From contig JAFXJK010000058.1 in the NCBI GenBank assembly GCA_017532355.1, positions 1 through 64,000 on the forward strand: DNA of 64,000 nucleotides, written 5' to 3'. The translations under genes were made by a program, and so were the position numbers. The notes beneath the pieces were generated by a model. That model searched no databases. It was not told the DNA's origin and saw only the letters and a program-made list of their open reading frames with translations. Shown piece after piece: positions 1 through 64,000 of this stretch (position 1 is its first letter; the number at the start of each line of letters is the position of its first letter). This stretch comes from Oscillospiraceae bacterium. Lineage in GTDB: Bacteria > Bacillota_A > Clostridia > Oscillospirales > JAAYXM01.

Positions 1-1
1 G

Positions 2-781
2 CTTGGTAAGAATCTTGTTGCAATCGACGCAGTTGACTCAATGGGACGTATTTCAACAATCTACTTTGAAGTAGAAGTCCTCGGTTCCGTCTCAGGCGGA
101 GGCGGTGGCGGCGGAGATACTCCGTCAACCGACAAGCCCGATGAGCCGACAGTTGACCCGGACGAACCGACAGTCGAGCCCGACGAACCGGGAACAGATG
201 AACCCACAGAGGGCGGCGATGTTGTAGTAGCTGACGGCTTTGTTGACCTTGGTAACCACGCATGGGCAACTGACGCAATCAACTACCTTGCAGACGAGGG
301 CATCATCAAGGGAACAAGCGAGACAACATTCTCACCTGCAAGCAATATCACACGTGCAGACTACGCAATACTCCTTGTTCGTGCATTTGAGCTTGAAAGC
401 GAGAACGCAGAGAACTTTGCAGACGTAGATGAATCTGACTACTTTGCAGAAGAGCTTGCAGTAGCACGTAACACAGGTATTGTCGGCGGTATCGGTGATA
501 ATAAGTACGCACCGAGAAACACAATCACACGTCAGGATATGATGGTAATTCTCTACCGTGCACTCGTAAAGATGGGCGTAGAACTCAAGCCTATCGAAGG
601 TGTTGACGTAACCACATACACTGACTACGCAGATGTAGCAGACTATGCTAAGGAAGCAGTAAAGGCACTTGTAGAAGCAGGCCTTGTCAACGGTAAGGGC
701 GAGAGTCTTGCAGGAAGTGACTTTACAACACGCGCAGAAGTTGCAGTACTCCTTAAGCGCGTCCTCGACTACATCGCATAG
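2..781 (+). CDS. SLH-domain surface protein, C-terminal part (5' end outside window)
   Basis: The reading frame is open from the first bases, so only the C-terminal part is present. It shows a Gly run, then an acidic low-complexity linker built of repeated PDEPTV/PDEPGT units, then about three S-layer-homology modules (motifs such as NHAWATDAINYLADEGII, ITRADYAILLVRAFEL, ITRQDMMVILYRAL, TTRAEVAVLLKRVLDY). SLH modules bind pyruvylated secondary cell-wall polymers and anchor exported proteins to the Gram-positive surface; the Pro/Glu/Asp linker is probably a wall spacer. The function of the missing N-terminal part cannot be told. A strong terminator follows the stop. SLH assignment is confident; any enzymatic or structural role is open. 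Confidence 0.9.
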   Translation, partial: LGKNLVAIDAVDSMGRISTIYFEVEVLGSVSGGGGGGGDTPSTDKPDEPTVDPDEPTVEPDEPGTDEPTEGGDVVVADGFVDLGNHAWATDAINYLADEGIIKGTSETTFSPASNITRADYAILLVRAFELESENAENFADVDESDYFAEELAVARNTGIVGGIGDNKYAPRNTITRQDMMVILYRALVKMGVELKPIEGVDVTTYTDYADVADYAKEAVKALVEAGLVNGKGESLAGSDFTTRAEVAVLLKRVLDYIA

Positions 782-812
782 GAGATGTTAAAACGCTCCA
801 CACCGTAAAATT

Positions 813-843
813 AAGAAGGGTCGATTTTCGACCCTTCTTTTTT
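813..843 (+). terminator. Rho-independent terminator of the SLH gene
   Basis: A perfect 10-bp stem (GAAGGGTCGA with TCGACCCTTC, extendable by two A-T pairs) with a TTT loop is followed by a T run. It lies about 30 bases after the SLH stop codon. Confidence 0.92.
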
Positions 844-948
844 ACTACGCACAAACCTCGCCACTCGACGTACACGCGGTACTACTTCGGGCTCGGTTTG
901 CACGTTGTGAAACGTTTTTCCTGTCTCCTTCTAAAACCACATAACGTA

Positions 949-971
949 GGGGAGGGGCTCTGCCCCCTCCC
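949..971. repeat. GC-rich palindromic element
   Basis: GGGGAGGGG, a short CTCTG turn, then CCCCCTCCC form a hairpin with one bulged base. No T tract follows, so it is not a typical terminator. It resembles short REP-like palindromes dispersed in Clostridia genomes; the family assignment is inference. Confidence 0.45.
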
Positions 972-1104
972 GAAAAGAAAACTTAATTTAGCTTTCTTTA
1001 TACAAAAAGCCAAGGCATAATGAGCAGGGTTGCTAAGGACAGTTATCTATAACAAAAACGGAATTTGGCACACAAAATCCCTGCTTGTGACAGTATAAGA
1101 CAAA

Positions 1105-1154
1105 ACTACCCGAAGAAGAGAAATGTAAAACTCTTTTTCGGGTAGTAATTTTTT
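1105..1154. terminator. Hairpin terminator in the gap
   Basis: ACTACCCGAA (1105-1114) pairs with TTCGGGTAGT (1137-1146), followed by AATTTTTT on the plus strand. On the minus strand it would be a distal second terminator for upp. Confidence 0.55.
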
Positions 1155-1210
1155 GGTGATATTGTTTTGCAGTGATATTTATTCGCCTAAACCGCCGAAG
1201 GCAATATCAC
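1155..1210. repeat. gtgatatt-type inverted repeat (MITE-like)
   Basis: GTGATATTG near the left end is matched by CAATATCAC near the right, with an internal second GTGATATT. The layout resembles short non-coding palindromic repeats of Clostridia intergenic regions. No open reading frame lies within it. Confidence 0.45.
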
Positions 1211-1232
1211 TCGCCGCAAGGAGAATAAAACC

Positions 1233-1260
1233 GCCCAAGTGTCCTTAAGAACACTTGGGC
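1233..1260 (-). terminator. Terminator of upp
   Basis: A 10-bp perfect stem GCCCAAGTGT/ACACTTGGGC with an 8-base loop lies about 30 bases past the upp stop. On the minus strand it is followed by GGTTTTATT. Confidence 0.8.
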
Positions 1261-1291
1261 AAAAAGCCATAGGTCTTTTTTACTGTAAACT

Positions 1292-1921
1292 TTACTTTGT
1301 TCCGAAGATTCTATCGCCTGCGTCGCCGAGACCCGGTACGATGTATGCGTCCTCATTGAGACGCTCGTCAAGTGCCGCAACGTAGATATCAACATCGGGA
1401 TGGTCTGCCTTGATCTTTGCAACGCCCTCGGGGGCTGCAACAAGGCACATAAGGCGAATTGAAGAAACGCCGCGCTCCTTGAGCATTGTGATGGCATCTG
1501 ATGCCGAGCCGCCCGTTGCGAGCATCGGGTCAGTAACAATAACTGTACGGCGCTCAATATCAAAGGGAAGCTTGCAATAGTAAACAACGGGTGTGTGAGT
1601 TTCCTCGTTGCGGTAAAGACCGATGTGGCCGACCTTTGCAACGGGGAGAAGGGAGAGAAGACCGTCAACCATACCGATACCTGCGCGGAGAATAGGTACG
1701 ATGGCAAGCTTCTTACCCGAGATGGTCTTTGCGTTCATTCTGCCCATCGGGGTTTCAATCTCAATATCACGAAGCGGAAGGTCGCGGGTGATTTCGTATC
1801 CCATGAGGAGAGCAATCTCGTTGAGAAGCTCGCGGAAGTCTTTGCTTCCCGTGTGCTTATTTCTCATAATTGTAAGTTTGTGCTGAATAAGCGGATGGTC
1901 AATAATGTGAAGATTTCCCAT
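1292..1921 (-). CDS. upp: Uracil phosphoribosyltransferase
   Basis: This cytosolic pyrimidine-salvage enzyme converts uracil and PRPP to UMP and pyrophosphate. The 209 residues match the family length. The PRPP-binding loop [12 protein letters not shown] is present, as are PILRAGIGM in the middle and the C-terminal PGLGDAGDR segment that binds uracil. The ATG at 1921 is preferred over an in-frame GTG at 1930 because AGGAAG lies 8 bases before the ATG and no ribosome binding site serves the GTG. The gene is monocistronic, with its own promoter (TTGTCA, 17 bp, TATAAT) and a hairpin terminator, and it diverges from trmL. Confidence 0.96.
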
Positions 1922-1957
1922 TTTTGTCACTTCCTAAAAATAATTGTCGTTAATATG

Positions 1958-1986
1958 ATTATACTACTTTAGAGTCGATATGACAA
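1958..1986 (-). promoter_or_regulatory. SigA-type promoter of upp
   Basis: On the minus strand, TTGTCA (1981-1986) and TATAAT (1958-1963) are separated by 17 bp and sit upstream of the upp start. Confidence 0.8.
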
Positions 1987-2056
1987 CCAAAAAAAGAAAA
2001 AAACTGACAAAAACAGAAAGAATCTTTAAATATGTATGAAAATGCTCAAAAAACTC

Positions 2057-2085
2057 TTGCAAAATAACAAAAAATGTCATAAAAT
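2057..2085 (+). promoter_or_regulatory. Promoter of trmL
   Basis: TTGCAA (2057-2062) and TAAAAT (2080-2085) are 17 bp apart. Transcription would begin near 2092, inside the longest open frame, which supports the downstream TTG start for trmL. Confidence 0.6.
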
Positions 2086-2125
2086 AATTGGGAAAGCGAT
2101 TTTTGTTTCAGAGGGAGTGGAAGCT

Positions 2126-2629
2126 TTGTTCAATATAGTTCTGGTAGAACCGGAAATCCCCTCGAATACAGGGAATATCTCGCGCACCTGCGCGGTCACG
2201 GGAGCATCGCTTCATCTTATCCATCCGCTCGGTTTTGACATATCCGATAAGCAGGTCAAAAGAGCCGGGCTCGATTATTGGGAATACCTTGATATCCACG
2301 AATACAAAAACCTTGAAGATTTCTTCGAGAAAAACCGTGACGGCAGATTCTTCTTCTGTTCGACGAAAGCAAAAAACGTCTATACAGAGAACGAATACCG
2401 CGACGGCGACTTTTTTATTTTCGGAAAGGAAACACGCGGACTTCCGGAGGAGCTTCTGGCTGCACACCCGGATGAGTGCATCAGGATACCCATGCTTCCG
2501 ACTCTTCGGAGTCTGAACCTCTCAAACTCTGTTGCGATTGTCGCATACGAAGCGCTCCGCCAGACGGGCTTTCAGAATATGCAGCTTGAGGGAAAACTCA
2601 CAAACCTTGCCCTTGAGGGAGCAGAATAG
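2126..2629 (+). CDS. trmL: tRNA (cytidine(34)-2'-O)-methyltransferase
   Basis: This is a SPOUT-class methyltransferase that uses SAM to 2'-O-methylate the wobble base of tRNA-Leu. The N-terminus FNIVLVEPEIPSNTGNISRT and the C-terminal knot motifs FGKETRGLPEEL and IPMLPTLRSLNLSNSVAI are the family hallmarks. The frame is open from 2036, but that would add about 30 unrelated residues and begin upstream of the likely promoter. A TTG at 2126, 8 bases after GAGGGAG, gives MFNIVLVEP and the usual family length (167 residues here). A GTG at 2117 is a weaker alternative start. Confidence 0.92.
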   Translation: MFNIVLVEPEIPSNTGNISRTCAVTGASLHLIHPLGFDISDKQVKRAGLDYWEYLDIHEYKNLEDFFEKNRDGRFFFCSTKAKNVYTENEYRDGDFFIFGKETRGLPEELLAAHPDECIRIPMLPTLRSLNLSNSVAIVAYEALRQTGFQNMQLEGKLTNLALEGAE

Positions 2630-2703
2630 TATATTTCGGAGAAAAAATGTTATAAAAAAAGCGAAAAACTGTTAAAATAACGATGTAATATCAGCCGTTT
2701 TTA

Positions 2704-2725
2704 TGGTATAATAATACCATTGGTA
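2704..2725 (+). promoter_or_regulatory. Extended -10 and palindrome before pgk
   Basis: TGGTATAAT (2704-2712) is an extended -10 without a good -35. It is directly followed by the palindrome TACCA-T-TGGTA (2715-2725), placed where an operator could block initiation. Operator function is inference. Confidence 0.5.
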
Positions 2726-2757
2726 ATAAATGACAAAATAAAATGGAGGTATAGGTT

Positions 2758-3960
2758 ATGAACTACAACAAAAAGACAATCGAAGACATAAGCCCGAAGG
2801 GTAAGCGCGTTCTCGTCCGTTGCGACTTTAACGTTCCGATGGATGACAACGGCAACATCACTTCCGACAAGAGAATCGTTGCAGCTCTCCCGACGGTTAA
2901 GTATCTTATCGAACAGGGCGCTCGCGTTATCCTCTGCTCCCACCTCGGACGTCCGAAGGGCGAGGTTAACCCGAAGTTTTCACTTGCTCCCGTTGCAAAG
3001 AAGCTTTCTGAGCTTCTCGGCAAGGAAGTCAAGATGGCATCAGACGTTATCGGCGACAGCGCAAAGGCTCTTGCCGCGTCTCTTGCAGACGGCGAAGTTA
3101 TGCTCCTTGAGAACGTTCGTTACCACAAGGAAGAAGAAAAGAACGATGCGGCGTTTGCAAAAGATCTTGCGTCTCTTGCAGAGCTTTATGTAAACGATGC
3201 TTTCGGTACAGCTCACCGTGCACACGCTTCCACTGCAGGCGTTGCAGATTATCTCCCGGCAGCATGTGGCTACCTTATCGGTAAGGAAATCGGAATCATG
3301 GGCGAGGCTCTTTCAAATCCGAAGCGTCCGTTCGTTGCAATACTCGGCGGCGCTAAGGTTTCCGATAAGCTCGGAGTTATCAACAACCTCCTCGAGAAGG
3401 TTGACACTCTCATCATCGGCGGCGGTATGGCTTATACATTCCTCAAGGCTAAGGGCTATGAGGTCGGCACAAGCCTCGTTGACGACGAGAAGGTTTCCTA
3501 CTGCAAGGAAATGATGGAAAAGGCAGAGAAGCTCGGCAAGAAGATGCTTCTCCCGATCGATACTGTTATCACAAGCTCCTTCCCGAGCCCGATTGATGCA
3601 GAAATCGAAGTTAAGACAGTTGATTCAAATGCTATCCCGTCTGATATGATGGGTCTTGATATCGGCGAAAAGACACGCGAGCTCTTTGCAGAGACTGTTG
3701 CTTCGGCAAAGACAGCTGTATGGAACGGCCCGATGGGCGTTTTCGAAAACCCGATTCTTGCTGCAGGTACAATCGCAGTAGCAGAAGCTCTTGCAAATAC
3801 TGACGCTACAACAATCATCGGCGGCGGTGACTCCGCTTCCGCTGTAAAGAAGCTCGGTTACGACAAGAAGATGACACACATTTCAACAGGCGGCGGCGCA
3901 TCCCTTGAGTTCCTCGAAGGCCTCGAGCTCCCGGGAATCGCATGCCTCGAAGACAAGTAA
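2758..3960 (+). CDS. pgk: Phosphoglycerate kinase
   Basis: Cytosolic glycolytic kinase: 1,3-bisphosphoglycerate plus ADP gives 3-phosphoglycerate plus ATP. The 400 residues match the usual length. Visible motifs are VRCDFNVP (19-27), SHLGRPKGE (61-69), AHRAHAST (152-159), GGAKVSDK (197-204), WNGPMGVFE (322-330) and the nucleotide-binding GGGDSA (355-360). GGAGG lies 8 bases before the ATG. It is first in a run with tpiA, gpmI and eno, the lower glycolytic trunk. gap, which often precedes pgk in Firmicutes, is absent here. The even codon use suggests high expression. Confidence 0.98.
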
Positions 3961-4022
3961 GAAAGCAGTAAGCATTTGGGAAAGACCTTCCCCCGGTCAG
4001 AATTAAGGAGAAAATTGACAAC

Positions 4023-4793
4023 ATGAACAGAAAGTACAGAAAGACAATCATCGCAGGAAACTGGAAGATGAACAAGACAGCTTCCGAAACAAAGAAGATG
4101 TTCGACGAACTCAAGACAGCGGTTGGCAAGCAGAAATGGTGCGACGTTGTTCTTTGCGTTCCGTTTGTAGATATCCCGGCAGCGTGCAGGGCAAGCCGCG
4201 ATGCAAAGATTGCGGTTGCAGCTCAGAATATGCACTACGAAAAGAGCGGTGCATTCACAGGCGAAGTAAGCGCAGAAATGCTCAAGGAGCTCGGCGTAAA
4301 GTACGTTGTAATCGGCCACAGCGAGCGCCGTGAATACTACGGCGAGACAGACAAGACAGTTAACCTCAAGGTCAAGAAGGCTCTTGAAGTGGGACTCCGT
4401 CCGATTATCTGCGTAGGTGAGACACTTGAGCAGAGAGAGTTTGACGTTACTGCAGAGCACATCGCAATGCAGGTCAAGATTGCACTTGCCGACATTCCTG
4501 CTGAGAAGGTACGTAAGATTGTCTTTGCATACGAGCCCATCTGGGCTATCGGTACAGGAAAGACTGCAACGAGCGAGCAGGCTGCAGAAGTCTGCGGACT
4601 CATCCGCTCGGTTATCCGCGCAAAATACGGCGCACGTTGCGCTCGCGCAGTCACAATCCAGTACGGCGGTTCGATGAATCCGAAGAACGCAGCAGAGCTT
4701 CTTGCACAGAGCGATGTTGACGGCGGTCTCATCGGCGGCGCATCACTTAAAACGGAGGACTTTGTTGCAATAATCAATGCAGCAAACCAGTAA
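4023..4793 (+). CDS. tpiA: Triosephosphate isomerase
   Basis: This TIM-barrel enzyme interconverts dihydroxyacetone phosphate and glyceraldehyde 3-phosphate. It has 256 residues, close to the family norm. The catalytic residues are visible: Lys15 in AGNWKMN, His99 in VIGHSERR and Glu171 in AYEPIWAIGTG; the phosphate-gripping QYGGS (213-217) is also present. It lies about 60 bases after pgk, with AAGGAG before the ATG, and its 3' end nearly abuts gpmI. No anomalies are seen. Confidence 0.98.
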   Translation: MNRKYRKTIIAGNWKMNKTASETKKMFDELKTAVGKQKWCDVVLCVPFVDIPAACRASRDAKIAVAAQNMHYEKSGAFTGEVSAEMLKELGVKYVVIGHSERREYYGETDKTVNLKVKKALEVGLRPIICVGETLEQREFDVTAEHIAMQVKIALADIPAEKVRKIVFAYEPIWAIGTGKTATSEQAAEVCGLIRSVIRAKYGARCARAVTIQYGGSMNPKNAAELLAQSDVDGGLIGGASLKTEDFVAIINAANQ

Positions 4794-4797
4794 TAAT

Positions 4798-6321
4798 ATG
4801 AATACAAAAACACCTATCACCCTCATTATAATGGACGGATTCGGCAACGCGGAAAGCGGAAAGGCAAATGCCATAAGCTCTGCAGCAACTCCGAATATCG
4901 ACAAGATTTTTGAGGAAAACCCCCGTACATTCCTTCGCGCATCAGGCCTTGATGTCGGTCTTCCCGACGGTCAGATGGGTAACAGTGAGGTAGGTCATAC
5001 GAACATCGGCGCAGGCCGCGTCGTTTTCCAGGATCTCCCGAGAATCACACGCGCGATTGAAGACGGCAGCTTCTTTGAAAACCGCGAGCTTCTTGCCGCT
5101 TGCGAAAACTGCAAGAAAAACAGCTCGGCTCTCCATCTTATGGGTCTTATGTCAGACGGCGGCGTTCACAGCCACAATACCCACGTGTGGGGTCTTCTCC
5201 GTCTCGCAAAGAGATGCGGTGTAGAAAAAGTATTTATCCACTGCTTCCTTGACGGACGCGACGTTTCCCCGACATCGGGCGCAGGCTTTGTTCAGGAATG
5301 TGCAGAGAAGTGCGAGGAAATCGGCGTTGGTGCAATCGCAACGGTTATGGGCCGCTTCTACGCTATGGACCGCGACAACCGTTGGGAGAGAGTAGAGCGC
5401 GCATACCGCGCAATCGTCTTCGCTGAAGGCGAGGCAATGGAGAGCGCTCCCGAAAAAGTCAAGAAGTCATACGAAGACGGCAAGACTGACGAGTTCGTTG
5501 AGCCGTCTGTAATGCAGGGATACAAGGGTCTTTCGGAAAATGACTCAATCATTTTCTTTAACTACCGCCCTGACCGTGCACGTGAAATCACACGCACGTT
5601 TGTCGATGCGGACTTTAGCGGCTTTGACCGCGGCGAAGGCTTTAAGAGAGTTCACTACGTCTGCATGACGCAGTACGATGCAAATATGCCGAATGTAAAT
5701 GTTGCATTCGCTCCCGAAACTCTCGAGAACACCTTCGGCGAGTATATCTCGTCTCTCGGAATCCGCCAGCTCCGCATTGCGGAAACTGAAAAATATGCTC
5801 ATGTCACGTTCTTCTTCAACGGCGGCGTTGAGAAGATGTATGAGGGCGAGGACAGAATCCTCGTCAACTCCCCGAAGGTCGCGACCTACGACCTCCAGCC
5901 CGAGATGAGCGCACCTGAGGTTACCGACAAGGTAATTGAGGCAATAGAAAAGCAGATTTACGATGTTATCATCTTAAACTTTGCAAACTGCGACATGGTC
6001 GGACATACAGGCGTTTTTGACGCAGCGGTAAAGGCTGTTGAAACAGTTGATACCTGCGTCGGCCGCGTTGTCGAAGCAGTGTCAAAGGTCGGCGGCATCA
6101 GCGTAATCTCCGCAGACCACGGCAATGCAGACAAGATGCTCGATGAGGACGGCGTATCACCGTTTACCGCGCACACGACAAACCCCGTACCGTTTGTTGT
6201 CGTCGGGGCAGACGTTTCGCTCCGCGACGGTAAGCTCTGCGATATCGCTCCCACAATGCTCGACCTTATGGGCATTGAAAAGCCTGCTGAAATGACAGGT
6301 GAATCACTTATAGTCGAATAA
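4798..6321 (+). CDS. gpmI: 2,3-bisphosphoglycerate-independent phosphoglycerate mutase
   Basis: Mn-dependent enzyme of the alkaline-phosphatase superfamily that converts 3- to 2-phosphoglycerate through a phosphoserine. The serine nucleophile is in GNSEVGHTNIG (Ser63), with metal ligands in IIMDGFG near the start and SADHGNAD near the end. An upstream in-frame ATG at 4777 would overlap tpiA and add seven residues; ATG 4798 gives the family-typical start just before ITLIIMDGFG and 507 residues. Neither start has a good Shine-Dalgarno, so translational coupling to tpiA is likely. Confidence 0.97.
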   Translation: MNTKTPITLIIMDGFGNAESGKANAISSAATPNIDKIFEENPRTFLRASGLDVGLPDGQMGNSEVGHTNIGAGRVVFQDLPRITRAIEDGSFFENRELLAACENCKKNSSALHLMGLMSDGGVHSHNTHVWGLLRLAKRCGVEKVFIHCFLDGRDVSPTSGAGFVQECAEKCEEIGVGAIATVMGRFYAMDRDNRWERVERAYRAIVFAEGEAMESAPEKVKKSYEDGKTDEFVEPSVMQGYKGLSENDSIIFFNYRPDRAREITRTFVDADFSGFDRGEGFKRVHYVCMTQYDANMPNVNVAFAPETLENTFGEYISSLGIRQLRIAETEKYAHVTFFFNGGVEKMYEGEDRILVNSPKVATYDLQPEMSAPEVTDKVIEAIEKQIYDVIILNFANCDMVGHTGVFDAAVKAVETVDTCVGRVVEAVSKVGGISVISADHGNADKMLDEDGVSPFTAHTTNPVPFVVVGADVSLRDGKLCDIAPTMLDLMGIEKPAEMTGESLIVE

Positions 6322-6329
6322 AACCTTAA

Positions 6330-7664
<1,335 letters not shown>

Positions 7665-7684
7665 TTTAAGTTACGAACATAATA

Positions 7685-7715
7685 AAACCTCCGTGGATTT
7701 TCCACGGAGGTTTTT
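7685..7715. terminator. Bidirectional terminator between eno and the GH-A gene
   Basis: A 13-bp perfect stem AAACCTCCGTGGA/TCCACGGAGGTTT with a TTT loop has T tracts on both strands, between convergent genes. Confidence 0.92.
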
Positions 7716-7729
7716 GCGCGTTGTAGAGA

Positions 7730-9355
7730 TTAAATATTTCCGCTTGTATCGACAGAAAGAACCTTTGAAAAGCGCTTTATTTTGTCTGAAGAAAGCTCTG
7801 TTGCAACGGTAGAGGCTATCTGATTTTCTCTTGATGGAACAAAATCAGCGCTATCAGAAGAAAATACCCTGTAATAGCAGTGGTTTTTATCCTCAACCTC
7901 GCTCCAGCGGAGTGTGCCGCCTGAAATCTCAAGAATTTCAGCCTCGACGCTCTCAGCCTTTGTGATATAGTCTGTTGTAAAATATGTAACGCTCTCCGGC
8001 TTGAGAGTGTATGTGGGATTATCCTTGGATATTACTGCAGAAAAGTCCTGCAAATCGGCAAACTCGTTATACGGGACATTTGCGGGGTCAAATTCATAAA
8101 CTCTGATATCTTTTTTGAAAAAGTCTCCATCGAGCTTAATCTCAACCGCCGTCTTGTTGCGGTTTACCATGCCAACGGTTACACTCTTGTCTCTGTTAAA
8201 GATGCCGCATGCCCTTATGTTCTTATCGGGAGATTCAATGTCAAGAACCTTAGAGTTTCTCTTAAATAACTTGGTAAAAAGCGAGATGCACCAATAATGT
8301 GCCCGTGCTCCGTAGTCGAGGTTTTCGTCGTCCCACTTCAAAAAGCCCCACTTGTTGTATTTGCTGTCTGCGGTGGTGGAGAAGAATCGCTCTCCCTCGC
8401 TCCATTTCCGTGCATATTCTTCACCCGAGGTTGAATGCGCACAGCTGTAAGGATCGGGATGGTCAATATACGACCAGTAAGCAACGGCAAAAACGCCTGA
8501 ATTTACAGCGGCGAAAGCCATTTCTGTCAGCATAAGTCCGCAATATGCCTGCTCGTAAGGGTCGCTGAAATAACGGCAGGTGTCAACAACCGTGCCCTTG
8601 TTGAAAGTAAGCTGACCTTCGTTTTTTTGCGTTCCCATCTCACCGAGAATAACACGTTTTCCGAAGCATTCGATGGATTTTCCGACTATCTCCTTGCATT
8701 TTTCAGCGAAGAAGTCATAAAATTCAAGACTGTATATGTCGTATCCGCGTTCATAGATATGCACGCAGAAGTCTTCGGAGATATCGGGCATATTCTCAAT
8801 TGCCCAGTCGATCGTTCTATCCCAATCGGCGTATCCGCTTGCATCGGTTGCAAGAAGCCCTATAGGGAGATTCTTTTTTTGAAAAGCCGCATAAAGCCCT
8901 TCGTGATATTTTTTGAAAAGCGGAAGATTATCGGCGAGAACGCCGTACATAACGCGGGAAAGCTCGTTGGAAAAGCAATAGTAACGGATGTGTTTTACAT
9001 CTTTTTCGTAGTAAAGATAAGCAAGGCGCTCGGCGACATCATCGCAGTATTTCGCTATTTCCTCATCCGAAAAATGCAATGCACCCATTCCCGGAGTCAG
9101 ATACATCGGCGTATCTGTCTGCTTCTGCATTTTTTCATAGTAGTCTGCAAATTCGTCCATTGCTTCTTTTGTCCAGTTGTGGAAACCTGCAAAGGTGCGC
9201 ATAAAGCCCGGAGAGGCCTCACGGTAGCACTTGCAGACAAACTGATTAAAATGCTCTTTGCCAATAATGTGATACATAGTTGCATCGTTATTGTGGAAGC
9301 CTGCACCTCCAAAGGTATGCGCAAACTGATGTTTCGTTATTTTTATGTTATTCAT
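7730..9355 (-). CDS. Clan GH-A-type glycoside hydrolase
   Basis: A 541-residue protein without signal peptide, so it acts in the cytosol. The N-terminal two thirds look like a (beta/alpha)8 clan GH-A barrel: SNEL (Asn130-Glu131) fits the acid/base pair after strand 4, and LGEMG (Glu239) fits the nucleophile after strand 7. The remainder (about 350-541) looks like a beta-sandwich. Families GH39, GH51, GH30 and GH79 share this layout; I cannot choose one. It is the last gene of a minus-strand operon with UxuA-like, SDR and SMP-30-like genes, so it probably releases a sugar or uronic acid that these process. An exact substrate is not claimed. Confidence 0.72.
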   Translation of the reverse strand: MNNIKITKHQFAHTFGGAGFHNNDATMYHIIGKEHFNQFVCKCYREASPGFMRTFAGFHNWTKEAMDEFADYYEKMQKQTDTPMYLTPGMGALHFSDEEIAKYCDDVAERLAYLYYEKDVKHIRYYCFSNELSRVMYGVLADNLPLFKKYHEGLYAAFQKKNLPIGLLATDASGYADWDRTIDWAIENMPDISEDFCVHIYERGYDIYSLEFYDFFAEKCKEIVGKSIECFGKRVILGEMGTQKNEGQLTFNKGTVVDTCRYFSDPYEQAYCGLMLTEMAFAAVNSGVFAVAYWSYIDHPDPYSCAHSTSGEEYARKWSEGERFFSTTADSKYNKWGFLKWDDENLDYGARAHYWCISLFTKLFKRNSKVLDIESPDKNIRACGIFNRDKSVTVGMVNRNKTAVEIKLDGDFFKKDIRVYEFDPANVPYNEFADLQDFSAVISKDNPTYTLKPESVTYFTTDYITKAESVEAEILEISGGTLRWSEVEDKNHCYYRVFSSDSADFVPSRENQIASTVATELSSDKIKRFSKVLSVDTSGNI

Positions 9356-9372
9356 AATGAACCCCCCGTACT

Positions 9373-10380
9373 TTATTCGTAAAGCTCAAGCATTTTCTGC
9401 ATGCCGCGGAGGTATCCGAAAACATTGGCGCGTGCAGTGTGTCCCCAGCGCGTGTCGTTGTTTATAAACGGAACGTGGTCATCAAGAACAAGCCCCTTGT
9501 ATCCGTTCTTCACCAAGGCTTGCATAACCTTTGCAGGGTTATATCTGCCATCTCCGGGGAAGCACTCGCAGAAATCGTCAACCGTTCCCTGAACATCCCT
9601 GAAGTGAACCATATGGATTTTGTTGCGCGGAGCAAATTCTTCTATAACGCGCATAATGGTTTCTTCGCCGCCAAGCTGAGAAAAAGTTCCCATACAGAAG
9701 TTGATTCCCCACGCATCACTTGAGGCAAGCTTATCGGCGCGGAGGAGGTCTTCGGGGGAGATGAAAATTCTGTCAACGCCTGCAACATTCTCAATTGGAG
9801 GGTCTGACGGATGGATTATAAGCTTTACGTCTGCCTTCTCTGCTTCGGGGAGAACAGCTTTTATAAAATACTCATAGTTTCTCCACAAATCTTCCTTTGT
9901 AGGAGGGGTAATCTCCTTGCCGAATCTCGCCATATGCTCCGCGCTTACCGCGTAAGCGTTTTTGCCTTCTTTTGCAAGCTCGCTGTTAAAAGCTGAAACC
10001 TTCGCCCCACCGCGTGCAGGATGGGTGATGCTTGTGCGCCATGCCCACGTCGGACAGAAGTGATGACCTAGGATGGGGATTCCGACCTCGCCCATATTTC
10101 TTATGGTTTTGATGTAATTCTCTATTTTTTCGTCCCTGTCGCTTGTGCCGAGCATAATCGCTTCAAAAAAGCGAATCGGAACATTTTCAATCATCTCAAG
10201 CTTCAGTTCAAACTTCTCTGTGTATTCACGAAGCCACTTAAGGGCGCGGACAGTCCAGAAGTCTTCGTCGCTTGTTGCGATGGGAGGCGTGTTAAAATGG
10301 AAACCTTCGCTTCCGAGCTGACGCGCCATGAGAAGCGCATCATCGTTAAACTCTTTTATTGCACCTAAAATTATCTTCAT
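9373..10380 (-). CDS. Mannonate dehydratase-like (UxuA family) enzyme
   Basis: UxuA enzymes dehydrate D-mannonate to 2-keto-3-deoxygluconate in glucuronate breakdown, using a metal in a TIM barrel. Family landmarks are visible in order: HPSDPP (190-195), NFCMGT (227-232), HFRDV (259-263) and LDDHVP (299-304), each slightly different from classical UxuA. At 335 residues it is a little shorter than the roughly 360 of UxuA. Its neighbours (SDR oxidoreductase, SMP-30 lactonase, glycosidase, divergent AraC regulator) fit sugar-acid catabolism. It may be a paralogue acting on a related aldonate. No kdgK or kdgA is in the window. Confidence 0.8.
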   Translation of the reverse strand: MKIILGAIKEFNDDALLMARQLGSEGFHFNTPPIATSDEDFWTVRALKWLREYTEKFELKLEMIENVPIRFFEAIMLGTSDRDEKIENYIKTIRNMGEVGIPILGHHFCPTWAWRTSITHPARGGAKVSAFNSELAKEGKNAYAVSAEHMARFGKEITPPTKEDLWRNYEYFIKAVLPEAEKADVKLIIHPSDPPIENVAGVDRIFISPEDLLRADKLASSDAWGINFCMGTFSQLGGEETIMRVIEEFAPRNKIHMVHFRDVQGTVDDFCECFPGDGRYNPAKVMQALVKNGYKGLVLDDHVPFINNDTRWGHTARANVFGYLRGMQKMLELYE

Positions 10381-10392
10381 ATCGGGCTCTCC

Positions 10393-11160
10393 TTAAAAAC
10401 AACCGCTCATAATGGCATCGGAGCCGCCGTCGACAATCATGACAGAGCCTGTCATCGGGTGAGAAGCGTCGGTTGCGAGGAAATATGCATTATTGCCCAT
10501 TGTTTCTTTGGTCGAGAATTCTCCGAGCGGAATCTTTTTCTTTCTGCTCTCAATCTCTGCCGCATCATATTCATCATCATATCGCGTTGTCCATATAGCA
10601 CCGGGGGCGAGACAGTTTACGCGCACCCCATACGGTGCAAAATCAAGCGCAAGAGCCTTTGTCATAGAAGCAATCGCGCCCTTGCTTGCAACGTATCCGC
10701 TGCGCTCGGGAAGAGCATCCTTGTAGTTTATCGAACCGACAAAAACTATTGTTGCGCCTTTTGCCTTTCCCGTTCTTATCATCTGGTTGACCGCCGCACG
10801 TGCAGGCATAAAATAGCCGACGACGTTTGTTGTAAGCACGTTCTGCCATTCTGTGGGATCGACCGTAAGCGGGTTCATCCACCGTCCGAGGTTTGCGGCG
10901 TTGCAGATAACGGAATCAAGCTCTATTCCCGCATCCTCGATTTTGTCAAACAGTTTTTCGGTATCGGTTATGGCGTCAAGCGGAGAATATCCAAAGCCAA
11001 AACACGGAACGCCGAATTCCTTTTCAAGCTCTGCGGCAACCGCTTTCGCGTCGCTCTCGTTTCGGCTGGTGATTACGGTCTGCCAGCCTTCCTTCAAAAA
11101 CTTTCTTGCGATTCCGAGCCCTGAATTTCTTACTGCACCTGTTATGAGAACACTTTTCAT
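10393..11160 (-). CDS. SDR-family oxidoreductase
   Basis: A short-chain dehydrogenase/reductase of 255 residues with the Rossmann motif TGAVRNSGLG (7-16), NAAN (87-90), catalytic Ser143 and the YxxxK pair Tyr156/Lys160 in SGYVASKGA. The open frame begins at 11184, but ATG 11160 with AAAGGGG just upstream and the usual MKSVLITG start is preferred. The place between the UxuA-like and SMP-30-like genes suggests a keto-sugar-acid or fructuronate-type reductase, but SDR sequence alone does not give the substrate. Confidence 0.85.
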   Translation of the reverse strand: MKSVLITGAVRNSGLGIARKFLKEGWQTVITSRNESDAKAVAAELEKEFGVPCFGFGYSPLDAITDTEKLFDKIEDAGIELDSVICNAANLGRWMNPLTVDPTEWQNVLTTNVVGYFMPARAAVNQMIRTGKAKGATIVFVGSINYKDALPERSGYVASKGAIASMTKALALDFAPYGVRVNCLAPGAIWTTRYDDEYDAAEIESRKKKIPLGEFSTKETMGNNAYFLATDASHPMTGSVMIVDGGSDAIMSGCF

Positions 11161-11177
11161 AAAAATACCCCTTTCAA

Positions 11178-12020
11178 TTACCATTTATAATAATTTATTT
11201 CTTTTCCGCGCACACCGACATCGATCTTATAAATCCTTCCCGCGTCGGGGAAAGAGGAAAGGTCGTCCTTCGCGGCGGTCGTGATATAAAGCTTTGACAA
11301 ATCCTTATCGCCAAACGCACACGACGAAGCTTTAGGGCAAGGAATGCGTATTTCGTCTGTTATCTCACCGGTTTTTTTATCAATATGTATAACCTTGTGC
11401 CCTCCCCAGAGCGCTACCCACAGATTGTCATTTTCATCAAGCGTCATCCCGTCGGGAAGCCCCGATTCGGCAGGGATATCAACAAGTGTTCTGCGTCCGG
11501 AAAGCGCCCCCGTGGTTATATCAAAGTCAAAAATTTCTACCGCCTGACGAGGAGAGTCGATATAATACATTAGCTTGCCATCGCGCGTCCAGTCTATTCC
11601 GTTTGAGCATGCACACTTATCAAAAAGCTCAGTAAGAACATTGTCGCGAAGTCTGTAAAAGGCGCCCTGACCGTTATAGTCTGTCGTTCCGACATACAAC
11701 GCACCGTCGGGCCCGACTTTGCCGTCGTTGAAGCGTCTGCCCTTGATTTTTGTTTTCTGATGAGCAAGGGCCATCTTTCCGCTATTATCAAGGCGGTAAA
11801 TACCGTCTTGGAGCCCTAAAAGCAAATCGCCGTTTTCACAAAGAGCGATGCAGCCTATCTGTTGGGGCAGTTCAGTTTTTCTGACATCAGCACCGCGCAT
11901 TTTGTATATAGCTTGTCCGAGTATGTCGAGAAAATGAAATGTATCGTTTCTTGAATCCCACAGTGGATTCTCCCCGGCTTCAAGCGGAGAAGCGTAAATT
12001 AACTCAAGCCCGTTCTCCAT
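11178..12020 (-). CDS. SMP-30/gluconolactonase-family protein
   Basis: A six-bladed beta-propeller of about 280 residues. Metal-site segments of the family can be seen: GENPLWD near the N-terminus (Glu), SNGIDWT in the middle and the Asp of LPDGMTLDENDNLWVA. Such enzymes open sugar lactones such as glucono- or uronolactones. A GTG at 12029 is possible, but GAGGTG correctly spaced before ATG 12020 decides the start. It is the first gene of the operon, behind a promoter that faces the AraC gene. The reading frame ends 18 bases before the start of the SDR gene. Confidence 0.88.
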   Translation of the reverse strand: MENGLELIYASPLEAGENPLWDSRNDTFHFLDILGQAIYKMRGADVRKTELPQQIGCIALCENGDLLLGLQDGIYRLDNSGKMALAHQKTKIKGRRFNDGKVGPDGALYVGTTDYNGQGAFYRLRDNVLTELFDKCACSNGIDWTRDGKLMYYIDSPRQAVEIFDFDITTGALSGRRTLVDIPAESGLPDGMTLDENDNLWVALWGGHKVIHIDKKTGEITDEIRIPCPKASSCAFGDKDLSKLYITTAAKDDLSSFPDAGRIYKIDVGVRGKEINYYKW

Positions 12021-12041
12021 CTGCCTCACCTCTTAAATACA

Positions 12042-12070
12042 ATTATATATGTTTGTTAATGTATGGTAAA
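12042..12070 (-). promoter_or_regulatory. Promoter of the sugar-acid operon
   Basis: On the minus strand TTTACC (12065-12070) and TATAAT (12042-12047) are 17 bp apart. The weak -35 fits an activator-dependent promoter, and the AraC gene is divergent. Confidence 0.6.
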
Positions 12071-12100
12071 TCAAATATATCGTTTTTTAATATAAGTATA

Positions 12101-12129
12101 TTGACTTATTTTGCAAAGTGAGGCATAAT
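12101..12129 (+). promoter_or_regulatory. Promoter of the AraC-family gene
   Basis: TTGACT (12101-12106) and CATAAT (12124-12129) are separated by 17 bp. GGAGGGAG follows before the ATG at 12157. Confidence 0.72.
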
Positions 12130-12156
12130 TAAACAAAAAGGAGGAGGGAGAGAAAA

Positions 12157-12975
12157 ATGAAAAAAACCATACTTGAAGCAAGGTCATTTGTTTCGCAAGG
12201 CGGAGTTGCACAAAAGAGAATTGTGAAGAATTACGAAATAGACATTGAATGTGGGGATGGCAGAATATATACATATAACGATAAGACATACAAACTCAAG
12301 CGCGGAGATGTTCTCGTAAGAGCGCCGGGCAGCGAGGTTGCGGCATACGGTCTGCAGAAGTCTTATCTTCTGACTCTCGATTTTTCCTCCTGCAAAAATG
12401 ATGTGATGTACAGCAGAAATGTCCCCGGTAAAATTGCGCCGCTCACGGACAATGAGCTTATATGCGCGCTTCCCGATGTGATGCACCCGAGAAATCCGTA
12501 TATGCTGTTTGAGTTGTACGAAAAGCTTATTCGCACTCCTTCGCTCTCATCAAGCGCGGCACATTCCCTCGTTGATGAAATAATCTTCATCCTGAACGCT
12601 GAGGTCGCGCATAAAAAGTATATGCACGAAAAAAACGGCAACGATGTTATGGAAAAAGTTATAAACTATATGGGACAAAACCTCTCAAACCGCATCACAC
12701 TCGATGAGCTTGCAGAAGTTGCAAATTTTGAAAAAAGCTATTTCATAAGGTTTTTCAAGAAAGAAAGCGGGATGCCTCCGTTTAAAATGCTCAAAGAAAT
12801 GAGGCTTGCGCGCGCATCTGACCTGATTGTATCCACGGAAATGAAAATATGTGATGTTGCAAGCAGCTTGGGATATAACACGACCTCCTTCTTTATTTCG
12901 GAGTATAAAAAACGCTTTGGAGTAACCCCGTCGTCACACAGACAGGGAATATGGAAAGATGGATTTTACAAATAA
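12157..12975 (+). CDS. AraC-family transcriptional regulator (sugar-acid cluster)
   Basis: A 272-residue regulator with an N-terminal cupin-like ligand domain and a C-terminal pair of helix-turn-helix motifs (about 165-262; ITLDELAEVANFEKSYFIRF and the classical second part ICDVASSLGYNTTSFFISEY with KKRFGVTPSSHR). The strong GGAGGGAG fixes the start. It is divergent from the SMP-30/SDR/UxuA/glycosidase operon with a shared 136-bp spacer, so it most likely activates that operon when a sugar or sugar acid is bound. The ligand is not known. Confidence 0.9.
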   Translation: MKKTILEARSFVSQGGVAQKRIVKNYEIDIECGDGRIYTYNDKTYKLKRGDVLVRAPGSEVAAYGLQKSYLLTLDFSSCKNDVMYSRNVPGKIAPLTDNELICALPDVMHPRNPYMLFELYEKLIRTPSLSSSAAHSLVDEIIFILNAEVAHKKYMHEKNGNDVMEKVINYMGQNLSNRITLDELAEVANFEKSYFIRFFKKESGMPPFKMLKEMRLARASDLIVSTEMKICDVASSLGYNTTSFFISEYKKRFGVTPSSHRQGIWKDGFYK

Positions 12976-12980
12976 AAGTC

Positions 12981-13009
12981 TTGACAAAACTTCCTCTTTA
13001 GTCTATAAT
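12981..13009 (+). promoter_or_regulatory. Consensus promoter of tRNA-Val
   Basis: TTGACA (12981-12986) and TATAAT (13004-13009) with an exact 17-bp spacer sit just upstream of the tRNA. Confidence 0.92.
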
Positions 13010-13025
13010 ATCTAATGTTCGGTTT

Positions 13026-13101
13026 GGACGATTAGCTCAGCTGGTAGAGCATCTGCTTGACGTGCAGAGGGTCAGCGGTTCGAGTCCGTTATCGTCCACC
13101 A
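13026..13101 (+). tRNA. tRNA-Val (GAC anticodon)
   Basis: A complete 76-base cloverleaf. The acceptor GGACGAT pairs with ATCGTCC; the D arm is GCTCAGCTGGTAGAGC; the anticodon loop TTGACGT in the TCTGC/GCAGA stem gives anticodon GAC (13059-13061); the T arm is GCGG-TTCGAGT-CCGT. CCA is encoded. It has its own consensus promoter and terminator. Confidence 0.97.
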
Positions 13102-13103
13102 CG

Positions 13104-13134
13104 AAAAAGCAAGTCAGAAGACTTGCTTTTTTTG
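13104..13134 (+). terminator. Terminator of tRNA-Val
   Basis: The stem AAAAAGCAAGTC/GACTTGCTTTTT with an AGAA loop is followed by more T residues. Confidence 0.92.
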
Positions 13135-13161
13135 TTACATCATACTCCGTGAGGTGAAAAA

Positions 13162-14010
13162 ATGAATTTAGATAGAATTGTAAGAGAGTGCGGATTGTCT
13201 GGCGGCGTCGTCGAAACGCTTTTAAAAACAGAGGTAAAAGAAGAAAACATAGATTTCCTGACAGATGCCTACGACAAAGGAGACGAGGTGTTCGGGGAAG
13301 CTATTGCGACTGTTGCAAAGCTTGAGAACATCACGGCGGAGGAGCTAAATCTCTATATCTATATCCTTCTTTACGTCCGTATATATTCGCTTTACCGCGA
13401 AAGAGAAATCCCCGACAATATCTTTTTCGATACCGTCCGCCGCGAGATTGAGTCGATAGCCGGACTTTGCTTCAAAGAACTTGGCATATACGGAATACAG
13501 CAGAACAAGTACCGCCGCTGGCTGCGCTTTTCTCTCGACGGTCGCCTCTTTGCGCTCGGTGCGCTCAGCTTTGAGCTTCGTTATGACAGCGAGTTTGAAG
13601 GAGAGGTTGATGGCGTAACCCTCAAAAAAGGCGACACTCACGTCTCCGTTCACATTCCGAGATACGAAAAGCTCACCGAGGAAAGATGCGAGGAAGCTTA
13701 CAGCCTTGCCCGTGAGTTCTTCAAAAAACATTTCGGGCTTGAGAAGATAGTTTTTCTCTGCCATTCGTGGATGCTGCACCCGTGGCTTGAGGAAGTGCTT
13801 CCGAAAACCTCGGGAATAATAAAGTTTTCAGAAAAGTACAAAAAAATCGAGGTGGAAGAACACCTCGCTGAAGTAAAATTCTGGATTTTTCCCGATGACG
13901 AGAATACGCCGATTGATGAACTGCCGCAGAACACCTCGCTTCAGCGCGCTTTCATCGAAAAGGCAAGAGCAGGGGAGAGCCTTGGCGTTGCCTGCGGAAT
14001 AAGAACATAG
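13162..14010 (+). CDS. GNAT-like acyltransferase-domain protein (DUF5596-type)
   Basis: A 282-residue soluble protein. The N-terminal helical part (about 1-120) and the C-terminal segment with VHIPRYEKLTEE and FLCHSWMLHPWLEEVLP match what I know of the DUF5596/GNAT-like C-terminal family found in Clostridia, annotated as acyltransferase-domain protein. The catalytic role is not established. GAGGTG precedes the ATG by 8 bases. It stands alone between the tRNA-Val terminator and a large hairpin. No signal peptide or membrane segment is seen. Confidence 0.7.
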   Translation: MNLDRIVRECGLSGGVVETLLKTEVKEENIDFLTDAYDKGDEVFGEAIATVAKLENITAEELNLYIYILLYVRIYSLYREREIPDNIFFDTVRREIESIAGLCFKELGIYGIQQNKYRRWLRFSLDGRLFALGALSFELRYDSEFEGEVDGVTLKKGDTHVSVHIPRYEKLTEERCEEAYSLAREFFKKHFGLEKIVFLCHSWMLHPWLEEVLPKTSGIIKFSEKYKKIEVEEHLAEVKFWIFPDDENTPIDELPQNTSLQRAFIEKARAGESLGVACGIRT

Positions 14011-14013
14011 AAA

Positions 14014-14064
14014 CACCCCCGGCTGATGTAATCTTTCACCTTACATCACATCCGGGGGTTATTT
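14014..14064. terminator. Long hairpin after the GNAT-like gene
   Basis: ACCCCCGG then TGATGTAA pair with TTACATCA and CCGGGGGT across a short loop. The T tracts are modest on both strands (TTATTTCT on plus, TGTTTCT on minus). It could also end a minus-strand transcript coming from 14362-14390. Confidence 0.7.
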
Positions 14065-14356
14065 CTGTTCACTCTTGATATCTAACATCAATTTAACCTC
14101 TCTTTCTGCTGAATCTGCGTCCTTCTGTTTATTTGATGCATTCCACTTCTTATCAAAACTCGAATCTTCTTCTTATTCGGCAAAACTTAAACAGTTGTGG
14201 AGTTTCTGTGGCACATCTGATTTTGTTACTTTGAAGGAGGCAGTTTTTTGAGTGGTCTTTCAGGAAAGGCGACTTAAACTGTCGTTTTACTTTTATCTAT
14301 CCCTTTATCTGATTGACCTTGGTTTTTACCGGAACATTGGTATCACCCTTTCTTTG
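14065..14356 (-). ncRNA. Candidate untranslated transcript, minus strand
   Basis: There is no plausible long frame here on either strand, but a good minus-strand promoter (14362-14390) faces into the stretch and the hairpin at 14014-14064 would end the transcript, giving about 300 bases. Internal inverted repeats exist (CAGTTT with AAACTG flanking the GTCGCCTTTCC segment). Two tiny frames with ribosome binding sites are present, a 3-codon one right after the start and a 9-codon one before the hairpin. I do not recognise a known RNA family. Confidence 0.35.
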
Positions 14357-14361
14357 TCTAT

Positions 14362-14390
14362 ATAATAGCATTTTAAAACCGTCATTTCAA
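14362..14390 (-). promoter_or_regulatory. Orphan promoter reading into the 14.0-14.36 kb gap
   Basis: On the minus strand TTGAAA (14385-14390), 17 bp, then TATTAT (14362-14367) preceded by an extended TGC. No annotated gene lies downstream on this strand. Confidence 0.55.
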
Positions 14391-14464
14391 TTAGTAAAAT
14401 ACATAAAGTTCAGAGCTTCATTTTATGCAAAACACAGAACTTTTCGGCGAAAGTGAGATTTGTG

Positions 14465-14494
14465 TTGACTTTATATATTGAGGTGTGATAAACT
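14465..14494 (+). promoter_or_regulatory. Orphan promoter before a short terminated leader
   Basis: TTGACT (14465-14470), 18 bp, extended TGA then TAAACT (14489-14494). A terminator at 14530-14552 would stop the transcript after about 50 bases. Confidence 0.5.
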
Positions 14495-14529
14495 AAATAT
14501 GTTGGGTTGTTAAAAAAATAACAATTTCA

Positions 14530-14552
14530 CGTCGCACAGCGACGCTTTTTTT
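14530..14552 (+). terminator. Terminator ahead of the tyrS promoter
   Basis: CGTCGC-ACA-GCGACG is followed by C and seven T residues. A second small stem TTGTTA/TAACAA (14507-14524) precedes it. Confidence 0.8.
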
Positions 14553-14566
14553 ATGCCCGTCCGCCC

Positions 14567-14595
14567 TTGAAATTTTACCCTTTATATGGTATAGT
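14567..14595 (+). promoter_or_regulatory. Promoter of tyrS
   Basis: TTGAAA (14567-14572) and TATAGT (14590-14595) are separated by 17 bp, downstream of the terminator. tyrS is therefore probably not under a T-box leader. Confidence 0.75.
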
Positions 14596-14624
14596 AGAAG
14601 AAACACGAAAGAAGGTTGTTTTTA

Positions 14625-15845
14625 ATGAAGATTTATGAAGAACTCGTTGCGCGCGGACTTATCGCTCAGGTTACAAATGAAGAAGAAATCCGCGAGCTTG
14701 TCAATAACGGTCGTGCAACATTCTATATAGGTTTTGACCCTACGGCTGACTCTCTCCACGTCGGGCACTTCATGGCGCTCTGCCTTATGAAGCGTCTCCA
14801 GATGGCAGGCAACCGCCCGATTGCTCTTATCGGCGGCGGCACGGCTATGATTGGCGACCCGTCGGGCAGAACCGATATGCGTTCAATGATGACACAGGAG
14901 ACAATCCAGCACAACTGCGCTTGCTTCAAGAAGCAGATGGAGCGCTTCATCGAGTTTGGCGAAGGCAAGGCTATGATGGTGAATAATGCTGACTGGCTCC
15001 TTCCGCTTAACTATGTCGATGTTCTCCGCGAGGTCGGCGCTTGCTTCTCAGTTAACAATATGCTCCGTGCAGAGTGCTACAAACAGCGTATGGAAAAGGG
15101 GCTCTCGTTCCTTGAGTTCAACTATATGATAATGCAGTCTTACGACTTCTACTATATGTATCAGAAGCTCGGCTGCAATATGCAGTTTGGCGGTAACGAC
15201 CAGTGGAGCAATATGCTCGGCGGTACGGAGCTTATCCGCAAAAAGCTCGGAAAAGATGCTCACGCGATGACGATTACGCTTCTCTTAAACTCCGAGGGAA
15301 AGAAGATGGGTAAAACTGCTCGCGGCGCCGTATGGCTTGATCCGAACAAGACAAGCCCGTTTGAGTTCTATCAGTACTGGAGAAATGTTGACGATGCTGA
15401 CGTTATGAAGTGCATCCGCATGCTCACATTCATCCCGATTGAAGAAATCGACGAGATTGAAAAGTGGGACGACAGCCGCATCAACGAAAAGAAAGAGCTT
15501 CTCGCTTATGAGCTTACAGCTCTCGTTCACGGCGAAGAAGAAGCTACAAAGGCTCGCGACGCGGCAAGAAGCCTCTTCTCGGGTGGCGGAGACGACTCAA
15601 ACATGCCGACCACAGAGCTTTCTGCAGCTGACGTTGGTGACGGTATCGGTATCCTCGATTTGCTCTTAAAATGCGGACTCTGCCCGTCTAAGGGCGAGGC
15701 GAGACGCCTTGTTCAGCAGGGCGGCATCTCGCTTGACGGTGAAAAGGTTGACGCGGCTGACTTCGTTGTTTCGGAAGATGCGCTCAAGTCAGGCGTTAAG
15801 ATTAAAAAGGGAAAGAAAGTTTTCCACCGCGCAATAATAGGTTAA
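14625..15845 (+). CDS. tyrS: Tyrosyl-tRNA synthetase
   Basis: Class I aminoacyl-tRNA synthetase that charges tRNA-Tyr. The 406 residues carry the Rossmann core with HVGH (45-48, HIGH signature), GGNDQWSNMLGG for tyrosine/ATP binding, KMGKT (KMSKS variant) and a C-terminal S4-type RNA-binding domain with CGLCPSKGEARRLVQQGGI. An in-frame TTG at 14616 exists, but ATG 14625, spaced from GAAGG, is the family-typical start. It has its own promoter and terminator. The T-box leader common for Firmicute tyrS genes is not seen: the roughly 30-base leader is too short. Confidence 0.97.
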   Translation: MKIYEELVARGLIAQVTNEEEIRELVNNGRATFYIGFDPTADSLHVGHFMALCLMKRLQMAGNRPIALIGGGTAMIGDPSGRTDMRSMMTQETIQHNCACFKKQMERFIEFGEGKAMMVNNADWLLPLNYVDVLREVGACFSVNNMLRAECYKQRMEKGLSFLEFNYMIMQSYDFYYMYQKLGCNMQFGGNDQWSNMLGGTELIRKKLGKDAHAMTITLLLNSEGKKMGKTARGAVWLDPNKTSPFEFYQYWRNVDDADVMKCIRMLTFIPIEEIDEIEKWDDSRINEKKELLAYELTALVHGEEEATKARDAARSLFSGGGDDSNMPTTELSAADVGDGIGILDLLLKCGLCPSKGEARRLVQQGGISLDGEKVDAADFVVSEDALKSGVKIKKGKKVFHRAIIG

Positions 15846-15846
15846 G

Positions 15847-15890
15847 AAAAAAGCCTTCCAAACAGATTTGTTTGGAAGGCTTTTTTGTTT
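15847..15890. terminator. Bidirectional terminator after tyrS
   Basis: The stem AAAAAAGCCTTCCAAAC/GTTTGGAAGGCTTTTTT has T tracts on both sides and serves tyrS and the convergent AraC gene. Confidence 0.92.
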
Positions 15891-15897
15891 TTAAATA

Positions 15898-16701
15898 TTA
15901 AAGCCGCGCCCTGTACTCCGTTGGGCTTAAACCCGTTTCGTTTTTAAAAAACTGCGTGAAATGGTTCGGGTATGAAAAATTCATCATCTCAGCGATTTTT
16001 GAGACAGATGCCCCTTCCGCGAGAAGGCGTATTGCCTCGCGCAGGCGAAGTTTTCGGTAATACTCTTTCGGAGAGAGGTCGCAAAACTTTGAAAAAAGCG
16101 CTTTGAGGTAGCTTCGACTTATATTCACGCGCCTTGCAATTTCTTCAAGGGAGACGTTGGAATAAATCTCGCTCTCCATCGCCTCAATGACCGCTCGATA
16201 AGCTTTTGCCGCGCTCGTTGAGAGAACTTTGCCGTGATGCGCAGAGCTACGACAGATATCGATAATGAGAGCTTCAAGCTCAAGCGTCGCAAGCTGGCCG
16301 ATTTCTTTCGGCGCGCTTTCTTCAAGAAAGTCGCGTGCTTTAGAAAACGCCGAGATAAAACGCTCTTCAAGACGCAGGTCAAGCGAGAATAGATGGTCAT
16401 AAATCCCGTCAGGGAGCGCACCGCGCACCCTCATAGAGAGGTTGTAGACTTTTGGCGACGTGCCTTTCGCGCTCTTTATCTTGTGAAACTCCATCGGCGC
16501 GTGGAAGAGAATTGTGCCGCCGTCGACGAGATAAATCGTCTCTTCTTTAACGACTTCGACCGCGCCGCTTTTTATATAAACAAGCTCAATAAAGTCGTGG
16601 AGCTCACCGTCGAAGATAAACTTGCTTGAAAAATTGCGCTCAAAAGGGTAGGCGAGGCTCTCGATTTCAAAAGACCTCGAAACGGGTTTGAATGGTGCCA
16701 T
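15898..16701 (-). CDS. AraC-family transcriptional regulator (GH109-like cluster)
   Basis: A 267-residue regulator. The N-terminal part is a cupin-like domain (HDFIELVYIKSGAVEV and GGTILFHAPMEFHKI are typical), and the C-terminal about 100 residues hold two helix-turn-helix units (VSLEEIARRVNISRSYLKAL and ASVSKIAEMMNFSYPNHFTQ, ending TGLSPTEYRARL). The open frame runs to 17172, but that would run antisense over the neighbouring gene; ATG 16701 is chosen although no clear ribosome binding site is visible. It is divergent from the GH109-like gene and probably its regulator. Confidence 0.88.
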   Translation of the reverse strand: MAPFKPVSRSFEIESLAYPFERNFSSKFIFDGELHDFIELVYIKSGAVEVVKEETIYLVDGGTILFHAPMEFHKIKSAKGTSPKVYNLSMRVRGALPDGIYDHLFSLDLRLEERFISAFSKARDFLEESAPKEIGQLATLELEALIIDICRSSAHHGKVLSTSAAKAYRAVIEAMESEIYSNVSLEEIARRVNISRSYLKALFSKFCDLSPKEYYRKLRLREAIRLLAEGASVSKIAEMMNFSYPNHFTQFFKNETGLSPTEYRARL

Positions 16702-16770
16702 TGTATAATCACTGTCCAATTTTGTATATTTTGTGTCTGCGGAGGTATTTATATATAAAAAAAGATGCGA

Positions 16771-16805
16771 TATAATTATTTTACCACAAAAAATACAAGT
16801 GTCAA
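16771..16805. promoter_or_regulatory. Overlapping divergent promoters
   Basis: The minus strand has TTGACA (16800-16805), 16 bp, TAAAAT (16778-16783) for the AraC gene. The plus strand has TATAAT at 16771-16776 with a weak TTTATA -35 (16748-16753) for the oxidoreductase gene. The overlap would allow mutual control. Confidence 0.6.
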
Positions 16806-16819
16806 TGGGGTGGCAAAAA

Positions 16820-18058
16820 ATGAAAGAAAAAGTAAAAATCGGATGCGTTGGGCTCGGACGCCGAAGCACCGCGCTTATAGAACAGTGTTTTTCAAAAATG
16901 GCCGATGTCGAAATCGCCATGATTTGCGAGAAAAACGAAGAATACATCGAAAAAATAAAAACATACCTCAAGGAAAACGGAAATCCCGAGCCGATTGCAA
17001 CGCGCGAGTTTGACGACCTCCTTGAAAACCCCGAGCTTGACGCGATTGTCATCATGACCGGCTGGCAGGGAAGAGCAGAGCTTGCGTGCAAGTCGATGCG
17101 CGCAGGAAAGTACACTGCGATTGAAGTCGGCGGAGCGTTTGACCTCTCCGAGTGCTTCAAGCTCGTCGACACATACGAGGAAACGGGCGTTCCGCTTATG
17201 ATGCTTGAGAATTGCTGCTACGGCAGAGAGGAGATGCTCGCCCTCAACGTTGCGGAACAGGGCGGTTTTGGTGAAATCGTCCACTGCGCAGGAGGATACC
17301 ACCACTATCTTCCTGATGTCGAGCTTTTTGTCGGGCTTGACGGAGACTATCCGCACTACCGTATAAAGTCGTATATTGAGCGAAACTGCGAGCAGTATCC
17401 GACACACGAACTCGGTCCGATTTCAAAAGTGCTCAAATTAAACCGCGGAAACAAGATGCTCACGCTCTCTTCCTTCTCGTCGAAAGCGGCAGGGCTCAAA
17501 GCAAGGGCAAAATCGCTCCTCGGCGAGGATAGCCCCTACGCAAAGATCGATTACAGACAGGGTGACATCGTGACAACGATTATCACCTGCCTCGGCGGTG
17601 AGACGATTCACCTCTGCCTTGATACAACAACTCCGCGTCCGTACTACAGCCGAAATTTCACCGTTCGCGGAAGCCTCGGTATGTACAGTGAGGAGAGAAA
17701 AACTCTCTTCTTTGAGGGAATGGAAGAGGAGATAGAGAACAACATCGGTGAGATGTATGAAAAGTACGACCATCCGCTCTGGCGTGAATATCTCGCAGAG
17801 GGCGAAAAGGGCGGGCATAATGGCATCGACTGGCTCGTTTGCCGCGCATTTATAGAAAGCGTAAAGAACGAAACCGAGCCTCCGATTGACGTATACGACG
17901 CCGCTCTCTGGATGGCGGCAACTCCGCTTTCTGAGATGTCAATTGCGCGCGGCGGCGCACCTGTCGACGTTCCTGATTTCACACGCGGCAAATGGATATC
18001 GCGCGAGCCTGCGGTCGAGGGCAAATACTGCCTTGACAAAGTCTGCGAGGTGAAATAG
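16820..18058 (+). CDS. Gfo/Idh/MocA-family protein, GH109-like
   Basis: A 412-residue NAD(P)-binding protein. The Rossmann start KIGCVGLGRRS lies at residues 6-16. Several segments resemble GH109 enzymes, which use NAD in a redox-assisted cleavage of alpha-N-acetylgalactosaminides: AIEVGGAF, LVDTYEETGVPLMMLENCCY, YPTHELGPISKVLKLNRGN and SSKAAGL. Plain Gfo/Idh/MocA sugar dehydrogenase activity cannot be excluded. GGGGTGG precedes ATG 16820; the longer frame from 16733 would start before the -10. It is divergent from an AraC gene and followed after 3 bases by a YgjV-like gene. Confidence 0.82.
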   Translation: MKEKVKIGCVGLGRRSTALIEQCFSKMADVEIAMICEKNEEYIEKIKTYLKENGNPEPIATREFDDLLENPELDAIVIMTGWQGRAELACKSMRAGKYTAIEVGGAFDLSECFKLVDTYEETGVPLMMLENCCYGREEMLALNVAEQGGFGEIVHCAGGYHHYLPDVELFVGLDGDYPHYRIKSYIERNCEQYPTHELGPISKVLKLNRGNKMLTLSSFSSKAAGLKARAKSLLGEDSPYAKIDYRQGDIVTTIITCLGGETIHLCLDTTTPRPYYSRNFTVRGSLGMYSEERKTLFFEGMEEEIENNIGEMYEKYDHPLWREYLAEGEKGGHNGIDWLVCRAFIESVKNETEPPIDVYDAALWMAATPLSEMSIARGGAPVDVPDFTRGKWISREPAVEGKYCLDKVCEVK

Positions 18059-18061
18059 AGG

Positions 18062-18571
18062 ATGGAAGAGCTAATTTCACAGATAGTCGGGCTTATATCT
18101 TCGGCTATAATAATCTACATCGCGTTCGGTAAGGACATCAAAAAAATCCTCATCGGTGAGTTCTGCGTAAACTTTACGGTTGCGCTGACGTATTTTCTCT
18201 TAAGAGCCTATCTCGGGGGAATCCTCTGCCTTGTTGCGACCGCGCACACGTTTATATCATACGCATACAAAAAGAAGGAGAAAAGATTTCCGATATACCT
18301 TACCGTTCTCCTTTGTGCGGCATACGTTGCGCTCGGCGCCATAGGAGGAGAGAGTCTTCTTGATTATCTCCCCACAGTTTGCTCGGTTCTCTTCGCATTT
18401 GCAATAATTCAGAAAAACCCCCCTGCGTATAACATCTTTAACGCGACGAAGTCTGCCGTATGGGTGGCATATGATATCTTCATCGGCGCATATACCACGG
18501 CATTTGCCCACTTCTTCGTGTTTGTCTCTGCGATAGTCGCAATCGCTACATTCAACAAGCGAAAGAAATAA
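18062..18571 (+). CDS. YgjV-family inner-membrane protein
   Basis: A 169-residue very hydrophobic protein with about five to six membrane segments and a Lys/Arg-rich C-terminus (FNKRKK). The start (ISQIVGLISSAIIIYIAFGK) and the late FNATKSAVWVAYDIFIG segment resemble the bacterial YgjV family, whose function is unknown. It follows the GH109-like gene by 3 bases, so the two are co-transcribed; a link to sugar or amino-sugar handling is only suggested by this. Confidence 0.72.
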   Translation: MEELISQIVGLISSAIIIYIAFGKDIKKILIGEFCVNFTVALTYFLLRAYLGGILCLVATAHTFISYAYKKKEKRFPIYLTVLLCAAYVALGAIGGESLLDYLPTVCSVLFAFAIIQKNPPAYNIFNATKSAVWVAYDIFIGAYTTAFAHFFVFVSAIVAIATFNKRKK

Positions 18572-18608
18572 AAAAAGCTCCCAACTCTGACGGGTTGGGA
18601 GCTTTTTT
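18571..18608 (+). terminator. Terminator of the GH109-like operon
   Basis: AAAAAAGCTCCCAAC pairs with GTTGGGAGCTTTTTT. Confidence 0.92.
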
Positions 18609-18708
18609 AAGGAAGTTATGTGCCAAAATCGTGGTTTAAGGGTGTTTTATTCCTAAGAAGCACCGCCGTGGGGTGGGAGTTTTTTGCTTCTGAAAAAGGA
18701 CAGAAAAA

Positions 18709-18734
18709 AAGCACACAGTGTTAACCTGCGTGCC
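18709..18734 (-). terminator. Terminator of the small peptide gene
   Basis: On the minus strand GCACGCAG pairs with CTGTGTGC (one G-T pair) and is followed by seven T residues, about 110 bases past the small gene. A second hairpin with AAAGGGG/CCCCTTT lies at 18755-18780. Confidence 0.7.
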
Positions 18735-18844
18735 TGAAGAGACGCTTATAAAGGGGCAATGTGCACGTTACCCCTTTATGATTTGCTTTTTTTAATTATG
18801 CACAATGTGTCTGCCTGCATCGCAGACTCATCGTCACTACTCTA

Positions 18845-18997
18845 TTAGAGACCTGATGTTGAGAAGTCACTGAGTGAAGCGTGACCACCGTTCTCGATGT
18901 TAGAGTTACGGAAAAGCATAGCGATTCCGGAAGCTGTGATAACATCTGTAGAGTCAAGTGTGACGATTTCGAGTTTTGGTTCTGTATAGTTTTTCAT
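18845..18997 (-). CDS. Small 50-residue protein with DVITASG motif
   Basis: A short but well-supported gene: GGAGG about 9 bases before the ATG, a promoter (TTGCAT, 17 bp, TATAAT) and a downstream hairpin. The product starts MKNYTEPKLEIVTLDSTDVI, continues TASG and ends DFSTSGL. This N-terminal pattern (charged, YxxPxLEIxxL, then DVITAS) is common in short Clostridia proteins of unknown function and could be a leader-type sequence. No modifying enzyme or exporter gene is next to it, so a RiPP precursor role is only a possibility. The longer frame from 19054 starts upstream of the ribosome binding site. Confidence 0.72.
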   Translation of the reverse strand: MKNYTEPKLEIVTLDSTDVITASGIAMLFRNSNIENGGHASLSDFSTSGL

Positions 18998-19033
18998 ACT
19001 ACAGATCCTCCTCCACAAAATACTTGCAAAATT

Positions 19034-19062
19034 ATTATATAACATCTTATACACAAATGCAA
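19034..19062 (-). promoter_or_regulatory. Promoter of the small peptide gene
   Basis: On the minus strand TTGCAT (19057-19062), 17 bp, TATAAT (19034-19039). Confidence 0.75.
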
Positions 19063-19135
19063 GAGTTTTTTTAAAAAAAATTTAAAAAATTTTTATTTTT
19101 ATTCAAAAAAACGCAACGCAAGCAATAGAGCCAAA

Positions 19136-20146
19136 TTATCGTGTTTTAAGGTTTATAGTTTTCTTATTTATGGTTGTTGTGTCCTCTGTAATCTCGTCAT
19201 TTGTTGCCTCAAAGCGGATATATTCAAAGTTTTCCGCGAGACCGGGCGAGAGTTTTTCGATAGCAGCAAGAACCTTTTTGGATTCTGCGCGAAGCTCCTC
19301 TTCGTTATCAACAGAAACATCGGTTTTATAGAAAATCATCGGGAGAATGCCGTGGTCATCGTCATTTGCTATGCCGATTTCATAGACCGAGGAGTTGGTT
19401 GTTTCGGAAAGCGCAAGCGGAAGCTTGTGGGTTCCGGATATGTCAGCAAAGAGCTTGTAGCAGAGGTCTTCCATTTCAAGATCGTTTTCGTATCTGTAAA
19501 ATCCACCCGGACGGAAGATGTTGCCGAGCATGCAGGAGGAGACGTAAGCCGCGAAGAGCTTTCCGTCATCAGCAAGAGCCTGCGTGTTCTTATAGATAGC
19601 AGGAGCGCCCTTGCCGTTGTACTCAAAGTCCGTCGGAGAAATCCAGGTGATTTTGAATTTTCCGCCTTCCTTTGCGAGGAGAACTGACATCATATGGGAA
19701 ATCTTTTCTCCCTCGGAGACATACATCGCACAGTAAATTTCTTTTGAGGCAGGGGTTATCTCGATATAGTCCCCTGCTGCCTCACTCTTCTTAACTTTTA
19801 CGGGGGACTCTGAAACGGTGAGGTCATTCATGTAATACGAATCGTAAAGAATGAAGGGTTTATCCACAAGCTTTGTAACCTCGGAGAAGAAAGCACCGAG
19901 ATTTTCCTCGGTAGCTTCGAAGCCTGACGAGAAGAGGGGAAGAGCAAGAGAAGGGCTATTCTCCTCGAACGCCTGCATAAATGTAGAGAGAACTTCGTCA
20001 GCCTCAGCCTTTGTCTTGTCGTTCATTTCGGAAGTGAAGACATACTCTGGAGTTTCTGCCGGGGCAGGGGAGGTTTTGTCACAAGCTGTGAGGACAAGGG
20101 AAAGACTGAGCAAAAGCGCAAGGATAAGTGAGAGTGTCTTTTTCAT
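19136..20146 (-). CDS. Secreted lipoprotein of unknown function
   Basis: A 336-residue exported lipoprotein: N-terminal Lys pair, hydrophobic stretch and lipobox LVLTAC near residue 22. The mature part begins with a short Pro/Thr/Ala linker. Predicted alpha/beta content but no family that I recognise. AAGGAG lies 8 bases before ATG 20146; the longer frame from 20209 would overlap dacA. It follows dacA by 4 bases at the end of the dnaD-dnaC-dacA run, so it may act at the cell wall alongside the carboxypeptidase; this is inference from position. Confidence 0.8.
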   Translation of the reverse strand: MKKTLSLILALLLSLSLVLTACDKTSPAPAETPEYVFTSEMNDKTKAEADEVLSTFMQAFEENSPSLALPLFSSGFEATEENLGAFFSEVTKLVDKPFILYDSYYMNDLTVSESPVKVKKSEAAGDYIEITPASKEIYCAMYVSEGEKISHMMSVLLAKEGGKFKITWISPTDFEYNGKGAPAIYKNTQALADDGKLFAAYVSSCMLGNIFRPGGFYRYENDLEMEDLCYKLFADISGTHKLPLALSETTNSSVYEIGIANDDDHGILPMIFYKTDVSVDNEEELRAESKKVLAAIEKLSPGLAENFEYIRFEATNDEITEDTTTINKKTINLKTR

Positions 20147-20150
20147 GGTG

Positions 20151-21395
20151 CTATCTCCTTCTTTGTTGCATTTGTTGCATGCGGCGACGGCGACGGCGTC
20201 TGCGCGCACGGTATATCTTTTTGCGTATTATGATGGCAAGAAGCAAAAGCAGGATAAGGAAAATGAGAAGTCCGATTATCGCAAGGACAACAAGTCCAAG
20301 TACTGCAAGCGGGGACCTTTTCTTATCGCTCTTTGGCGGTGGAGTGAATGTGCGGACCGTTTGTGTATCCGCAACCGTGCACGGCACTGATGCAAGCTCT
20401 TCGCCGGTAGGTGCGGAAACAACGATGAAGTGCTCTCCTGCAACTTCCTTTGCAGTGATTGTGAGGTCGCTTAAGGAAATGTTATTTTCAATGCTTATTT
20501 CAATATTTTTTTCAAGGCGGTAGTCCTTGTCAGACGGAAGGTCCGCCTTCGTTACGGTCAGAGTGTGGAAGCTTTCAAAGCCGTAGTCGAGAAGCGCCTT
20601 TGTGTCGGTATATCTGTCATAGTCGCGAGGACTTCTCATAACTACCGCGATGAGCGTTCTTCCGTCTCTTTCCGCGGCTGTTACGAGAGTACAAAGAGCG
20701 TCGGTTGTGTATCCTACCTTTCCTCCGACAAAACCGTCATAGAGAAGGGAAGGATCGCTTATCATATAGTGCTGATTTACAAAAAGCCTTTCCTCAGGCT
20801 GTTCGTTGGTCGGAGCCATCGTGTATTTGTACGTTCCGAAGATTTTTCGGAAATCGTCGTTGCGTAGCGCGTAGCGCGTGATGCACGCCATATCGTAGGC
20901 TGTTGTCAGATGGTTCGGGTCACGGAGACCGTTTGCATTGACAAAAGTGGTGTTTTTCGCACCTGCTGCACGGGCGGTTTCGTTCATCATCGAGACGAAG
21001 TTTTCAATTGTGCCGCCGCAGTGCTCTGCAATACCGTTGCATGCCTCGTTTGCCGAGACGAGAAGTGCGGCGTATGATGCTTCTTCAAGAGTGAGCTCTT
21101 CGCCGACATCAAGGGCGATGTGGCTTGAGTTTCTCGAAACCGAGAAAACCGCGTTTTCCGACATGGTAATCTTGTCGGTAAGGCTTCCGTTTTCGAGTCC
21201 GCAGATAACGGTGGCAATTTTTGTTATGCTTGCAGGATGCTTTTGAACGTGCATATTCTTGTCGTAAAGAACCTGCCCCGTTTCCGCATCCATAAGCACG
21301 GCCGACTCGGATATGAGTGATGGTGCTGCCGAGGCTGTGCAGAAGAGAAACGCGGAAAGAGCCGCGGCGAGAAGGAATTTTAAAAATCGCGTCAT
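20151..21395 (-). CDS. D-alanyl-D-alanine carboxypeptidase (S11), membrane-anchored
   Basis: This penicillin-binding protein trims the terminal D-Ala from peptidoglycan stem peptides. A signal peptide (to about Ala24) is followed by the S11 domain with SITK (56-59, nucleophile Ser56), SAN (in LLVSANEACNG) and KVG in GGKVGYT in place of the usual KTG. A C-terminal domain, then one membrane helix (LAVLGLVVLAIIGLLIFLIL) and a very basic tail with a run of eight Arg anchor it to the membrane. The start is ATG 21395 with AGGAG; the frame from 21434 is less likely. It lies between dnaC and the lipoprotein gene. Confidence 0.93.
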   Translation of the reverse strand: MTRFLKFLLAAALSAFLFCTASAAPSLISESAVLMDAETGQVLYDKNMHVQKHPASITKIATVICGLENGSLTDKITMSENAVFSVSRNSSHIALDVGEELTLEEASYAALLVSANEACNGIAEHCGGTIENFVSMMNETARAAGAKNTTFVNANGLRDPNHLTTAYDMACITRYALRNDDFRKIFGTYKYTMAPTNEQPEERLFVNQHYMISDPSLLYDGFVGGKVGYTTDALCTLVTAAERDGRTLIAVVMRSPRDYDRYTDTKALLDYGFESFHTLTVTKADLPSDKDYRLEKNIEISIENNISLSDLTITAKEVAGEHFIVVSAPTGEELASVPCTVADTQTVRTFTPPPKSDKKRSPLAVLGLVVLAIIGLLIFLILLLLLAIIIRKKIYRARRRRRRRRMQQMQQRRR

Positions 21396-21440
21396 TGAAA
21401 TTTTCTCCTGTTCGGGTTTTAATTTATTCTGCACAGAATG

Positions 21441-22403
21441 TCACCGCATTAAACGGATGTCTTTTCCGAGAAACTCGAGTTTTACGAAATCTCCCTCAAG
21501 CCGTGAGAGCGTATGCGCGCCGTAGCGTGCCGCAATATCCTCTCTCTTCAGCGGAGAGATGATAATCGTTGCTTTACCCGACACGAGACGGGAGTTTATT
21601 ATGTTGTAGAGAGCCGCGGTGGTAAACGGAGTCGCCATTTCGCATCCGACATCGTCGATGATGAGAAGCGAGCAGGAATATATTGCGTCAAGGTCGTCCT
21701 CGCGTCTTCCGAATTTAATGTCTTCGAGTTCTCCGAGGAGCGAAAAAGCCGTGTCATAAATGACGGAGAAGCCACGCTCCGCGACCGTACGTGCGATTGC
21801 GTGAGCGAGAAACGTCTTTCCGAGACCGCTGTCACCGTTTATAAAAAGGCTCATCGCTCCTTCACCGAAATTCTCGGCAAAGTTGCGGCAGAAAGAGAAG
21901 ACCTCTTTCATCTGCGCACGCGGCGAAAGAGTGCCCGTACCGTTTTCGGGATAGACATCAAGCCTGAAATCCGAAAAGGAGACGTTGTTGATGCGAAGGT
22001 TTTTGTTTATCTTCTCAGCAACTGCCGTTTCATAGCGCTTGTGCATACAGCGGCAGAGAACGCCGCCGTCATACCCTGTGTCGTTGCAGACATCGCAGGT
22101 ATATTTTACATCCGTCACGTCGGGAGCATAGCCTGCATCTGTAAGAAGAGACTGTCTCTCGGCAATAAGCTTTGCGTTTTTCTCACGGCGGAGAGCAAGG
22201 ACGTCCGCTGCGCTTTCTTTCTTCCCGAAGGATGCGCGGATGATGTCAAACGCGGTTGAGGAAAGCTCGGAGTCAATCTCGCGTACTCTCGGAAGCTTCT
22301 CGTAAACCTCAAGGCGTTTTGCCTCAGTTGCAGCTTCAAGCTTTATTCGCTCATTTGCCCTCTCGCGGACAATGGATTCCACTATATCATTATCGTATTT
22401 CAT
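21441..22403 (-). CDS. DnaC/DnaI-type replicative helicase loader ATPase
   Basis: A 320-residue AAA+ protein that likely loads the replicative helicase. After a charged N-terminus comes a Zn-binding cluster CDVCNDTGYDGGVLCRC, then the ATPase core with Walker A NGDSGLGKTF, Walker B LLIIDDVG and a sensor near IINSRL. AAGGAGT precedes ATG 22403. It lies 3 bases after the DnaD-domain gene; the two form the Firmicute-type helicase-loading pair. The name dnaI or dnaC depends on convention and no symbol is given. Confidence 0.9.
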   Translation of the reverse strand: MKYDNDIVESIVRERANERIKLEAATEAKRLEVYEKLPRVREIDSELSSTAFDIIRASFGKKESAADVLALRREKNAKLIAERQSLLTDAGYAPDVTDVKYTCDVCNDTGYDGGVLCRCMHKRYETAVAEKINKNLRINNVSFSDFRLDVYPENGTGTLSPRAQMKEVFSFCRNFAENFGEGAMSLFINGDSGLGKTFLAHAIARTVAERGFSVIYDTAFSLLGELEDIKFGRREDDLDAIYSCSLLIIDDVGCEMATPFTTAALYNIINSRLVSGKATIIISPLKREDIAARYGAHTLSRLEGDFVKLEFLGKDIRLMR

Positions 22404-22406
22404 AAG

Positions 22407-23342
22407 TTACTCCTTCCTTGAGCCAATGCGGCGGTTGAGTTCGCGAAGCCTCTCTGCCGCCGAAACATCTGCTTCTGAAGATTTTGCGGTGGTAACTTGT
22501 CTGGTGTCGTGGCGGTCGATATCCGAAGCGCTTTTAATGCCTTCAGAGTACCACACCTGCAATATTTTATCCATATATCGCCATTTTAAAGAACCGGTGT
22601 TGGTAACAGTTTTGTCGTATGCCGAGGAGATGAGCTCGTCGGAAAGCTCAAGGCGGAGCCATTCTGAAATGTACTTATCCTCCGTAGGAGCGAGAGGCCG
22701 CCCGAAAATTCCGCAGAGCGCGGCGACGCGCATTTTGTCCGACGAAAGCTTTTCAAGCTCGCGGAGATATTCTTCTGCACGTCCTGCAGTAAGGATTCCC
22801 TCGCGAACCCAGATTTTTGCTCTCTTTTCAATTGTCCGCATCGTAGGAACGCGACCCTCGCCGTATTTCTTCTTTGTTTCGTCAATACAGCTTGTTACAA
22901 GCAGGCATATAACGTCAACAGGAAGCCCGAGCCAGGAATAGATGCCGAGAAGCACCTGCAAATCGACTGTTGAAAGAAGTTTCCCGAGTTTCTGCTCGCA
23001 GAAGATGACGAGACTTTTGAAGTCCGCATCACTGCCAATGTGTTCGGCAACGTCCGTCTGCGAATATTCGGGAATCTCATCGGAGCGATCGGGGATGTTC
23101 CGGCGAGAAGGTTTTCCGATGAGACCGATTTCGGCGAGAGTATCAACTGCCGCAAGAACGCGGTCAGCTGTAAAGTGGAGCCTGTGTGCCGCGGCTTCAA
23201 CGTCAATTTCGTCAGAATGAGATAATATGTATATGTAAAGAAGAGCCGCATCCCCCGAAGCTTTGTCCATAAGACGGTCTGCGGCGGCGGCAGAAATTGT
23301 AACGGTATTCGAATCAGAAAGCCTGACCTTCAACTTTGCCAT
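22407..23342 (-). CDS. DnaD-domain primosome protein
   Basis: A 311-residue protein. The N-terminal winged-helix-like part (about 30-90, ASGDAALLYIYILSHS, DTLAEIGLIGKP) and a C-terminal DnaB/DnaD domain (about 110-260, with IYSWLGLPVDVICLLVTSC and KIWVREGILTAGRAEEYL) mark it as a DnaD relative that remodels DNA at the origin or at restarted forks. It is first in the operon behind a good promoter and adjacent to the helicase loader. The family assignment is good; the exact role (DnaD versus phage-type) is inferred. Confidence 0.87.
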   Translation of the reverse strand: MAKLKVRLSDSNTVTISAAAADRLMDKASGDAALLYIYILSHSDEIDVEAAAHRLHFTADRVLAAVDTLAEIGLIGKPSRRNIPDRSDEIPEYSQTDVAEHIGSDADFKSLVIFCEQKLGKLLSTVDLQVLLGIYSWLGLPVDVICLLVTSCIDETKKKYGEGRVPTMRTIEKRAKIWVREGILTAGRAEEYLRELEKLSSDKMRVAALCGIFGRPLAPTEDKYISEWLRLELSDELISSAYDKTVTNTGSLKWRYMDKILQVWYSEGIKSASDIDRHDTRQVTTAKSSEADVSAAERLRELNRRIGSRKE

Positions 23343-23378
23343 CTGTCTGTCTCCCCAAAAGAAAAATATACATAATAC

Positions 23379-23407
23379 ATTATACAGGATTTTTCATTTT
23401 TCGTAAA
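23379..23407 (-). promoter_or_regulatory. Promoter of dnaD-dnaC-dacA operon
   Basis: On the minus strand TTTACG (23402-23407), 17 bp, TATAAT (23379-23384). Confidence 0.68.
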
Positions 23408-23472
23408 TACATATTACAAAAATTTTTTATTTTCCATTTGTGCAAAAAAATTAAATTTCCAGTTAAAATAAG

Positions 23473-23501
23473 TTGACCGAGACAAAATAAAGTGTTAACA
23501 T
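23473..23501 (+). promoter_or_regulatory. Promoter of nfnAB operon
   Basis: TTGACC (23473-23478), 17 bp, TAACAT (23496-23501), divergent from the dnaD promoter. Confidence 0.55.
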
Positions 23502-23533
23502 ATATTTATATAATGGGAGAAGGAGAAGTGAAA

Positions 23534-24376
23534 ATGTACGAAATTATTAAAAAAGAAGCTTTGAATCCCACCGTTGTAAGAATGGTAATTAAAGCACCTG
23601 AAGTTGCACACCGCGCCAATGCAGGCCAGTTCGTAATTCTCCGCGCGGATGATAACAGCGAGAGAATTCCGCTTACGATTGCTGATTTTGACAGAGAAGC
23701 GGGAACGGTTACGATTATCTTCCAGATAGTCGGAGCAGGAACGGAAGTCCTCAACCATAAAAACGAGGGCGACTGCATTTCTGACTTTGCAGGTCCGCTC
23801 GGAAAGAAAACCGAAACCGAAGGACTTAAGACAGTTGCTGTTGTTGGCGGAGGTGTGGGCAGTGCGATTGCATACCCCGTTGCGAAGAAGCTCCACGAGC
23901 AGGGAACGTTTGTTGACGCTATCTGCGGTTTCCGCACACGAGACCTTGTAATCCTTGAAGATGAATTTAAGGCGGCAAGCAGCGAATTCCATCTCCTGAC
24001 GGATGACGGCTCCTATGGCGAGCACGGCCTTGTTACGGACGCTCTCCGAGCCCTTATCGAGAGTGGCAGAAAGTATGACGAGGTTATCGCCATCGGTCCT
24101 CTTCCGATGATGAAGTTTGTATCTCTCCTTACAAAGGAATACGGCATTAAGACCGTTGTAAGTATGAACCCGATTATGATTGACGGAACGGGAATGTGCG
24201 GCGGCTGCCGTCTTACCGTTGGCGGCGAGACGAAGTTTGCCTGTGTTGACGGCCCTGAGTTTGACGGTCACCTTGTAGATTTTGACGAAGCTATGCGCCG
24301 TTCGAAGATGTATGCTGATTTCCAGAAGCATTCTTATGAAGATACTTGCAACCTTTTCAAAAAGGAGGTCGAATAA
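23534..24376 (+). CDS. nfnA: Ferredoxin:NADP+ oxidoreductase small subunit (NfnA/sulfide dehydrogenase beta-like)
   Basis: A 280-residue flavoprotein related to PyrK/dihydroorotate-dehydrogenase electron-transfer subunits. An N-terminal FAD-binding barrel (GQFVILRADDNSERIPLTI) is followed by a NAD-binding half (VAVVGGGVGSAIAYPVAKKL) and a C-terminal [2Fe-2S] site (GMCGGCRLTVGGETKFAC). With the next gene it forms the electron-bifurcating NADH-dependent ferredoxin:NADP+ oxidoreductase common in anaerobes. AGGAG precedes ATG 23534; the frame from 23492 is longer but lacks a ribosome binding site. It ends one base before the nfnB start codon. Confidence 0.92.
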   Translation: MYEIIKKEALNPTVVRMVIKAPEVAHRANAGQFVILRADDNSERIPLTIADFDREAGTVTIIFQIVGAGTEVLNHKNEGDCISDFAGPLGKKTETEGLKTVAVVGGGVGSAIAYPVAKKLHEQGTFVDAICGFRTRDLVILEDEFKAASSEFHLLTDDGSYGEHGLVTDALRALIESGRKYDEVIAIGPLPMMKFVSLLTKEYGIKTVVSMNPIMIDGTGMCGGCRLTVGGETKFACVDGPEFDGHLVDFDEAMRRSKMYADFQKHSYEDTCNLFKKEVE

Positions 24377-24377
24377 G

Positions 24378-25757
24378 ATGGCAAACATGTCTCTTAAAAA
24401 GAACGAAATGCCTCAGCAGAGCCCGGATATCCGTCGCACGAATTTTGACGAGGTTGCTCTCGGCTATACCGCCGAGCAGGCGATAGACGAGGCAAAACGT
24501 TGCCTTCAGTGCAAGAACCGTCCGTGTGTCGGCGGTTGCCCAGTAAACGTAAAGATTCCTGAGTTTATTGCCCATGTAGCAGAGGGTGATTTTGAGGGAG
24601 CATATAAAGTAATCACGGAAACCAACTCCCTTCCTGCAGTTTGCGGAAGAGTTTGTCCGCAGGAGACACAATGCGAGTCAAAGTGTGTCCGCGGCATCAA
24701 GGGCGAGCCGGTTGCAATCGGCCGTCTTGAGCGCTTTGTTGCTGACTACCACATGCAGCACAATACGGAAAAACCCGTAAAGCCCGAGAGCAACGGCCAC
24801 CGCGTCGCAATCGTAGGCGCAGGTCCGTCAGGTCTTGCTTGCGCAGGAAGCCTCGCTTCAAAGGGATATCAGGTAACTGTCTTTGAAGCCCTCCACGTTG
24901 CAGGCGGCGTTCTCAGCTACGGCATCCCCGAATTCCGCCTTCCGATCAAGGTAGTAAAGAACGAAATCGAATCCTTAAAGGCTCTTGGCGTTGAGATAAA
25001 GACAAATATGATTATCGGAAAAACTTTCCTCATCGATGAGCTCTTTGAGGAAGGCTATGAGGCTGTATTCATCGGTTCTGGAGCAGGTCTTCCGAAGTTT
25101 ATGAATATCCCGGGAGAAAACCTCAATTGCGTATATTCCGCAAACGAGTTTTTAACCCGTATCAACCTCATGGAAGCATATAAGGAAAATTCACGCACAC
25201 CTATCTTCCATCCGAAGCACGCGGTTGTCGTCGGTGGCGGTAACGTTGCTATGGACGCGGCACGAAGCGCAAGAAGAATCGGCGCAGAGGTCACTCTCGT
25301 TTACCGCCGTACCGAAAAAGAGCTTCCGGCACGAAAGGAAGAGGTCGAGCACGCGCTCGAAGAGGGAATCAAGTTTGAGTTCCTCACGTCTCCGATTGAA
25401 ATCAACGGTGAGGACGGCAGAGTCAAGTCCATCACCTGCCAGAGAATGGAGCTCTCCGAGCCCGATGAATCTGGAAGAGCTCGCCCTGTCGTTATCGAGG
25501 GCAGCGAGTTTGAGATGGAGTGCGACTGTGTAATTATGGCAATCGGCACATCGCCGAATCCGCTTATCGCATCCTCAACAGAAGGTCTTGATACCCAGCG
25601 CTGGGGCGGAATCGTCGCAGACGAAAAGGGAAAGACAAGCCGTGATATGGTATGGGCAGGCGGCGACGCGGTTACGGGTGCTGCAACTGTTATCCTCGCA
25701 ATGGGCGCAGGAAAGACAGCAGCAGAGGAAATCGACCGCGCAATTATGGGAAAATAA
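24378..25757 (+). CDS. nfnB: Ferredoxin:NADP+ oxidoreductase large subunit (NfnB/GltD-like)
   Basis: A 459-residue flavoprotein of the glutamate synthase small-subunit family. The N-terminal domain holds two [4Fe-4S] cysteine sets (CLQCKNRPCVGGC and CGRVCPQETQCESKC), then FAD-binding VAIVGAGPSGLACAGSLA, NADP-binding VVVGGGNVAMDAARSARR and a C-terminal GGDAVTGAATVILAMGAG. The AAAGGAGGTC site before ATG 24378 overlaps the end of nfnA, showing coupled translation. The NfnA pairing and lack of a gltA large subunit argue for NfnB rather than glutamate synthase. Confidence 0.92.
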   Translation: MANMSLKKNEMPQQSPDIRRTNFDEVALGYTAEQAIDEAKRCLQCKNRPCVGGCPVNVKIPEFIAHVAEGDFEGAYKVITETNSLPAVCGRVCPQETQCESKCVRGIKGEPVAIGRLERFVADYHMQHNTEKPVKPESNGHRVAIVGAGPSGLACAGSLASKGYQVTVFEALHVAGGVLSYGIPEFRLPIKVVKNEIESLKALGVEIKTNMIIGKTFLIDELFEEGYEAVFIGSGAGLPKFMNIPGENLNCVYSANEFLTRINLMEAYKENSRTPIFHPKHAVVVGGGNVAMDAARSARRIGAEVTLVYRRTEKELPARKEEVEHALEEGIKFEFLTSPIEINGEDGRVKSITCQRMELSEPDESGRARPVVIEGSEFEMECDCVIMAIGTSPNPLIASSTEGLDTQRWGGIVADEKGKTSRDMVWAGGDAVTGAATVILAMGAGKTAAEEIDRAIMGK

Positions 25758-25775
25758 CTCAGGAGTGTTTATAAA

Positions 25776-26321
25776 ATGTACGAGAATATAAAAGAAAGTC
25801 TTAAAGCAGCGGCAGAGGAGCTTATTATTGCCGCAAAGCTTTGTGCAGGTGATGTTGTCGCCGTCGGATGCTCAACAAGCGAGGTCATGGGTGAAAAAAT
25901 CGGAACCTCGAGCGTCGCAGAGCTTGGTGAAGTTATCTATGCTTCCCTTGCCGAAGTATTTTCGGCAAAGGGGATACATATTGCGGCACAGTGCTGTGAG
26001 CATTTAAACCGCGCACTCATTATGGAGCGCGAGGCATCTCGCGGTGCATACGTCTGCAATGCAGTCCCCCAGCCAAAGGCAGGCGGCTCATTTGCGACTG
26101 CAGCATACAAGGCAATGCGCGACCCCGTGGCGGTTGAGAGCTTTCTTGCAGACGCAGGTATGGATATAGGTGATACGCTTATCGGTATGCACGTCCGTCC
26201 TGTTGTCGTTCCAACAAGACTTTCCGTAAAGTCAATCGGCAATGCGCACCTTGTCTGCGCAAGAAGCCGCGCAAAATTCATCGGCGGCGAGCGCGCTCAT
26301 TATGACGACAATTTAAAGTAA
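25776..26321 (+). CDS. UPF0340 family protein (YwlG-like)
   Basis: A 181-residue cytosolic protein matching the TIGR01440/UPF0340 family of Firmicutes (B. subtilis YwlG). Conserved-looking segments are VAVGCSTSEVMGEKIG, AAQCCEHLNRALIMER, NAVPQPKAGGSFATAAY and MHVRPVVVPTR. The biochemical function is not known. It sits 18 bases after nfnB and 12 before yfbR, so it is probably part of this operon. Confidence 0.9.
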   Translation: MYENIKESLKAAAEELIIAAKLCAGDVVAVGCSTSEVMGEKIGTSSVAELGEVIYASLAEVFSAKGIHIAAQCCEHLNRALIMEREASRGAYVCNAVPQPKAGGSFATAAYKAMRDPVAVESFLADAGMDIGDTLIGMHVRPVVVPTRLSVKSIGNAHLVCARSRAKFIGGERAHYDDNLK

Positions 26322-26333
26322 AGGATAAGAGCA

Positions 26334-26903
26334 ATGGGAAAGTTTTTCGCGTTTATATATCGAATGAAATACATTTCTCGCTGGTCGCTCATGCGCAATA
26401 CGCGGACTGAAAACCTTGCGGAGCATTCCTTCCATGTATCTGTGCTTGCTCATGCGCTTGCGGTCATCTCGCGAGACGTTTTCGGAAATGATATAAATCC
26501 CGACCGCGCGGCGAGCGTGGCTCTCTATCACGATATGCCCGAGATTCTCACGGGAGATTTGCCGACACCGATTAAGTATTACGGTGCTGACATAAAATCA
26601 GCCTACAAAAAGATTGAGCGCGAGGCAACCGATAAGCTTCTCGGAACGCTCGACGGTAAAATCCGAGGTGGAGTTGCAGACGCGGCAACCTGCGAGGATG
26701 ATAAGATTGCCCGTATCGTCAAGGCGGCAGACAAGCTCGATGCCTATATAAAGTGTCTTGAGGAAAGAAATGCAGGCAATGCAGACTTCAAGAAGGCAGA
26801 GAGACAGACAAGGGAGGCGCTTGAAAAGCTTGAGCTTCCCGAAGTCCGCTATTTTCTTGAAAACTATATGGAAGCATTCTCAATGACGATTGATGACCTT
26901 TAA
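26334..26903 (+). CDS. yfbR: 5'-deoxynucleotidase, HD-domain (YfbR family)
   Basis: A 189-residue HD-superfamily phosphohydrolase that removes phosphate from 5'-deoxynucleotides. The start (FIYRMKYISRWSLMRNT), the metal-binding His in AEHSFHVSVLAH, and the HD pair in LYHDMPEILTGDLPTPIKY are typical, with a later Asp in KAADKLDAYIKC. Length matches the family. A strong terminator follows. Confidence 0.93.
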   Translation: MGKFFAFIYRMKYISRWSLMRNTRTENLAEHSFHVSVLAHALAVISRDVFGNDINPDRAASVALYHDMPEILTGDLPTPIKYYGADIKSAYKKIEREATDKLLGTLDGKIRGGVADAATCEDDKIARIVKAADKLDAYIKCLEERNAGNADFKKAERQTREALEKLELPEVRYFLENYMEAFSMTIDDL

Positions 26904-26904
26904 A

Positions 26905-26956
26905 AACAAAATAAAAGCTGTCAGGCCTTTTAGGTCTGACAGCTTTTATTTTGTTT
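26905..26956. terminator. Bidirectional terminator after yfbR
   Basis: AAACAAAATAAAAGCTGTCAG pairs with the complementary run ending TTTATTTTGTTT; both strands end in T-rich arms, between convergent genes. Confidence 0.92.
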
Positions 26957-26959
26957 GGG

Positions 26960-27907
26960 TTAATAATATTCGCCGACTTCTGTCTGTATTGCGGAAATAA
27001 GAAGAGCGGCATTGTCGCTGAGCTCGTATGAAAACTCCGTGCGCGTGAGCTTCTGTGCGGTCTTGATGTCGCCGTTATCAAGTGCGGCCACCGCCTTGTC
27101 ACACGTACCCTGGAGCCTTTCTGCTTCGTTAACAATTTTGACCCACAGATCTTCAAAGCTCTCTTCCTCTTCTCTCTCGTGGCTTGAAATTGCCGCGAGC
27201 TCGTTCTTTATTGAGAGGAAAGTCTCTTTTGCAGTGGTGAGATGGTCTGTGTCTTCCGAGGTTTCATAGTTATTGAGACAGTGGTTTGCGTAGTCCGCAT
27301 CAGTTACATACTGCTGAGAAATTGCATATTCAAGAAGAACGGAGTATTTTGCCGACTGCTTGTATAGGGAGATAAATACGCCGTCGTCAATTCTTATGGA
27401 CGACATAATGTCCACGAAGACCGGGTCATCCTCATAAAACGCATCCTTGTCGCAGGTAAAGGAGAATCTGTAGAAACCGTCAACGCCTTTTGCGATAAAC
27501 TCAAGTGTCATAAGGTTTCCGTTGTACGTAAATGTACGGTATCCCGTAGTTTTTCCGTAGGTGACAAGGCTCACATCGGAAGAAAGGGGAAGACCAAGAA
27601 CGTCCGTTGTATATTCCGATTCCGACATATCAAGGTCGGCTTCCGTGTCTGGAATATAGATTGCAACAGAGTTTCCGTCTCCCTCAAAGGTAAGGAAGCC
27701 GTCGCTGTCGAGATTTCCCACGCGCTCGTATGTTTCGGGGTATTCGATGATTATTCCGTGAGTCTGGTTTTCATATCGGGCCGTCTTGATTTCTTCCTCC
27801 TCTTCAGGAAAGGTAGCGATGCCGGAGATGGCATCGTCTTCAGGCTGACACGCAGTGAGAGAAAACGCAAGGATAAGAGCAGATAAAATGTAAAAGAATC
27901 TTTTCAA
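26960..27907 (-). CDS. Secreted lipoprotein of unknown function
   Basis: A 315-residue lipoprotein: signal sequence and lipobox FSLTAC (Cys20), then an acidic EEEEE linker. The middle part (about 45-175) looks like an alpha/beta domain of the PsbP/YdhR-like shape (IIIEYPETYERVG, VAIYIPDT, DIMSSIRIDD), and the C-terminal third is helical, possibly coiled coil. No known family is assigned. It follows comM by 13 bases on the minus strand, but competence-related function is not implied by the sequence. Confidence 0.78.
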   Translation of the reverse strand: MKRFFYILSALILAFSLTACQPEDDAISGIATFPEEEEEIKTARYENQTHGIIIEYPETYERVGNLDSDGFLTFEGDGNSVAIYIPDTEADLDMSESEYTTDVLGLPLSSDVSLVTYGKTTGYRTFTYNGNLMTLEFIAKGVDGFYRFSFTCDKDAFYEDDPVFVDIMSSIRIDDGVFISLYKQSAKYSVLLEYAISQQYVTDADYANHCLNNYETSEDTDHLTTAKETFLSIKNELAAISSHEREEEESFEDLWVKIVNEAERLQGTCDKAVAALDNGDIKTAQKLTRTEFSYELSDNAALLISAIQTEVGEYY

Positions 27908-27920
27908 GTTTTTCTACCTC

Positions 27921-29435
27921 CTATTCATCGGGTCTGTCAAGTGAGCGGTACTGTATAGCCTCGGCTATGTGGTTTGCCTTTACCGTGTCATCTCCTGCAA
28001 GGTCGGAGATGGTAAGCGCAAGGCGAAGTATTTTATCATAAGAACGCCCTGTGAGACCGAGCGTTTCAAAGGCTGACTTGAGAAGAGCTTCGGCGTCTGA
28101 TTCAAGCTGTATAAGCTCGTGAAGCTTTTTTGCGGAAAGCTCTGCGTTGCACGAGACACCGCGTGCGTATGCACACTTACGTGCTTTTTCGACGCGCTTT
28201 CTTATCTCTGCCGAACTTTCACCGACTTTGTCGGTTGACATATCGTTATAGGTGACGGCAGGGACGGAAATATGGATGTCTATTCTGTCGAGAAGCGGCC
28301 CGGAAATCTTCCCCATATAATTCTTTACGGAAAGGGGAGAGCAGGTGCACTCATGAACTTCATTTTCAAAGCCTCGCCAGCCACACTTGCAAGGGTTCAT
28401 GGCACAGACGAGCATGAACCGCGCAGGATACGTCACACTTCCCGAAGCACGGGAGATTGTGATTTCGCCCGTCTCCATCGGCTGACGGAGAATCTCGAGC
28501 GTGTCCCGATGAAACTCGGGAAGCTCATCAAGAAAGAGAACTCCGTTGTGAGCAAGTGAAAGCTCGCCGGGAAGAAGTGATGTTCCGCCGCCCGAAAGGG
28601 AAACGGTTGATGCTGTATGGTGCGGTGCGCGGAAAGGACGCTCGCAAAGGAGCGGATTTTCGTGCGAAACGAGACCGCGTATAGAGTGAAGCCCCGTTGT
28701 TCGGAGTGCTTCTTCGTGTGTCATATCGGGAAGGATTGAGGGAATCCTTTCCGAAAGCATGCTCTTTCCCGAGCCCGGAGGTCCGAGCATCAAGACGTTG
28801 TGGCCGCCTGCCGCCGCAATTTCGAGTGCACGCTTTACGTTTTCCTGACCCTTTACATCCGAAAAATCAAGATGCTTTTTCAGTGTCGGTGCAGGAGTCC
28901 AGACAGGCTCACGCGAGAGGGTAACTTCGTTTTTAAAATATCCGACAAGCTCTGCAGCTGTTTTTATTCCGTAAACTTCAAGCTCGTCTCCTGCAAGGGA
29001 GGCTTCTTTTGCATTATCAAAAGGGACAAAAAGCCGCTTAATACCGTTACGCTTTGCTGCAATCGCCATAGAGAGAACTCCACGCGTAGGGCGAAGCTCA
29101 CCGCCGAGAGAGAGCTCGCCGAGAAAAGCACAGTCTGATGGGATTTCGGGAATCTGACCTGACGCAACAAGCATACCGAGAAGAATCGGAAGGTCATATA
29201 TCGGGCCCTCTTTTCTCGTGCCTGCAGGAGCGAGGTTTATGGTTATCTTGCTTTTCGGGAATTCCGCCTTGAGGTTTTTTATCGAGGCGCGGACTCGGTC
29301 GCGCGATTCGCGAACGGAGGCATCGGGAAGTCCGACAACGTCAAAGCTCGGAAGTCCGCCCGAGAGAAAACACTCTGCGGTGACAATATATCCGTCGGCA
29401 CCGTCAAGGCCGAAAGAGAGTATTTTCGATACCAA
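27921..29435 (-). CDS. YifB/ComM-family Mg-chelatase-like AAA ATPase
   Basis: A 504-residue AAA+ protein. The N-terminal ChlI-like domain carries FDVVGLPDASVRESRDRVRA, followed by Walker A MLGPPGSGKSM, Walker B GVLFLDELPEF, and the C-terminal Mg-chelatase domain (SGPLLDRIDIHI, SGRSYDKILRLALTISDLAG). ComM promotes branch migration during natural transformation in Gram-negatives; the role in Clostridia is less clear. The GTG at 29447 gives four extra residues; the TTG at 29435 is preferred because it gives the typical MVSKILSFG start and has AGGTGGGG 6 bases upstream. Confidence 0.9.
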   Translation of the reverse strand: MVSKILSFGLDGADGYIVTAECFLSGGLPSFDVVGLPDASVRESRDRVRASIKNLKAEFPKSKITINLAPAGTRKEGPIYDLPILLGMLVASGQIPEIPSDCAFLGELSLGGELRPTRGVLSMAIAAKRNGIKRLFVPFDNAKEASLAGDELEVYGIKTAAELVGYFKNEVTLSREPVWTPAPTLKKHLDFSDVKGQENVKRALEIAAAGGHNVLMLGPPGSGKSMLSERIPSILPDMTHEEALRTTGLHSIRGLVSHENPLLCERPFRAPHHTASTVSLSGGGTSLLPGELSLAHNGVLFLDELPEFHRDTLEILRQPMETGEITISRASGSVTYPARFMLVCAMNPCKCGWRGFENEVHECTCSPLSVKNYMGKISGPLLDRIDIHISVPAVTYNDMSTDKVGESSAEIRKRVEKARKCAYARGVSCNAELSAKKLHELIQLESDAEALLKSAFETLGLTGRSYDKILRLALTISDLAGDDTVKANHIAEAIQYRSLDRPDE

Positions 29436-29480
29436 AAAAATCCCCACCTGTCATTTGAAGATAAATATCCATTATAATAA

Positions 29481-29509
29481 AGTATAACATATTAAAAAGA
29501 GGGTTTCAA
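29481..29509 (-). promoter_or_regulatory. Promoter of the comM-like gene
   Basis: On the minus strand TTGAAA (29504-29509), 17 bp, TATACT (29481-29486). Confidence 0.7.
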
Positions 29510-29523
29510 GTATAAGAAATTGA

Positions 29524-29553
29524 TTGTAAAAATACACCTCTTTGTGATATAAT
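29524..29553 (+). promoter_or_regulatory. Promoter of the lepA operon
   Basis: TTGTAA (29524-29529), 18 bp, TATAAT (29548-29553). A second TATAAT at 29569-29574 overlaps the ribosome binding site and is less likely. Confidence 0.55.
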
Positions 29554-29588
29554 TAGAATGTAAATTTGTATAATAGGAGAAGTATGCT

Positions 29589-31394
29589 GTGGCAAACAAA
29601 GAAAACATCAGAAACTTTTGCATAATAGCTCATATCGACCACGGTAAAAGCACGCTTGCGGACAGGCTTCTTGAAAAGTGCAAGGCTGTTACCGAGCGCG
29701 AGATGGAAAACCAGCTTCTTGACGATATGGAGCTTGAGCGCGAGCGCGGTATTACAATAAAGGCTCGCGCCGTGCGGCTTGACTATATTTCAAAAGATGG
29801 GGGAGAGTATGTCCTCAATCTCATCGACACCCCGGGACACGTTGACTTCAACTACGAGGTTTCGCGTTCTCTCGCCGCGTGCGAGGGTGCGCTTCTTGTT
29901 GTTGACGCGTCTCAGGGCATCGAGGCGCAGACGCTTGCAAACACATACCTCGCAATAGAGCACGACCTTGAGGTTCTCCCCGTCATTAACAAAATTGACC
30001 TTCCGAGTGCGGACCCCGAGCGAGTAAAGACGGAGGTCGAGGATATCATCGGCATCCCTGCGGAGGATGCACCTGCAATCTCCGCAAAGATGGGAATCAA
30101 TATCGAAGACGTGCTTGAATACGCTGTTGAGAACATTCCTGCACCGAAAGGTGATGAAAACGCACCCCTTCGCGCGATAATCTTTGACAGCCGTTATGAC
30201 TCTTACCGCGGAGTTGTTGTTTATATCAGAGTTATGGAGGGCGAAATCCGCCCCGGTATGAAGATAAAGCTTATGGCAAGCGGAGCAGAGTTTGACGTTG
30301 TCGAAACAGGCTATATGCTTCCGCGCGGTGAACGCCCGACAAAGGTTCTTTCGGCAGGCGAGGTAGGCTTCTTCACCGCAAGTATCAAAAATGTTAAAGA
30401 TACGCAGGTCGGCGACACGGTAACGTCACTTGAAAACCCTGCGTCCGAGCCGCTTCCCGGTTACCGCACCGTCCGCCCGATGGTATTTTCGGGTGTGTAT
30501 CCTGCAGACGGCGCAAAGTATCCTGACCTTCGCGACGCGCTTGACAAACTGAAATTAAACGACGCATCGCTCACATACGAGCCTGAGTCAAGTGCGGCCC
30601 TCGGCTTTGGATTCCGTTGCGGCTTCCTCGGTCTTCTCCACATGGAGGTTATTCAGGAGCGTCTTGAGCGCGAGTACAACCTCGACCTCATAACAACCGC
30701 GCCGAGCGTTATTTATAAAGTCAGAAAAACCGACGGCGAAGAGCTTATGATTACAAATCCGCTCAACTACCCGAACCCCTCGGAAATCGAGTGGGCAGAG
30801 GAGCCGTTTGTTTCGGCAAACATCATCGCCCCGACGGAATACATCGGAAACATCATGGAGCTCTGCCAGGAGCGCCGCGGTGAATATAAGGACACGAAAT
30901 ATCTCGATGCAACACGCGTTGAGGTTCATTATGACCTGCCGCTCAATGAGATTATCTACGACTTCTTCGATGCGCTCAAGTCGAGAACTCGCGGATATGC
31001 GTCTCTTGACTACGAGCTTCAGGGATACCGCAAGTCCGACCTTGTAAAGCTTGATATTCTCTTGAACGGCGAAGCGGTTGACGCGCTTTCGTTCATTGTT
31101 CATTCGGAAAAGGCGTATCAACGCGCACGTCGCCTTGCCGAAAAACTCAAGGAGCACATTCCGCGTCAGCTTTTCGAAATCCCGATTCAGGCGACTATCG
31201 GAAGCAAGATTATTGCGCGTGAAACCGTAAAAGCTCTTCGCAAGGACGTTCTTGCAAAGTGCTACGGCGGCGACATCACGCGAAAGAAGAAACTTTTGGA
31301 GAAGCAGAAGGAAGGAAAGAAGCGAATGCGTAACCTCGGCTCGGTAGAAGTGCCGCAGGATGCGTTCATGGCAGTTCTCAAGCTTGACGAATAG
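29589..31394 (+). CDS. lepA: Elongation factor 4 (LepA GTPase)
   Basis: Ribosome-bound GTPase that back-translocates or remodels stalled ribosomes. The 601 residues are full length: G1 AHIDHGKST, switch region [11 protein letters not shown]3 DTPGHVDF, G4 [10 protein letters not shown] and the EF4-specific C-terminal end with [20 protein letters not shown]. The start is GTG (GTG GCA AAC AAA) with AGGAG 9 bases upstream; an ATG a few bases earlier is out of frame. hemW follows 11 bases after the stop. Confidence 0.97.
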
Positions 31395-31405
31395 AGGTCG
31401 ATACA

Positions 31406-32593
31406 ATGACTCCCCTCGGCGTATATATACACATACCGTTCTGTCTGTCGAAGTGCGCATATTGCGACTTTTACTCGCAGTGCGGAACGAAAAATGAATA
31501 TGACGAATATACCTCGGCACTCCTTAAGCATATAGGTGAGGTACAGATGCGCTCGTCCGACTATGTTGTTGACAGCATCTACTTCGGCGGCGGTACGCCG
31601 ACCGCGATAGGAGAGAAAAACCTTGTTAAAATCTTAAAGGCAACGCTCAAAAGCTTTAAGGTTTCCTCGGATTGCGAAATAACCTGCGAGGCAAACCCGA
31701 ACACGGTTACTTTCCCGATGCTTAAAAAGATGCGAAGGGCAGGCTTTAACCGTCTCTCGTTTGGAATGCAGTCGGCGGTTTCGTCCGAGCTTCGTGTACT
31801 TGGAAGAACGCACAGCTTCGAGGACGTGGTCTCGGCAGTAGAGGCGGCAAGACGTGCAAAGTTTGAAAACCTCTCGCTTGATCTTATGTACGGTCTTCCG
31901 CAGCAGACGCAAGAAAGCTTCATGGAGTCAATTTCGGCGGCAATTTCCCTTAACCCCGAGCATATTTCGTGTTACAGCTTAAAACTCGAAGAGGGAACTC
32001 CACTTGCAGAGAGGCCTGAAACGCTGTTCCTTCCGTCTGATGACGAGGTTGCGGATATGTATCTCGATATGGTGGAGATGCTTGCAGAGGCAGGATATGA
32101 GCAGTACGAAATATCAAACTTCGCAAAAGAGGGAAGACCGTCGCGCCACAATATGAAGTACTGGACGCTTGGCGATTACTGGGGCTTCGGCCCGTCGGCA
32201 CACTCGCTCGTCGGAAGAAAACGCTTTTCGTATATACGCGACCGCGCAGGGTATATTGAAGCTCTCCGCAACGGCGACGAGATAATCGACCGAATCGAAA
32301 CGATAAATGAAACCGCGCGTTGCGGCGAGTATCTTATGCTCGGGCTTCGCACCGTGCAGGGCATACGCGCAGACGTGCTCGAGAAGAAATATCTCACGTT
32401 CTTCGATGAGATTGAAAAGGTGCTTTTAAAGTATTACAAATCAGGCTACACCGACTTTGACGGCGAGGCGTGGAGGCTTACTCCCAAGGGATTTCTCGTT
32501 TCAAACAGGATAATAGGGGAAGTGCTTGATGCGCTTGAAATATCGCGTCATCTCGTCCGCCCTGCAAACGGATATATAAGAAAGGAAGTATAA
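31406..32593 (+). CDS. hemW: Radical SAM protein HemW (heme chaperone / CPO-like)
   Basis: A 395-residue radical SAM protein with CxxxCxxC at Cys13, Cys17 and Cys20 (PFCLSKCAYCDF), YFGGGTPTAI, FNRLSFGMQS and the HemW domain at the C-terminus (RHNMKYWTLGDYWGFGPSAHS). HemW proteins bind heme and are thought to insert it; older annotation as coproporphyrinogen dehydrogenase (HemN) is usually wrong for such short forms lacking the N-terminal extension. The position after lepA is conserved in many Firmicutes. Confidence 0.94.
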   Translation: MTPLGVYIHIPFCLSKCAYCDFYSQCGTKNEYDEYTSALLKHIGEVQMRSSDYVVDSIYFGGGTPTAIGEKNLVKILKATLKSFKVSSDCEITCEANPNTVTFPMLKKMRRAGFNRLSFGMQSAVSSELRVLGRTHSFEDVVSAVEAARRAKFENLSLDLMYGLPQQTQESFMESISAAISLNPEHISCYSLKLEEGTPLAERPETLFLPSDDEVADMYLDMVEMLAEAGYEQYEISNFAKEGRPSRHNMKYWTLGDYWGFGPSAHSLVGRKRFSYIRDRAGYIEALRNGDEIIDRIETINETARCGEYLMLGLRTVQGIRADVLEKKYLTFFDEIEKVLLKYYKSGYTDFDGEAWRLTPKGFLVSNRIIGEVLDALEISRHLVRPANGYIRKEV

Positions 32594-32596
32594 ATT

Positions 32597-32866
32597 ATGC
32601 GTGCAGTTATTACAGTTATAGGTAAGGATACGACGGGAATTATCGCCGCAGTATCAAACGTTCTTTCAGAAAAGAAGATAAACATCCTCGATATCAACCA
32701 GAGCGTTCTTTCCGATATGTTCGTTATGGTAATGCTTGTTGATATTTCCACAAGCACAACGCCGTTCTCGGCTCTCTCCGAGGAGCTTGTTGCTCTCGGT
32801 GACAAGATGGGGCTTAAGATTCTCGCAATGCACGAGGACATATTCAACACAATGCACAGGATATAA
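32597..32866 (+). CDS. ACT domain protein (UPF0237)
   Basis: An 89-residue single ACT domain (AVITVIGKDTTGIIAAVSNV, ILDINQSVLSDMFVMVMLVD). Stand-alone ACT proteins bind amino acids or similar ligands and act as regulators. The next gene is the PFL/UPF0210 protein, and this pair is conserved in many bacteria and archaea, so the ACT protein may control it. The start codon is 3 bases after the hemW stop. Confidence 0.93.
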   Translation: MRAVITVIGKDTTGIIAAVSNVLSEKKINILDINQSVLSDMFVMVMLVDISTSTTPFSALSEELVALGDKMGLKILAMHEDIFNTMHRI

Positions 32867-32894
32867 AAGCCCCGGTCTTTAAGGAGAAAACGCT

Positions 32895-34253
32895 ATGATA
32901 AATTCATTTGATATTCTTGAAACCATAAAAATGATAGAAGAGGAGCACCTTGACATCCGTACCGTCACGATGGGTATTTCACTTCGCGACTGTGCAGGAA
33001 GCGATATCAAGGCGGTCTCCGAGAAGGTGTATGACAAGATAACCAGAACTGCGGAAAACCTCGTGCGTGAAGCAGAGGAAATTTCCTGCGAGTTCGGTAT
33101 TCCGATTGTCAACAAGCGCGTTTCCGTTACCCCCGTTTCAATTCTTGCGGACGCTGTCGATGCAGAGGATGTTACTCCGCTCGCAAAGGCACTCGACCGC
33201 GCGGCGGAAACACTCGGCATAAACTTTATCGGCGGTTACGGCGCTCTTGTACATAAGGGAACGACAAAGGGCGATGAGCGCCTTATTGCTACTCTCCCCG
33301 AAGCTCTTGCGGAAACCGAGCGCGTCTGCTCGTTTGTGAACGTCGCGACTACTCGCGCAGGCATAAATATGGATGCGGTAAAAACTCTCGGCGAGCTTGT
33401 CTGCAAAATGGCATACTTGACGCGTGAGCGCGAATCCATAGGCTGTGCAAAGTTTGTCGCATTCGCAAACGCAACTGAGGATAACCCCTTTATGGCAGGC
33501 GCTTTCCACGGCGTCGGCGAGGGCGAAGCTGTCATCAACGTCGGCGTATCGGGACCGGGCGTTGTCCATAAGGCAATAAAGCGCGCAGGAGATGTTAACC
33601 TCACAGACCTTGCTGAGGTTGTAAAGCGCACAGCGTTCAAGATTACACGCGCAGGTCAGCTTGTTGCAAAAACGGCGGCAGAGAGACTCGGCGTTCCGTT
33701 TGGAATAGTTGACTTATCTCTCGCGCCTACTCCTGCAATCGGCGACTCGGTTGCCCACATCCTTGAGGAAATGGGACTCTCGTCTGTCGGAAGCCACGGC
33801 ACAACTGCGGCCCTTGCTCTCCTTAACGACGCGGTAAAGAAGGGCGGCGTTATGGCTTCTCCGCACGTCGGCGGTCTTTCGGGTGCATTCATTCCCGTAT
33901 CTGAAGACGCAGGTATGATTGAAGCGGCAACAAAGGGACTTCTCTCGTTTGACAAGCTCGAGGCAATGACGGCAGTCTGCTCTGTCGGCCTCGATATGAT
34001 AGCAATCCCCGGCGACACGCCGCCCGAGGTAATTTCGGCAATCATCGCGGACGAAATCTCAATCGGCGTTGTAAACAACAAAACCACTGCTGTCCGCGTT
34101 ATCCCGGCATACGGCAAAGGCGTTGGCGATTTTGTAAATTACGGCGGTCTTCTCGGTGAGGCTCCGATTATGAATATCAGCACCTGCTCACCGGCAAAGT
34201 TCATCTCTCGCGGTGGCAGAATCCCGGCTCCCATTCACAGCCAGAGGAACTAA
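32895..34253 (+). CDS. PFL family protein (UPF0210/DUF711)
   Basis: A 452-residue protein of the UPF0210 family ([77 protein letters not shown]). The family is structurally related to pyruvate formate-lyase-like barrels but lacks the glycyl radical machinery, and no reaction is established. It is paired with the upstream ACT protein, and tadA begins 4 bases after its stop. Confidence 0.93.
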
Positions 34254-34257
34254 GCTT

Positions 34258-34752
34258 ATGGATATTTCAAGAGACGAGCTCTATATGCGCGAGGCAATCG
34301 CTCTTGCAAAGGAGGCGGCAAGCCTTGGCGAAGCGCCCATTGGGTGCGTTATAGTTCTCGATGGAGAGATTATAGGCCGTGGCTTTAACCTTCGTGAGAG
34401 CGATGGAGATCCGCTTGCACACGCCGAGCTCATCGCAATCGCCGAGGCGAAGAACCACGTCCACGGCTGGCGTCTTTGTGATGCGGAGCTTTATGTTACG
34501 CTCGAGCCGTGTCCGATGTGCGCAGGCGCGTGCATAAATTCGCGCATCGAGCGCGTTGTGTTTGGTGCGTATGATAAGAAAGCCGGAAGCTGTGGCTCGG
34601 TAATAAATCTCTTTGAGCTTCCGTATAACCACAAGCCCGAGCTTTCGGGCGGTGTGCTCGAGGAAGAGTGCGCAAAGCTTCTTTCTGACTTTTTTCTCTC
34701 TCTTCGGGAGAGAAATAAATTGCGTAAAATCGCGAAAAAAGACGAGAATTAA
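34258..34752 (+). CDS. tadA: tRNA adenosine(34) deaminase
   Basis: Zn-dependent deaminase that makes inosine at the wobble position of tRNA-Arg. The 164 residues hold HAE (in PLAHAELIAIAEA, catalytic Glu) and the second Zn motif PCPMCAGAC. The open frame starts at 34213 inside the PFL gene; ATG 34258 gives MDISRDELYMREAI, the family-typical start. The ribosome binding site is weak, so translation is likely coupled to the PFL gene, whose stop is 4 bases upstream. Confidence 0.95.
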   Translation: MDISRDELYMREAIALAKEAASLGEAPIGCVIVLDGEIIGRGFNLRESDGDPLAHAELIAIAEAKNHVHGWRLCDAELYVTLEPCPMCAGACINSRIERVVFGAYDKKAGSCGSVINLFELPYNHKPELSGGVLEEECAKLLSDFFLSLRERNKLRKIAKKDEN

Positions 34753-34790
34753 TTTTTTTGTAACAAGTTAATGTTTTTTTGTTAATAATT

Positions 34791-34876
34791 GAGGAGTAAA
34801 ATTTAGATTGTAACAGCCGAAAGGCTTTTACATAAATTAGATTTTTATGAGAAAATTCTTTTCTCTGTTACTCCTC
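34791..34876 (+). ncRNA. Candidate structured RNA with three-way junction
   Basis: A 9-bp perfect outer stem GAGGAGTAA (34791-34799) with TTACTCCTC (34868-34876) encloses two hairpins. The first is TGTAA-c-AGCC with GGCT-t-TTACA closed by a GAAA tetraloop (34809-34832). The second is GAGAAAA-TTC-TTTTCTC (34849-34865). A terminator follows 17 bases later. It may be a small RNA or a 3' UTR of the tadA operon; I do not recognise a known family. Confidence 0.45.
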
Positions 34877-34892
34877 CCCACTCCTTATTGCA

Positions 34893-34940
34893 ACAAGAAA
34901 AGGGCGTTTTGAAAAAAGCGCCCTTTTCTTGTATTTTTGT
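34893..34940 (+). terminator. Terminator before serC
   Basis: ACAAGAAAAGGGCG pairs with CGCCCTTTTCTTGT and is followed by ATTTTTGT. Confidence 0.9.
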
Positions 34941-34969
34941 TTGACATAAGAGGCTTGTAGTTATATAAT
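34941..34969 (+). promoter_or_regulatory. Consensus promoter of serC-serA
   Basis: TTGACA (34941-34946), exactly 17 bp, TATAAT (34964-34969). Confidence 0.93.
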
Positions 34970-35030
34970 AGTATAATAATGCAAAATTAAATGTCCAATG
35001 TTTTATTTTTCCATACAGGAGGTAATATTT

Positions 35031-36116
35031 ATGTTTGAAAACCGCGTTTACAACTTCTCTGCAGGTCCGTCCATGCTCCCTGAGGCAGTCCTTTGCCGTG
35101 CAAGGGACGAGATGCTCAATTTCGCAGGCTCAGGTATGTCTGTTATGGAGATGAGCCACCGCAGTAAGGTTTATGACGATATTATAAAAGGCGTTGAGGC
35201 TCGCCTCCGCAAGCTTCTTGGCATCCCCGATAACTACAAGGTACTCTTCCTTCAGGGCGGTGCATCGCTCCAGTTTGCATCAATTCCGCTCAACCTTATG
35301 AAGAGCGGAAAGGCTGATTACATAGTCACAGGCCAGTTCTCAGGCAACGCTGCAAAGGAAGCAAAGAAGTACGGCGAAGTAAACGTCGTTGCAGACTTAA
35401 AGAGCGAAAACTACGCTCGTATCCCGTCACAGGATGAGCTGAAGCTCTCTCCCGATGCAGACTATGTCCACATCTGCGCTAACAACACTATCTTCGGTAC
35501 ACACTGGAACTACTTCCTTGAGACAGGTAACGTTCCGCTCGTTGCAGATATGTCCTCCTGCATCCTCTCCGAAGCAATCGACGTTTCAAAGTACGGTGTT
35601 ATTTATGCCGGCGCACAGAAGAATATGGCTCCGGCAGGTCTTACGGTCGTTATCGTCCGCGAAGACCTTATCGGAAACGCCCGTGCAGATATTCCGACAG
35701 TTATGGATTACAAGGTAATGGCTGAGAAGGAGTCAATGTACAACACACCAAGTACCTACCCGATTTACGTTTGCGGTCTCGTTCTTGAGTGGATTGAATC
35801 ACTTGGCGGTATTGCAGAGCTTGAGAAGATCAATATCGCAAAGGCAAATCTTCTCTACAACTTCCTTGATGAAAGTAAGCTCTTCATTCCGCACGCTGAA
35901 AAGAGCTCGCGTTCACTCATGAACGTCACATTCAGAACAGGCGATGAAGACCTCGATGCGAAGTTCGTAAAAGAAGCAGGTGCAGAGGGCTTCCTCTCTA
36001 TCAAGGGCCACCGCTCCGTCGGCGGTATGCGCGCATCCATCTACAACGCTATGCCGGTTGAGGGCGTCGAGAAGCTCGTTGCCTTCATGAAGGACTTCGA
36101 AGCAAAGAACAAATAG
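35031..36116 (+). CDS. serC: Phosphoserine aminotransferase
   Basis: PLP enzyme that transaminates 3-phosphohydroxypyruvate with glutamate to phosphoserine. The 361 residues start YNFSAGPSMLPEAVL, contain HICANNTIFGT, and have the PLP lysine in YAGAQKNMAPAGL, with the C-terminal KGHRSVGGMRASIYNAM substrate loop. AGGAGG precedes ATG 35031; the frame from 34998 would start before the leader is complete. With serA it makes two of three steps of serine synthesis; serB is not in the window. Confidence 0.97.
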   Translation: MFENRVYNFSAGPSMLPEAVLCRARDEMLNFAGSGMSVMEMSHRSKVYDDIIKGVEARLRKLLGIPDNYKVLFLQGGASLQFASIPLNLMKSGKADYIVTGQFSGNAAKEAKKYGEVNVVADLKSENYARIPSQDELKLSPDADYVHICANNTIFGTHWNYFLETGNVPLVADMSSCILSEAIDVSKYGVIYAGAQKNMAPAGLTVVIVREDLIGNARADIPTVMDYKVMAEKESMYNTPSTYPIYVCGLVLEWIESLGGIAELEKINIAKANLLYNFLDESKLFIPHAEKSSRSLMNVTFRTGDEDLDAKFVKEAGAEGFLSIKGHRSVGGMRASIYNAMPVEGVEKLVAFMKDFEAKNK

Positions 36117-36128
36117 GAGGTTATCCTG

Positions 36129-37295
36129 ATGTATAACGTAAGACTTGTAAATAAGATTTCTTCAAACGGCCTTTCCCGTTTGCCGAAGGAAGAATTCACC
36201 TGCGGCGCAGACGTTGCAAACCCCACAGCTCTTCTCGTCCGCTCTGCAGACCTTCACTCTGAAGAATTCAACCCGGAGCTTCTCTGCATCGCCCGTGCAG
36301 GCGCAGGTGTCAACAACATTCCGCTTGACCGCGCAGCAGAGGCAGGCATCGTTGTTTTCAACACACCGGGCGCTAACGCAAACGCAGTCAAGGAGCTTGT
36401 TCTCACAGGCCTCTTCCTCGCATCAAGAAAGATAGTCGAGGGTATCGAGTGGGCAAAAACGCTTAAAGATAGCGGCGACGAAGCTTCTAAGCTCGTTGAA
36501 AAGGGCAAGGGCCAGTTTGTCGGTCCTGAAATCGAGGGTAAGACGCTCGGCGTAATCGGCCTCGGTGCTATCGGCGTCCTCGTTGCAAACGCTGCAGAAC
36601 GCCTTGGTATGAACGTTCTCGGTTATGACCCGTACCTCTCCGTTGACGCGGCTTGGAGCGTATCGCGCAACATCCGCCACTGCACAGACATCAACGAGAT
36701 TTACGAAAAGAGCGATTATATCACAATCCACGTTCCGGCAACACCCGAAACCACGGGTATGATCAACTCTGCTACAATGTCCATTATGAAGGACGGCGTA
36801 AGAATACTCAACTTCGCTCGCGGAAGCCTTGTAAACACAGCCGATATTTTAAAGGCTATCGAAGAGGGCAAGGTTGCAAAGTACGTTACAGACTTCCCCG
36901 AGGCTGCTCTTATCGGCGTCGAGAACGTCATCGCAATTCCGCACCTCGGAGCCTCCACTCCTGAAAGTGAAGAGAACTGCGCAGTTATGGCAGTTGATGA
37001 GCTCAAGAACTACGTTCTCAAGGGCAACATCAAGAACTCCGTAAACTTCCCGACGGTTGTAATGCCAAAAAGCGGCGATTGCAGACTTTGCATTCTCCAC
37101 AGAAACGTTCCGAACGTAGTTAACAGCATCACATCCGCAACGAGTGCGGCAGGGCTCAACATCGCAAATATGCAGAACGCTTCAAAACGTGACTGGGCAT
37201 ATACGATGATTGACATCGACGGTGACGTTTCGGACGACATTGTCGAAAAGGTTTCAGCTCTTCCGGAAGTTGTCCGTGCGAGACTTATAAAGTAG
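36129..37295 (+). CDS. serA: D-3-phosphoglycerate dehydrogenase
   Basis: NAD-dependent first enzyme of serine synthesis. The 388 residues have the catalytic domain, the NAD motif GVIGLGAIGVLVANAAERLG, DPYLSVDAAWSV, the catalytic His in AIPHLGASTPESEENCA, and a C-terminal ACT-like regulatory part (about 310-388) that may sense serine. It is of the shorter type, without the extra ASB domain. AGGAGG lies before ATG 36129, which is 12 bases after serC. The next feature downstream is a cobalamin riboswitch that belongs to the next operon. Confidence 0.95.
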   Translation: MYNVRLVNKISSNGLSRLPKEEFTCGADVANPTALLVRSADLHSEEFNPELLCIARAGAGVNNIPLDRAAEAGIVVFNTPGANANAVKELVLTGLFLASRKIVEGIEWAKTLKDSGDEASKLVEKGKGQFVGPEIEGKTLGVIGLGAIGVLVANAAERLGMNVLGYDPYLSVDAAWSVSRNIRHCTDINEIYEKSDYITIHVPATPETTGMINSATMSIMKDGVRILNFARGSLVNTADILKAIEEGKVAKYVTDFPEAALIGVENVIAIPHLGASTPESEENCAVMAVDELKNYVLKGNIKNSVNFPTVVMPKSGDCRLCILHRNVPNVVNSITSATSAAGLNIANMQNASKRDWAYTMIDIDGDVSDDIVEKVSALPEVVRARLIK

Positions 37296-37332
37296 TTAAA
37301 AGAAGCTTTTTTCATAAAATTTAATATTCACA

Positions 37333-37512
37333 CAGAGTGTCGTCCATGCCGTTTGGGTATGGTCGGTGGAAAGGGAACACGGTGAGAACCCGTGACGATA
37401 CCAGTCGCTGTATGTGTCCGTTTATGCTCGTTGACGAAAGTCAGTCATTGGGAAACTGAGAAGGCAGAACATAAACTATGAGGCACGAGCCAGAAGACCT
37501 GCTTTGATGCTT
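37333..37512 (+). promoter_or_regulatory. Cobalamin riboswitch aptamer
   Basis: The conserved core AAAGGGAACACGGTGAGAAC (37370-37389) continues into CCGTGACG, and the B12-box-like GAGCCAGAAGACCTGC is at 37487-37502. A P2 hairpin CCATGCC/GGGTATGG lies at 37344-37362. These are hallmark cobalamin riboswitch elements. The riboswitch lies just upstream of the SLH/DUF4430/ECF operon and controls it. The exact class (AdoCbl or MeCbl) was not resolved. Confidence 0.9.
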
Positions 37513-37617
37513 TTCCGTCCGTGCATTTGCATAGGAAAGGCAGATTTGTAAAGTGCTTTGAGTAGTTTTCCTCAAGGCTTTACTCGCTTTGCAAATTGTG
37601 AAGCTCACGGAAATACT

Positions 37618-37655
37618 GCCGTGGCAACCGTATCGGTTGCCACGGCATTTTATTT
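37618..37655 (+). terminator. Riboswitch expression-platform terminator
   Basis: The 13-bp perfect stem GCCGTGGCAACCG/CGGTTGCCACGGC with a TAT loop is followed by ATTTTATTT. It lies between aptamer and start codon, so B12 binding likely forces early termination. Confidence 0.88.
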
Positions 37656-37684
37656 CAAAATAAAAAAAGGAGAAAAAAGAAAAA

Positions 37685-40462
37685 ATGAAAAAGTTAACGG
37701 CAGCAATACTTTGCATAATTATGGTACTCTCGCTGGTGTCGGGAGTATCTTATGCGACAGATGAAAACATAAGCGTTACGGTAAGGTTTGACGCGGCCAC
37801 TGTTGCGGCGGATATGGATACGCTATATTCCGACCTTCTTGCGTCGGGTATAATCAACGGAGAGACGACAAACCTCCCGTCTGATATAACGGTAACCGTC
37901 GCAAAAGGCTCGAGCGTAAAGGCGGTTATTGAAGAAGCGCAGAAAGAATGTGCATTTACGATAGAAGGTCTTTCAGAAAACTATATCACGCAGGTTGGAT
38001 TTGTCGGAAGCGACGTGCTTGAGAACCTCGTAAGCATCCCCGTCGGCGATTATATGAGCGGAAACGTCTTTTCTTCGGCAGGTTGGAGCTTTTCACTTGA
38101 CGGCGCAGCCCTCACGTCCGGAATTGATGCCGCAACTGTGGGAAACGACGGCGCAGTTATCGAGGGCCGCTTTGGACTTTATACAGGCTGGGACGAAAAC
38201 TGGAACGCGATAAACTATGACAGAAATTTCCTTGCAAGCTACGCAGAGTTAAAAGAACTCGCAGAGCGTACTGTCAATACGGACAATTTCAGCGAAGAAC
38301 AGAAGCAGAAATTTGAAACAGAAAAAGCAGAATGCCTGGCTCTCCTTTCTGAGATTTACAATGAAGCGTGCCTCAACGACGAGGTCTCCGCTCTTCTCAG
38401 GGAAGCACACCCCACCTTCAAAACGGGCGGCGGTATGTGGATTGGTTATATTGAGAAAAAGGGAGAAGCTCTTTACGGAGCAGATTCACCGACAGAGAAG
38501 ATGGAGAGTGCAAATAAGGAACTCTCTACAGCAACCACACCGACTGACGAGAGCGTTATTGCGGACAAGGAGAGAATTGATACACTTCTCGGAAACATCG
38601 CAGGGGCATACACCGAAAAAAACTCCTGCTGGGAAGTAATGGATATGGGCGCATACAAAAAGTATGCATCCGAAACGGATAAAGTTCTCTCTGAAACTGC
38701 AACGAAAGAATTTGTGAAAGAGAGCATTGCGGATATCGCAGGAACCGACAGAGATTCAGATCTCACAAAGGCAATTCTTGCCCTTACGGCAACAGGAAAG
38801 GACGCGACAAAGCTCTATAAGGAAAACAGCAACACTCCGATAAGCGCAATTTCAAAGCTTAACGCCGCAGAACAGTCAACAAGCGTTTGGAGCGCACCGT
38901 ACACACTTGCAGCATATAACCGCGAGGAATACGCAAACCGCGAAAAGGAAATCGCGCTTGTAAACGCGCTTCTCGCATCGCAGGGGGAGAACGGTGAATG
39001 GGATGAGTTTGGTACAATTGATACTACCGCAAATGCAATCGCAGGCCTCGCGTTCTATATGGATGACGAGGACGAAGAGGTAAAGACAAAGGTAAATGAA
39101 GCGATAGAAAAAGCTCTTGAGTATTTATCAACACAGCAGAACGCAGACGGAAGTTTTTCCGATTCATGGTCGGGAGCAAACTCAAACTCAACGGCAATGG
39201 TCGCAATCGCGCTTGCAGCGGCAGGTGTGGATACTGAAAATGACGCACGTTTTATAAAAAACGGTAAGGGCATAATTGACGGACTTCTCACATTTGCACT
39301 TTCCGACAACAGCGGTTTCGGGCACACAAACAACACCGCATTGAGTGATTACTCAACCGAGCAGGGTTTCCGCGCTCTCATCGCGCTTGCAGGAGCTATA
39401 AGGGCAGGTGCGGCGTATAACGTATATGACTTTAACGGAATTACGCTTACCCCGGCACGTGAAGCAGGTGAGACCACAGGTGGAGGAAGCTCGTCCGAGC
39501 CGTCAGGAGACGATATTTCGGTCTCGCTCACAATCAAGGCGGATAGCGAATATTGGCTTCGCGGATATAACGTAATACTCCCGGGTAAGAGTGCTTGCGT
39601 ATATGACGCGTTCGTAAAAGGGTGCCGCGAAAACGGCATAACCTACAAAGGCTCGGACAATGGATATATTTCCGCAATAACAAAAGACGGAAAAACTCTT
39701 GCCGAGCGTGATAATGGTCCGAATTCGGGATGGCTTTATAAGCTTAACGGCATTTCTCCGCTTGAGGGGACTCGCGAATGTGCAATCGAAAACGGCGACA
39801 GCATTCAGTTCTATTATACAAAGGACTACACAAGTGAGCCGGGGTCGGGAGCTTGGCGTGACGAAACAGAGAATGAAGATCTGAAGACAGAAGAAGAGAA
39901 CGTCCCTACCGAAAAGATTACGTTTGCAGACGTTTCTGAAAATCACTGGGCGGCAGAATATATAGAAGAACTTGCCAAAAAGGGAATTTTAAACGGCAGA
40001 GGTGATATTTTTGCACCGGAAGACAAGATAACCCGTGCCGAGTTTGTTACAATTCTCTCAAGAATAGAAAACGAAGATGTCTCGGGCAAAGTCGTGTTTG
40101 AAGATGTAAGTGAAAGTGCATGGTATGCAAAGAGTGTCGCGTGGGCTTATGAAAATGGCATAACAAACGGTATAAGCGATACCGTATTTGCACCGGGAAA
40201 GAACATTACACGTGAAGACATGGCGGTTATGATTGTAAGATACGCCGCGTTGAAAGAAGAAGTACTTAAGGAAGAAAACTCCGCGAAAACCTTCTCCGAC
40301 GAGGCGGATATTGCAGGTTATGCCCTTGATGCTGTCAAAAAAATGCAGGTAGCAGGTATCATATCAGGATTAAGTGACGGTTCATTTGCTCCGAAGCGTT
40401 TTGCAACCCGTGCAGAGACCGCAAAAATGATAAGTATTTTGCTTTCGGTGATTGAAAAATGA
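37685..40462 (+). CDS. SLH-anchored protein with alpha/alpha repeat and DUF4430 (intrinsic-factor-like)
   Basis: A 925-residue exported surface protein. Residues 1-24 are a signal peptide. Residues about 28-170 look like a degenerate DUF4430-like domain (SAGWSFSLDG, then GAVIEGRFGLYTGW). Residues about 185-345 are helical. Residues about 350-585 resemble prenyltransferase/squalene-oxidase-type alpha/alpha repeats (LLASQGENGEWDEFGTIDTT, LSTQQNADGSFSDSW, YSTEQGFRALIALAGA). Residues 611-715 are a good DUF4430/transcobalamin-C-like domain (NSGWLYKLNGISPLEGT, ENGDSIQFYYT). Residues 745-925 are three SLH modules. In animals, intrinsic factor and transcobalamin combine an alpha/alpha barrel with such a beta domain to bind B12. 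Together with the upstream cobalamin riboswitch and downstream ECF genes, a corrinoid-capturing role is inferred. Stop and next start overlap (ATGA). Confidence 0.88.
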   Translation: MKKLTAAILCIIMVLSLVSGVSYATDENISVTVRFDAATVAADMDTLYSDLLASGIINGETTNLPSDITVTVAKGSSVKAVIEEAQKECAFTIEGLSENYITQVGFVGSDVLENLVSIPVGDYMSGNVFSSAGWSFSLDGAALTSGIDAATVGNDGAVIEGRFGLYTGWDENWNAINYDRNFLASYAELKELAERTVNTDNFSEEQKQKFETEKAECLALLSEIYNEACLNDEVSALLREAHPTFKTGGGMWIGYIEKKGEALYGADSPTEKMESANKELSTATTPTDESVIADKERIDTLLGNIAGAYTEKNSCWEVMDMGAYKKYASETDKVLSETATKEFVKESIADIAGTDRDSDLTKAILALTATGKDATKLYKENSNTPISAISKLNAAEQSTSVWSAPYTLAAYNREEYANREKEIALVNALLASQGENGEWDEFGTIDTTANAIAGLAFYMDDEDEEVKTKVNEAIEKALEYLSTQQNADGSFSDSWSGANSNSTAMVAIALAAAGVDTENDARFIKNGKGIIDGLLTFALSDNSGFGHTNNTALSDYSTEQGFRALIALAGAIRAGAAYNVYDFNGITLTPAREAGETTGGGSSSEPSGDDISVSLTIKADSEYWLRGYNVILPGKSACVYDAFVKGCRENGITYKGSDNGYISAITKDGKTLAERDNGPNSGWLYKLNGISPLEGTRECAIENGDSIQFYYTKDYTSEPGSGAWRDETENEDLKTEEENVPTEKITFADVSENHWAAEYIEELAKKGILNGRGDIFAPEDKITRAEFVTILSRIENEDVSGKVVFEDVSESAWYAKSVAWAYENGITNGISDTVFAPGKNITREDMAVMIVRYAALKEEVLKEENSAKTFSDEADIAGYALDAVKKMQVAGIISGLSDGSFAPKRFATRAETAKMISILLSVIEK

Positions 40463-41151
40463 GAAAGAGATTGATATTGCTCATTTTAGCTCTCGTATCC
40501 GCAATAGGCATTGTGTTCTCTCTGTGCGCTTGTGATAAAAGCGCGCAGAGCCCATCGGCTCCGACGGAAGGGAAAAGAGCAGAAGAGCCAACTGTTGTGG
40601 AGACAGAGGGGCCTGAGATTGAAATTCAGCAAGAAACGGCACAGCCGGAAGTTAAGACAGAAAAGAAGCCTGAGCCGAGAAAGGAAGAACCGTCTCTGCC
40701 GCAAAAAGAAGAAATACCGCAAATTCCGGTATCTGAAGAAGGAAAGGAAAAGGCAAACACTTGCCTTATTTCGGTAAGTTGTGATACAATTTTGAAAAGG
40801 CCGGAGCTTCTTGCCGAAGAAAAAAGGGAACTTCTTCCAACAGACGGAAAAATCCTTGACGTGCGCGAAGTGACCTTTGAAGAAGACGAAAGCGCCTTTG
40901 ACATACTTCTGCGCGTATTGAAGGAAGAAAAAATCCACATAGAATTTATGGAGACTCCGCTTTATGACAGCGTGTACATCGAGGGAATAGGCAATATTTA
41001 CGAGATGGACTGCGGAAAGCTCTCAGGCTGGATGTACAAGGTGAATGGAAACTTTCTGCAGGTAAGCTCTTCTGCATATCAGCCAAAGAGCGGTGATGAA
41101 ATCGAATGGGTTTATACCTGTGATGCAGGAAAGGATATCGGCGGACAATAA
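40459..41151 (+). CDS. DUF4430 lipoprotein
   Basis: A 230-residue lipoprotein. The signal ends at lipobox LCAC (Cys25), followed by a long Pro/Glu/Lys-rich linker (about 30-100) and a C-terminal DUF4430/transcobalamin-C-like domain (about 100-225; FEEDESAFDILLRVL, GKLSGWMYKVNGNF, KSGDEIEWVYTCD). It would sit on the outer leaflet of the membrane, one domain copy closer to the transporter than the wall-anchored protein. It overlaps the preceding gene by ATGA and is followed by EcfT after about 24 bases. It could hand the corrinoid to the S component; that is inference. Confidence 0.87.
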   Translation: MRKRLILLILALVSAIGIVFSLCACDKSAQSPSAPTEGKRAEEPTVVETEGPEIEIQQETAQPEVKTEKKPEPRKEEPSLPQKEEIPQIPVSEEGKEKANTCLISVSCDTILKRPELLAEEKRELLPTDGKILDVREVTFEEDESAFDILLRVLKEEKIHIEFMETPLYDSVYIEGIGNIYEMDCGKLSGWMYKVNGNFLQVSSSAYQPKSGDEIEWVYTCDAGKDIGGQ

Positions 41152-41175
41152 GAGTTTTTAGAAAGGAGAGTGAAT

Positions 41176-42051
41176 ATGCGAGCGTTTAAAGACTACCATC
41201 CGATTGTGAATTTAATATATTTTCTCGCGGTGATTGGCTTTTCTGTGGTGTTTATGCACCCCGTCTGCATCGCGATTTCTCTCTCCTGCGCTCTTGTTTA
41301 TTCGGTAATCCTCCGCGGACGGAGAGCGGTGGTTCTGTCGCTTGGTATGATGCTTCCGCTATTTATATTTACTGCGCTGTTAAATCCCGTCTTCAACCAC
41401 GCAGGAGCAACGGTGCTTGCGTATCTTCCCGACGGAAATCCGCTGACGTTAGAGTCGCTTCTCTACGGGCTCTGCTCGGCGGGGATGCTCGTGTCGGTGA
41501 TATGCATCTTCTCGTGCTTTGGCACAGTTGTATCGGGAGAAAAGTTTATCTATCTTTTTGGACGAATCCTGCCGAGTATTGCCCTGCTTATCAAAATGAC
41601 GTTTCGGTTTGTTCCGCTGTTTGCAAGGGAGATAAAAGAGGTTTCCGATGCACAGAAAGGAATAGGCAAAGGTGAGAACACCTCACTTCTCCAAAAGGCG
41701 CGCTCGGGAATATCGGTGCTCTCGGTCATGATAACAAAAAGCCTTGAGAACGCCGTGGAGACTGCATCTTCGATGAAGAGCCGAGGCTACGGAAGCGGAA
41801 AGAGGACAGCGTTTTCAAACTACAAGTTTTCTTCAAGTGACGGAACAATCCTCGGTGCCACCGTCTTACTTTTCGCGCTTATTCTTTTTGGCGCCGCCCT
41901 CGGAGAAAACTCCGCGCAATTCTTCCCGAAAATAAAAATTACCCCCATAACGTGGGAGAATGTCGAATTTTTCATAGCATATTTTATTCTTTCGGCTCTG
42001 CCGATGGTAATTGAGATAAAGGAGGTGTGGAGATGGAAAAAATCAAGGTAG
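41176..42051 (+). CDS. ECF transporter transmembrane component EcfT
   Basis: A 291-residue CbiQ/EcfT-family membrane protein with several hydrophobic segments. The family signature around the coupling helices is present (SSMKSRGYGSGKRTAFSNYK). EcfT links the ATPases to the substrate-binding S component. A GTG at 41170 is in frame, but AAGGAG spaced 7 bases from ATG 41176 fixes the start. The C-terminus overlaps the fused ATPase gene by 19 bases, so the proteins are made together. Confidence 0.92.
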   Translation: MRAFKDYHPIVNLIYFLAVIGFSVVFMHPVCIAISLSCALVYSVILRGRRAVVLSLGMMLPLFIFTALLNPVFNHAGATVLAYLPDGNPLTLESLLYGLCSAGMLVSVICIFSCFGTVVSGEKFIYLFGRILPSIALLIKMTFRFVPLFAREIKEVSDAQKGIGKGENTSLLQKARSGISVLSVMITKSLENAVETASSMKSRGYGSGKRTAFSNYKFSSSDGTILGATVLLFALILFGAALGENSAQFFPKIKITPITWENVEFFIAYFILSALPMVIEIKEVWRWKKSR

Positions 42052-44426
42052 AAAATTTAAGCTTTACTTATCCGGGGGAAAGCTCTCCTGCGCTTTCGGG
42101 AATAAATCTTTCGGTTTTGTCAGGTGAGTTTGTTACCGTCTGCGGAAAATCAGGCTCGGGAAAATCGACTCTTCTCCGCGCCCTGAAGCCGTCCCTCACG
42201 CCTCACGGCAAAGCTTCGGGAAGTGTTTTCCTTGACGGGAAAAGAGTTTCGGAGCTTACCTCTCGCGAGGATGCGGAAAAGCTCGGCTTTGTGTTCCAGA
42301 ACCCCGAAAACCAGATAGTTACGGATAAAGTTTGGTCAGAGCTTGCGTTCGGGCTCGAGAGCCTTTCTTACGCTACGGATGAGATACGGCTTCGCGTTGC
42401 GGAAATGGCGTCGTTCTTCGGGCTTTCCGACGTGTTCCACAAAAATGTTTCCGAACTTTCGGGCGGAATGAAACAGACGCTCGCTCTCGCAATCGTTATG
42501 GCGACATCCCCCGAGATTCTCATCCTTGATGAGCCGACGAGCCGCCTCGACCCGATAGCGGCGAAGAAGTTCCTTGAAACCGTTCACAGGTTAAACCGCG
42601 AGCTCGGCGTGACGGTAATTATAAGTGAGCATAACCTCTCTGAGGTTTTTCCGCTCTCTGACCGCGTTGTGGTTATGGAGGACGGCGAAATTTCTGCCGA
42701 TTCCGCACCGAGTGAGATTGGAGAGCTTTTGGAAAACGCAAAGAGCGAGATGTTCCTTGCACTTCCGACGCCTATACAGGCGTATCACTCAAAGAAGAGC
42801 GCCCTCCCGTGCCCGATTACGGTGCGAGAGGGAAGAGCGTGGCTTTCTGAAATGAAAAAGGACGAGGCGTGGAAGTCTCAGGATGAGCCGAAACACCTCG
42901 GCAAGCGTGTTTTGGAAGTAAAGGATGTTTTCTTCCGCTATGAGAAAAACTCGCGTGACGTGTTACGGGATTTTTCCGTTTCCATAAATGAGAGCGAGAT
43001 TTACGCAATCGTCGGAGGAAACGGCGCAGGCAAGACGACCGCGCTCTCGGTAATTGCAAACATCCGCAAAGTGCAGAGCGGCGAGGTTACGGTCGCAGAC
43101 GGGAAGAAGCTTTTAATGCTTCCTCAAAATCCGCAGCTTTTATTTGTCCGCAATACGGTAGAGACAGACCTTTACGAAATAATAAGAGACGACAAAGCTC
43201 TGACAGAAACGGAAAAGAAAGAAAAGGTCTCTGAAATGATGGAGCTTTTCGGGATATCGCATCTCCGTGACCGCCACCCGTACGACCTTTCAGGCGGCGA
43301 GCAGGAGAAGGCGGCACTTGCAAAGGTGCTTCTCGCATCTCCCGATATTCTCCTGCTTGACGAGCCGACAAAAGGTCTCGATGCCCATTTCAAGCGCGAA
43401 CTCGGCGAGCTTTTCAAAGAGCTTTCAGAGCGCAGAATCACAATCCTTATGGTCACGCACGACATTGAGTTTGCGGCAAGATATGCAACGCGTTGCGGAA
43501 TGTTCTTTGACGGCGCGATTGTGAGCGAGGGCGAGCCGCGCGAGTTCTTTAGCTGTAAGAACTTTTACACGACTGATGCGGCGAGAATGGCGCGAGGAAT
43601 GCTCGATTCGGTACTTCTTACCGAGGATATTATTTCCGCAATCGGCGGTGAGGAGCGAGTTTTCGCTCCGAAAAAAGAAAAGAACTTTCTTTCTTCAAAA
43701 AGGGAAGAAAGCAAAGCTTTTGAGACGAAGAAAAAAACGAACAAAATGAGCGTAGCCTTGTCTTGTATAATCTTTCTGATTCTTATTCCGCTTACTGTAT
43801 TTTTCGGAATGAAATATCTTGACGACAGAAAGTATTATTTCATAAGCATTTTGCTCATAATTGAAACCCTTATCCCGTTTTTTGTAATGTTTGAAAAACG
43901 AAAACCGCGAGCAAAGGAAATTGTAATTGTCGCGGTAATGTGCGCACTTGCCGTTATCGGCCGTGTTGCGTTTGAGGCGATTCCGCAGTTTAAGCCCGTC
44001 GCGGCAATCGTCATAATCTCGGGCATTATGCTCGGCGGAGAGTCGGGCTTTCTGGTTGGTGCGCTGTCTGCGTTTGTATCGAACTTCTTCTTCGGACAGA
44101 CGCCGTTTACGCCGTGGCAGATGTTTGCGTTCGGCCTTATAGGTTTCATATCGGGAATTTTATTCAGAAAAGGTATGCCGAAAAACAGAATTTGGGTTTG
44201 CCTCTTCGGCTTTTTCGCAACGTTCATAATATACGGCGGAATATTAAACCCCGTTTCCGTAATTCTCGGTCAGCCAAACCCGACGGCGGAAATGTTCCTT
44301 ACGGCTTATGTAACGGGCTTTGCGTTTGACATCGTCCACTCTCTTGCAACGGCGACATTTCTCTTCTTCATTGCAAAGCCGCTTGCAGAAAAACTCTCTC
44401 GCATCAAGAAAAAATACGGAATATGA
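42033..44426 (+). CDS. Fused EcfA-EcfA'-S component of an ECF transporter (probable corrinoid)
   Basis: One 797-residue polypeptide. The first ABC ATPase (about 1-240) has Walker A GKSGSGKST (38-46), signature LSGGMKQ (142-148) and Walker B ILILDEP (162-168). The second (about 290-520) has GGNGAGKTT (328-336), LSGGEQEK (419-426) and ILLLDEP (439-445). A charged linker (about 540-572) leads to a membrane S component (572-797) with about six helices (GRVAFEAIPQFKPVAAIVII, GALSAFVSNFFFGQTPFTPW). Separate A, A' and S genes are normal; fusing all three is unusual. The S component resembles those often annotated riboflavin-type, but the B12 riboswitch and DUF4430 genes point to cobalamin. GGAGG before ATG 42033 decides the start. 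Confidence 0.9.
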   Translation: MEKIKVENLSFTYPGESSPALSGINLSVLSGEFVTVCGKSGSGKSTLLRALKPSLTPHGKASGSVFLDGKRVSELTSREDAEKLGFVFQNPENQIVTDKVWSELAFGLESLSYATDEIRLRVAEMASFFGLSDVFHKNVSELSGGMKQTLALAIVMATSPEILILDEPTSRLDPIAAKKFLETVHRLNRELGVTVIISEHNLSEVFPLSDRVVVMEDGEISADSAPSEIGELLENAKSEMFLALPTPIQAYHSKKSALPCPITVREGRAWLSEMKKDEAWKSQDEPKHLGKRVLEVKDVFFRYEKNSRDVLRDFSVSINESEIYAIVGGNGAGKTTALSVIANIRKVQSGEVTVADGKKLLMLPQNPQLLFVRNTVETDLYEIIRDDKALTETEKKEKVSEMMELFGISHLRDRHPYDLSGGEQEKAALAKVLLASPDILLLDEPTKGLDAHFKRELGELFKELSERRITILMVTHDIEFAARYATRCGMFFDGAIVSEGEPREFFSCKNFYTTDAARMARGMLDSVLLTEDIISAIGGEERVFAPKKEKNFLSSKREESKAFETKKKTNKMSVALSCIIFLILIPLTVFFGMKYLDDRKYYFISILLIIETLIPFFVMFEKRKPRAKEIVIVAVMCALAVIGRVAFEAIPQFKPVAAIVIISGIMLGGESGFLVGALSAFVSNFFFGQTPFTPWQMFAFGLIGFISGILFRKGMPKNRIWVCLFGFFATFIIYGGILNPVSVILGQPNPTAEMFLTAYVTGFAFDIVHSLATATFLFFIAKPLAEKLSRIKKKYGI

Positions 44427-44427
44427 C

Positions 44428-44464
44428 AAAAACGGCACTTTGGAAATTTCCAAAGTGCCGTTTT
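44428..44464. terminator. Bidirectional terminator after the ECF operon
   Basis: AAAACGGCACTTTGG and CCAAAGTGCCGTTTT form a long stem with T/A-rich flanks on both sides, between convergent genes. Confidence 0.9.
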
Positions 44465-45271
44465 CTATACGAAGGTTTTCCGGTACATTTTCGGTGAAGA
44501 GCCCATTTTCTCGGCAAAGCGTCTTGAAAAATAAAATTGGTCGGAAAAACCAAGTCTTTCGCTTATCTGCATAATGAGAAGATTGCTCTCTCTGAGCAGG
44601 CGCGATGCTTCGGCAAAAACGAGATTATCGATATATTCGCCAACGGACATCATAAGCTCGCTTCTGAAATGCTTGTTGAGCGTACTTGGGCTTATCATAC
44701 AATGCTCCGCAATGGTTTTCGTTGTCAATGATACGGAGAGATTTTGCCTGATGTGGTGAATTGCTTCCAGAACGCACGGAGACAGGTTTCGCGTGTTCAG
44801 CTCAACACCGTGCCTATCGACTAAATCGAGAAGGATTTCATAAACACGCTGCCTTATTCGGAGACTCTCACAAACCGAGCGACAATCGAGACCGTTTGAA
44901 AAAAAGCCGAGGTCGCGTGCATCTGCCTTTATCTCGCAGATTTTCGAGCATTGATGGAATAAATCGATTCCGTCAATGTCACACAGACTGAAATGGAAAT
45001 AAAGGTGGTCCATATTTCCGTCGCAGGAGAAATCAAAGGAAAGCCCTGCGGGCAGCAGGTACCAGTTTCCCTCTTCGAGAAAAACATCTTCCGTATCGTT
45101 GACGGTTATGCAACATCTGCCGCTGACAATGTAAAAGAGACGCGAATAGCAAGGGTTGTGCACCTTGCCTTGCCAATGCGTGTCAACTTGAGCCCGTCCG
45201 TAGTATATAAGGCGCAGGTGAACCTGATTGATGTTCTGGCAAAGAAATTGGTTTAATAATGTGCTGTACAT
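44465..45271 (-). CDS. AraC-family transcriptional regulator (unknown-substrate cluster)
   Basis: A 268-residue regulator. The N-terminal cupin (YSRLFYIVSGRCCITVND, GNWYLLPAGLSFDFSC) is followed by two helix-turn-helix units (SLTTKTIAEHCMISPSTLNK; LIMQISERLGFSDQFYFSRR with SSPKMYRKTF at the end). A TTG at 45277 is in frame, but GGAG spaced 8 bases from ATG 45271 fits better. It is divergent from the 45.4-50.4 kb operon, separated by 124 bases, and is the likely activator of those genes. Confidence 0.9.
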   Translation of the reverse strand: MYSTLLNQFLCQNINQVHLRLIYYGRAQVDTHWQGKVHNPCYSRLFYIVSGRCCITVNDTEDVFLEEGNWYLLPAGLSFDFSCDGNMDHLYFHFSLCDIDGIDLFHQCSKICEIKADARDLGFFSNGLDCRSVCESLRIRQRVYEILLDLVDRHGVELNTRNLSPCVLEAIHHIRQNLSVSLTTKTIAEHCMISPSTLNKHFRSELMMSVGEYIDNLVFAEASRLLRESNLLIMQISERLGFSDQFYFSRRFAEKMGSSPKMYRKTFV

Positions 45272-45304
45272 ACTCAAAACTCCATGTTTTTGTCGGTTTT
45301 TCCA

Positions 45305-45333
45305 TTGTTTAATGCATATTTGTCCGATATACT
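45305..45333 (+). promoter_or_regulatory. Promoter of the 45.4-50.4 kb operon
   Basis: TTGTTT (45305-45310), 17 bp, TATACT (45328-45333). Confidence 0.6.
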
Positions 45334-45395
45334 AAAAATAGCACAGAGAAAGAAAAAAAGCAAGTAAATTTTAAAAGAAAAGAGAGGAAATTACA

Positions 45396-46253
45396 ATGAG
45401 CGAGAAAAAACTTAGAGACCATTTATGGATTTGGGGGCACCCCGCCAATGCAATGTACCCTTTTCTCAACAAGGGGGAAGAACAGCGTGGAGTCTCTACC
45501 GTGTCACCCGTTGAGGGGCTTTCCTATATCGGCGCAACAAACCTTTTTTACAACGACTACATAAAGCGTTTTGATGTTATGCTCGAATGTGAAAGGGCAA
45601 AGAACGTGCCGAAGGTAGGCTGGGTAATTGAGCGTACTGCGGCGACAGGCTCCGAGCATGACAACCCCGACGAGATATTTGAGCGAGTAAACGTAAAAGA
45701 TGCGGCAACGCTTGCAGATATTGCAAAGAAGTATAAAAATATCTGCATAGGCATTTTTGACGACTTCTTCTCGCCTGCAAATCCTGCCAACAATCACGAA
45801 TATTACACGCCTGAAATGGTGCGCGAATACAGAGAAGAACTCAATGCCGCGGGTATTGAGCTCTGGGTAGTTCTTTATACGCAGAATATGGATCATTACG
45901 GAATGGAAAAGCTTCGACCGTACCTCAAAGAATTTGATGGCGTAACGCTTTGGTTCTGGGAGGAAGAAGAGGTTGAAAACGGATATGACGAGCACATGGA
46001 GCTCTTCCTCAAAGAGACTGAAGGTCAGAAGAGAATGGTTGGCTGTTACATCTACAATTTTGCAAAGGGAAAGGCCGCAAACCCTGACCTCGTAATCGAG
46101 CAGCTTGAAAAGGGAAGTCGCCTCATAAAGAGCGGCGAGCTTGAGGCACTTATTGTTCATACCAATTCCGCTTTTGATCTTGAAAAGCCGTTTGAAGCGG
46201 TAGAGGCATGCCGTGAGTGGATACGTATTCACGGTGATGAGGTTGTAAGATAG
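45396..46253 (+). CDS. Hypothetical protein, TIM-barrel-like
   Basis: A 285-residue cytosolic protein that I do not recognise. Alternating beta and alpha segments with acidic residues after strands (CIGIFDDFFSPAN, ELWVVLYTQNMDH, GVTLWFWEEEEV) suggest a TIM barrel, perhaps a sugar-processing enzyme. A good ribosome binding site (AGAGAGG) precedes the ATG. It is first in a five-gene run with a sensory-rhodopsin-transducer-like protein, a phosphotriesterase-like hydrolase, a fucose-isomerase-like protein and an M24 protein, so it likely takes part in breakdown of the same unknown compound. Confidence 0.72.
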   Translation: MSEKKLRDHLWIWGHPANAMYPFLNKGEEQRGVSTVSPVEGLSYIGATNLFYNDYIKRFDVMLECERAKNVPKVGWVIERTAATGSEHDNPDEIFERVNVKDAATLADIAKKYKNICIGIFDDFFSPANPANNHEYYTPEMVREYREELNAAGIELWVVLYTQNMDHYGMEKLRPYLKEFDGVTLWFWEEEEVENGYDEHMELFLKETEGQKRMVGCYIYNFAKGKAANPDLVIEQLEKGSRLIKSGELEALIVHTNSAFDLEKPFEAVEACREWIRIHGDEVVR

Positions 46254-46266
46254 GAGGAAGCAGGTT

Positions 46267-46635
46267 ATGGGAAAAAGAGAATGGAGCATCGTTGATGCTT
46301 ATCGCCCACCCCTTAAAAAAGGAGATGCGACAGATTATCAGGGACATGAATGTGTTCTGATTTTAAACCGTACGGAGCAGGATGCGCATTGTCTGATAGA
46401 CATTTATTTTGAGGACCGTCCTCCGGTAAAAGGAATTGAATTCACCGCCCCTGCCGAGAGAATAAGCACATTTTATACGGATAACCGCGAGCTTCTCGGT
46501 AAGGCCGATATTGGCGTGCAGGTTCAGTATTCAATACATATCACAAGCGACACGGATATAGTCGTGCAGTACGGCAGAATGGACGTCAATCAGGATAACC
46601 TCGCGTATATGGTCACCCTCGGCTATGGCGAATAA
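46267..46635 (+). CDS. Sensory rhodopsin transducer-family protein (PF07100-like)
   Basis: A 122-residue all-beta protein. The start KREWSIVDAYRPP, then GHECVLILNRTEQDAHCLID with IYFEDRPPVKGIEF, and the end DTDIVVQYGRMDVNQ resemble the Anabaena sensory rhodopsin transducer family. Despite the name, most relatives lie in sugar-use loci without a rhodopsin, and a carbohydrate-binding role has been proposed for the fold. No rhodopsin gene is in this window. AGGAGG lies upstream of the ATG, 13 bases after the preceding stop, and the gene ends just before the ribosome binding site of the PTE-like gene. Confidence 0.82.
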   Translation: MGKREWSIVDAYRPPLKKGDATDYQGHECVLILNRTEQDAHCLIDIYFEDRPPVKGIEFTAPAERISTFYTDNRELLGKADIGVQVQYSIHITSDTDIVVQYGRMDVNQDNLAYMVTLGYGE

Positions 46636-46657
46636 TATACTTGGAGGTGGACTTCAG

Positions 46658-47707
46658 ATGACGATGATTGAAACCGTGCTCGGGCCAAAAAGCAGTGATG
46701 AGCTTGGAGTTATAGCACCGCACGAGCACTTTTTCATTGATACGACCTTCGAAGCGCAGGAACCGTCAAACGAGAAGATGCGAGCGCTTTTTGAGAGCAA
46801 AGTCAGCATAAACAATATAGACGTTCTTCGCAGAAACCCGTTCCTTGTAAAGGACAATATGGTTTTGGACGACCTTGATCTTGCAATTTATGAGGTGGAG
46901 CGGTTTCGCGAAGCAGGCGGAAATACGATTGTAGATCTCACGAATATCGGAATCAAACGCGACTTGCCGAAAATTCGTGAAATCAGCAAGCGCACCGGAG
47001 TCAATATCATTGCAGGCTGTGGACTTTATACGGGTCTTACTATCCCCGAGCCGTATGCTTCAATGACTGAGAATGAGCTTGCTGAGGAGATGATTTCCGA
47101 AATACGTTTCGGAGAGAAAGAAAGCGGAATAAAGCCGGGCGTTATCGGTGAGATAGGAACGAGTGAAGTTATTGAAGAGCTTGAGGCGAGGTCTCTCCGC
47201 GCCGCGGCTTATGCAAATCTTGAAACAGGGCTTCCGATATATATTCACACATATCCGTGGAGCCGTGCGTCCCTTGATGCGATACGCATTCTTACGGACG
47301 AGGGTGTTTCGCCCGAGCAGATTTGCATCTGCCACCTGGACGTCGAGTTTGATTATGATTATCTCTGCCGCGTTTTTGATACGGGCGTTTATGCAATGTT
47401 TGACAATTTCGGCAAGGAATATTATTTTGCAAAAACGGATGCTGTATTCTCAGGAGGTCCGTTTGAAACGGATATTGACCGAGTTCGTATGATAAAGCGG
47501 ATGATTGCGGACGGACATACGGACAGACTTATGCTCGCAACGGATGTGTGCCTGAAGTCACTTCTTCACAGCTTTGGCGGCTGGAGCTATGACCACATCT
47601 TCACAAATATTGCTCCGATGATGGAAAACGAAGGAATAAGCCGCGAGGATATTGATGCAATTCTGATGAAGAATCCGAAACGCTTTTTGTGTTCGCGAAG
47701 ACATTGA
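46658..47707 (+). CDS. Phosphotriesterase-family metal hydrolase
   Basis: A 349-residue amidohydrolase-superfamily protein. Metal ligands are visible: HEH (22-24) in VIAPHEHFF, the Glu of GVIGEIGTSE in place of the bridging Lys, His in YIHTYP, His in CICHLD and Asp in LMLATDVC. PTE-like lactonases open sugar or acyl-homoserine lactones, which suits an operon with an isomerase. ATG 46658 is preceded by GGAGGTGG; the frame from 46625 overlaps the upstream gene. Confidence 0.88.
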   Translation: MTMIETVLGPKSSDELGVIAPHEHFFIDTTFEAQEPSNEKMRALFESKVSINNIDVLRRNPFLVKDNMVLDDLDLAIYEVERFREAGGNTIVDLTNIGIKRDLPKIREISKRTGVNIIAGCGLYTGLTIPEPYASMTENELAEEMISEIRFGEKESGIKPGVIGEIGTSEVIEELEARSLRAAAYANLETGLPIYIHTYPWSRASLDAIRILTDEGVSPEQICICHLDVEFDYDYLCRVFDTGVYAMFDNFGKEYYFAKTDAVFSGGPFETDIDRVRMIKRMIADGHTDRLMLATDVCLKSLLHSFGGWSYDHIFTNIAPMMENEGISREDIDAILMKNPKRFLCSRRH

Positions 47708-47723
47708 TTAAAGGAGAAAAATT

Positions 47724-49226
47724 ATGAGTAACGATTTTATAAAGTCTTTTGAAATTGCAGGAGACGGTGCGGTGGGAGATATTCTCTCGAAAGACCGCAA
47801 GAAAAGCCGTGGTCGCCTTAAGGTGGGAGTCCTTGCTCTTACGTGGTTTGAATGGTGGCCGATGTTTCCGGAGAGCGGAATGAGAGAGCAGATTGTGGCG
47901 GATGCCGAGAAATTCTGCGAGCTTGTACGAGAAAAATTCGGAGATAAATACGACCTTGTATTCCCGAAAGAGCACGTAGATACCCTGGATAAAGCTTATG
48001 ATGCAGGGGTATATTTCAAGGAGCAGGGCGTTGATGCAGTCATCATCGACGAGGCGACTTACGTAACAGACTTCATCCCGATTCAGGCGATAGATATGAT
48101 TCCGGATGTTCCGGTTATTCTTTTTGTAACGCAGGCAACGTCAAATTTGTGGGATACAATGAAAAATACCGATGTCATCCGTTTTGAGGGACTTGTCGGT
48201 AATACACAGCTTGCAGGGGCTTTTGCAAAGATGGGAAGACCGTATCGCGCGGTTGTCGGCTCGCTTGAAGATGCAGAAGGCTTTGAAGAATTGGATAAGC
48301 ACCTTCGTGTGCTTCAGCTGATTTCGGATCTTAAGTTTATGGACATCGGCTTTGTCGGTCACACCTTCCGCGGAATGTATGATATTGAGGTTGATAAGAC
48401 GAAAATCAAGGGAGTTTTCGGTCCCAACGTGCTTTATCTTGATGTTGCGCACCTTATTGACATCTGGGAGGCACTTACGGAAGAAGAAATCGCGGAGTTT
48501 GTAAGAAAAATCCGCGACGAGCTTTGCTATGACTATGTTGGTATTGATGATGAGGATATAAAAAAGTCTGCATCTCTCGGCCTTGCAGTTAAGAAGCTTG
48601 TGAAGAAGTTTGGCATCGACGGACTTACCCTTCTTGGTCAGCATCACGTAGAGGTTGCGACAAGAGCTTCTGCAGACCTTTCGTTCTACTGTGTTGAGGA
48701 CGACGGATGCATGACTTCGCATGAGGGAGACCTTGCAAACCTCATAATGAAGTTTATATTAAACCGCCTCAGCGGAACACTCCCGATATTCCTTGAGTGG
48801 TCAGGCTTTGACGTGAAGAGCGACTCGCTCCTTCTCACGCACCACGGCGTCGTAGATCCGCGCCTGTATGCAGCCGATCAGAAGAAATGCCGCGTGACAC
48901 CGTCTCCCGAGAAGTGGGATTTTGAGGGCAACGGCTTCTCTGTTGAGTATTCGGGAAAAGAGGGCGAGGTTACACTTGCCTGCATTATTGATGCAAAGGA
49001 TGGCTGGAAGCTTCTTCTTTCAAAAGGAAAGAATATGGCACTTCCGCAGACACCGAGCTTTGCTCCGCAGTTCCATTTTGTCCATGAGAAATTCGGATGC
49101 AAGGAATACATAAAGAGAATCGTCGAAGAAGGCGTTGCACACCATGTATGTATGGTTTACGGAGACCTTGCCGAGGAGCTTCGTTTGTACGCTCACTACG
49201 CAGGCCTCGATGTTGTTGAAATCTGA
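47724..49226 (+). CDS. L-fucose/L-arabinose isomerase-like protein
   Basis: A 500-residue protein resembling the fucose isomerase superfamily: GVLALTWFEWWPMFPESG near the start, VTQATSNLWDT, LTLLGQHHVEVATRASAD, GCMTSHEGDLANLIMKFI and LLTHHGVVDPRLYA near the metal and substrate sites. Such enzymes isomerise aldoses and ketoses, but family members with unknown activity are common. It follows the PTE-like gene by 16 bases, and a Shine-Dalgarno AAAGGAG precedes it. The substrate is unknown. Confidence 0.78.
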   Translation: MSNDFIKSFEIAGDGAVGDILSKDRKKSRGRLKVGVLALTWFEWWPMFPESGMREQIVADAEKFCELVREKFGDKYDLVFPKEHVDTLDKAYDAGVYFKEQGVDAVIIDEATYVTDFIPIQAIDMIPDVPVILFVTQATSNLWDTMKNTDVIRFEGLVGNTQLAGAFAKMGRPYRAVVGSLEDAEGFEELDKHLRVLQLISDLKFMDIGFVGHTFRGMYDIEVDKTKIKGVFGPNVLYLDVAHLIDIWEALTEEEIAEFVRKIRDELCYDYVGIDDEDIKKSASLGLAVKKLVKKFGIDGLTLLGQHHVEVATRASADLSFYCVEDDGCMTSHEGDLANLIMKFILNRLSGTLPIFLEWSGFDVKSDSLLLTHHGVVDPRLYAADQKKCRVTPSPEKWDFEGNGFSVEYSGKEGEVTLACIIDAKDGWKLLLSKGKNMALPQTPSFAPQFHFVHEKFGCKEYIKRIVEEGVAHHVCMVYGDLAEELRLYAHYAGLDVVEI

Positions 49227-49247
49227 TGAATCGAGAGGGAGGAAATG

Positions 49248-50438
49248 ATGATAAATTTACCGTATATTCCGCAAAGCGAGTTTGAAGCTCGTGTAAAAAA
49301 TGTTCAGAAAGCCATGAAAGAGGAAGGTTTTGACCTTCTTCTCTCATACGGAAACGAGGCAGAGCCTCAGTTTGTTCGCTATTTTTCAAATTACTGGCCG
49401 TCTTTTGAGACGGCAGGTGTATTGATTCCTGCAGAGGGAGAAGCGCTTCTCCTGATAGGTCCCGAGAGCTTTACTTATGCAAGCGACCGATCTGTTATTG
49501 GGGAAATCAGACTTTTGAAGGCGTTCCGCGAATCGTCTGAACCTGAATATCCGGGAAAGAAGCTCGACACCTTCAATTCTGTTTTCTGTGAGCTTCTCGG
49601 GGATAAACCCGTTCGCAGAATAGGTGTTGCAGGACTTCCGCTTATGACAATCGGTGTCTATGAAGCATTAAAAGAGGCTCTCGTTCCTTATGGCAACATT
49701 CCCATCGAAAAGGCAGACGAGATAGTAAACCGCATGCGTATGAGAAAGACCTCAAATGAGCTTGCTTGTATGCGCGCCGCGGCGGAGATTACTGCAAAGA
49801 CCTTTGATTATGTTCTTGAAAATATCCGTGTGGGAATGACTGAACAGCAGGTTGCAGGTCTCGCTCTCGGAAAGATGCACGAGCTCGGTGCAGAGCGTGA
49901 GTCATACCCCGTGTGGGTTCTTACGGGCGAGGGTTCAAACCAGGCTATAAGCCGTCCGAGAAGAAAGTGCATCCAAAAAGGCGATATGACATTTATCCAG
50001 ATTGGTGCGCGTGTTGACGGATATGCTTCAAGCATCGGTCGCCCCGTCGTGTTCGGAAAGGCAACCGAGGAGCAGAGACGGCTCATCGAAACCGGTTATA
50101 AGGCACAGAAAGATATTATCGCGAGACTCAAGGCAGGCGTTCCTGCAAAGGATATAGCCGATTTCCATGTAAAAAACGTTACGGAAATGGGCTATGGTGA
50201 TTGGTTGCTCTACGGCCCGTGCCACGGTAACGGAACGATGGAGGGCGAAGCACCCTGGATTGAGACCAACTCCGATTATCTCCTCGAAGAGAATATGACG
50301 TTCTGTGTCGATATCTTCCTTGGTTCCGAAAAGACAAAAACAGGTCTCAGGATGGAAGATGTTGTTTGCGTAAAGAAAGACGGTTGTGAAGACCTGACGA
50401 ATTACAGACGCGAACTTTTCGAAATAGAATGTGAATAA
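49248..50438 (+). CDS. M24 (creatinase/aminopeptidase P) family protein, probably metal-free
   Basis: A 396-residue pita-bread-fold protein. The N-terminal creatinase-type domain (GFDLLLSYGNEAEPQFVRYF) precedes the M24 core: IQIGARVDGYASSIGRP stands where metal peptidases have VDxGA...DxTR, so both metal-binding Asp are replaced, while the His of GPCHGNGTMEG and the late GLRMEDVV remain. This resembles creatinase and ectoine hydrolase-type C-N hydrolases, which work without metals, rather than a prolidase. GGGAGG sits 5 bases before ATG 49248 (an ATG at 49245 is directly adjacent). It ends the operon. Confidence 0.82.
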   Translation: MINLPYIPQSEFEARVKNVQKAMKEEGFDLLLSYGNEAEPQFVRYFSNYWPSFETAGVLIPAEGEALLLIGPESFTYASDRSVIGEIRLLKAFRESSEPEYPGKKLDTFNSVFCELLGDKPVRRIGVAGLPLMTIGVYEALKEALVPYGNIPIEKADEIVNRMRMRKTSNELACMRAAAEITAKTFDYVLENIRVGMTEQQVAGLALGKMHELGAERESYPVWVLTGEGSNQAISRPRRKCIQKGDMTFIQIGARVDGYASSIGRPVVFGKATEEQRRLIETGYKAQKDIIARLKAGVPAKDIADFHVKNVTEMGYGDWLLYGPCHGNGTMEGEAPWIETNSDYLLEENMTFCVDIFLGSEKTKTGLRMEDVVCVKKDGCEDLTNYRRELFEIECE

Positions 50439-50442
50439 GAAA

Positions 50443-50478
50443 ACGGCACGCATACAAAGTATGCGTGCCGTTCGTTAT
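50443..50478. terminator. Hairpin terminator after the M24 gene
   Basis: ACGGCACGCATAC/GTATGCGTGCCGT with an AAA loop lies between convergent genes; the T tracts are weak on both sides. Confidence 0.7.
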
Positions 50479-50487
50479 AGTCGGGTA

Positions 50488-51336
50488 TTAGCGGTTTTTA
50501 ATTACATCGAGATATTGCTCGAAGTAACGCTGGCCCATGATGTGCTGTGATTCTCTGGAAAAATGAATTACGTCGCCGTTGGAAAGGACCTGGTTGTTGC
50601 TCTTGAGGTCAGAAAGGTCCAGATATCTGCCGCCACGATCCTCAGCGCTCTCGCGAATTGCTTTCATTACGGCATCTGCACAAACCTTGTGTGACTGATA
50701 CCATTCGTTGCAGAAGCCTCCTGTAATAAAGGGTACGGATTCGCAATTGAATTTTGTATAAAAATCATTAAGCATTGCCGTGAGATTTGCCTTGTGCGAG
50801 AGGTAGAGCGTTTCGGGATTGCAGCCGACTTCCTCGTTTTCGACAACGTCATGCTCACCCTGGTGCCACAGAAATGCAACAAGCCTGTTTTCGGGATTGC
50901 AGGAAAGAGCAAGGCTGACCATCTCGATCATGCGGTTGTGCAGGGGGTTGCCGACACCCCAGCCCGGGCAGGTAAAACCTGTTCCACCATAACCGGAATC
51001 GATGATCAATACCTTTCTGTCGTGATCGAGACATTTTGCCGCATAGTTCTCGGCAAAAGTAATTGCCAGGCAACTGATTTTTCCATAATCGCACAGAACC
51101 TCATCAGCAATTCTGACAGTGTTTCTTGCTGCGGGGTTCAAAAACTTCATAATGAATCTGTAAGGACTGCCGTCCTCAGGCACGGCATAGAAAGGCACCG
51201 CATCGTTTTCCATAAGAAGAACGCGTTCGTTTGGAACGTATTCCTTCGTAACGGGGCCCTCGCCGTATCCGGAAGAATTGGACTGACCTGCCAAAAGAAT
51301 AATATCAAACTTTTCTTTACTCAATGTATTACGCAT
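50488..51336 (-). CDS. SASA/DUF303-type carbohydrate esterase
   Basis: A 282-residue SGNH-type hydrolase without signal peptide. LLAGQSNSSG (nucleophile Ser19), WHQGEHDV and the catalytic Asp-x-His in DVIHFS match the sialate O-acetylesterase/CE6 group, which removes acetyl groups from sugars. AGGAGG precedes the ATG. It is convergent with the M24 gene and lies downstream of a beta-propeller glycosidase gene, suggesting both trim an acetylated carbohydrate. An extended -10 TGCTATAAT is seen at about 51377-51385, so it may have its own promoter. Confidence 0.85.
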   Translation of the reverse strand: MRNTLSKEKFDIILLAGQSNSSGYGEGPVTKEYVPNERVLLMENDAVPFYAVPEDGSPYRFIMKFLNPAARNTVRIADEVLCDYGKISCLAITFAENYAAKCLDHDRKVLIIDSGYGGTGFTCPGWGVGNPLHNRMIEMVSLALSCNPENRLVAFLWHQGEHDVVENEEVGCNPETLYLSHKANLTAMLNDFYTKFNCESVPFITGGFCNEWYQSHKVCADAVMKAIRESAEDRGGRYLDLSDLKSNNQVLSNGDVIHFSRESQHIMGQRYFEQYLDVIKNR

Positions 51337-51499
51337 AATAGACCTCCTGCCATTCGTGCTTTTGTTAATCTATGAGAAAATTATAGCATATCACTCAGCA
51401 GGTAAACATAGAAAATCCATTAAAATTATGGAGTTTTAGGGATATTTACCCCAAATAGTCAGCGTATGTACCTTGAGAGAAGAAAATGTATTCAAGCTT

Positions 51500-52429
51500 T
51501 TATTCGAAGAAAGATTTAAGAAACTGGGCAACTGTCATATTCTCGACAATCGCCTCACACATCCAGTAGTTTCCGAGCTGATTTCCGCAGAGGTAGTTGA
51601 TATAGACATTGCCGTTCCAGTCGCACATATCAACGTCCGAGTTGTTGCAGTTGTAAGCGGTTTTAATCTGCTCAAGGCGCTCGGGGGTAAAGTCGCAGAT
51701 GTGCTCTGAGTAGAGCTTGTCCTCGTTTGACGGCATGAGAAGCGGATTGTATTTTCCCGTCTCCCAGTTCTCAAGATCCTTTGAACGCGAGAGAACGTTT
51801 GTAAACACACGGCACGGCAGAAGCTCTACCGCGATTGCGTAGTAATAGCCGTCACTGTATCTTATCCACGGTCCGCCGTTGTAGCGCTCTTTTGTGAGTG
51901 AGTAGCGTGTCGGGTCAAGGTGCGTCCAGTTTACAAGGTCGGGGCTTTTTGCGAAAAAGTGAGTATAGTTCACCCCAACATACTCTTCGGGTTTGTAGGC
52001 CTCAAGAATGATAACATATCCGTCGGGGCCTTTTGTAATCTGCGTGTTGCAGTAGGCCCAGCCGGGGTTTGTGAAGAGGTCGCGAGCGGACCAGTTTATA
52101 AGGTCGGAGCTTTCATAGATGCGGATGGTGTCGGGGCTTTCCATCGAAACGCCCGTAACATAAATCTTATCATTATCAATAAAAGCCGAGTGGAAGTAGC
52201 TGTCCTCTGCGAGTGTCGAGAGAATTTTTCCCGACTCAACGTCGCGGATGCTCGCCTTTGCCACTCCCTTTTCGAGTCCGAAGCTCGGGTCGATGAGCTC
52301 GAGACGATGGAGACGGCCGTTCCATACGAAAGGAGTCTCCTCCCCGTAGGGAGAACAGATGCCGAGCTTTTTAATCTCGGGATAGCCGTTTATCATCTTT
52401 GTATTTTCGTCATACATAATTTCTTTCAT
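51500..52429 (-). CDS. Five-bladed beta-propeller glycosidase-like protein (GH43/GH117-like)
   Basis: A 309-residue cytosolic protein whose repeats (SDLINWSARDLF, SPDLVNWTHLDP, SKDLENWETGKY) are the NW-type blades of furanosidase beta propellers such as GH43, GH32 and GH117. The catalytic acids cannot be fixed with confidence. GGAGG is 7 bases before the ATG. The minus-strand gene is upstream of the esterase and probably works on the same material. The exact family is open. Confidence 0.75.
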   Translation of the reverse strand: MKEIMYDENTKMINGYPEIKKLGICSPYGEETPFVWNGRLHRLELIDPSFGLEKGVAKASIRDVESGKILSTLAEDSYFHSAFIDNDKIYVTGVSMESPDTIRIYESSDLINWSARDLFTNPGWAYCNTQITKGPDGYVIILEAYKPEEYVGVNYTHFFAKSPDLVNWTHLDPTRYSLTKERYNGGPWIRYSDGYYYAIAVELLPCRVFTNVLSRSKDLENWETGKYNPLLMPSNEDKLYSEHICDFTPERLEQIKTAYNCNNSDVDMCDWNGNVYINYLCGNQLGNYWMCEAIVENMTVAQFLKSFFE

Positions 52430-52552
52430 GTAAAACCCTCCTTGAAGGAAATGTACTGTAATTATACAATCTTTTTTGCGCCGTTGCTTGTAATATAATA
52501 CGGGAAAGTATAAGAATATTATCGTTTTGCTATTTGTCGGTGAGAAGGGCTT

Positions 52553-52587
52553 AAAAAAACGACAAGGCAGGGTGCCTCGCCGTTTTT
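52553..52587 (-). terminator. Terminator of the lipoprotein gene
   Basis: On the minus strand AAAAACGGCGAGGCA-CCC-TGCCTTGTCG is followed by seven T residues. Confidence 0.88.
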
Positions 52588-52597
52588 ATTATTCGCT

Positions 52598-53278
52598 TTA
52601 GAATGTGAACTCGCTTTTTTCAAGATCAATCAACCACTTGCCGTCGTCAGCCTTGGTAACGATAAGGGTTCCCTGATGTGTAATTACGTCGATTTCAAGA
52701 TTGTTAATGGTAGTTTCAACGAGCTTCATAACCTCGGGCATAAGCAAAGCAAGCATTTCGTCCTGGGTTGTGCTCTGCGTAATTTTTCCTGAAGAAATCA
52801 TTTCGTTAATGATGCCGGTGATAGCTTCTCTGTTTGCTGATTCAGAGAAGACGTCTCCAAGATTGGCACTGTCGGAATCCGGCACGTTCAAATCTACGGT
52901 AACGGTATATTCATTGCCGTCTTCGCTTCTTACAGCATCCACCATCGTATAAGAAAACTTGGACTTGAGTTTTTCGATTGTGTCGTTGAATATTTTCTGG
53001 AGATCCTGTCTGTACGGCTCCATCTCTGCAGGAACATCGTTCATGGCCGTATCAAAAGCTGCAGTCAGATCAACTTCAGCGAGTTTTGCGGCAAGGTCTT
53101 CCTTGTTGACAACGTACTGATCAAGACCGTCAAAATTTAATGCTATATAAGCATCCATAAAGGATTTTACGGTAGCCTCAACCTCGGCCTTGTCCTTTTC
53201 GGGATTAGCGAAAAGAGAGCAGGACACCGTTGAAAATGCGAGGGTAAGTGCAAGTAAAAGAGCTAAAAACTTTTTCAT
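52598..53278 (-). CDS. Lipoprotein of unknown function
   Basis: A 226-residue exported lipoprotein with lipobox FSTVSC (Cys20). The mature part (about 30-215) looks like a DUF4878/NTF2-like fold: a helical start with VEATVKSFMDAYIALNFDGL and a late strand LIVTKADDGKWLIDLE. Similar lipoproteins are frequent in Clostridia and have no known function. It has its own promoter (TTGACT, 17 bp, TATAGT) and terminator. Confidence 0.8.
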   Translation of the reverse strand: MKKFLALLLALTLAFSTVSCSLFANPEKDKAEVEATVKSFMDAYIALNFDGLDQYVVNKEDLAAKLAEVDLTAAFDTAMNDVPAEMEPYRQDLQKIFNDTIEKLKSKFSYTMVDAVRSEDGNEYTVTVDLNVPDSDSANLGDVFSESANREAITGIINEMISSGKITQSTTQDEMLALLMPEVMKLVETTINNLEIDVITHQGTLIVTKADDGKWLIDLEKSEFTF

Positions 53279-53307
53279 AAAAAAACCTCCCGAATATCGT
53301 TAACTAT

Positions 53308-53336
53308 ACTATAGCACCGTGAGGGGAAAAAGTCAA
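53308..53336 (-). promoter_or_regulatory. Promoter of the lipoprotein gene
   Basis: On the minus strand TTGACT (53331-53336), 17 bp, TATAGT (53308-53313). Confidence 0.78.
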
Positions 53337-53343
53337 TCGAAGA

Positions 53344-53417
53344 CTTCAAGTCCCACCTTAAAATCAAAAGAGCACATACAAAAGTATGTACTCTTTTAAT
53401 GGTGCGGGCGGTGGGAC
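53344..53417. repeat. Left copy of 74-bp tRNA-Leu 3'-end repeat
   Basis: This stretch repeats 53539-53612 with two single-base length changes. On the minus strand it holds the last bases of tRNA-Leu including CCA, then the hairpin TACATAC/GTATGTG with an A/T-rich flank, then AAGGTGGGACTTGAAG. It looks like a duplicated tRNA end plus terminator. Confidence 0.88.
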
Positions 53418-53538
53418 AAAGCTGCTTCGCAGCTTGCACCCTCGACGACCTAAATGCTTTGCATTTCGGTACCCGTCTTCGGGCATATGCGCTAAAAACG
53501 ATTATCAATCGTTTTCTTAACGCGCATACCCTCTTAGG
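53418..53538. repeat. 121-bp hairpin-rich insert between the tRNA-end repeats
   Basis: Non-coding. It contains four short palindromes: AAGCTGCTTCGCAGCTT, AAATGCTTTGCATTT, CCCGTCTTCGGG and AACGATTATCAATCGTT, and no recognisable gene. Confidence 0.7.
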
Positions 53539-53612
53539 CTTCAAGTCCCACCTTAAAAATCAAAAGAGCACATACAAAGTATGTACTCTTTTAATGGTGC
53601 GGGCGGTGGGAC
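53539..53612. repeat. Right copy of 74-bp tRNA-Leu 3'-end repeat
   Basis: The right copy overlaps the 3' end of the complete tRNA-Leu gene. Read on the minus strand, the hairpin after the tRNA also serves as its terminator. Confidence 0.88.
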
Positions 53613-53677
53613 TTGAACCCACACGTCGAAGACATTGGCTCCTAAGACCAACGTGTCTGCCATTCCACCACGCCCGC
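53595..53677 (-). tRNA. tRNA-Leu (TAG anticodon)
   Basis: An 83-base cloverleaf. The acceptor GCGGGCG pairs with CGCCCGC; the anticodon stem TTGGT/GCCAA with loop CTTAGGA gives anticodon TAG (53642-53644, reading CUA-type codons). A variable arm of leucine type (TGTCTTCGACG) and the T arm GTGGG-TTCAAGT-CCCAC are present, and CCA is encoded. It lies 15 bases after recR. Confidence 0.95.
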
Positions 53678-53692
53678 GGATATTAAGTTAGG

Positions 53693-54292
53693 TTACATCG
53701 TTCTGCGTCCCTCTAAAGCTCTGATGAGTGTCATTTCATCTGCAAACTCAAGATGTCCGCCGACGGGAATGCCGTAGGCAAGGCGCGTCGTCGTAACTCC
53801 GAAAGGGGAGAGAAGACGTGAGATATACATAGCCGTTGCTTCGCCCTCGGTATCGGGGTTCGTCGCAAGGATTACCTCCCGTATGCCGCCTTTCGATACG
53901 CGCGCAACAAGCTCTTTGATTCGCACATCATCGGGACCGATGCCGTTCATCGGAGAAATGCAACCGTGTAAAACGTGGTAAAGCCCGTTGTATTCGCGCG
54001 TTTTCTCAATTGCCGCGACGTCTTTCGGGTCTGAAACAACGCAGATAACGTCGCGGTCGCGAGCTTCGTCTGAACAGAGCGAGCAGATCTCGGTATCCGT
54101 CATATTCTGGCACACGGAGCAGAACTTAACCTTTTTCTTCGCCTCGATAACTGCGTTTGCAAAGCCCTCGGCCTCAGCTTCGGGCAGCGCGAGAACGAAG
54201 AAAGCAAGCCTCTGCGCCGTTTTTCTGCCGATACCCGGAAGCTTCTGGAACTGCTCTATTAAGTTTTCTACAGGTGCAGAAAAGAAACGCAT
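53693..54292 (-). CDS. recR: Recombination protein RecR
   Basis: A 199-residue ring-forming DNA-binding protein that loads RecA through RecFOR. It has an N-terminal helix-hairpin-helix ([18 protein letters not shown]), a C4 zinc finger ([16 protein letters not shown]), a Toprim domain ([32 protein letters not shown]) and the C-terminal [18 protein letters not shown]. It follows ybaB, in the conserved dnaX-ybaB-recR order. Confidence 0.97.
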
Positions 54293-54316
54293 ATTCCGCC
54301 GCCTCCGTAAAGATTT

Positions 54317-54652
54317 TTAGAACATACCGGGGATATTCATACCGCCCGTGATTTTTTTCATACTCTCGGCTGTAGCTGCTTCTGCCTGGCCCATCGCCTC
54401 GCCGATAGCCGCAACGATGAGGTCCTCAAGCATCTCGATATCGTCGGGGTCAACAGCCTCAGGCTGAATCTTGATTCCGAGAACCTTGTACTTTCCGCTG
54501 ACAGTTGCTTCGACAACGCCGCCGCCGGCTGATGCAGTATAAGTCTTTTCCTCAAGCTCCTGCTGCATACGCATCATATCCTGCTGCATCCTCTGAGCCT
54601 GCTTAATCATATTCATGTTTATTCCGCCACCGGGAAATCCGCCTCTTGCCAT
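54317..54652 (-). CDS. YbaB/EbfC nucleoid-associated protein
   Basis: A 111-residue DNA-binding protein. The N-terminal Gly/Phe segment (ARGGFPGG), the coiled-coil helix rich in Gln/Met ([20 protein letters not shown]) and the beta sheet ([20 protein letters not shown]) are family-typical. It lies between dnaX and recR as usual. It binds DNA as a dimer and influences nucleoid structure and repair. Confidence 0.95.
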
Positions 54653-54670
54653 AGTAATAACTCCTTAAAT

Positions 54671-56302
54671 TTATTTTATCGTAACTCCGTCAAAGTCGCC
54701 AAGCCCCGAGAGGAGCTCGTCAATTCCGCTGGTTTCGGGAACTTCAACCTTGACGCCGCCTGCGGTGATAATGATGCCGGGGGCAACCTTTTCCGTCGCA
54801 GCGCGGAGAATGTCCATATTTTCTGTTTTTCTGAGCATCTGCATTGCAAACTCTTTTTCGCTTGAAAGAGTCAGCATATTATCCGAAAGTGTAGCGCAAA
54901 TGCTTCCAAAGAGAGGAGTAACGCCGGGAGAAAGCTTGCCTCGCGCTTCATTGAGTATCTTTTTCCATAGCTCGTCTGCACTTCCCGACGGTACCGCAGG
55001 CGAGCTCTTGCGCTCGGGTGCAGGGACTGACTCGGACGCCTTTTCAACGGGTTTTGGCTCTTCCTTTTTCGGAGGAGGCGTAGCCTCTTTCTTTACCGGT
55101 TCGTCAATATCAAACGGGGGAGCATCGACTGCCGATGTCTTCTGAACAACAGCGCCGTTTGATATCAAGTCCGAAAGCTCGTTTACTCTCGCGACGATTG
55201 AGGAAAGGTCTTCCTTTATCGCGCCCTGACATAAACGAACACAGCAGATTTCCGCGTCGATTCGCTTGTTTGAGCTTTGTGCGATTGCGCTTGTCGCGGC
55301 CTGAAGTGTTTCTATAACGGAGCATAGGCGAAGAGTGTCAAATCCCTCGCCAAGCTCTGTAAGCTCTGCCTTGGTATATCTTGCGCTGAGGTTTGGGATA
55401 GCGTCCATGTTGGCGGTTTTCGAGATAAGAACATCTCTGAAAATCTCTGCAAGCTCGGTGAGAACCGAGTTTATATTTTTACCGCCCGAGTAAATCTCAT
55501 TGAGAAGAGAAAGTGTTGTTTTAAGGTCGTGATGTGCGATAGAAACCGCCATATCATACGTCTGCTTCTTGCCTGCAAGGCCGACGATGTCTTCAACCGT
55601 TTCGCGCGTAACGCGTTCGCCCGACATAGAAATGCACTGGTCAAGAAGAGAGAGCGCGTCGCGCATTGCGCCGTCAGAAAGACCTGCGATATATTCTGCA
55701 GCTGCAGGGTCGAGCTCTGTGCCTTCGTTTTTTGCAATGAAGATAAGGCGCTCGGAGATAGCTGAAAGAGGAATGCGTTTAAAGACAAATCTCTGGCAAC
55801 GGGAAGCGATTGTCGCAGGGACTTTGTGAAGCTCAGTCGTTGCGAGAATGAAGACGACGTGTGCAGGGGGCTCTTCCATAATCTTCAAAAGCGCGTTGAA
55901 AGCCGCCGTAGAGAACATGTGGACCTCGTCGATTATGTACACCCTCTTCTTGACGTTTGCAGGGGAGTAAATCGCTTCGTCACGAAGGTCGCGGACATAG
56001 TCAACGCCGTTGTTTGAAGCCGCGTCAATTTCGACGATGTCGAGGATTTCCCCGCTGGAGATGCCGAGGCACGACGGACACTTGTTACACGGGTTTCCGT
56101 GGAACGGATTCTCACAGTTTATAGCTTTTGAGAGAATTTTTGCACAGGTCGTCTTTCCGGTGCCGCGGGAACCGGAAAACAAATATGCATGAGAAGTATG
56201 TCCCGTTTCGACCTGACGAGTGAGAGTATCGCATATTGCGCCTTGACCGACTACGTCGGAAAACGCCTGCGGTCTCCACTTGCGGTAAAGAGCCTGATAC
56301 AT
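54671..56302 (-). CDS. dnaX: DNA polymerase III subunit gamma/tau
   Basis: A 543-residue clamp-loader ATPase. Walker A is GSRGTGKTT, followed by the C4 Zn module (CENPFHGNPCNKCPSC), Walker B VYIIDEVHMFS and sensor ATTELHKVPATIASRCQRF. A Pro/Lys/Glu-rich linker (about 395-445) leads to a tau-type C-terminal domain. The frame extends to 56350, but ATG 56302 gives the typical MYQALYRKWRP start with AGAGGT spaced 8 bases. No programmed frameshift site is evident. It lies directly downstream of the SRP RNA. Confidence 0.96.
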   Translation of the reverse strand: MYQALYRKWRPQAFSDVVGQGAICDTLTRQVETGHTSHAYLFSGSRGTGKTTCAKILSKAINCENPFHGNPCNKCPSCLGISSGEILDIVEIDAASNNGVDYVRDLRDEAIYSPANVKKRVYIIDEVHMFSTAAFNALLKIMEEPPAHVVFILATTELHKVPATIASRCQRFVFKRIPLSAISERLIFIAKNEGTELDPAAAEYIAGLSDGAMRDALSLLDQCISMSGERVTRETVEDIVGLAGKKQTYDMAVSIAHHDLKTTLSLLNEIYSGGKNINSVLTELAEIFRDVLISKTANMDAIPNLSARYTKAELTELGEGFDTLRLCSVIETLQAATSAIAQSSNKRIDAEICCVRLCQGAIKEDLSSIVARVNELSDLISNGAVVQKTSAVDAPPFDIDEPVKKEATPPPKKEEPKPVEKASESVPAPERKSSPAVPSGSADELWKKILNEARGKLSPGVTPLFGSICATLSDNMLTLSSEKEFAMQMLRKTENMDILRAATEKVAPGIIITAGGVKVEVPETSGIDELLSGLGDFDGVTIK

Positions 56303-56326
56303 CACAAAATACCTCTTACTTTCACT

Positions 56327-56624
56327 TTGACACATTGCACGACCGCACACCCAACTCTCGACAGCAGAAGTATGTGCGGAATTTATACAGACAGCTCAAG
56401 GCCGGCACGCCCACGGCACACAAAGAAAACCGCTTAATGCTGCTCGGTTCCCCGCCTGACATGGTTCACAGCCCTTTGTTGCGCAGGACCGACCTATCAA
56501 CACTGTATATATAACCCTGCCACACACAACTGAGCCTCAAATCGGGAATTCGCCCCTGCTATAGCGGTTTGCAGGTACAGGGCACCGCTGACTCCCCGGA
56601 TAGTGCGGTCTTGCAATGTGTCAA
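56327..56624 (-). ncRNA. ffs: Signal recognition particle RNA, large (Alu-containing) type
   Basis: On the minus strand, the ends pair (TTGACACATTGCAAGACCGC with GCGGTCGTGCAATGTGTCAA), giving the closing helix. Near the 5' end the Alu-type segment GGTGCCCTGTACCTG and CCGCTATAGCAGGGGCGAA matches the Bacillus scRNA; the apical S domain has GTGAACCATGTCAGG, then GGAACCGAGCAGC near the middle. The total of about 300 bases fits the long Firmicute form. Its position before dnaX-ybaB-recR is conserved. Confidence 0.9.
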
Positions 56625-56641
56625 AGTATAGAATATAAAAA

Positions 56642-57652
56642 TTACAAAAGCTTGATTCCGTGCTTGCGGCAGACTTCAACGTCTGCTGAAGGCCATACGG
56701 ACGACTGAACCTCGCCAACGTGAGCACAATTGAGAAGAAACATACAGAGTCTTGACTGACCGATGCCGCCGCCGATGGTGTAGGGAAGCTCACCGGAGAC
56801 GAGAGCTTTCTGGAAGGGAAGCTCGAGCCTGTCCTCGCAGCCTTCTGCCTTCAGCTGGGAGAGAAGAGCCTCTTCGTCAACGCGGATTCCCATTGAGGAA
56901 ATCTCAAACGGACAGTCGAGAAGCGGATAGTAAAGGACGATGTCGCCGTTGAGTGTCCAATCGTCATAGTCGGGAGAGCGGCCATCGTGCTTGCCGCCGC
57001 TCTTCAGCTTTCCGCCAATCTGCGAGATGAATACTGCACCATATTCCTTTGCAATTGCGTGCTCGCGCTGTTTGCCGGTGAGGTCAGGATATCTCTCCTC
57101 AAGCTCATAAGTGGAGAAGAAGGAGATTTCGTCGGGAAGCTTTTTAGCTGTTCCGAAGGCTTTTGAAACCTCGTTCTCAGCATCCTTTACAACCTTATAT
57201 ATTTTACGGACGATGTCCTGCAAAAATTCGGTTTTTCTGTCGCTCTTGTCAATGACGAGCTCCCAGTCCCACTGGTCAACGTAGATTGAGTGGAGATTAT
57301 CTGTCATTTCGTCACGGCGGATAGCGTTCATGTCCGTATAGAGACCCTCGCCGACGCCAAAGCCGTATTCCTTGAGCGCCATTCTCTTCCACTTCGCAAG
57401 CGAATGGACGATTTCATAAACGCTTCCGGGCTGCTCAAGAAGGTCAAACGCTACGGGACGCTCGATACCGTTGAGGTTATCATTGAGCCCCGTTCCGCTC
57501 TTTACCATAAGCGGTGCGCTGACACGCTCGAGATGAAGAGCCTCAGCAAGCTTTCTCTCGAACATATCCTTTATCATTTTTACCCCACGCTCGGTCTCGC
57601 GAATCGACATTTTTCTGTCGTAGCCCGTGGGGAGAATAAGTCTTTCTTTCAT
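56642..57652 (-). CDS. asnA: Aspartate--ammonia ligase
   Basis: ATP-dependent synthesis of asparagine from aspartate and ammonia. The 336 residues resemble class II tRNA synthetase-like AsnA (SAPLMVKSGTGLNDNLNG, HSIYVDQWDWELVI, GDIVLYYPLLDCPFEISSMG, GGIGQSRLCMFLL). It lies 13 bases after glnA and just before the SRP RNA, so it forms a nitrogen-assimilation pair with glutamine synthetase. Confidence 0.96.
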   Translation of the reverse strand: MKERLILPTGYDRKMSIRETERGVKMIKDMFERKLAEALHLERVSAPLMVKSGTGLNDNLNGIERPVAFDLLEQPGSVYEIVHSLAKWKRMALKEYGFGVGEGLYTDMNAIRRDEMTDNLHSIYVDQWDWELVIDKSDRKTEFLQDIVRKIYKVVKDAENEVSKAFGTAKKLPDEISFFSTYELEERYPDLTGKQREHAIAKEYGAVFISQIGGKLKSGGKHDGRSPDYDDWTLNGDIVLYYPLLDCPFEISSMGIRVDEEALLSQLKAEGCEDRLELPFQKALVSGELPYTIGGGIGQSRLCMFLLNCAHVGEVQSSVWPSADVEVCRKHGIKLL

Positions 57653-57665
57653 AGGGCAATACCTC

Positions 57666-58997
57666 TTAATACTTGATTAAATACCTGTTGACTTCCCAAT
57701 CGTGAACGGTGGTAGTGTATTCGTGCCATTCGCGACGCTTTGCTTCTATGTACTTCGGAGAGATGTGGTCGCCGATTGTCTCAATGAGAAGCTCGTCACG
57801 CTCAAATTCGTCAACTGCTTCCGAGAGATTTTTCGGAAGAGAGAGGATGTTGTTTTCGCGAAGCTCTTTCTTTGACATCTCAAAGATGTTGGAGTCGCAG
57901 GCAGGAGGCGGTGTAAGACCGCGCTTGATGCCGTCAAGACCTGCTGCAAGCACTGCTGCAAAAGCAAGGTACGGGTTTGCTGCAGGGTCGGGGTTTCTTA
58001 TCTCGATTCGGCTGCCCTCGCCGCGCGCGTTCGGAACACGAACGAGCGGACTACGGTTCTTTGCAGACCATGCGATGTAAACAGGAGCTTCATATCCGAT
58101 AACGAGACGCTTATAGGAGTTAACAAGCGGATTCGTGACAGCGCACATTCCGCGTGCGTGCTCAAGGACACCTGCGATGAAGGAATATGCCTCATTGCTT
58201 AAGCCGAGCTCATCGTCTGCGTTGTAGAAGATATTCTTTCCGTTCTTTGAAAGGGAAATATTTATGTGCATGCCGGAGCCGCAGATGCCGTAAATCGGCT
58301 TCGGCATAAATGTAGCGTGGAGGCCGTTCTTCTGTGCGATGGTCTTTACAACGAGCTTGAATGTGATTATGTTATCTGCGGTGGAAAGAGCCTCGCCGTA
58401 TTTGAAATCAATCTCGTGCTGACTGTCAGCGTTTTCGTGGTGAGAAGCTTCAATCTCAAAGCCCATTGCCTCAAGGTAGCGGCACATCTCGCGGCGGACG
58501 TTCTCGTCAGTATCGACGGGGCCGAGGTCAAAGTAACCTGCGCGGTCGTTTCTGATAGCTGTCGGGTTTCCGTTCTCGTCCGTCTTGAAGAGGAAAAACT
58601 CGGCTTCAGGGCCGACGTTTACGGTGTATCCCATCTCTGCTGCATCTGCAAGGACGCGCTTGAGAACGTTTCTCGGGTCACCCGTAAAGGGGTCGCCGTG
58701 CGTGTCGTAAACATCGCAGATAAGGCGAGCTACGCGACCGCCATCGTCTTCAATCCACGGCAAAACGCAGAAAGAGTTGAGGTCGGGGTAGAGATACATA
58801 TCCGATTCCTCAACGCGGACAAAGCCTTCGATGGAAGAACCGTCAAACATACATTTGTTGTCAAGGGCATGGGAAAGCTGTCGCGCAGTAATCGAAACGT
58901 TCTTCATTGTACCGAAAATGTCGGTAAACTGCAAACGGATGAACTGGACGTTCTGTTCCTTAACTATTCTTTCGATGTCTTCACGAGTGTAACCCAT
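57666..58997 (-). CDS. glnA: Type I glutamine synthetase
   Basis: A 443-residue dodecameric enzyme that makes glutamine from glutamate, ammonia and ATP. Motifs are [48 protein letters not shown] and NRSPLVRVP; the C-terminal end lacks the adenylylation Tyr motif, as is typical for Firmicute GSI-alpha. The start is ATG 58997 with a ribosome binding site AAGGAGG. Its promoter (TTGAAA, 17 bp, TAGAAT) overlaps the end of the radical SAM gene. No adjacent glnR is seen. Confidence 0.97.
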
Positions 58998-59033
58998 GTC
59001 AAAACCTCCTTGTATGGATGTGGATAATACATT

Positions 59034-59062
59034 ATTCTATCACGAAAAACGCTATTTTTCAA
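59034..59062 (-). promoter_or_regulatory. Promoter of glnA-asnA
   Basis: On the minus strand TTGAAA (59057-59062), 17 bp, TAGAAT (59034-59039). Confidence 0.72.
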
Positions 59063-60050
59063 GCCTAACCTCACCACTTTTGAGCGAGGCGTCCCCCTTG
59101 ACAGAGATTTTTGAAAATCCGTATTTTTCGCAAAGAAAAAGCTTGTTTTGTTTCTGTATTCCGCTCATTGCCGAAATACGTTTCGGAGAGACGAAGAGAG
59201 TAATCTCGCCGCCTGAAATTCCCTTGCTTTCGATTTCTTTCTCCGCAGAGGCAAGGTATCTTGCCGCCTGTGCCATTTCGCCGAGGGCAGGGTGATATGC
59301 GCCGGCAAGGGCGTCTCCGTCTGACAAGTCCTCGGTAGGGTTGAGACCGAAGCGTATTATCGGAATGTTGGCAGCTTCGAAAATGTCTATGATTTTTGCG
59401 CCGAGGGTCGCCGCCTCTTCGGGCGATGCAGGGACATATTTTCCCTCGCGCCAGAGCACTTCAAGCGCGGTATCGCGAACAACAACGGTCGGATAAACTC
59501 TTACGGCATTGGGTAGGAGACTTGCAAGCTCCCGTGCGGTATTGATGTCTTTTTCATCATCCGAACACGGAAGATGTGTCATCATTTGCAGAACGAGATT
59601 AAAGCCGTGACTTTTTATGAGCGTTGATGCCTTTCTCACGTGCTCTGCCGTGTGACCTCTGCCTGATGCCCGAAGGACAGAATCGTCCATCGATTGCGCG
59701 CCGAGCTCAATCGTTCGGACACCGTAGCGGGAGAGGGTATTAAGTATATCATCACTTATGCAATCGGGGCGCGTGGATATGCGTATGTTTAAAACGTCGC
59801 CGCCCTCGATAAAGGGTGAGACCGCACCGAGATACTCGTTTAAAAGAGTGTCGCCGACTGCCGTAAAGCTACCGCCGTAAAACGCAACCTCGCAAGGGAG
59901 TTTTGCCCTCTCAAGCGAGGACGCTATCGTGCGGCTGACGTCATCTCCCGTCGGGGGGATGAGAGTACCTGCAATTTTCTTCTGATTGCAGAAAACACAA
60001 TCGTGCGGACAGCCGACATGAGGAATAAAAATCGGAATGATAGAGCCCAT
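59052..60050 (-). CDS. Radical SAM protein, Elp3-like
   Basis: A 332-residue radical SAM protein with CxxxCxxC in GCPHDCVFCNQKK (Cys14, Cys18, Cys21), FYGGSFTA, RISTRPDCI, ELGAQSMDDSVL and RVYPTVVVRDT. It resembles the SAM half of elongator protein 3 but lacks the acetyltransferase half, as in Firmicute relatives often annotated as elongator complex protein 3 or YhcC-like. Its substrate is unknown, probably RNA-related. Its start overlaps the rnc stop (TAATG), so translation is coupled. Confidence 0.88.
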   Translation of the reverse strand: MGSIIPIFIPHVGCPHDCVFCNQKKIAGTLIPPTGDDVSRTIASSLERAKLPCEVAFYGGSFTAVGDTLLNEYLGAVSPFIEGGDVLNIRISTRPDCISDDILNTLSRYGVRTIELGAQSMDDSVLRASGRGHTAEHVRKASTLIKSHGFNLVLQMMTHLPCSDDEKDINTARELASLLPNAVRVYPTVVVRDTALEVLWREGKYVPASPEEAATLGAKIIDIFEAANIPIIRFGLNPTEDLSDGDALAGAYHPALGEMAQAARYLASAEKEIESKGISGGEITLFVSPKRISAMSGIQKQNKLFLCEKYGFSKISVKGDASLKSGEVRLEK

Positions 60051-60754
60051 TATTCTATGCCCATAAGCTTGAGAGCTTCGTGCGCCGCCATCTGTTCGGC
60101 TTCCTTCTTGCTCTTTCCGTGTCCCTGACCTATGGGGTTTGAGTTTATAAGAACCTCAACGACGAACGAGCGCTCATGGTCGGGACCGTTTGACTCAAGC
60201 ATACGGTAAGAGAGCTTTTCGCCGCGGTTTTTCTGGACGATTTCCTGGAGTGCAGTCTTGTAGTCTGTGAGCTTGTCCTCAAAGTCTGTATCAGCTTCAA
60301 AAACAAACTTTTTTATAAATGCGCGAGCCTCATCCTCTCCGGAGTCGAGGTAAATTGCACCGATAACCGCTTCAAAAGCATCGGCAAGGATTGAATCGCG
60401 GTTTCTTCCACCGCCGCTTTCCTCACCGTGACCGAGAAGGAGCTCGTCACCGAGCTTTATCTCGCGTGCACGCTCGCAGAGTGCGCCTGTGCAGACGAGA
60501 GCGGAGCGCATTTTTGTGAGCTCGCCTTCAGGATGGTCGGGATATTTTTTAAAAAGATACAGCGCGGTATTCATACCGAGTACGGAGTCGCCGAGAAACT
60601 CAAGACGTTCGTTGTCGTGGACACCGAGCGCACGCTTTTCGTTTGCATAAGAGCTGTGCGTGAGCGCACGTGTGAGGAGCTCGATATTTTTAAAAGTATA
60701 TCCTATTCTCTTTTGAAAATCACGGAGATTTTCAGAAACAGGTGTCTTATTCAT
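60050..60754 (-). CDS. rnc: Ribonuclease III
   Basis: A 234-residue dsRNA endonuclease that processes rRNA and mRNA. The catalytic signature ERLEFLGDSVL is near residue 48, followed by GGGRNRDSILADAFEAVIGAI (acidic metal residues) and a C-terminal dsRNA-binding domain (DYKTALQEIVQKN, GQGHGKSKKEAEQMAAHEAL). It overlaps plsX by 8 bases upstream and the radical SAM gene downstream. Confidence 0.97.
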   Translation of the reverse strand: MNKTPVSENLRDFQKRIGYTFKNIELLTRALTHSSYANEKRALGVHDNERLEFLGDSVLGMNTALYLFKKYPDHPEGELTKMRSALVCTGALCERAREIKLGDELLLGHGEESGGGRNRDSILADAFEAVIGAIYLDSGEDEARAFIKKFVFEADTDFEDKLTDYKTALQEIVQKNRGEKLSYRMLESNGPDHERSFVVEVLINSNPIGQGHGKSKKEAEQMAAHEALKLMGIE

Positions 60755-61772
60755 TGTCAGATTCCTCTTTTTTAAGGCTTTCTTCTATGAGGTCGCAAAC
60801 CTTCGCGTCATAGCAGAGCTTTGCCTGAAGAATACAGTTGCAGATAGCCTCTGCCTTTGAAGAGCCGTGAGCCTTGACGATGGGCTTCTTCACACCGAGA
60901 AGCGGTGCGCCGCCGGCTTTGTTATAGTCAACCTTATTGCGGAAGCCGCTTATGGATTTTTTGAGGAGGAGTCCCGAAATCTTGCCGATGAGCGAAGAAT
61001 AAAATACGTTCTTGAGCTCTCTTGCAAAGTAGAGGCCGATGCCTTCCATTGTCTTGAGATAGATATTGCCCGAGAAACCGTCGGCAACGATAACGTCAAC
61101 CTTTCCGAGAGGGCCGTCGCGGCCTTCTATGTTTCCGACGAAGTTGATTTCGCCTCTATTATGCGCATCACACAGAACCTTATACGCAGCCTTGTGAAGC
61201 TCGGTTCCCTTGTGGTCTTCCGTACCGTTGTTCAAAAGACCTACCTTCGGAGAGGGGATACCCATAACCTTTTCAGCGTAGAAAGAGCCCATGAGAGCAA
61301 ACTGATAGAGATATTCGGGAGTACACTCAACATTTGCACCGCTGTCGCAGAGGACGGAGTTTCCCGTAGCTGTCGGGGTAACGGGAGTGAGTGCTGCGCG
61401 GCGGATGCCGCGAATACGCTTGACGATAAGCGTTGCCTGAGTGAGGAGTGCACCGGTGTTTCCTGCGGAAACGAGAACATCTCCTTCTCCGTCAGCGAGA
61501 AGCTTGAGGGCCACTCTCATTGAGGAGTCGGGCTTTTCCTTCATAACGGAAAGCGGGTCATCATGCATTTCGACAACTTCGCTTGCATTTACGACAGTGA
61601 GTCGTCCCGCGGTCTTTCCGGCAGGGTCATTTTCCTTTATAAGAGGGAGAAGAACATCTTCCTTGCCGACGAGGATAATTTCGCCGTCGAGCTTTCCTGT
61701 TGCGAGGATTGCCGCCTTGACAAATTCAAGCGCGCCGTTGTCGCTTCCCATGGTATCGAGGATTACTTTCAT
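60747..61772 (-). CDS. plsX: Phosphate acyltransferase PlsX
   Basis: A 341-residue membrane-associated enzyme that makes acyl-phosphate from acyl-ACP for phospholipid synthesis. Recognised by [11 protein letters not shown] at the start, [38 protein letters not shown] and [19 protein letters not shown] at the end. It overlaps trmFO and rnc by a few bases each. The acpP gene, often found next to plsX, is not here. Confidence 0.96.
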
Positions 61773-63094
61773 TTTTTATCTTCCCCCTGTAATTTTTCTA
61801 CAATTCTGTCAATTATATCGAGTGACCTCTTCGCAAGAAGCGCGTTTTTTTCTTTCTTAACACGTACGCGCTCGGCAAGCGGCGGAATAATGCCAAAGGT
61901 TATGTTCATCGGCTGAAAATCGCCTACACTTCCCGAACTTACATAGATGGAAAGGGCGCCAAGTGCCGTTTCCTGAGGAAATGCGATTGCCTCGCGACCG
62001 AGCAGTCTGCACGCAAGAGTCAGTCCTGCAAGAAGCCCTGAAGCGGCAGATTCGACATACCCCTCAACTCCTGTCATCTGACCTGCAAAGCAGATGTCGG
62101 AATCCGTGCGGAGAGAGTAGTCGCGCGAAAGCAGCTTCGGAGACTTTATGTATGTATTTCGGTGCATAACGCCGTATCTGACAAATTCTGCATTTCTAAG
62201 CGCAGGAATCATGGAGAAAACGCGTTTCTGCTCGCCGAATTTGAGGTGAGTCTGAAATCCCACGAGGTTGTAGAGTGTTCCTTCGCGGTTGTCGCGGCGA
62301 AGCTGAACAACGGCATAGGGGGTAATCCCTGTCTTCGGGTCACGAAGACCTACGGGCTTGAGCGGTCCGTAGCGGAGAGTTTCAAAGCCGCGTTTTGCCA
62401 TAACTTCAACGGGCATACATCCCTCGAAGACATTGTCGTCTTCAAAACCGTGAATCTCAGCACACTCGGCAGAGGTAAGAGCCTCCCAGAATGCGCGGTA
62501 TTCGTCCTCTGTCATTGGGCAGTTTATATAGTCTGCCTCACCCTTGTCGTAGCGCGACTTGAAGTACGCACTTTCCATATCGACGCTTTCAAAGGTGACG
62601 ATTGGCGCCGCCGCATCGAAAAAGCCGAGGTATTCCTCATTACCGAGGAGAGCCCTGATAGAAGAGGAAAGAGGCTCTTCGGTAAGAGGCCCTGTCGCGA
62701 TGATGAGAGGACGAACATCGGGAATTGATGTGATTTCGCCCGTTACGACAGTTATGTTTTTATGATTTTTAATCTTTTCCGTAATATACGCGGAAAACTT
62801 TTCGCGGTCAACTGCAAGCGCACCGCCTGCCTGGACGCGCGTCGCGTCTGCTGCCTGAATTATCAGCGAGTTCAGCCTGCGCATTTCCTCTTTGAGAAGA
62901 CCGACCGCGTTTTCAACCGCCGCGGCGCGAAGAGAGTTTGAACAAACAAGCTCTGCAAATCCACCTGATTTGTGTGCAGGGGAGAACTTTTCGGGCTTCA
63001 TTTCATAGAGAGTTACGTTAATACCTGCTTCAGCAAGCTGCCATGCAGCTTCGCATCCTGCAAGGCCTGCGCCTATAATATATGCATTTCTCAC
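61769..63094 (-). CDS. trmFO: Methylenetetrahydrofolate--tRNA-(uracil-5-)-methyltransferase
   Basis: A 441-residue FAD- and folate-dependent enzyme that makes T54 in tRNA, characteristic of Firmicutes. The N-terminal FAD motif is [60 protein letters not shown] and [16 protein letters not shown] (family active-site and FAD regions) follow. The start codon is one base after the topA stop, and the gene overlaps plsX by 4 bases. Confidence 0.96.
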
Positions 63095-64000
63095 TTACTT
63101 TTTCTCCGCGCTCTTTTTTGAAGAAGTCTTTTTTGTTGCTGTTTTCTTCGCAGAAGAAGCTTTCTTTGTTGTCTTTTTTGAGCTTTTCTTCGAGGTTTCG
63201 CTCTTGGCCTTATATTCCTGCGGCTCATACCTCTCGCAATCGGGGTTTGCACAGAAAATCTTCTTTGAGCCGCGTCCTGAGCGCTTGTACATAGTTTTTC
63301 CGCAAACTTCACACTTTTCCTTCTGCGGAACGTCCCAGGTCATAAAGGTACATTCCGGGAATTTCTCGCAGCCGTAGTACCAATATCCGTTTTTTGATTT
63401 CTTCTTGAGAATTTCGCCGCCGCAGACGGGGCACTCACCCGGAGTTTTCTCAACGATTGCCTTTGTGTTCTTGCACTCGGGAAATCCCGGGCAGGCAAGG
63501 AACTTGCCGAAGCGGCCTGATTTTACAACCATATTGCGTCCGCAGAGCTCGCAGACAATGTCCGTAACCTCGTCGGGCACCTTAAGACGTTTGCCCTCGA
63601 GAGCCTCTTCAGCCTTTTCGAGTTCTTCCGCAAACGGGCCGTAAAAGTCGGAAAGTGTTTTCTTCCAGTCCTTTGAGCCTGTTTCGACCTCGTCAAGCTG
63701 CTGCTCCATGTGAGCTGTAAATTCCACGTCGATAATGTCGGAGAACTGTTCGACCATGAGGCCGTTGACGACCTCGCCGAGAGGTGTCGGCTTTAAGCTC
63801 TTGCCCTCTTTGACGACATATTCGCGGTCGAGGATTGTAGAAATTGTCGGAGCGTAGGTACTCGGACGTCCAACGCCCTTTTCTTCCATAGCCTTGATGA
63901 GACTGCCGTCTGTATATCGTGCAGGCGGTGTGGTGAAGTGCTGTTCGCAGGTCTTGCCCTCAAATTTGAGTTTTTCGTTCTCGGAAAGCTCGGGGAGGAG
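63095..64000 (-). CDS. topA: DNA topoisomerase I, C-terminal part (5' end outside window)
   Basis: The frame is open to the window end. Visible are the end of the catalytic core (TTPPARYTDGSLIKAMEEKG, VGRPSTYAPTISTILDR) and three C4 zinc ribbons (CELCGRNMVVKSGRFGKFLAC, CPVCGGEILKK...CEKFPEC, CEVCGKTMYKR...CANPDC), then a very Lys/Ser/Thr-rich tail of about 40 residues. Topoisomerase I relaxes negative supercoils. The active-site Tyr lies upstream of the window. The long basic tail is common in Gram-positives. Confidence 0.95.
   Translation of the reverse strand, partial: LLPELSENEKLKFEGKTCEQHFTTPPARYTDGSLIKAMEEKGVGRPSTYAPTISTILDREYVVKEGKSLKPTPLGEVVNGLMVEQFSDIIDVEFTAHMEQQLDEVETGSKDWKKTLSDFYGPFAEELEKAEEALEGKRLKVPDEVTDIVCELCGRNMVVKSGRFGKFLACPGFPECKNTKAIVEKTPGECPVCGGEILKKKSKNGYWYYGCEKFPECTFMTWDVPQKEKCEVCGKTMYKRSGRGSKKIFCANPDCERYEPQEYKAKSETSKKSSKKTTKKASSAKKTATKKTSSKKSAEKK

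What the first reader, a model, noticed from the sequence alone, without database searches (positions are those of the whole stretch)
37333..44426. B12-riboswitch operon that looks like a surface intrinsic-factor/ECF uptake system
One transcript under a cobalamin riboswitch encodes a wall-anchored protein with an alpha/alpha repeat region plus DUF4430, a membrane lipoprotein with DUF4430, EcfT, and a fused A-A'-S ECF protein. In animals, intrinsic factor and transcobalamin use an alpha/alpha barrel plus a similar beta domain to hold B12. Here the wall protein could capture corrinoid, the lipoprotein could pass it on, and the ECF complex could import it. The whole path from wall to cytosol would be in one B12-controlled operon.
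Basis: partly seen in the sequence, partly recalled or inferred. Interest (0 to 1): 0.93.

Follow-up and report, generated by a model that had tools for sequence, protein, structure and literature searches.

The report
Bacterial intrinsic-factor-like B12 capture operon
A bacterium carries, behind an RNA element of the vitamin-B12-sensing family, one gene cluster for a surface protein predicted to fold like the human B12 carriers transcobalamin and intrinsic factor, a related lipoprotein, and an importer whose binding part matches a known B12 transporter, so it likely grabs B12-type vitamins at its wall and would pump them inside.

Summary
A cobalamin riboswitch (74 bits) and a terminator precede four tightly packed genes: SLH-anchored wall protein, DUF4430 lipoprotein, EcfT, fused A-A'-S protein. 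A model of the wall protein's alpha/alpha plus beta region has transcobalamin, intrinsic factor and haptocorrin as the first 13 PDB hits (E 9e-11 to 7e-9; next 1e-4). Its N-terminus holds a second, unannotated transcobalamin-type beta domain (beta-alpha-beta). The S component matches the proven B12 transporter CbrT (E 7e-15; next 0.11). In one class of 291 genomes, 16 of 17 listed matches spanning both domains have a cobalamin riboswitch upstream on the same strand, against 0 of 143 other listed SLH rows in those 17 genomes; 101 of 104 genomes with a CbrT-like S component also have the wall family. Not shown: corrinoid binding, hand-off, riboswitch response. Prior art is strong: Burroughs et al. 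2007 predicted such Gram-positive B12-scavenging operons, and CbrT/CbrUVT is a recognised corrinoid transporter. Added here: riboswitch statistics, S-component assignment, double-beta architecture, a tethered S component with an extra membrane hairpin.

The parts
37318..37520 (+). Cobalamin riboswitch aptamer (RF00174)
   Evidence: 74.3 bits, cut-off 31.5, model positions 1-189 of 189
37617..37655 (+). Terminator hairpin (14 pairs) and T tract, likely the riboswitch's expression platform
   Evidence: role inferred
37685..40462 (+). Wall protein, 925 aa: signal peptide, beta - helical segment - alpha/alpha - beta - 3 SLH
   Evidence: signal peptide judged by eye
37757..38188 (+). N-terminal transcobalamin-type beta domain, residues 25-168 (no Pfam family)
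38216..38581 (+). Helical segment, residues about 178-299
   Evidence: secondary structure; function not tested
38570..39412 (+). alpha/alpha toroid, residues 296-576
   Evidence: model mean pLDDT 89.3
39503..39820 (+). C-terminal beta domain (DUF4430), residues about 607-712, with conserved Tyr661
   Evidence: PF14478 44.8 bits at 645-713
39920..40435 (+). Three SLH domains (cell-wall attachment), residues 746-917
   Evidence: PF00395 125 bits, three stretches; solved SLH proteins matched
40459..41151 (+). Lipoprotein, 230 aa, with a lone DUF4430 beta domain (residues 143-220 = 40885-41118)
   Evidence: PF14478 57.1 bits; lipobox-like LCA-C by eye
41170..42051 (+). EcfT (CbiQ-family) transmembrane component, 293 aa
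   Evidence: PF02361 53.5 bits, cut-off 25
42027..44426 (+). Fused A-A'-S protein, 799 aa
   Evidence: ABC_tran 187 bits, two stretches; two Walker A, two signature and two Walker B motifs
43752..43892 (+). Extra pair of hydrophobic segments (residues 576-622) between A' and the S core
   Evidence: hydropathy; lies before the part aligned to CbrT
43896..44423 (+). S component core, CbrT-like, residues about 624-799
   Evidence: 6fnp_A E 3.6e-10 by single sequence, 6.7e-15 by profile

Best explanation
This operon, headed by an RNA of the cobalamin-riboswitch family, likely scavenges corrinoids: an SLH-anchored protein predicted to fold like transcobalamin and intrinsic factor would catch them at the cell wall, a lipoprotein with a lone beta domain of the same family would take them over, and an ECF transporter whose S component matches the B12 transporter CbrT would import them. 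Proposed working: corrinoid binds a beta domain first and the alpha/alpha toroid closes over it, as reported for the animal carriers. The lipoprotein's beta domain would compete the ligand away near the membrane. The tethered S component would then carry it across, driven by the fused A and A' ATPase domains docked on EcfT. When the cell is corrinoid-replete, the riboswitch would favour the terminator and shut the operon off. Shown by calls: aptamer and terminator, domain make-up, predicted folds, S-component kinship, conserved gene linkage. Inferred: ligand, order of hand-off, direction of regulation.
Confidence: 0.86

Rival explanations
1. The ECF transporter imports corrinoid, but the surface proteins are general adhesins or polysaccharide-binding proteins that happen to share the riboswitch transcript.
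For: alpha/alpha toroids and SLH proteins are common; the alpha domain alone is closest to cyclases and epimerases.
Against: Riboswitches sit directly before the wall gene where no ECF gene follows on that transcript in the stretch read (L021, L027, L028, L029). 0 of 143 other listed SLH rows have a riboswitch upstream within 10 kb. Both domain types point to the animal carriers.
Confidence: 0.08
2. The system moves a different ligand (cobalt, another tetrapyrrole, or a non-corrinoid vitamin) and the B12 link is only regulatory.
For: EcfT is of the CbiQ family; the S domain also matches a riboflavin-type S family in Pfam (45.7 bits); a reviewer of PMC1796856 warned that ligands in the clade may vary (passage).
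Against: Among solved S components only CbrT matches clearly; the cobalt CbiQ equivalog scores 34.2 against a cut-off of 111.8; hemin did not compete with B12 in ECF-CbrT (PMC5997447 passage).
Confidence: 0.04
3. The alpha/alpha region is an enzyme (class II terpene cyclase or polysaccharide lyase type) acting at the cell surface.
For: Best profile and VIA hits of the alpha domain are cyclases and epimerases.
Against: 0 of 126 core matches in the 120 listed relatives carry a D-x-D-D-[TS]-A motif (the catalytic role of that motif is recalled); fusion to a DUF4430 beta domain; cobalamin riboswitch linkage.
Confidence: 0.02

Closest known systems
Animal cobalamin carriers: intrinsic factor, transcobalamin, haptocorrin (PDB 2pmv, 3kq4, 4zrp, 2bb5, 4kki)
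   Same: alpha/alpha toroid followed by a beta-grasp domain; top structural matches
   Different: bacterial, SLH-anchored, an extra N-terminal beta domain, no conserved cobalt-binding histidine, sequence similarity near or below detection
[quoted passage not shown] 2007, PMC1796856)
   Same: Gram-positive surface proteins joining an alpha/alpha toroid to this beta domain, a second paralogous surface protein, CbiO and CbiQ genes in the operon; predicted B12 scavengers
   Different: [quoted passage not shown]
ECF-CbrT of Lactobacillus delbrueckii (PDB 6FNP; PMC5997447) and CbrUVT
   Same: S component homologous; ECF module; corrinoid import
   Different: L. delbrueckii CbrT shares an ECF module with other S components; here EcfT, A and A' are encoded with S, S is fused to A-A' and carries an extra N-terminal pair of hydrophobic segments
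BtuG of Bacteroides (PMC6143338)
   Same: surface lipoprotein capturing B12 ahead of a transporter
   Different: beta-propeller fold, Bacteroides, partner is BtuB

Membership tests
Cobalamin riboswitch | Rfam RF00174 above gathering score | tested here: met
   74.3 against 31.5 bits
Cobalamin riboswitch | Expression changes with corrinoid | not testable with these tools
   terminator present, response not measured
Intrinsic factor / transcobalamin / haptocorrin | alpha/alpha toroid followed by a C-terminal beta domain of this fold | tested here: met
   predicted fold, Foldseek ranks 1-13
Intrinsic factor / transcobalamin / haptocorrin | Pfam PF01122 above cut-off | tested here: not met
   15.9 against 25 bits; highest score printed for a relative 21.2 bits, L030
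Intrinsic factor / transcobalamin / haptocorrin | Ligand sandwiched between both domains | tested here: inconclusive
   domain placement in the ligand-free model differs (rmsd about 20 A)
Intrinsic factor / transcobalamin / haptocorrin | High-affinity cobalamin binding | not testable with these tools
   no assay
Transcobalamin-like SLBB clade (DUF4430) | PF14478 above cut-off | tested here: met
   44.8 and 57.1 against 23.8 bits
Transcobalamin-like SLBB clade (DUF4430) | hairpin insert after the helix with a conserved aromatic residue before strand 3 (PMC1796856, PMC1949818 passages) | tested here: met
   strands 357-360, 369-372 and 375-378 follow helix 344-354 of the model, read as insert by eye; Tyr661 invariant in 13 of 13 rows; Tyr100 in the N-terminal domain; TC has Tyr in the stretch of a weak alignment printed
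CbrT S components | Sequence kinship with solved CbrT above other solved S components | tested here: met
   6.7e-15 against 0.11
CbrT S components | Corrinoid transport | not testable with these tools
   no assay
ECF transporter | EcfT plus two complete ABC ATPase domains | tested here: met
Cobalt ECF transporter (CbiMNQO) | NCBIfam TIGR02454 CbiQ equivalog cut-off | tested here: not met
   34.2 against 111.8 bits
Class II terpene cyclase | D-x-D-D-[TS]-A catalytic motif (motif recalled) | tested here: not met
   0 of 126 core matches

The most novel reading that the evidence does not exclude
The wall protein is a three-part corrinoid trap (beta-alpha-beta) in which two intrinsic-factor-type beta domains share one alpha/alpha lid, so corrinoid is passed from beta domain to beta domain without proteolysis: wall protein, then lipoprotein, then an S component tethered to its own ATPases, whose extra membrane hairpin is the dock for the lipoprotein. 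It would be a living relative of the bacterial system from which animals took intrinsic factor and transcobalamin.
Probability: 0.3. Interest if true: 0.87.

Novelty: new variant of a known kind. Interest (0 to 1): 0.72.

Why it matters
A 2019 survey of human gut genomes calls the identification of B12 and precursor transporters in numerous genomes an open problem (PMC6593275, passage). This locus and its relatives give a concrete, riboswitch-linked candidate system: surface trap, lipoprotein and dedicated importer. In the listings of ten searches I saw no experimental test of the 2007 prediction that Gram-positive bacteria make transcobalamin-like B12 scavengers (open-licence library, no preprints). 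If true, it is a Gram-positive counterpart of BtuG, a candidate competitor for B12 and its analogues in microbial communities, and an informative outgroup for how animals came by intrinsic factor. In 49 of 104 S-positive genomes S lies in a frame long enough to hold A-A' too, which bears on whether S components must leave the ECF module during transport.

Tried and rejected
Sequence-only search for the animal carriers: profiles A1 and A3 against PDB sequences hit SLH proteins or terpene cyclases, not IF or TC; the DUF4430 profile gave TC-2 only at E 1.5 and profile A4 at 0.68. The kinship claim therefore rests on predicted folds.

CbiC as a sign of corrinoid auxotrophy: 1 of 20 genomes with the wall family, but also only 3 of 20 without it, so I do not use it. 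PF02310 in 20 of 20 shows need for B12, but no control set was run.

Orientation, SLH and co-occurrence statistics: rows are not independent; several genomes (G024, G059, G114, G205, G247, G283) give near-identical scores and are probably close kin. Only the first 150 A3 rows were listed (88 of 115 genomes) and only the first 150 SLH rows (16 of 17 genomes have SLH matches). The 248 riboswitch rows used include those marked below cut-off; in sets over 40 genomes the tool used stricter filters that lose weak riboswitches. Best row per genome has an upstream riboswitch within 10 kb in 62 of 88 and within 20 kb in 65 of 88. Of the 23 without one, all but G041 are alpha-only or beta-only matches; G041 and G079 begin within 0.9 kb of a contig start. 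Thresholds differ: E <= 0.001 for the wall family, 1e-10 for S. The loci L023-L034 were chosen from the best matches, not at random; in L003, L004, L006, L016 and L017 the first gene after the riboswitch is another member of the system (toroid protein, EcfT or lipoprotein).

The whole genome of the window is not held, so its own B12 synthesis genes could not be checked. No library of predicted cellular proteins was available.
Full report
OBSERVATION. The window holds a full-length cobalamin aptamer at 37318-37520 on the + strand (74.3 bits, cut-off 31.5). It is followed by a 14-pair hairpin with a T tract at 37617-37655; the stretch 37521-37690 folds 5 standard deviations better than its shuffles. 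Four genes follow: 37685-40462, 40459-41151, 41170-42051, 42027-44426. The first overlaps the second by 4 nt, the second and third are 18 nt apart, the third overlaps the fourth; no other terminator-like site of comparable strength was listed on the + strand of the stretch scanned. One transcript is the natural reading, but transcription was not measured.

LIGAND-SIDE RESIDUES. The transcobalamin clade has a hairpin insert after the helix and a conserved aromatic residue in it that is central to ligand binding (PMC1796856 and PMC1949818, passages). The model has strands at that place (read by eye), and Tyr661 is invariant in 13 of 13 aligned cores; the N-terminal domain has Tyr100, and a weak alignment prints a Tyr for transcobalamin there (E 1.5). 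The cobalt-binding histidine of transcobalamin has no conserved counterpart; the cited paper says it is mostly absent in IF and HC too (PMC11107200, passages). A class II cyclase motif D-x-D-D-[TS]-A is absent from 126 of 126 core matches.

LIPOPROTEIN AND TRANSPORTER. The second protein has a lipobox-like start (by eye) and a DUF4430 domain (57.1 bits). The third is EcfT. The fourth joins two complete ABC ATPase domains to an S component. An alignment of eight S domains matches two solved sequences at E <= 10: CbrT (6fnp_A, 6.7e-15) and 4hzu_S, a predicted membrane protein (0.11); the window's S domain alone gives 3.6e-10 and 0.16. ECF-CbrT transports cobalamin and cobinamide and is not competed by hemin (PMC5997447, passages). 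The match starts after two extra hydrophobic segments (window residues 576-622). In 291 genomes of the class to which locus L003 (a Clostridiales MAG) belongs, 104 have such an S component at E <= 1e-10. In 94 of these the match starts by profile position 15, in seven between 22 and 38, and in three at 55-60 (G041, G021, G058), where the extra segments are missing. In 49 of 104 the S domain lies in an open frame of 700 residues or more, long enough to be fused to A-A'; in 54 the frame is 400 or less; one is between. Fusion was seen directly in the window and in L023, L025, L026, L027, L028, L029 and L031.

IS THE LINK TO B12 MORE THAN CHANCE? The core profile (A3, 13 rows) finds a match in 115 of the 291 genomes. 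Cobalamin riboswitches were then sought in those 115: 50 of 50 and 56 of 65 have one at E <= 0.001 (53 of 65 over the cut-off). Of 17 listed matches spanning both domains, 16 have a riboswitch upstream on the same strand within 8 kb; the 17th begins at base 69 of its contig. Of the 150 listed rows, 98 have one within 10 kb upstream on the same strand, against 7 downstream on the same strand, 4 upstream and 1 downstream on the other strand. As a control, of 150 listed SLH rows in the same 17 genomes, the 7 beside a core match each have a riboswitch upstream within 5 kb, and 0 of the 143 others have one within 10 kb. In 10 loci read (L021, L023, L024, L026-L030, L032, L034) the surface gene is the first gene after the riboswitch. 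The ECF genes are on the other strand in L027, upstream of the riboswitch in L028 and L029, outside the stretch in L021, L024, L030, L032 and L034, and follow on the same strand in L023 and L026. In L003, L004, L006, L016 and L017 another member of the system comes first. The wall family and the CbrT-like S component co-occur: both 101, S only 3, wall family only 14, neither 173 of 291. In 20 genomes with the family, all 20 have B12-binding enzyme domains and 19 a strong CbrT-like S component (G031 lacks it); in 20 genomes without it, only three weak S matches (E 3e-7 to 2e-6) were found. Related genomes inflate these counts; the direction is not in doubt.

ANATOMY IN RELATIVES. A fuller form is riboswitch, wall alpha+beta, toroid-plus-SLH protein, beta lipoprotein, EcfT, A-A'-S (L026). 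L003 and L004 have first a surface protein with a copper-amine-oxidase-type end domain, then lipoprotein, wall protein, an opposite-strand gene, a gene with DUF1836 in L003, EcfT, A-A' and a separate S. The window lacks the toroid-only gene. In G006 (Peptoniphilus, L006 and L021) one riboswitch heads the transporter genes and another heads two large surface proteins.

HOW IT LIKELY WORKS. The animal carriers bind cobalamin first through the beta domain and then close the alpha domain; isolated domains also bind (PMC11107200, passages), and separately made domains assemble when cobalamin is added (PMC5599065, passages). By analogy the wall protein would trap corrinoid away from the membrane, the beta-only lipoprotein would receive it near the membrane, and the tethered S component would bring it inside. 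Animal carriers release B12 only after proteolysis (PMC11107200, passage); a bacterial relay would need easier exchange, and lone beta domains plus two beta domains per toroid offer a way. This relay is inference.

PRIOR ART. Burroughs and colleagues (2007, PMC1796856; abstract, passages, section 7 part 1 of 2 and section 11 seen) already placed domains of this kind with transcobalamin, noted toroid fusions, a second paralogous surface protein, and CbiO and CbiQ genes in the operons, predicted B12 scavenging, and proposed lateral transfer to animals. CbrT was predicted in 2009 and shown in 2018 (PMC5997447, passages); CbrUVT is listed as a B12 transporter in gut reconstructions (PMC6593275, PMC8123684, passages). 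In the listings of ten searches of an open-licence library I saw no experimental test of the bacterial transcobalamin-like proteins; subscription papers and preprints were not searched.

VERDICT. A real, well-supported corrinoid-capture and uptake operon of a kind predicted in 2007, here as a variant with a double-beta wall protein and a tethered CbrT-type S component. Confidence in the corrinoid assignment is high; the relay is a hypothesis.

Noticed in passing
L021:2562-10139 (-): In the Peptoniphilus genome a second cobalamin riboswitch heads two large SLH surface proteins (1167 and 1228 aa) with DUF4430 domains and no ECF genes in the stretch.
   Followed up: partly
43752-43892: Extra N-terminal pair of hydrophobic segments in the S component, outside the part aligned to CbrT; the joining loop reads LDDRKYYFIS in the window and several relatives. 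It could be a docking site for the lipoprotein.
   Followed up: partly
[not shown]
   Followed up: no
L003:1573-2067 (-) and L004:2010-2459 (-): Small DUF4430-like proteins encoded divergently just upstream of the riboswitch.
   Followed up: no
L003:2333-3664 and L004:2749-4263: Toroid-related surface proteins ending in a copper-amine-oxidase N-terminal domain (PF07833), perhaps another anchor, as the first gene after the riboswitch.
   Followed up: no
L027:1799-7101 (+) against 7098-10410 (-): Toroid protein, lipoprotein, EcfT and A-A'-S run one way without a riboswitch of their own in the stretch, while the wall gene with its riboswitch runs the other way.
   Followed up: partly
44465-45277 (-) and 34998-37295 (+): An AraC-type regulator gene faces the operon; upstream lie an aminotransferase gene and a 2-hydroxyacid dehydrogenase gene (serC- and serA-like).
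   Followed up: no
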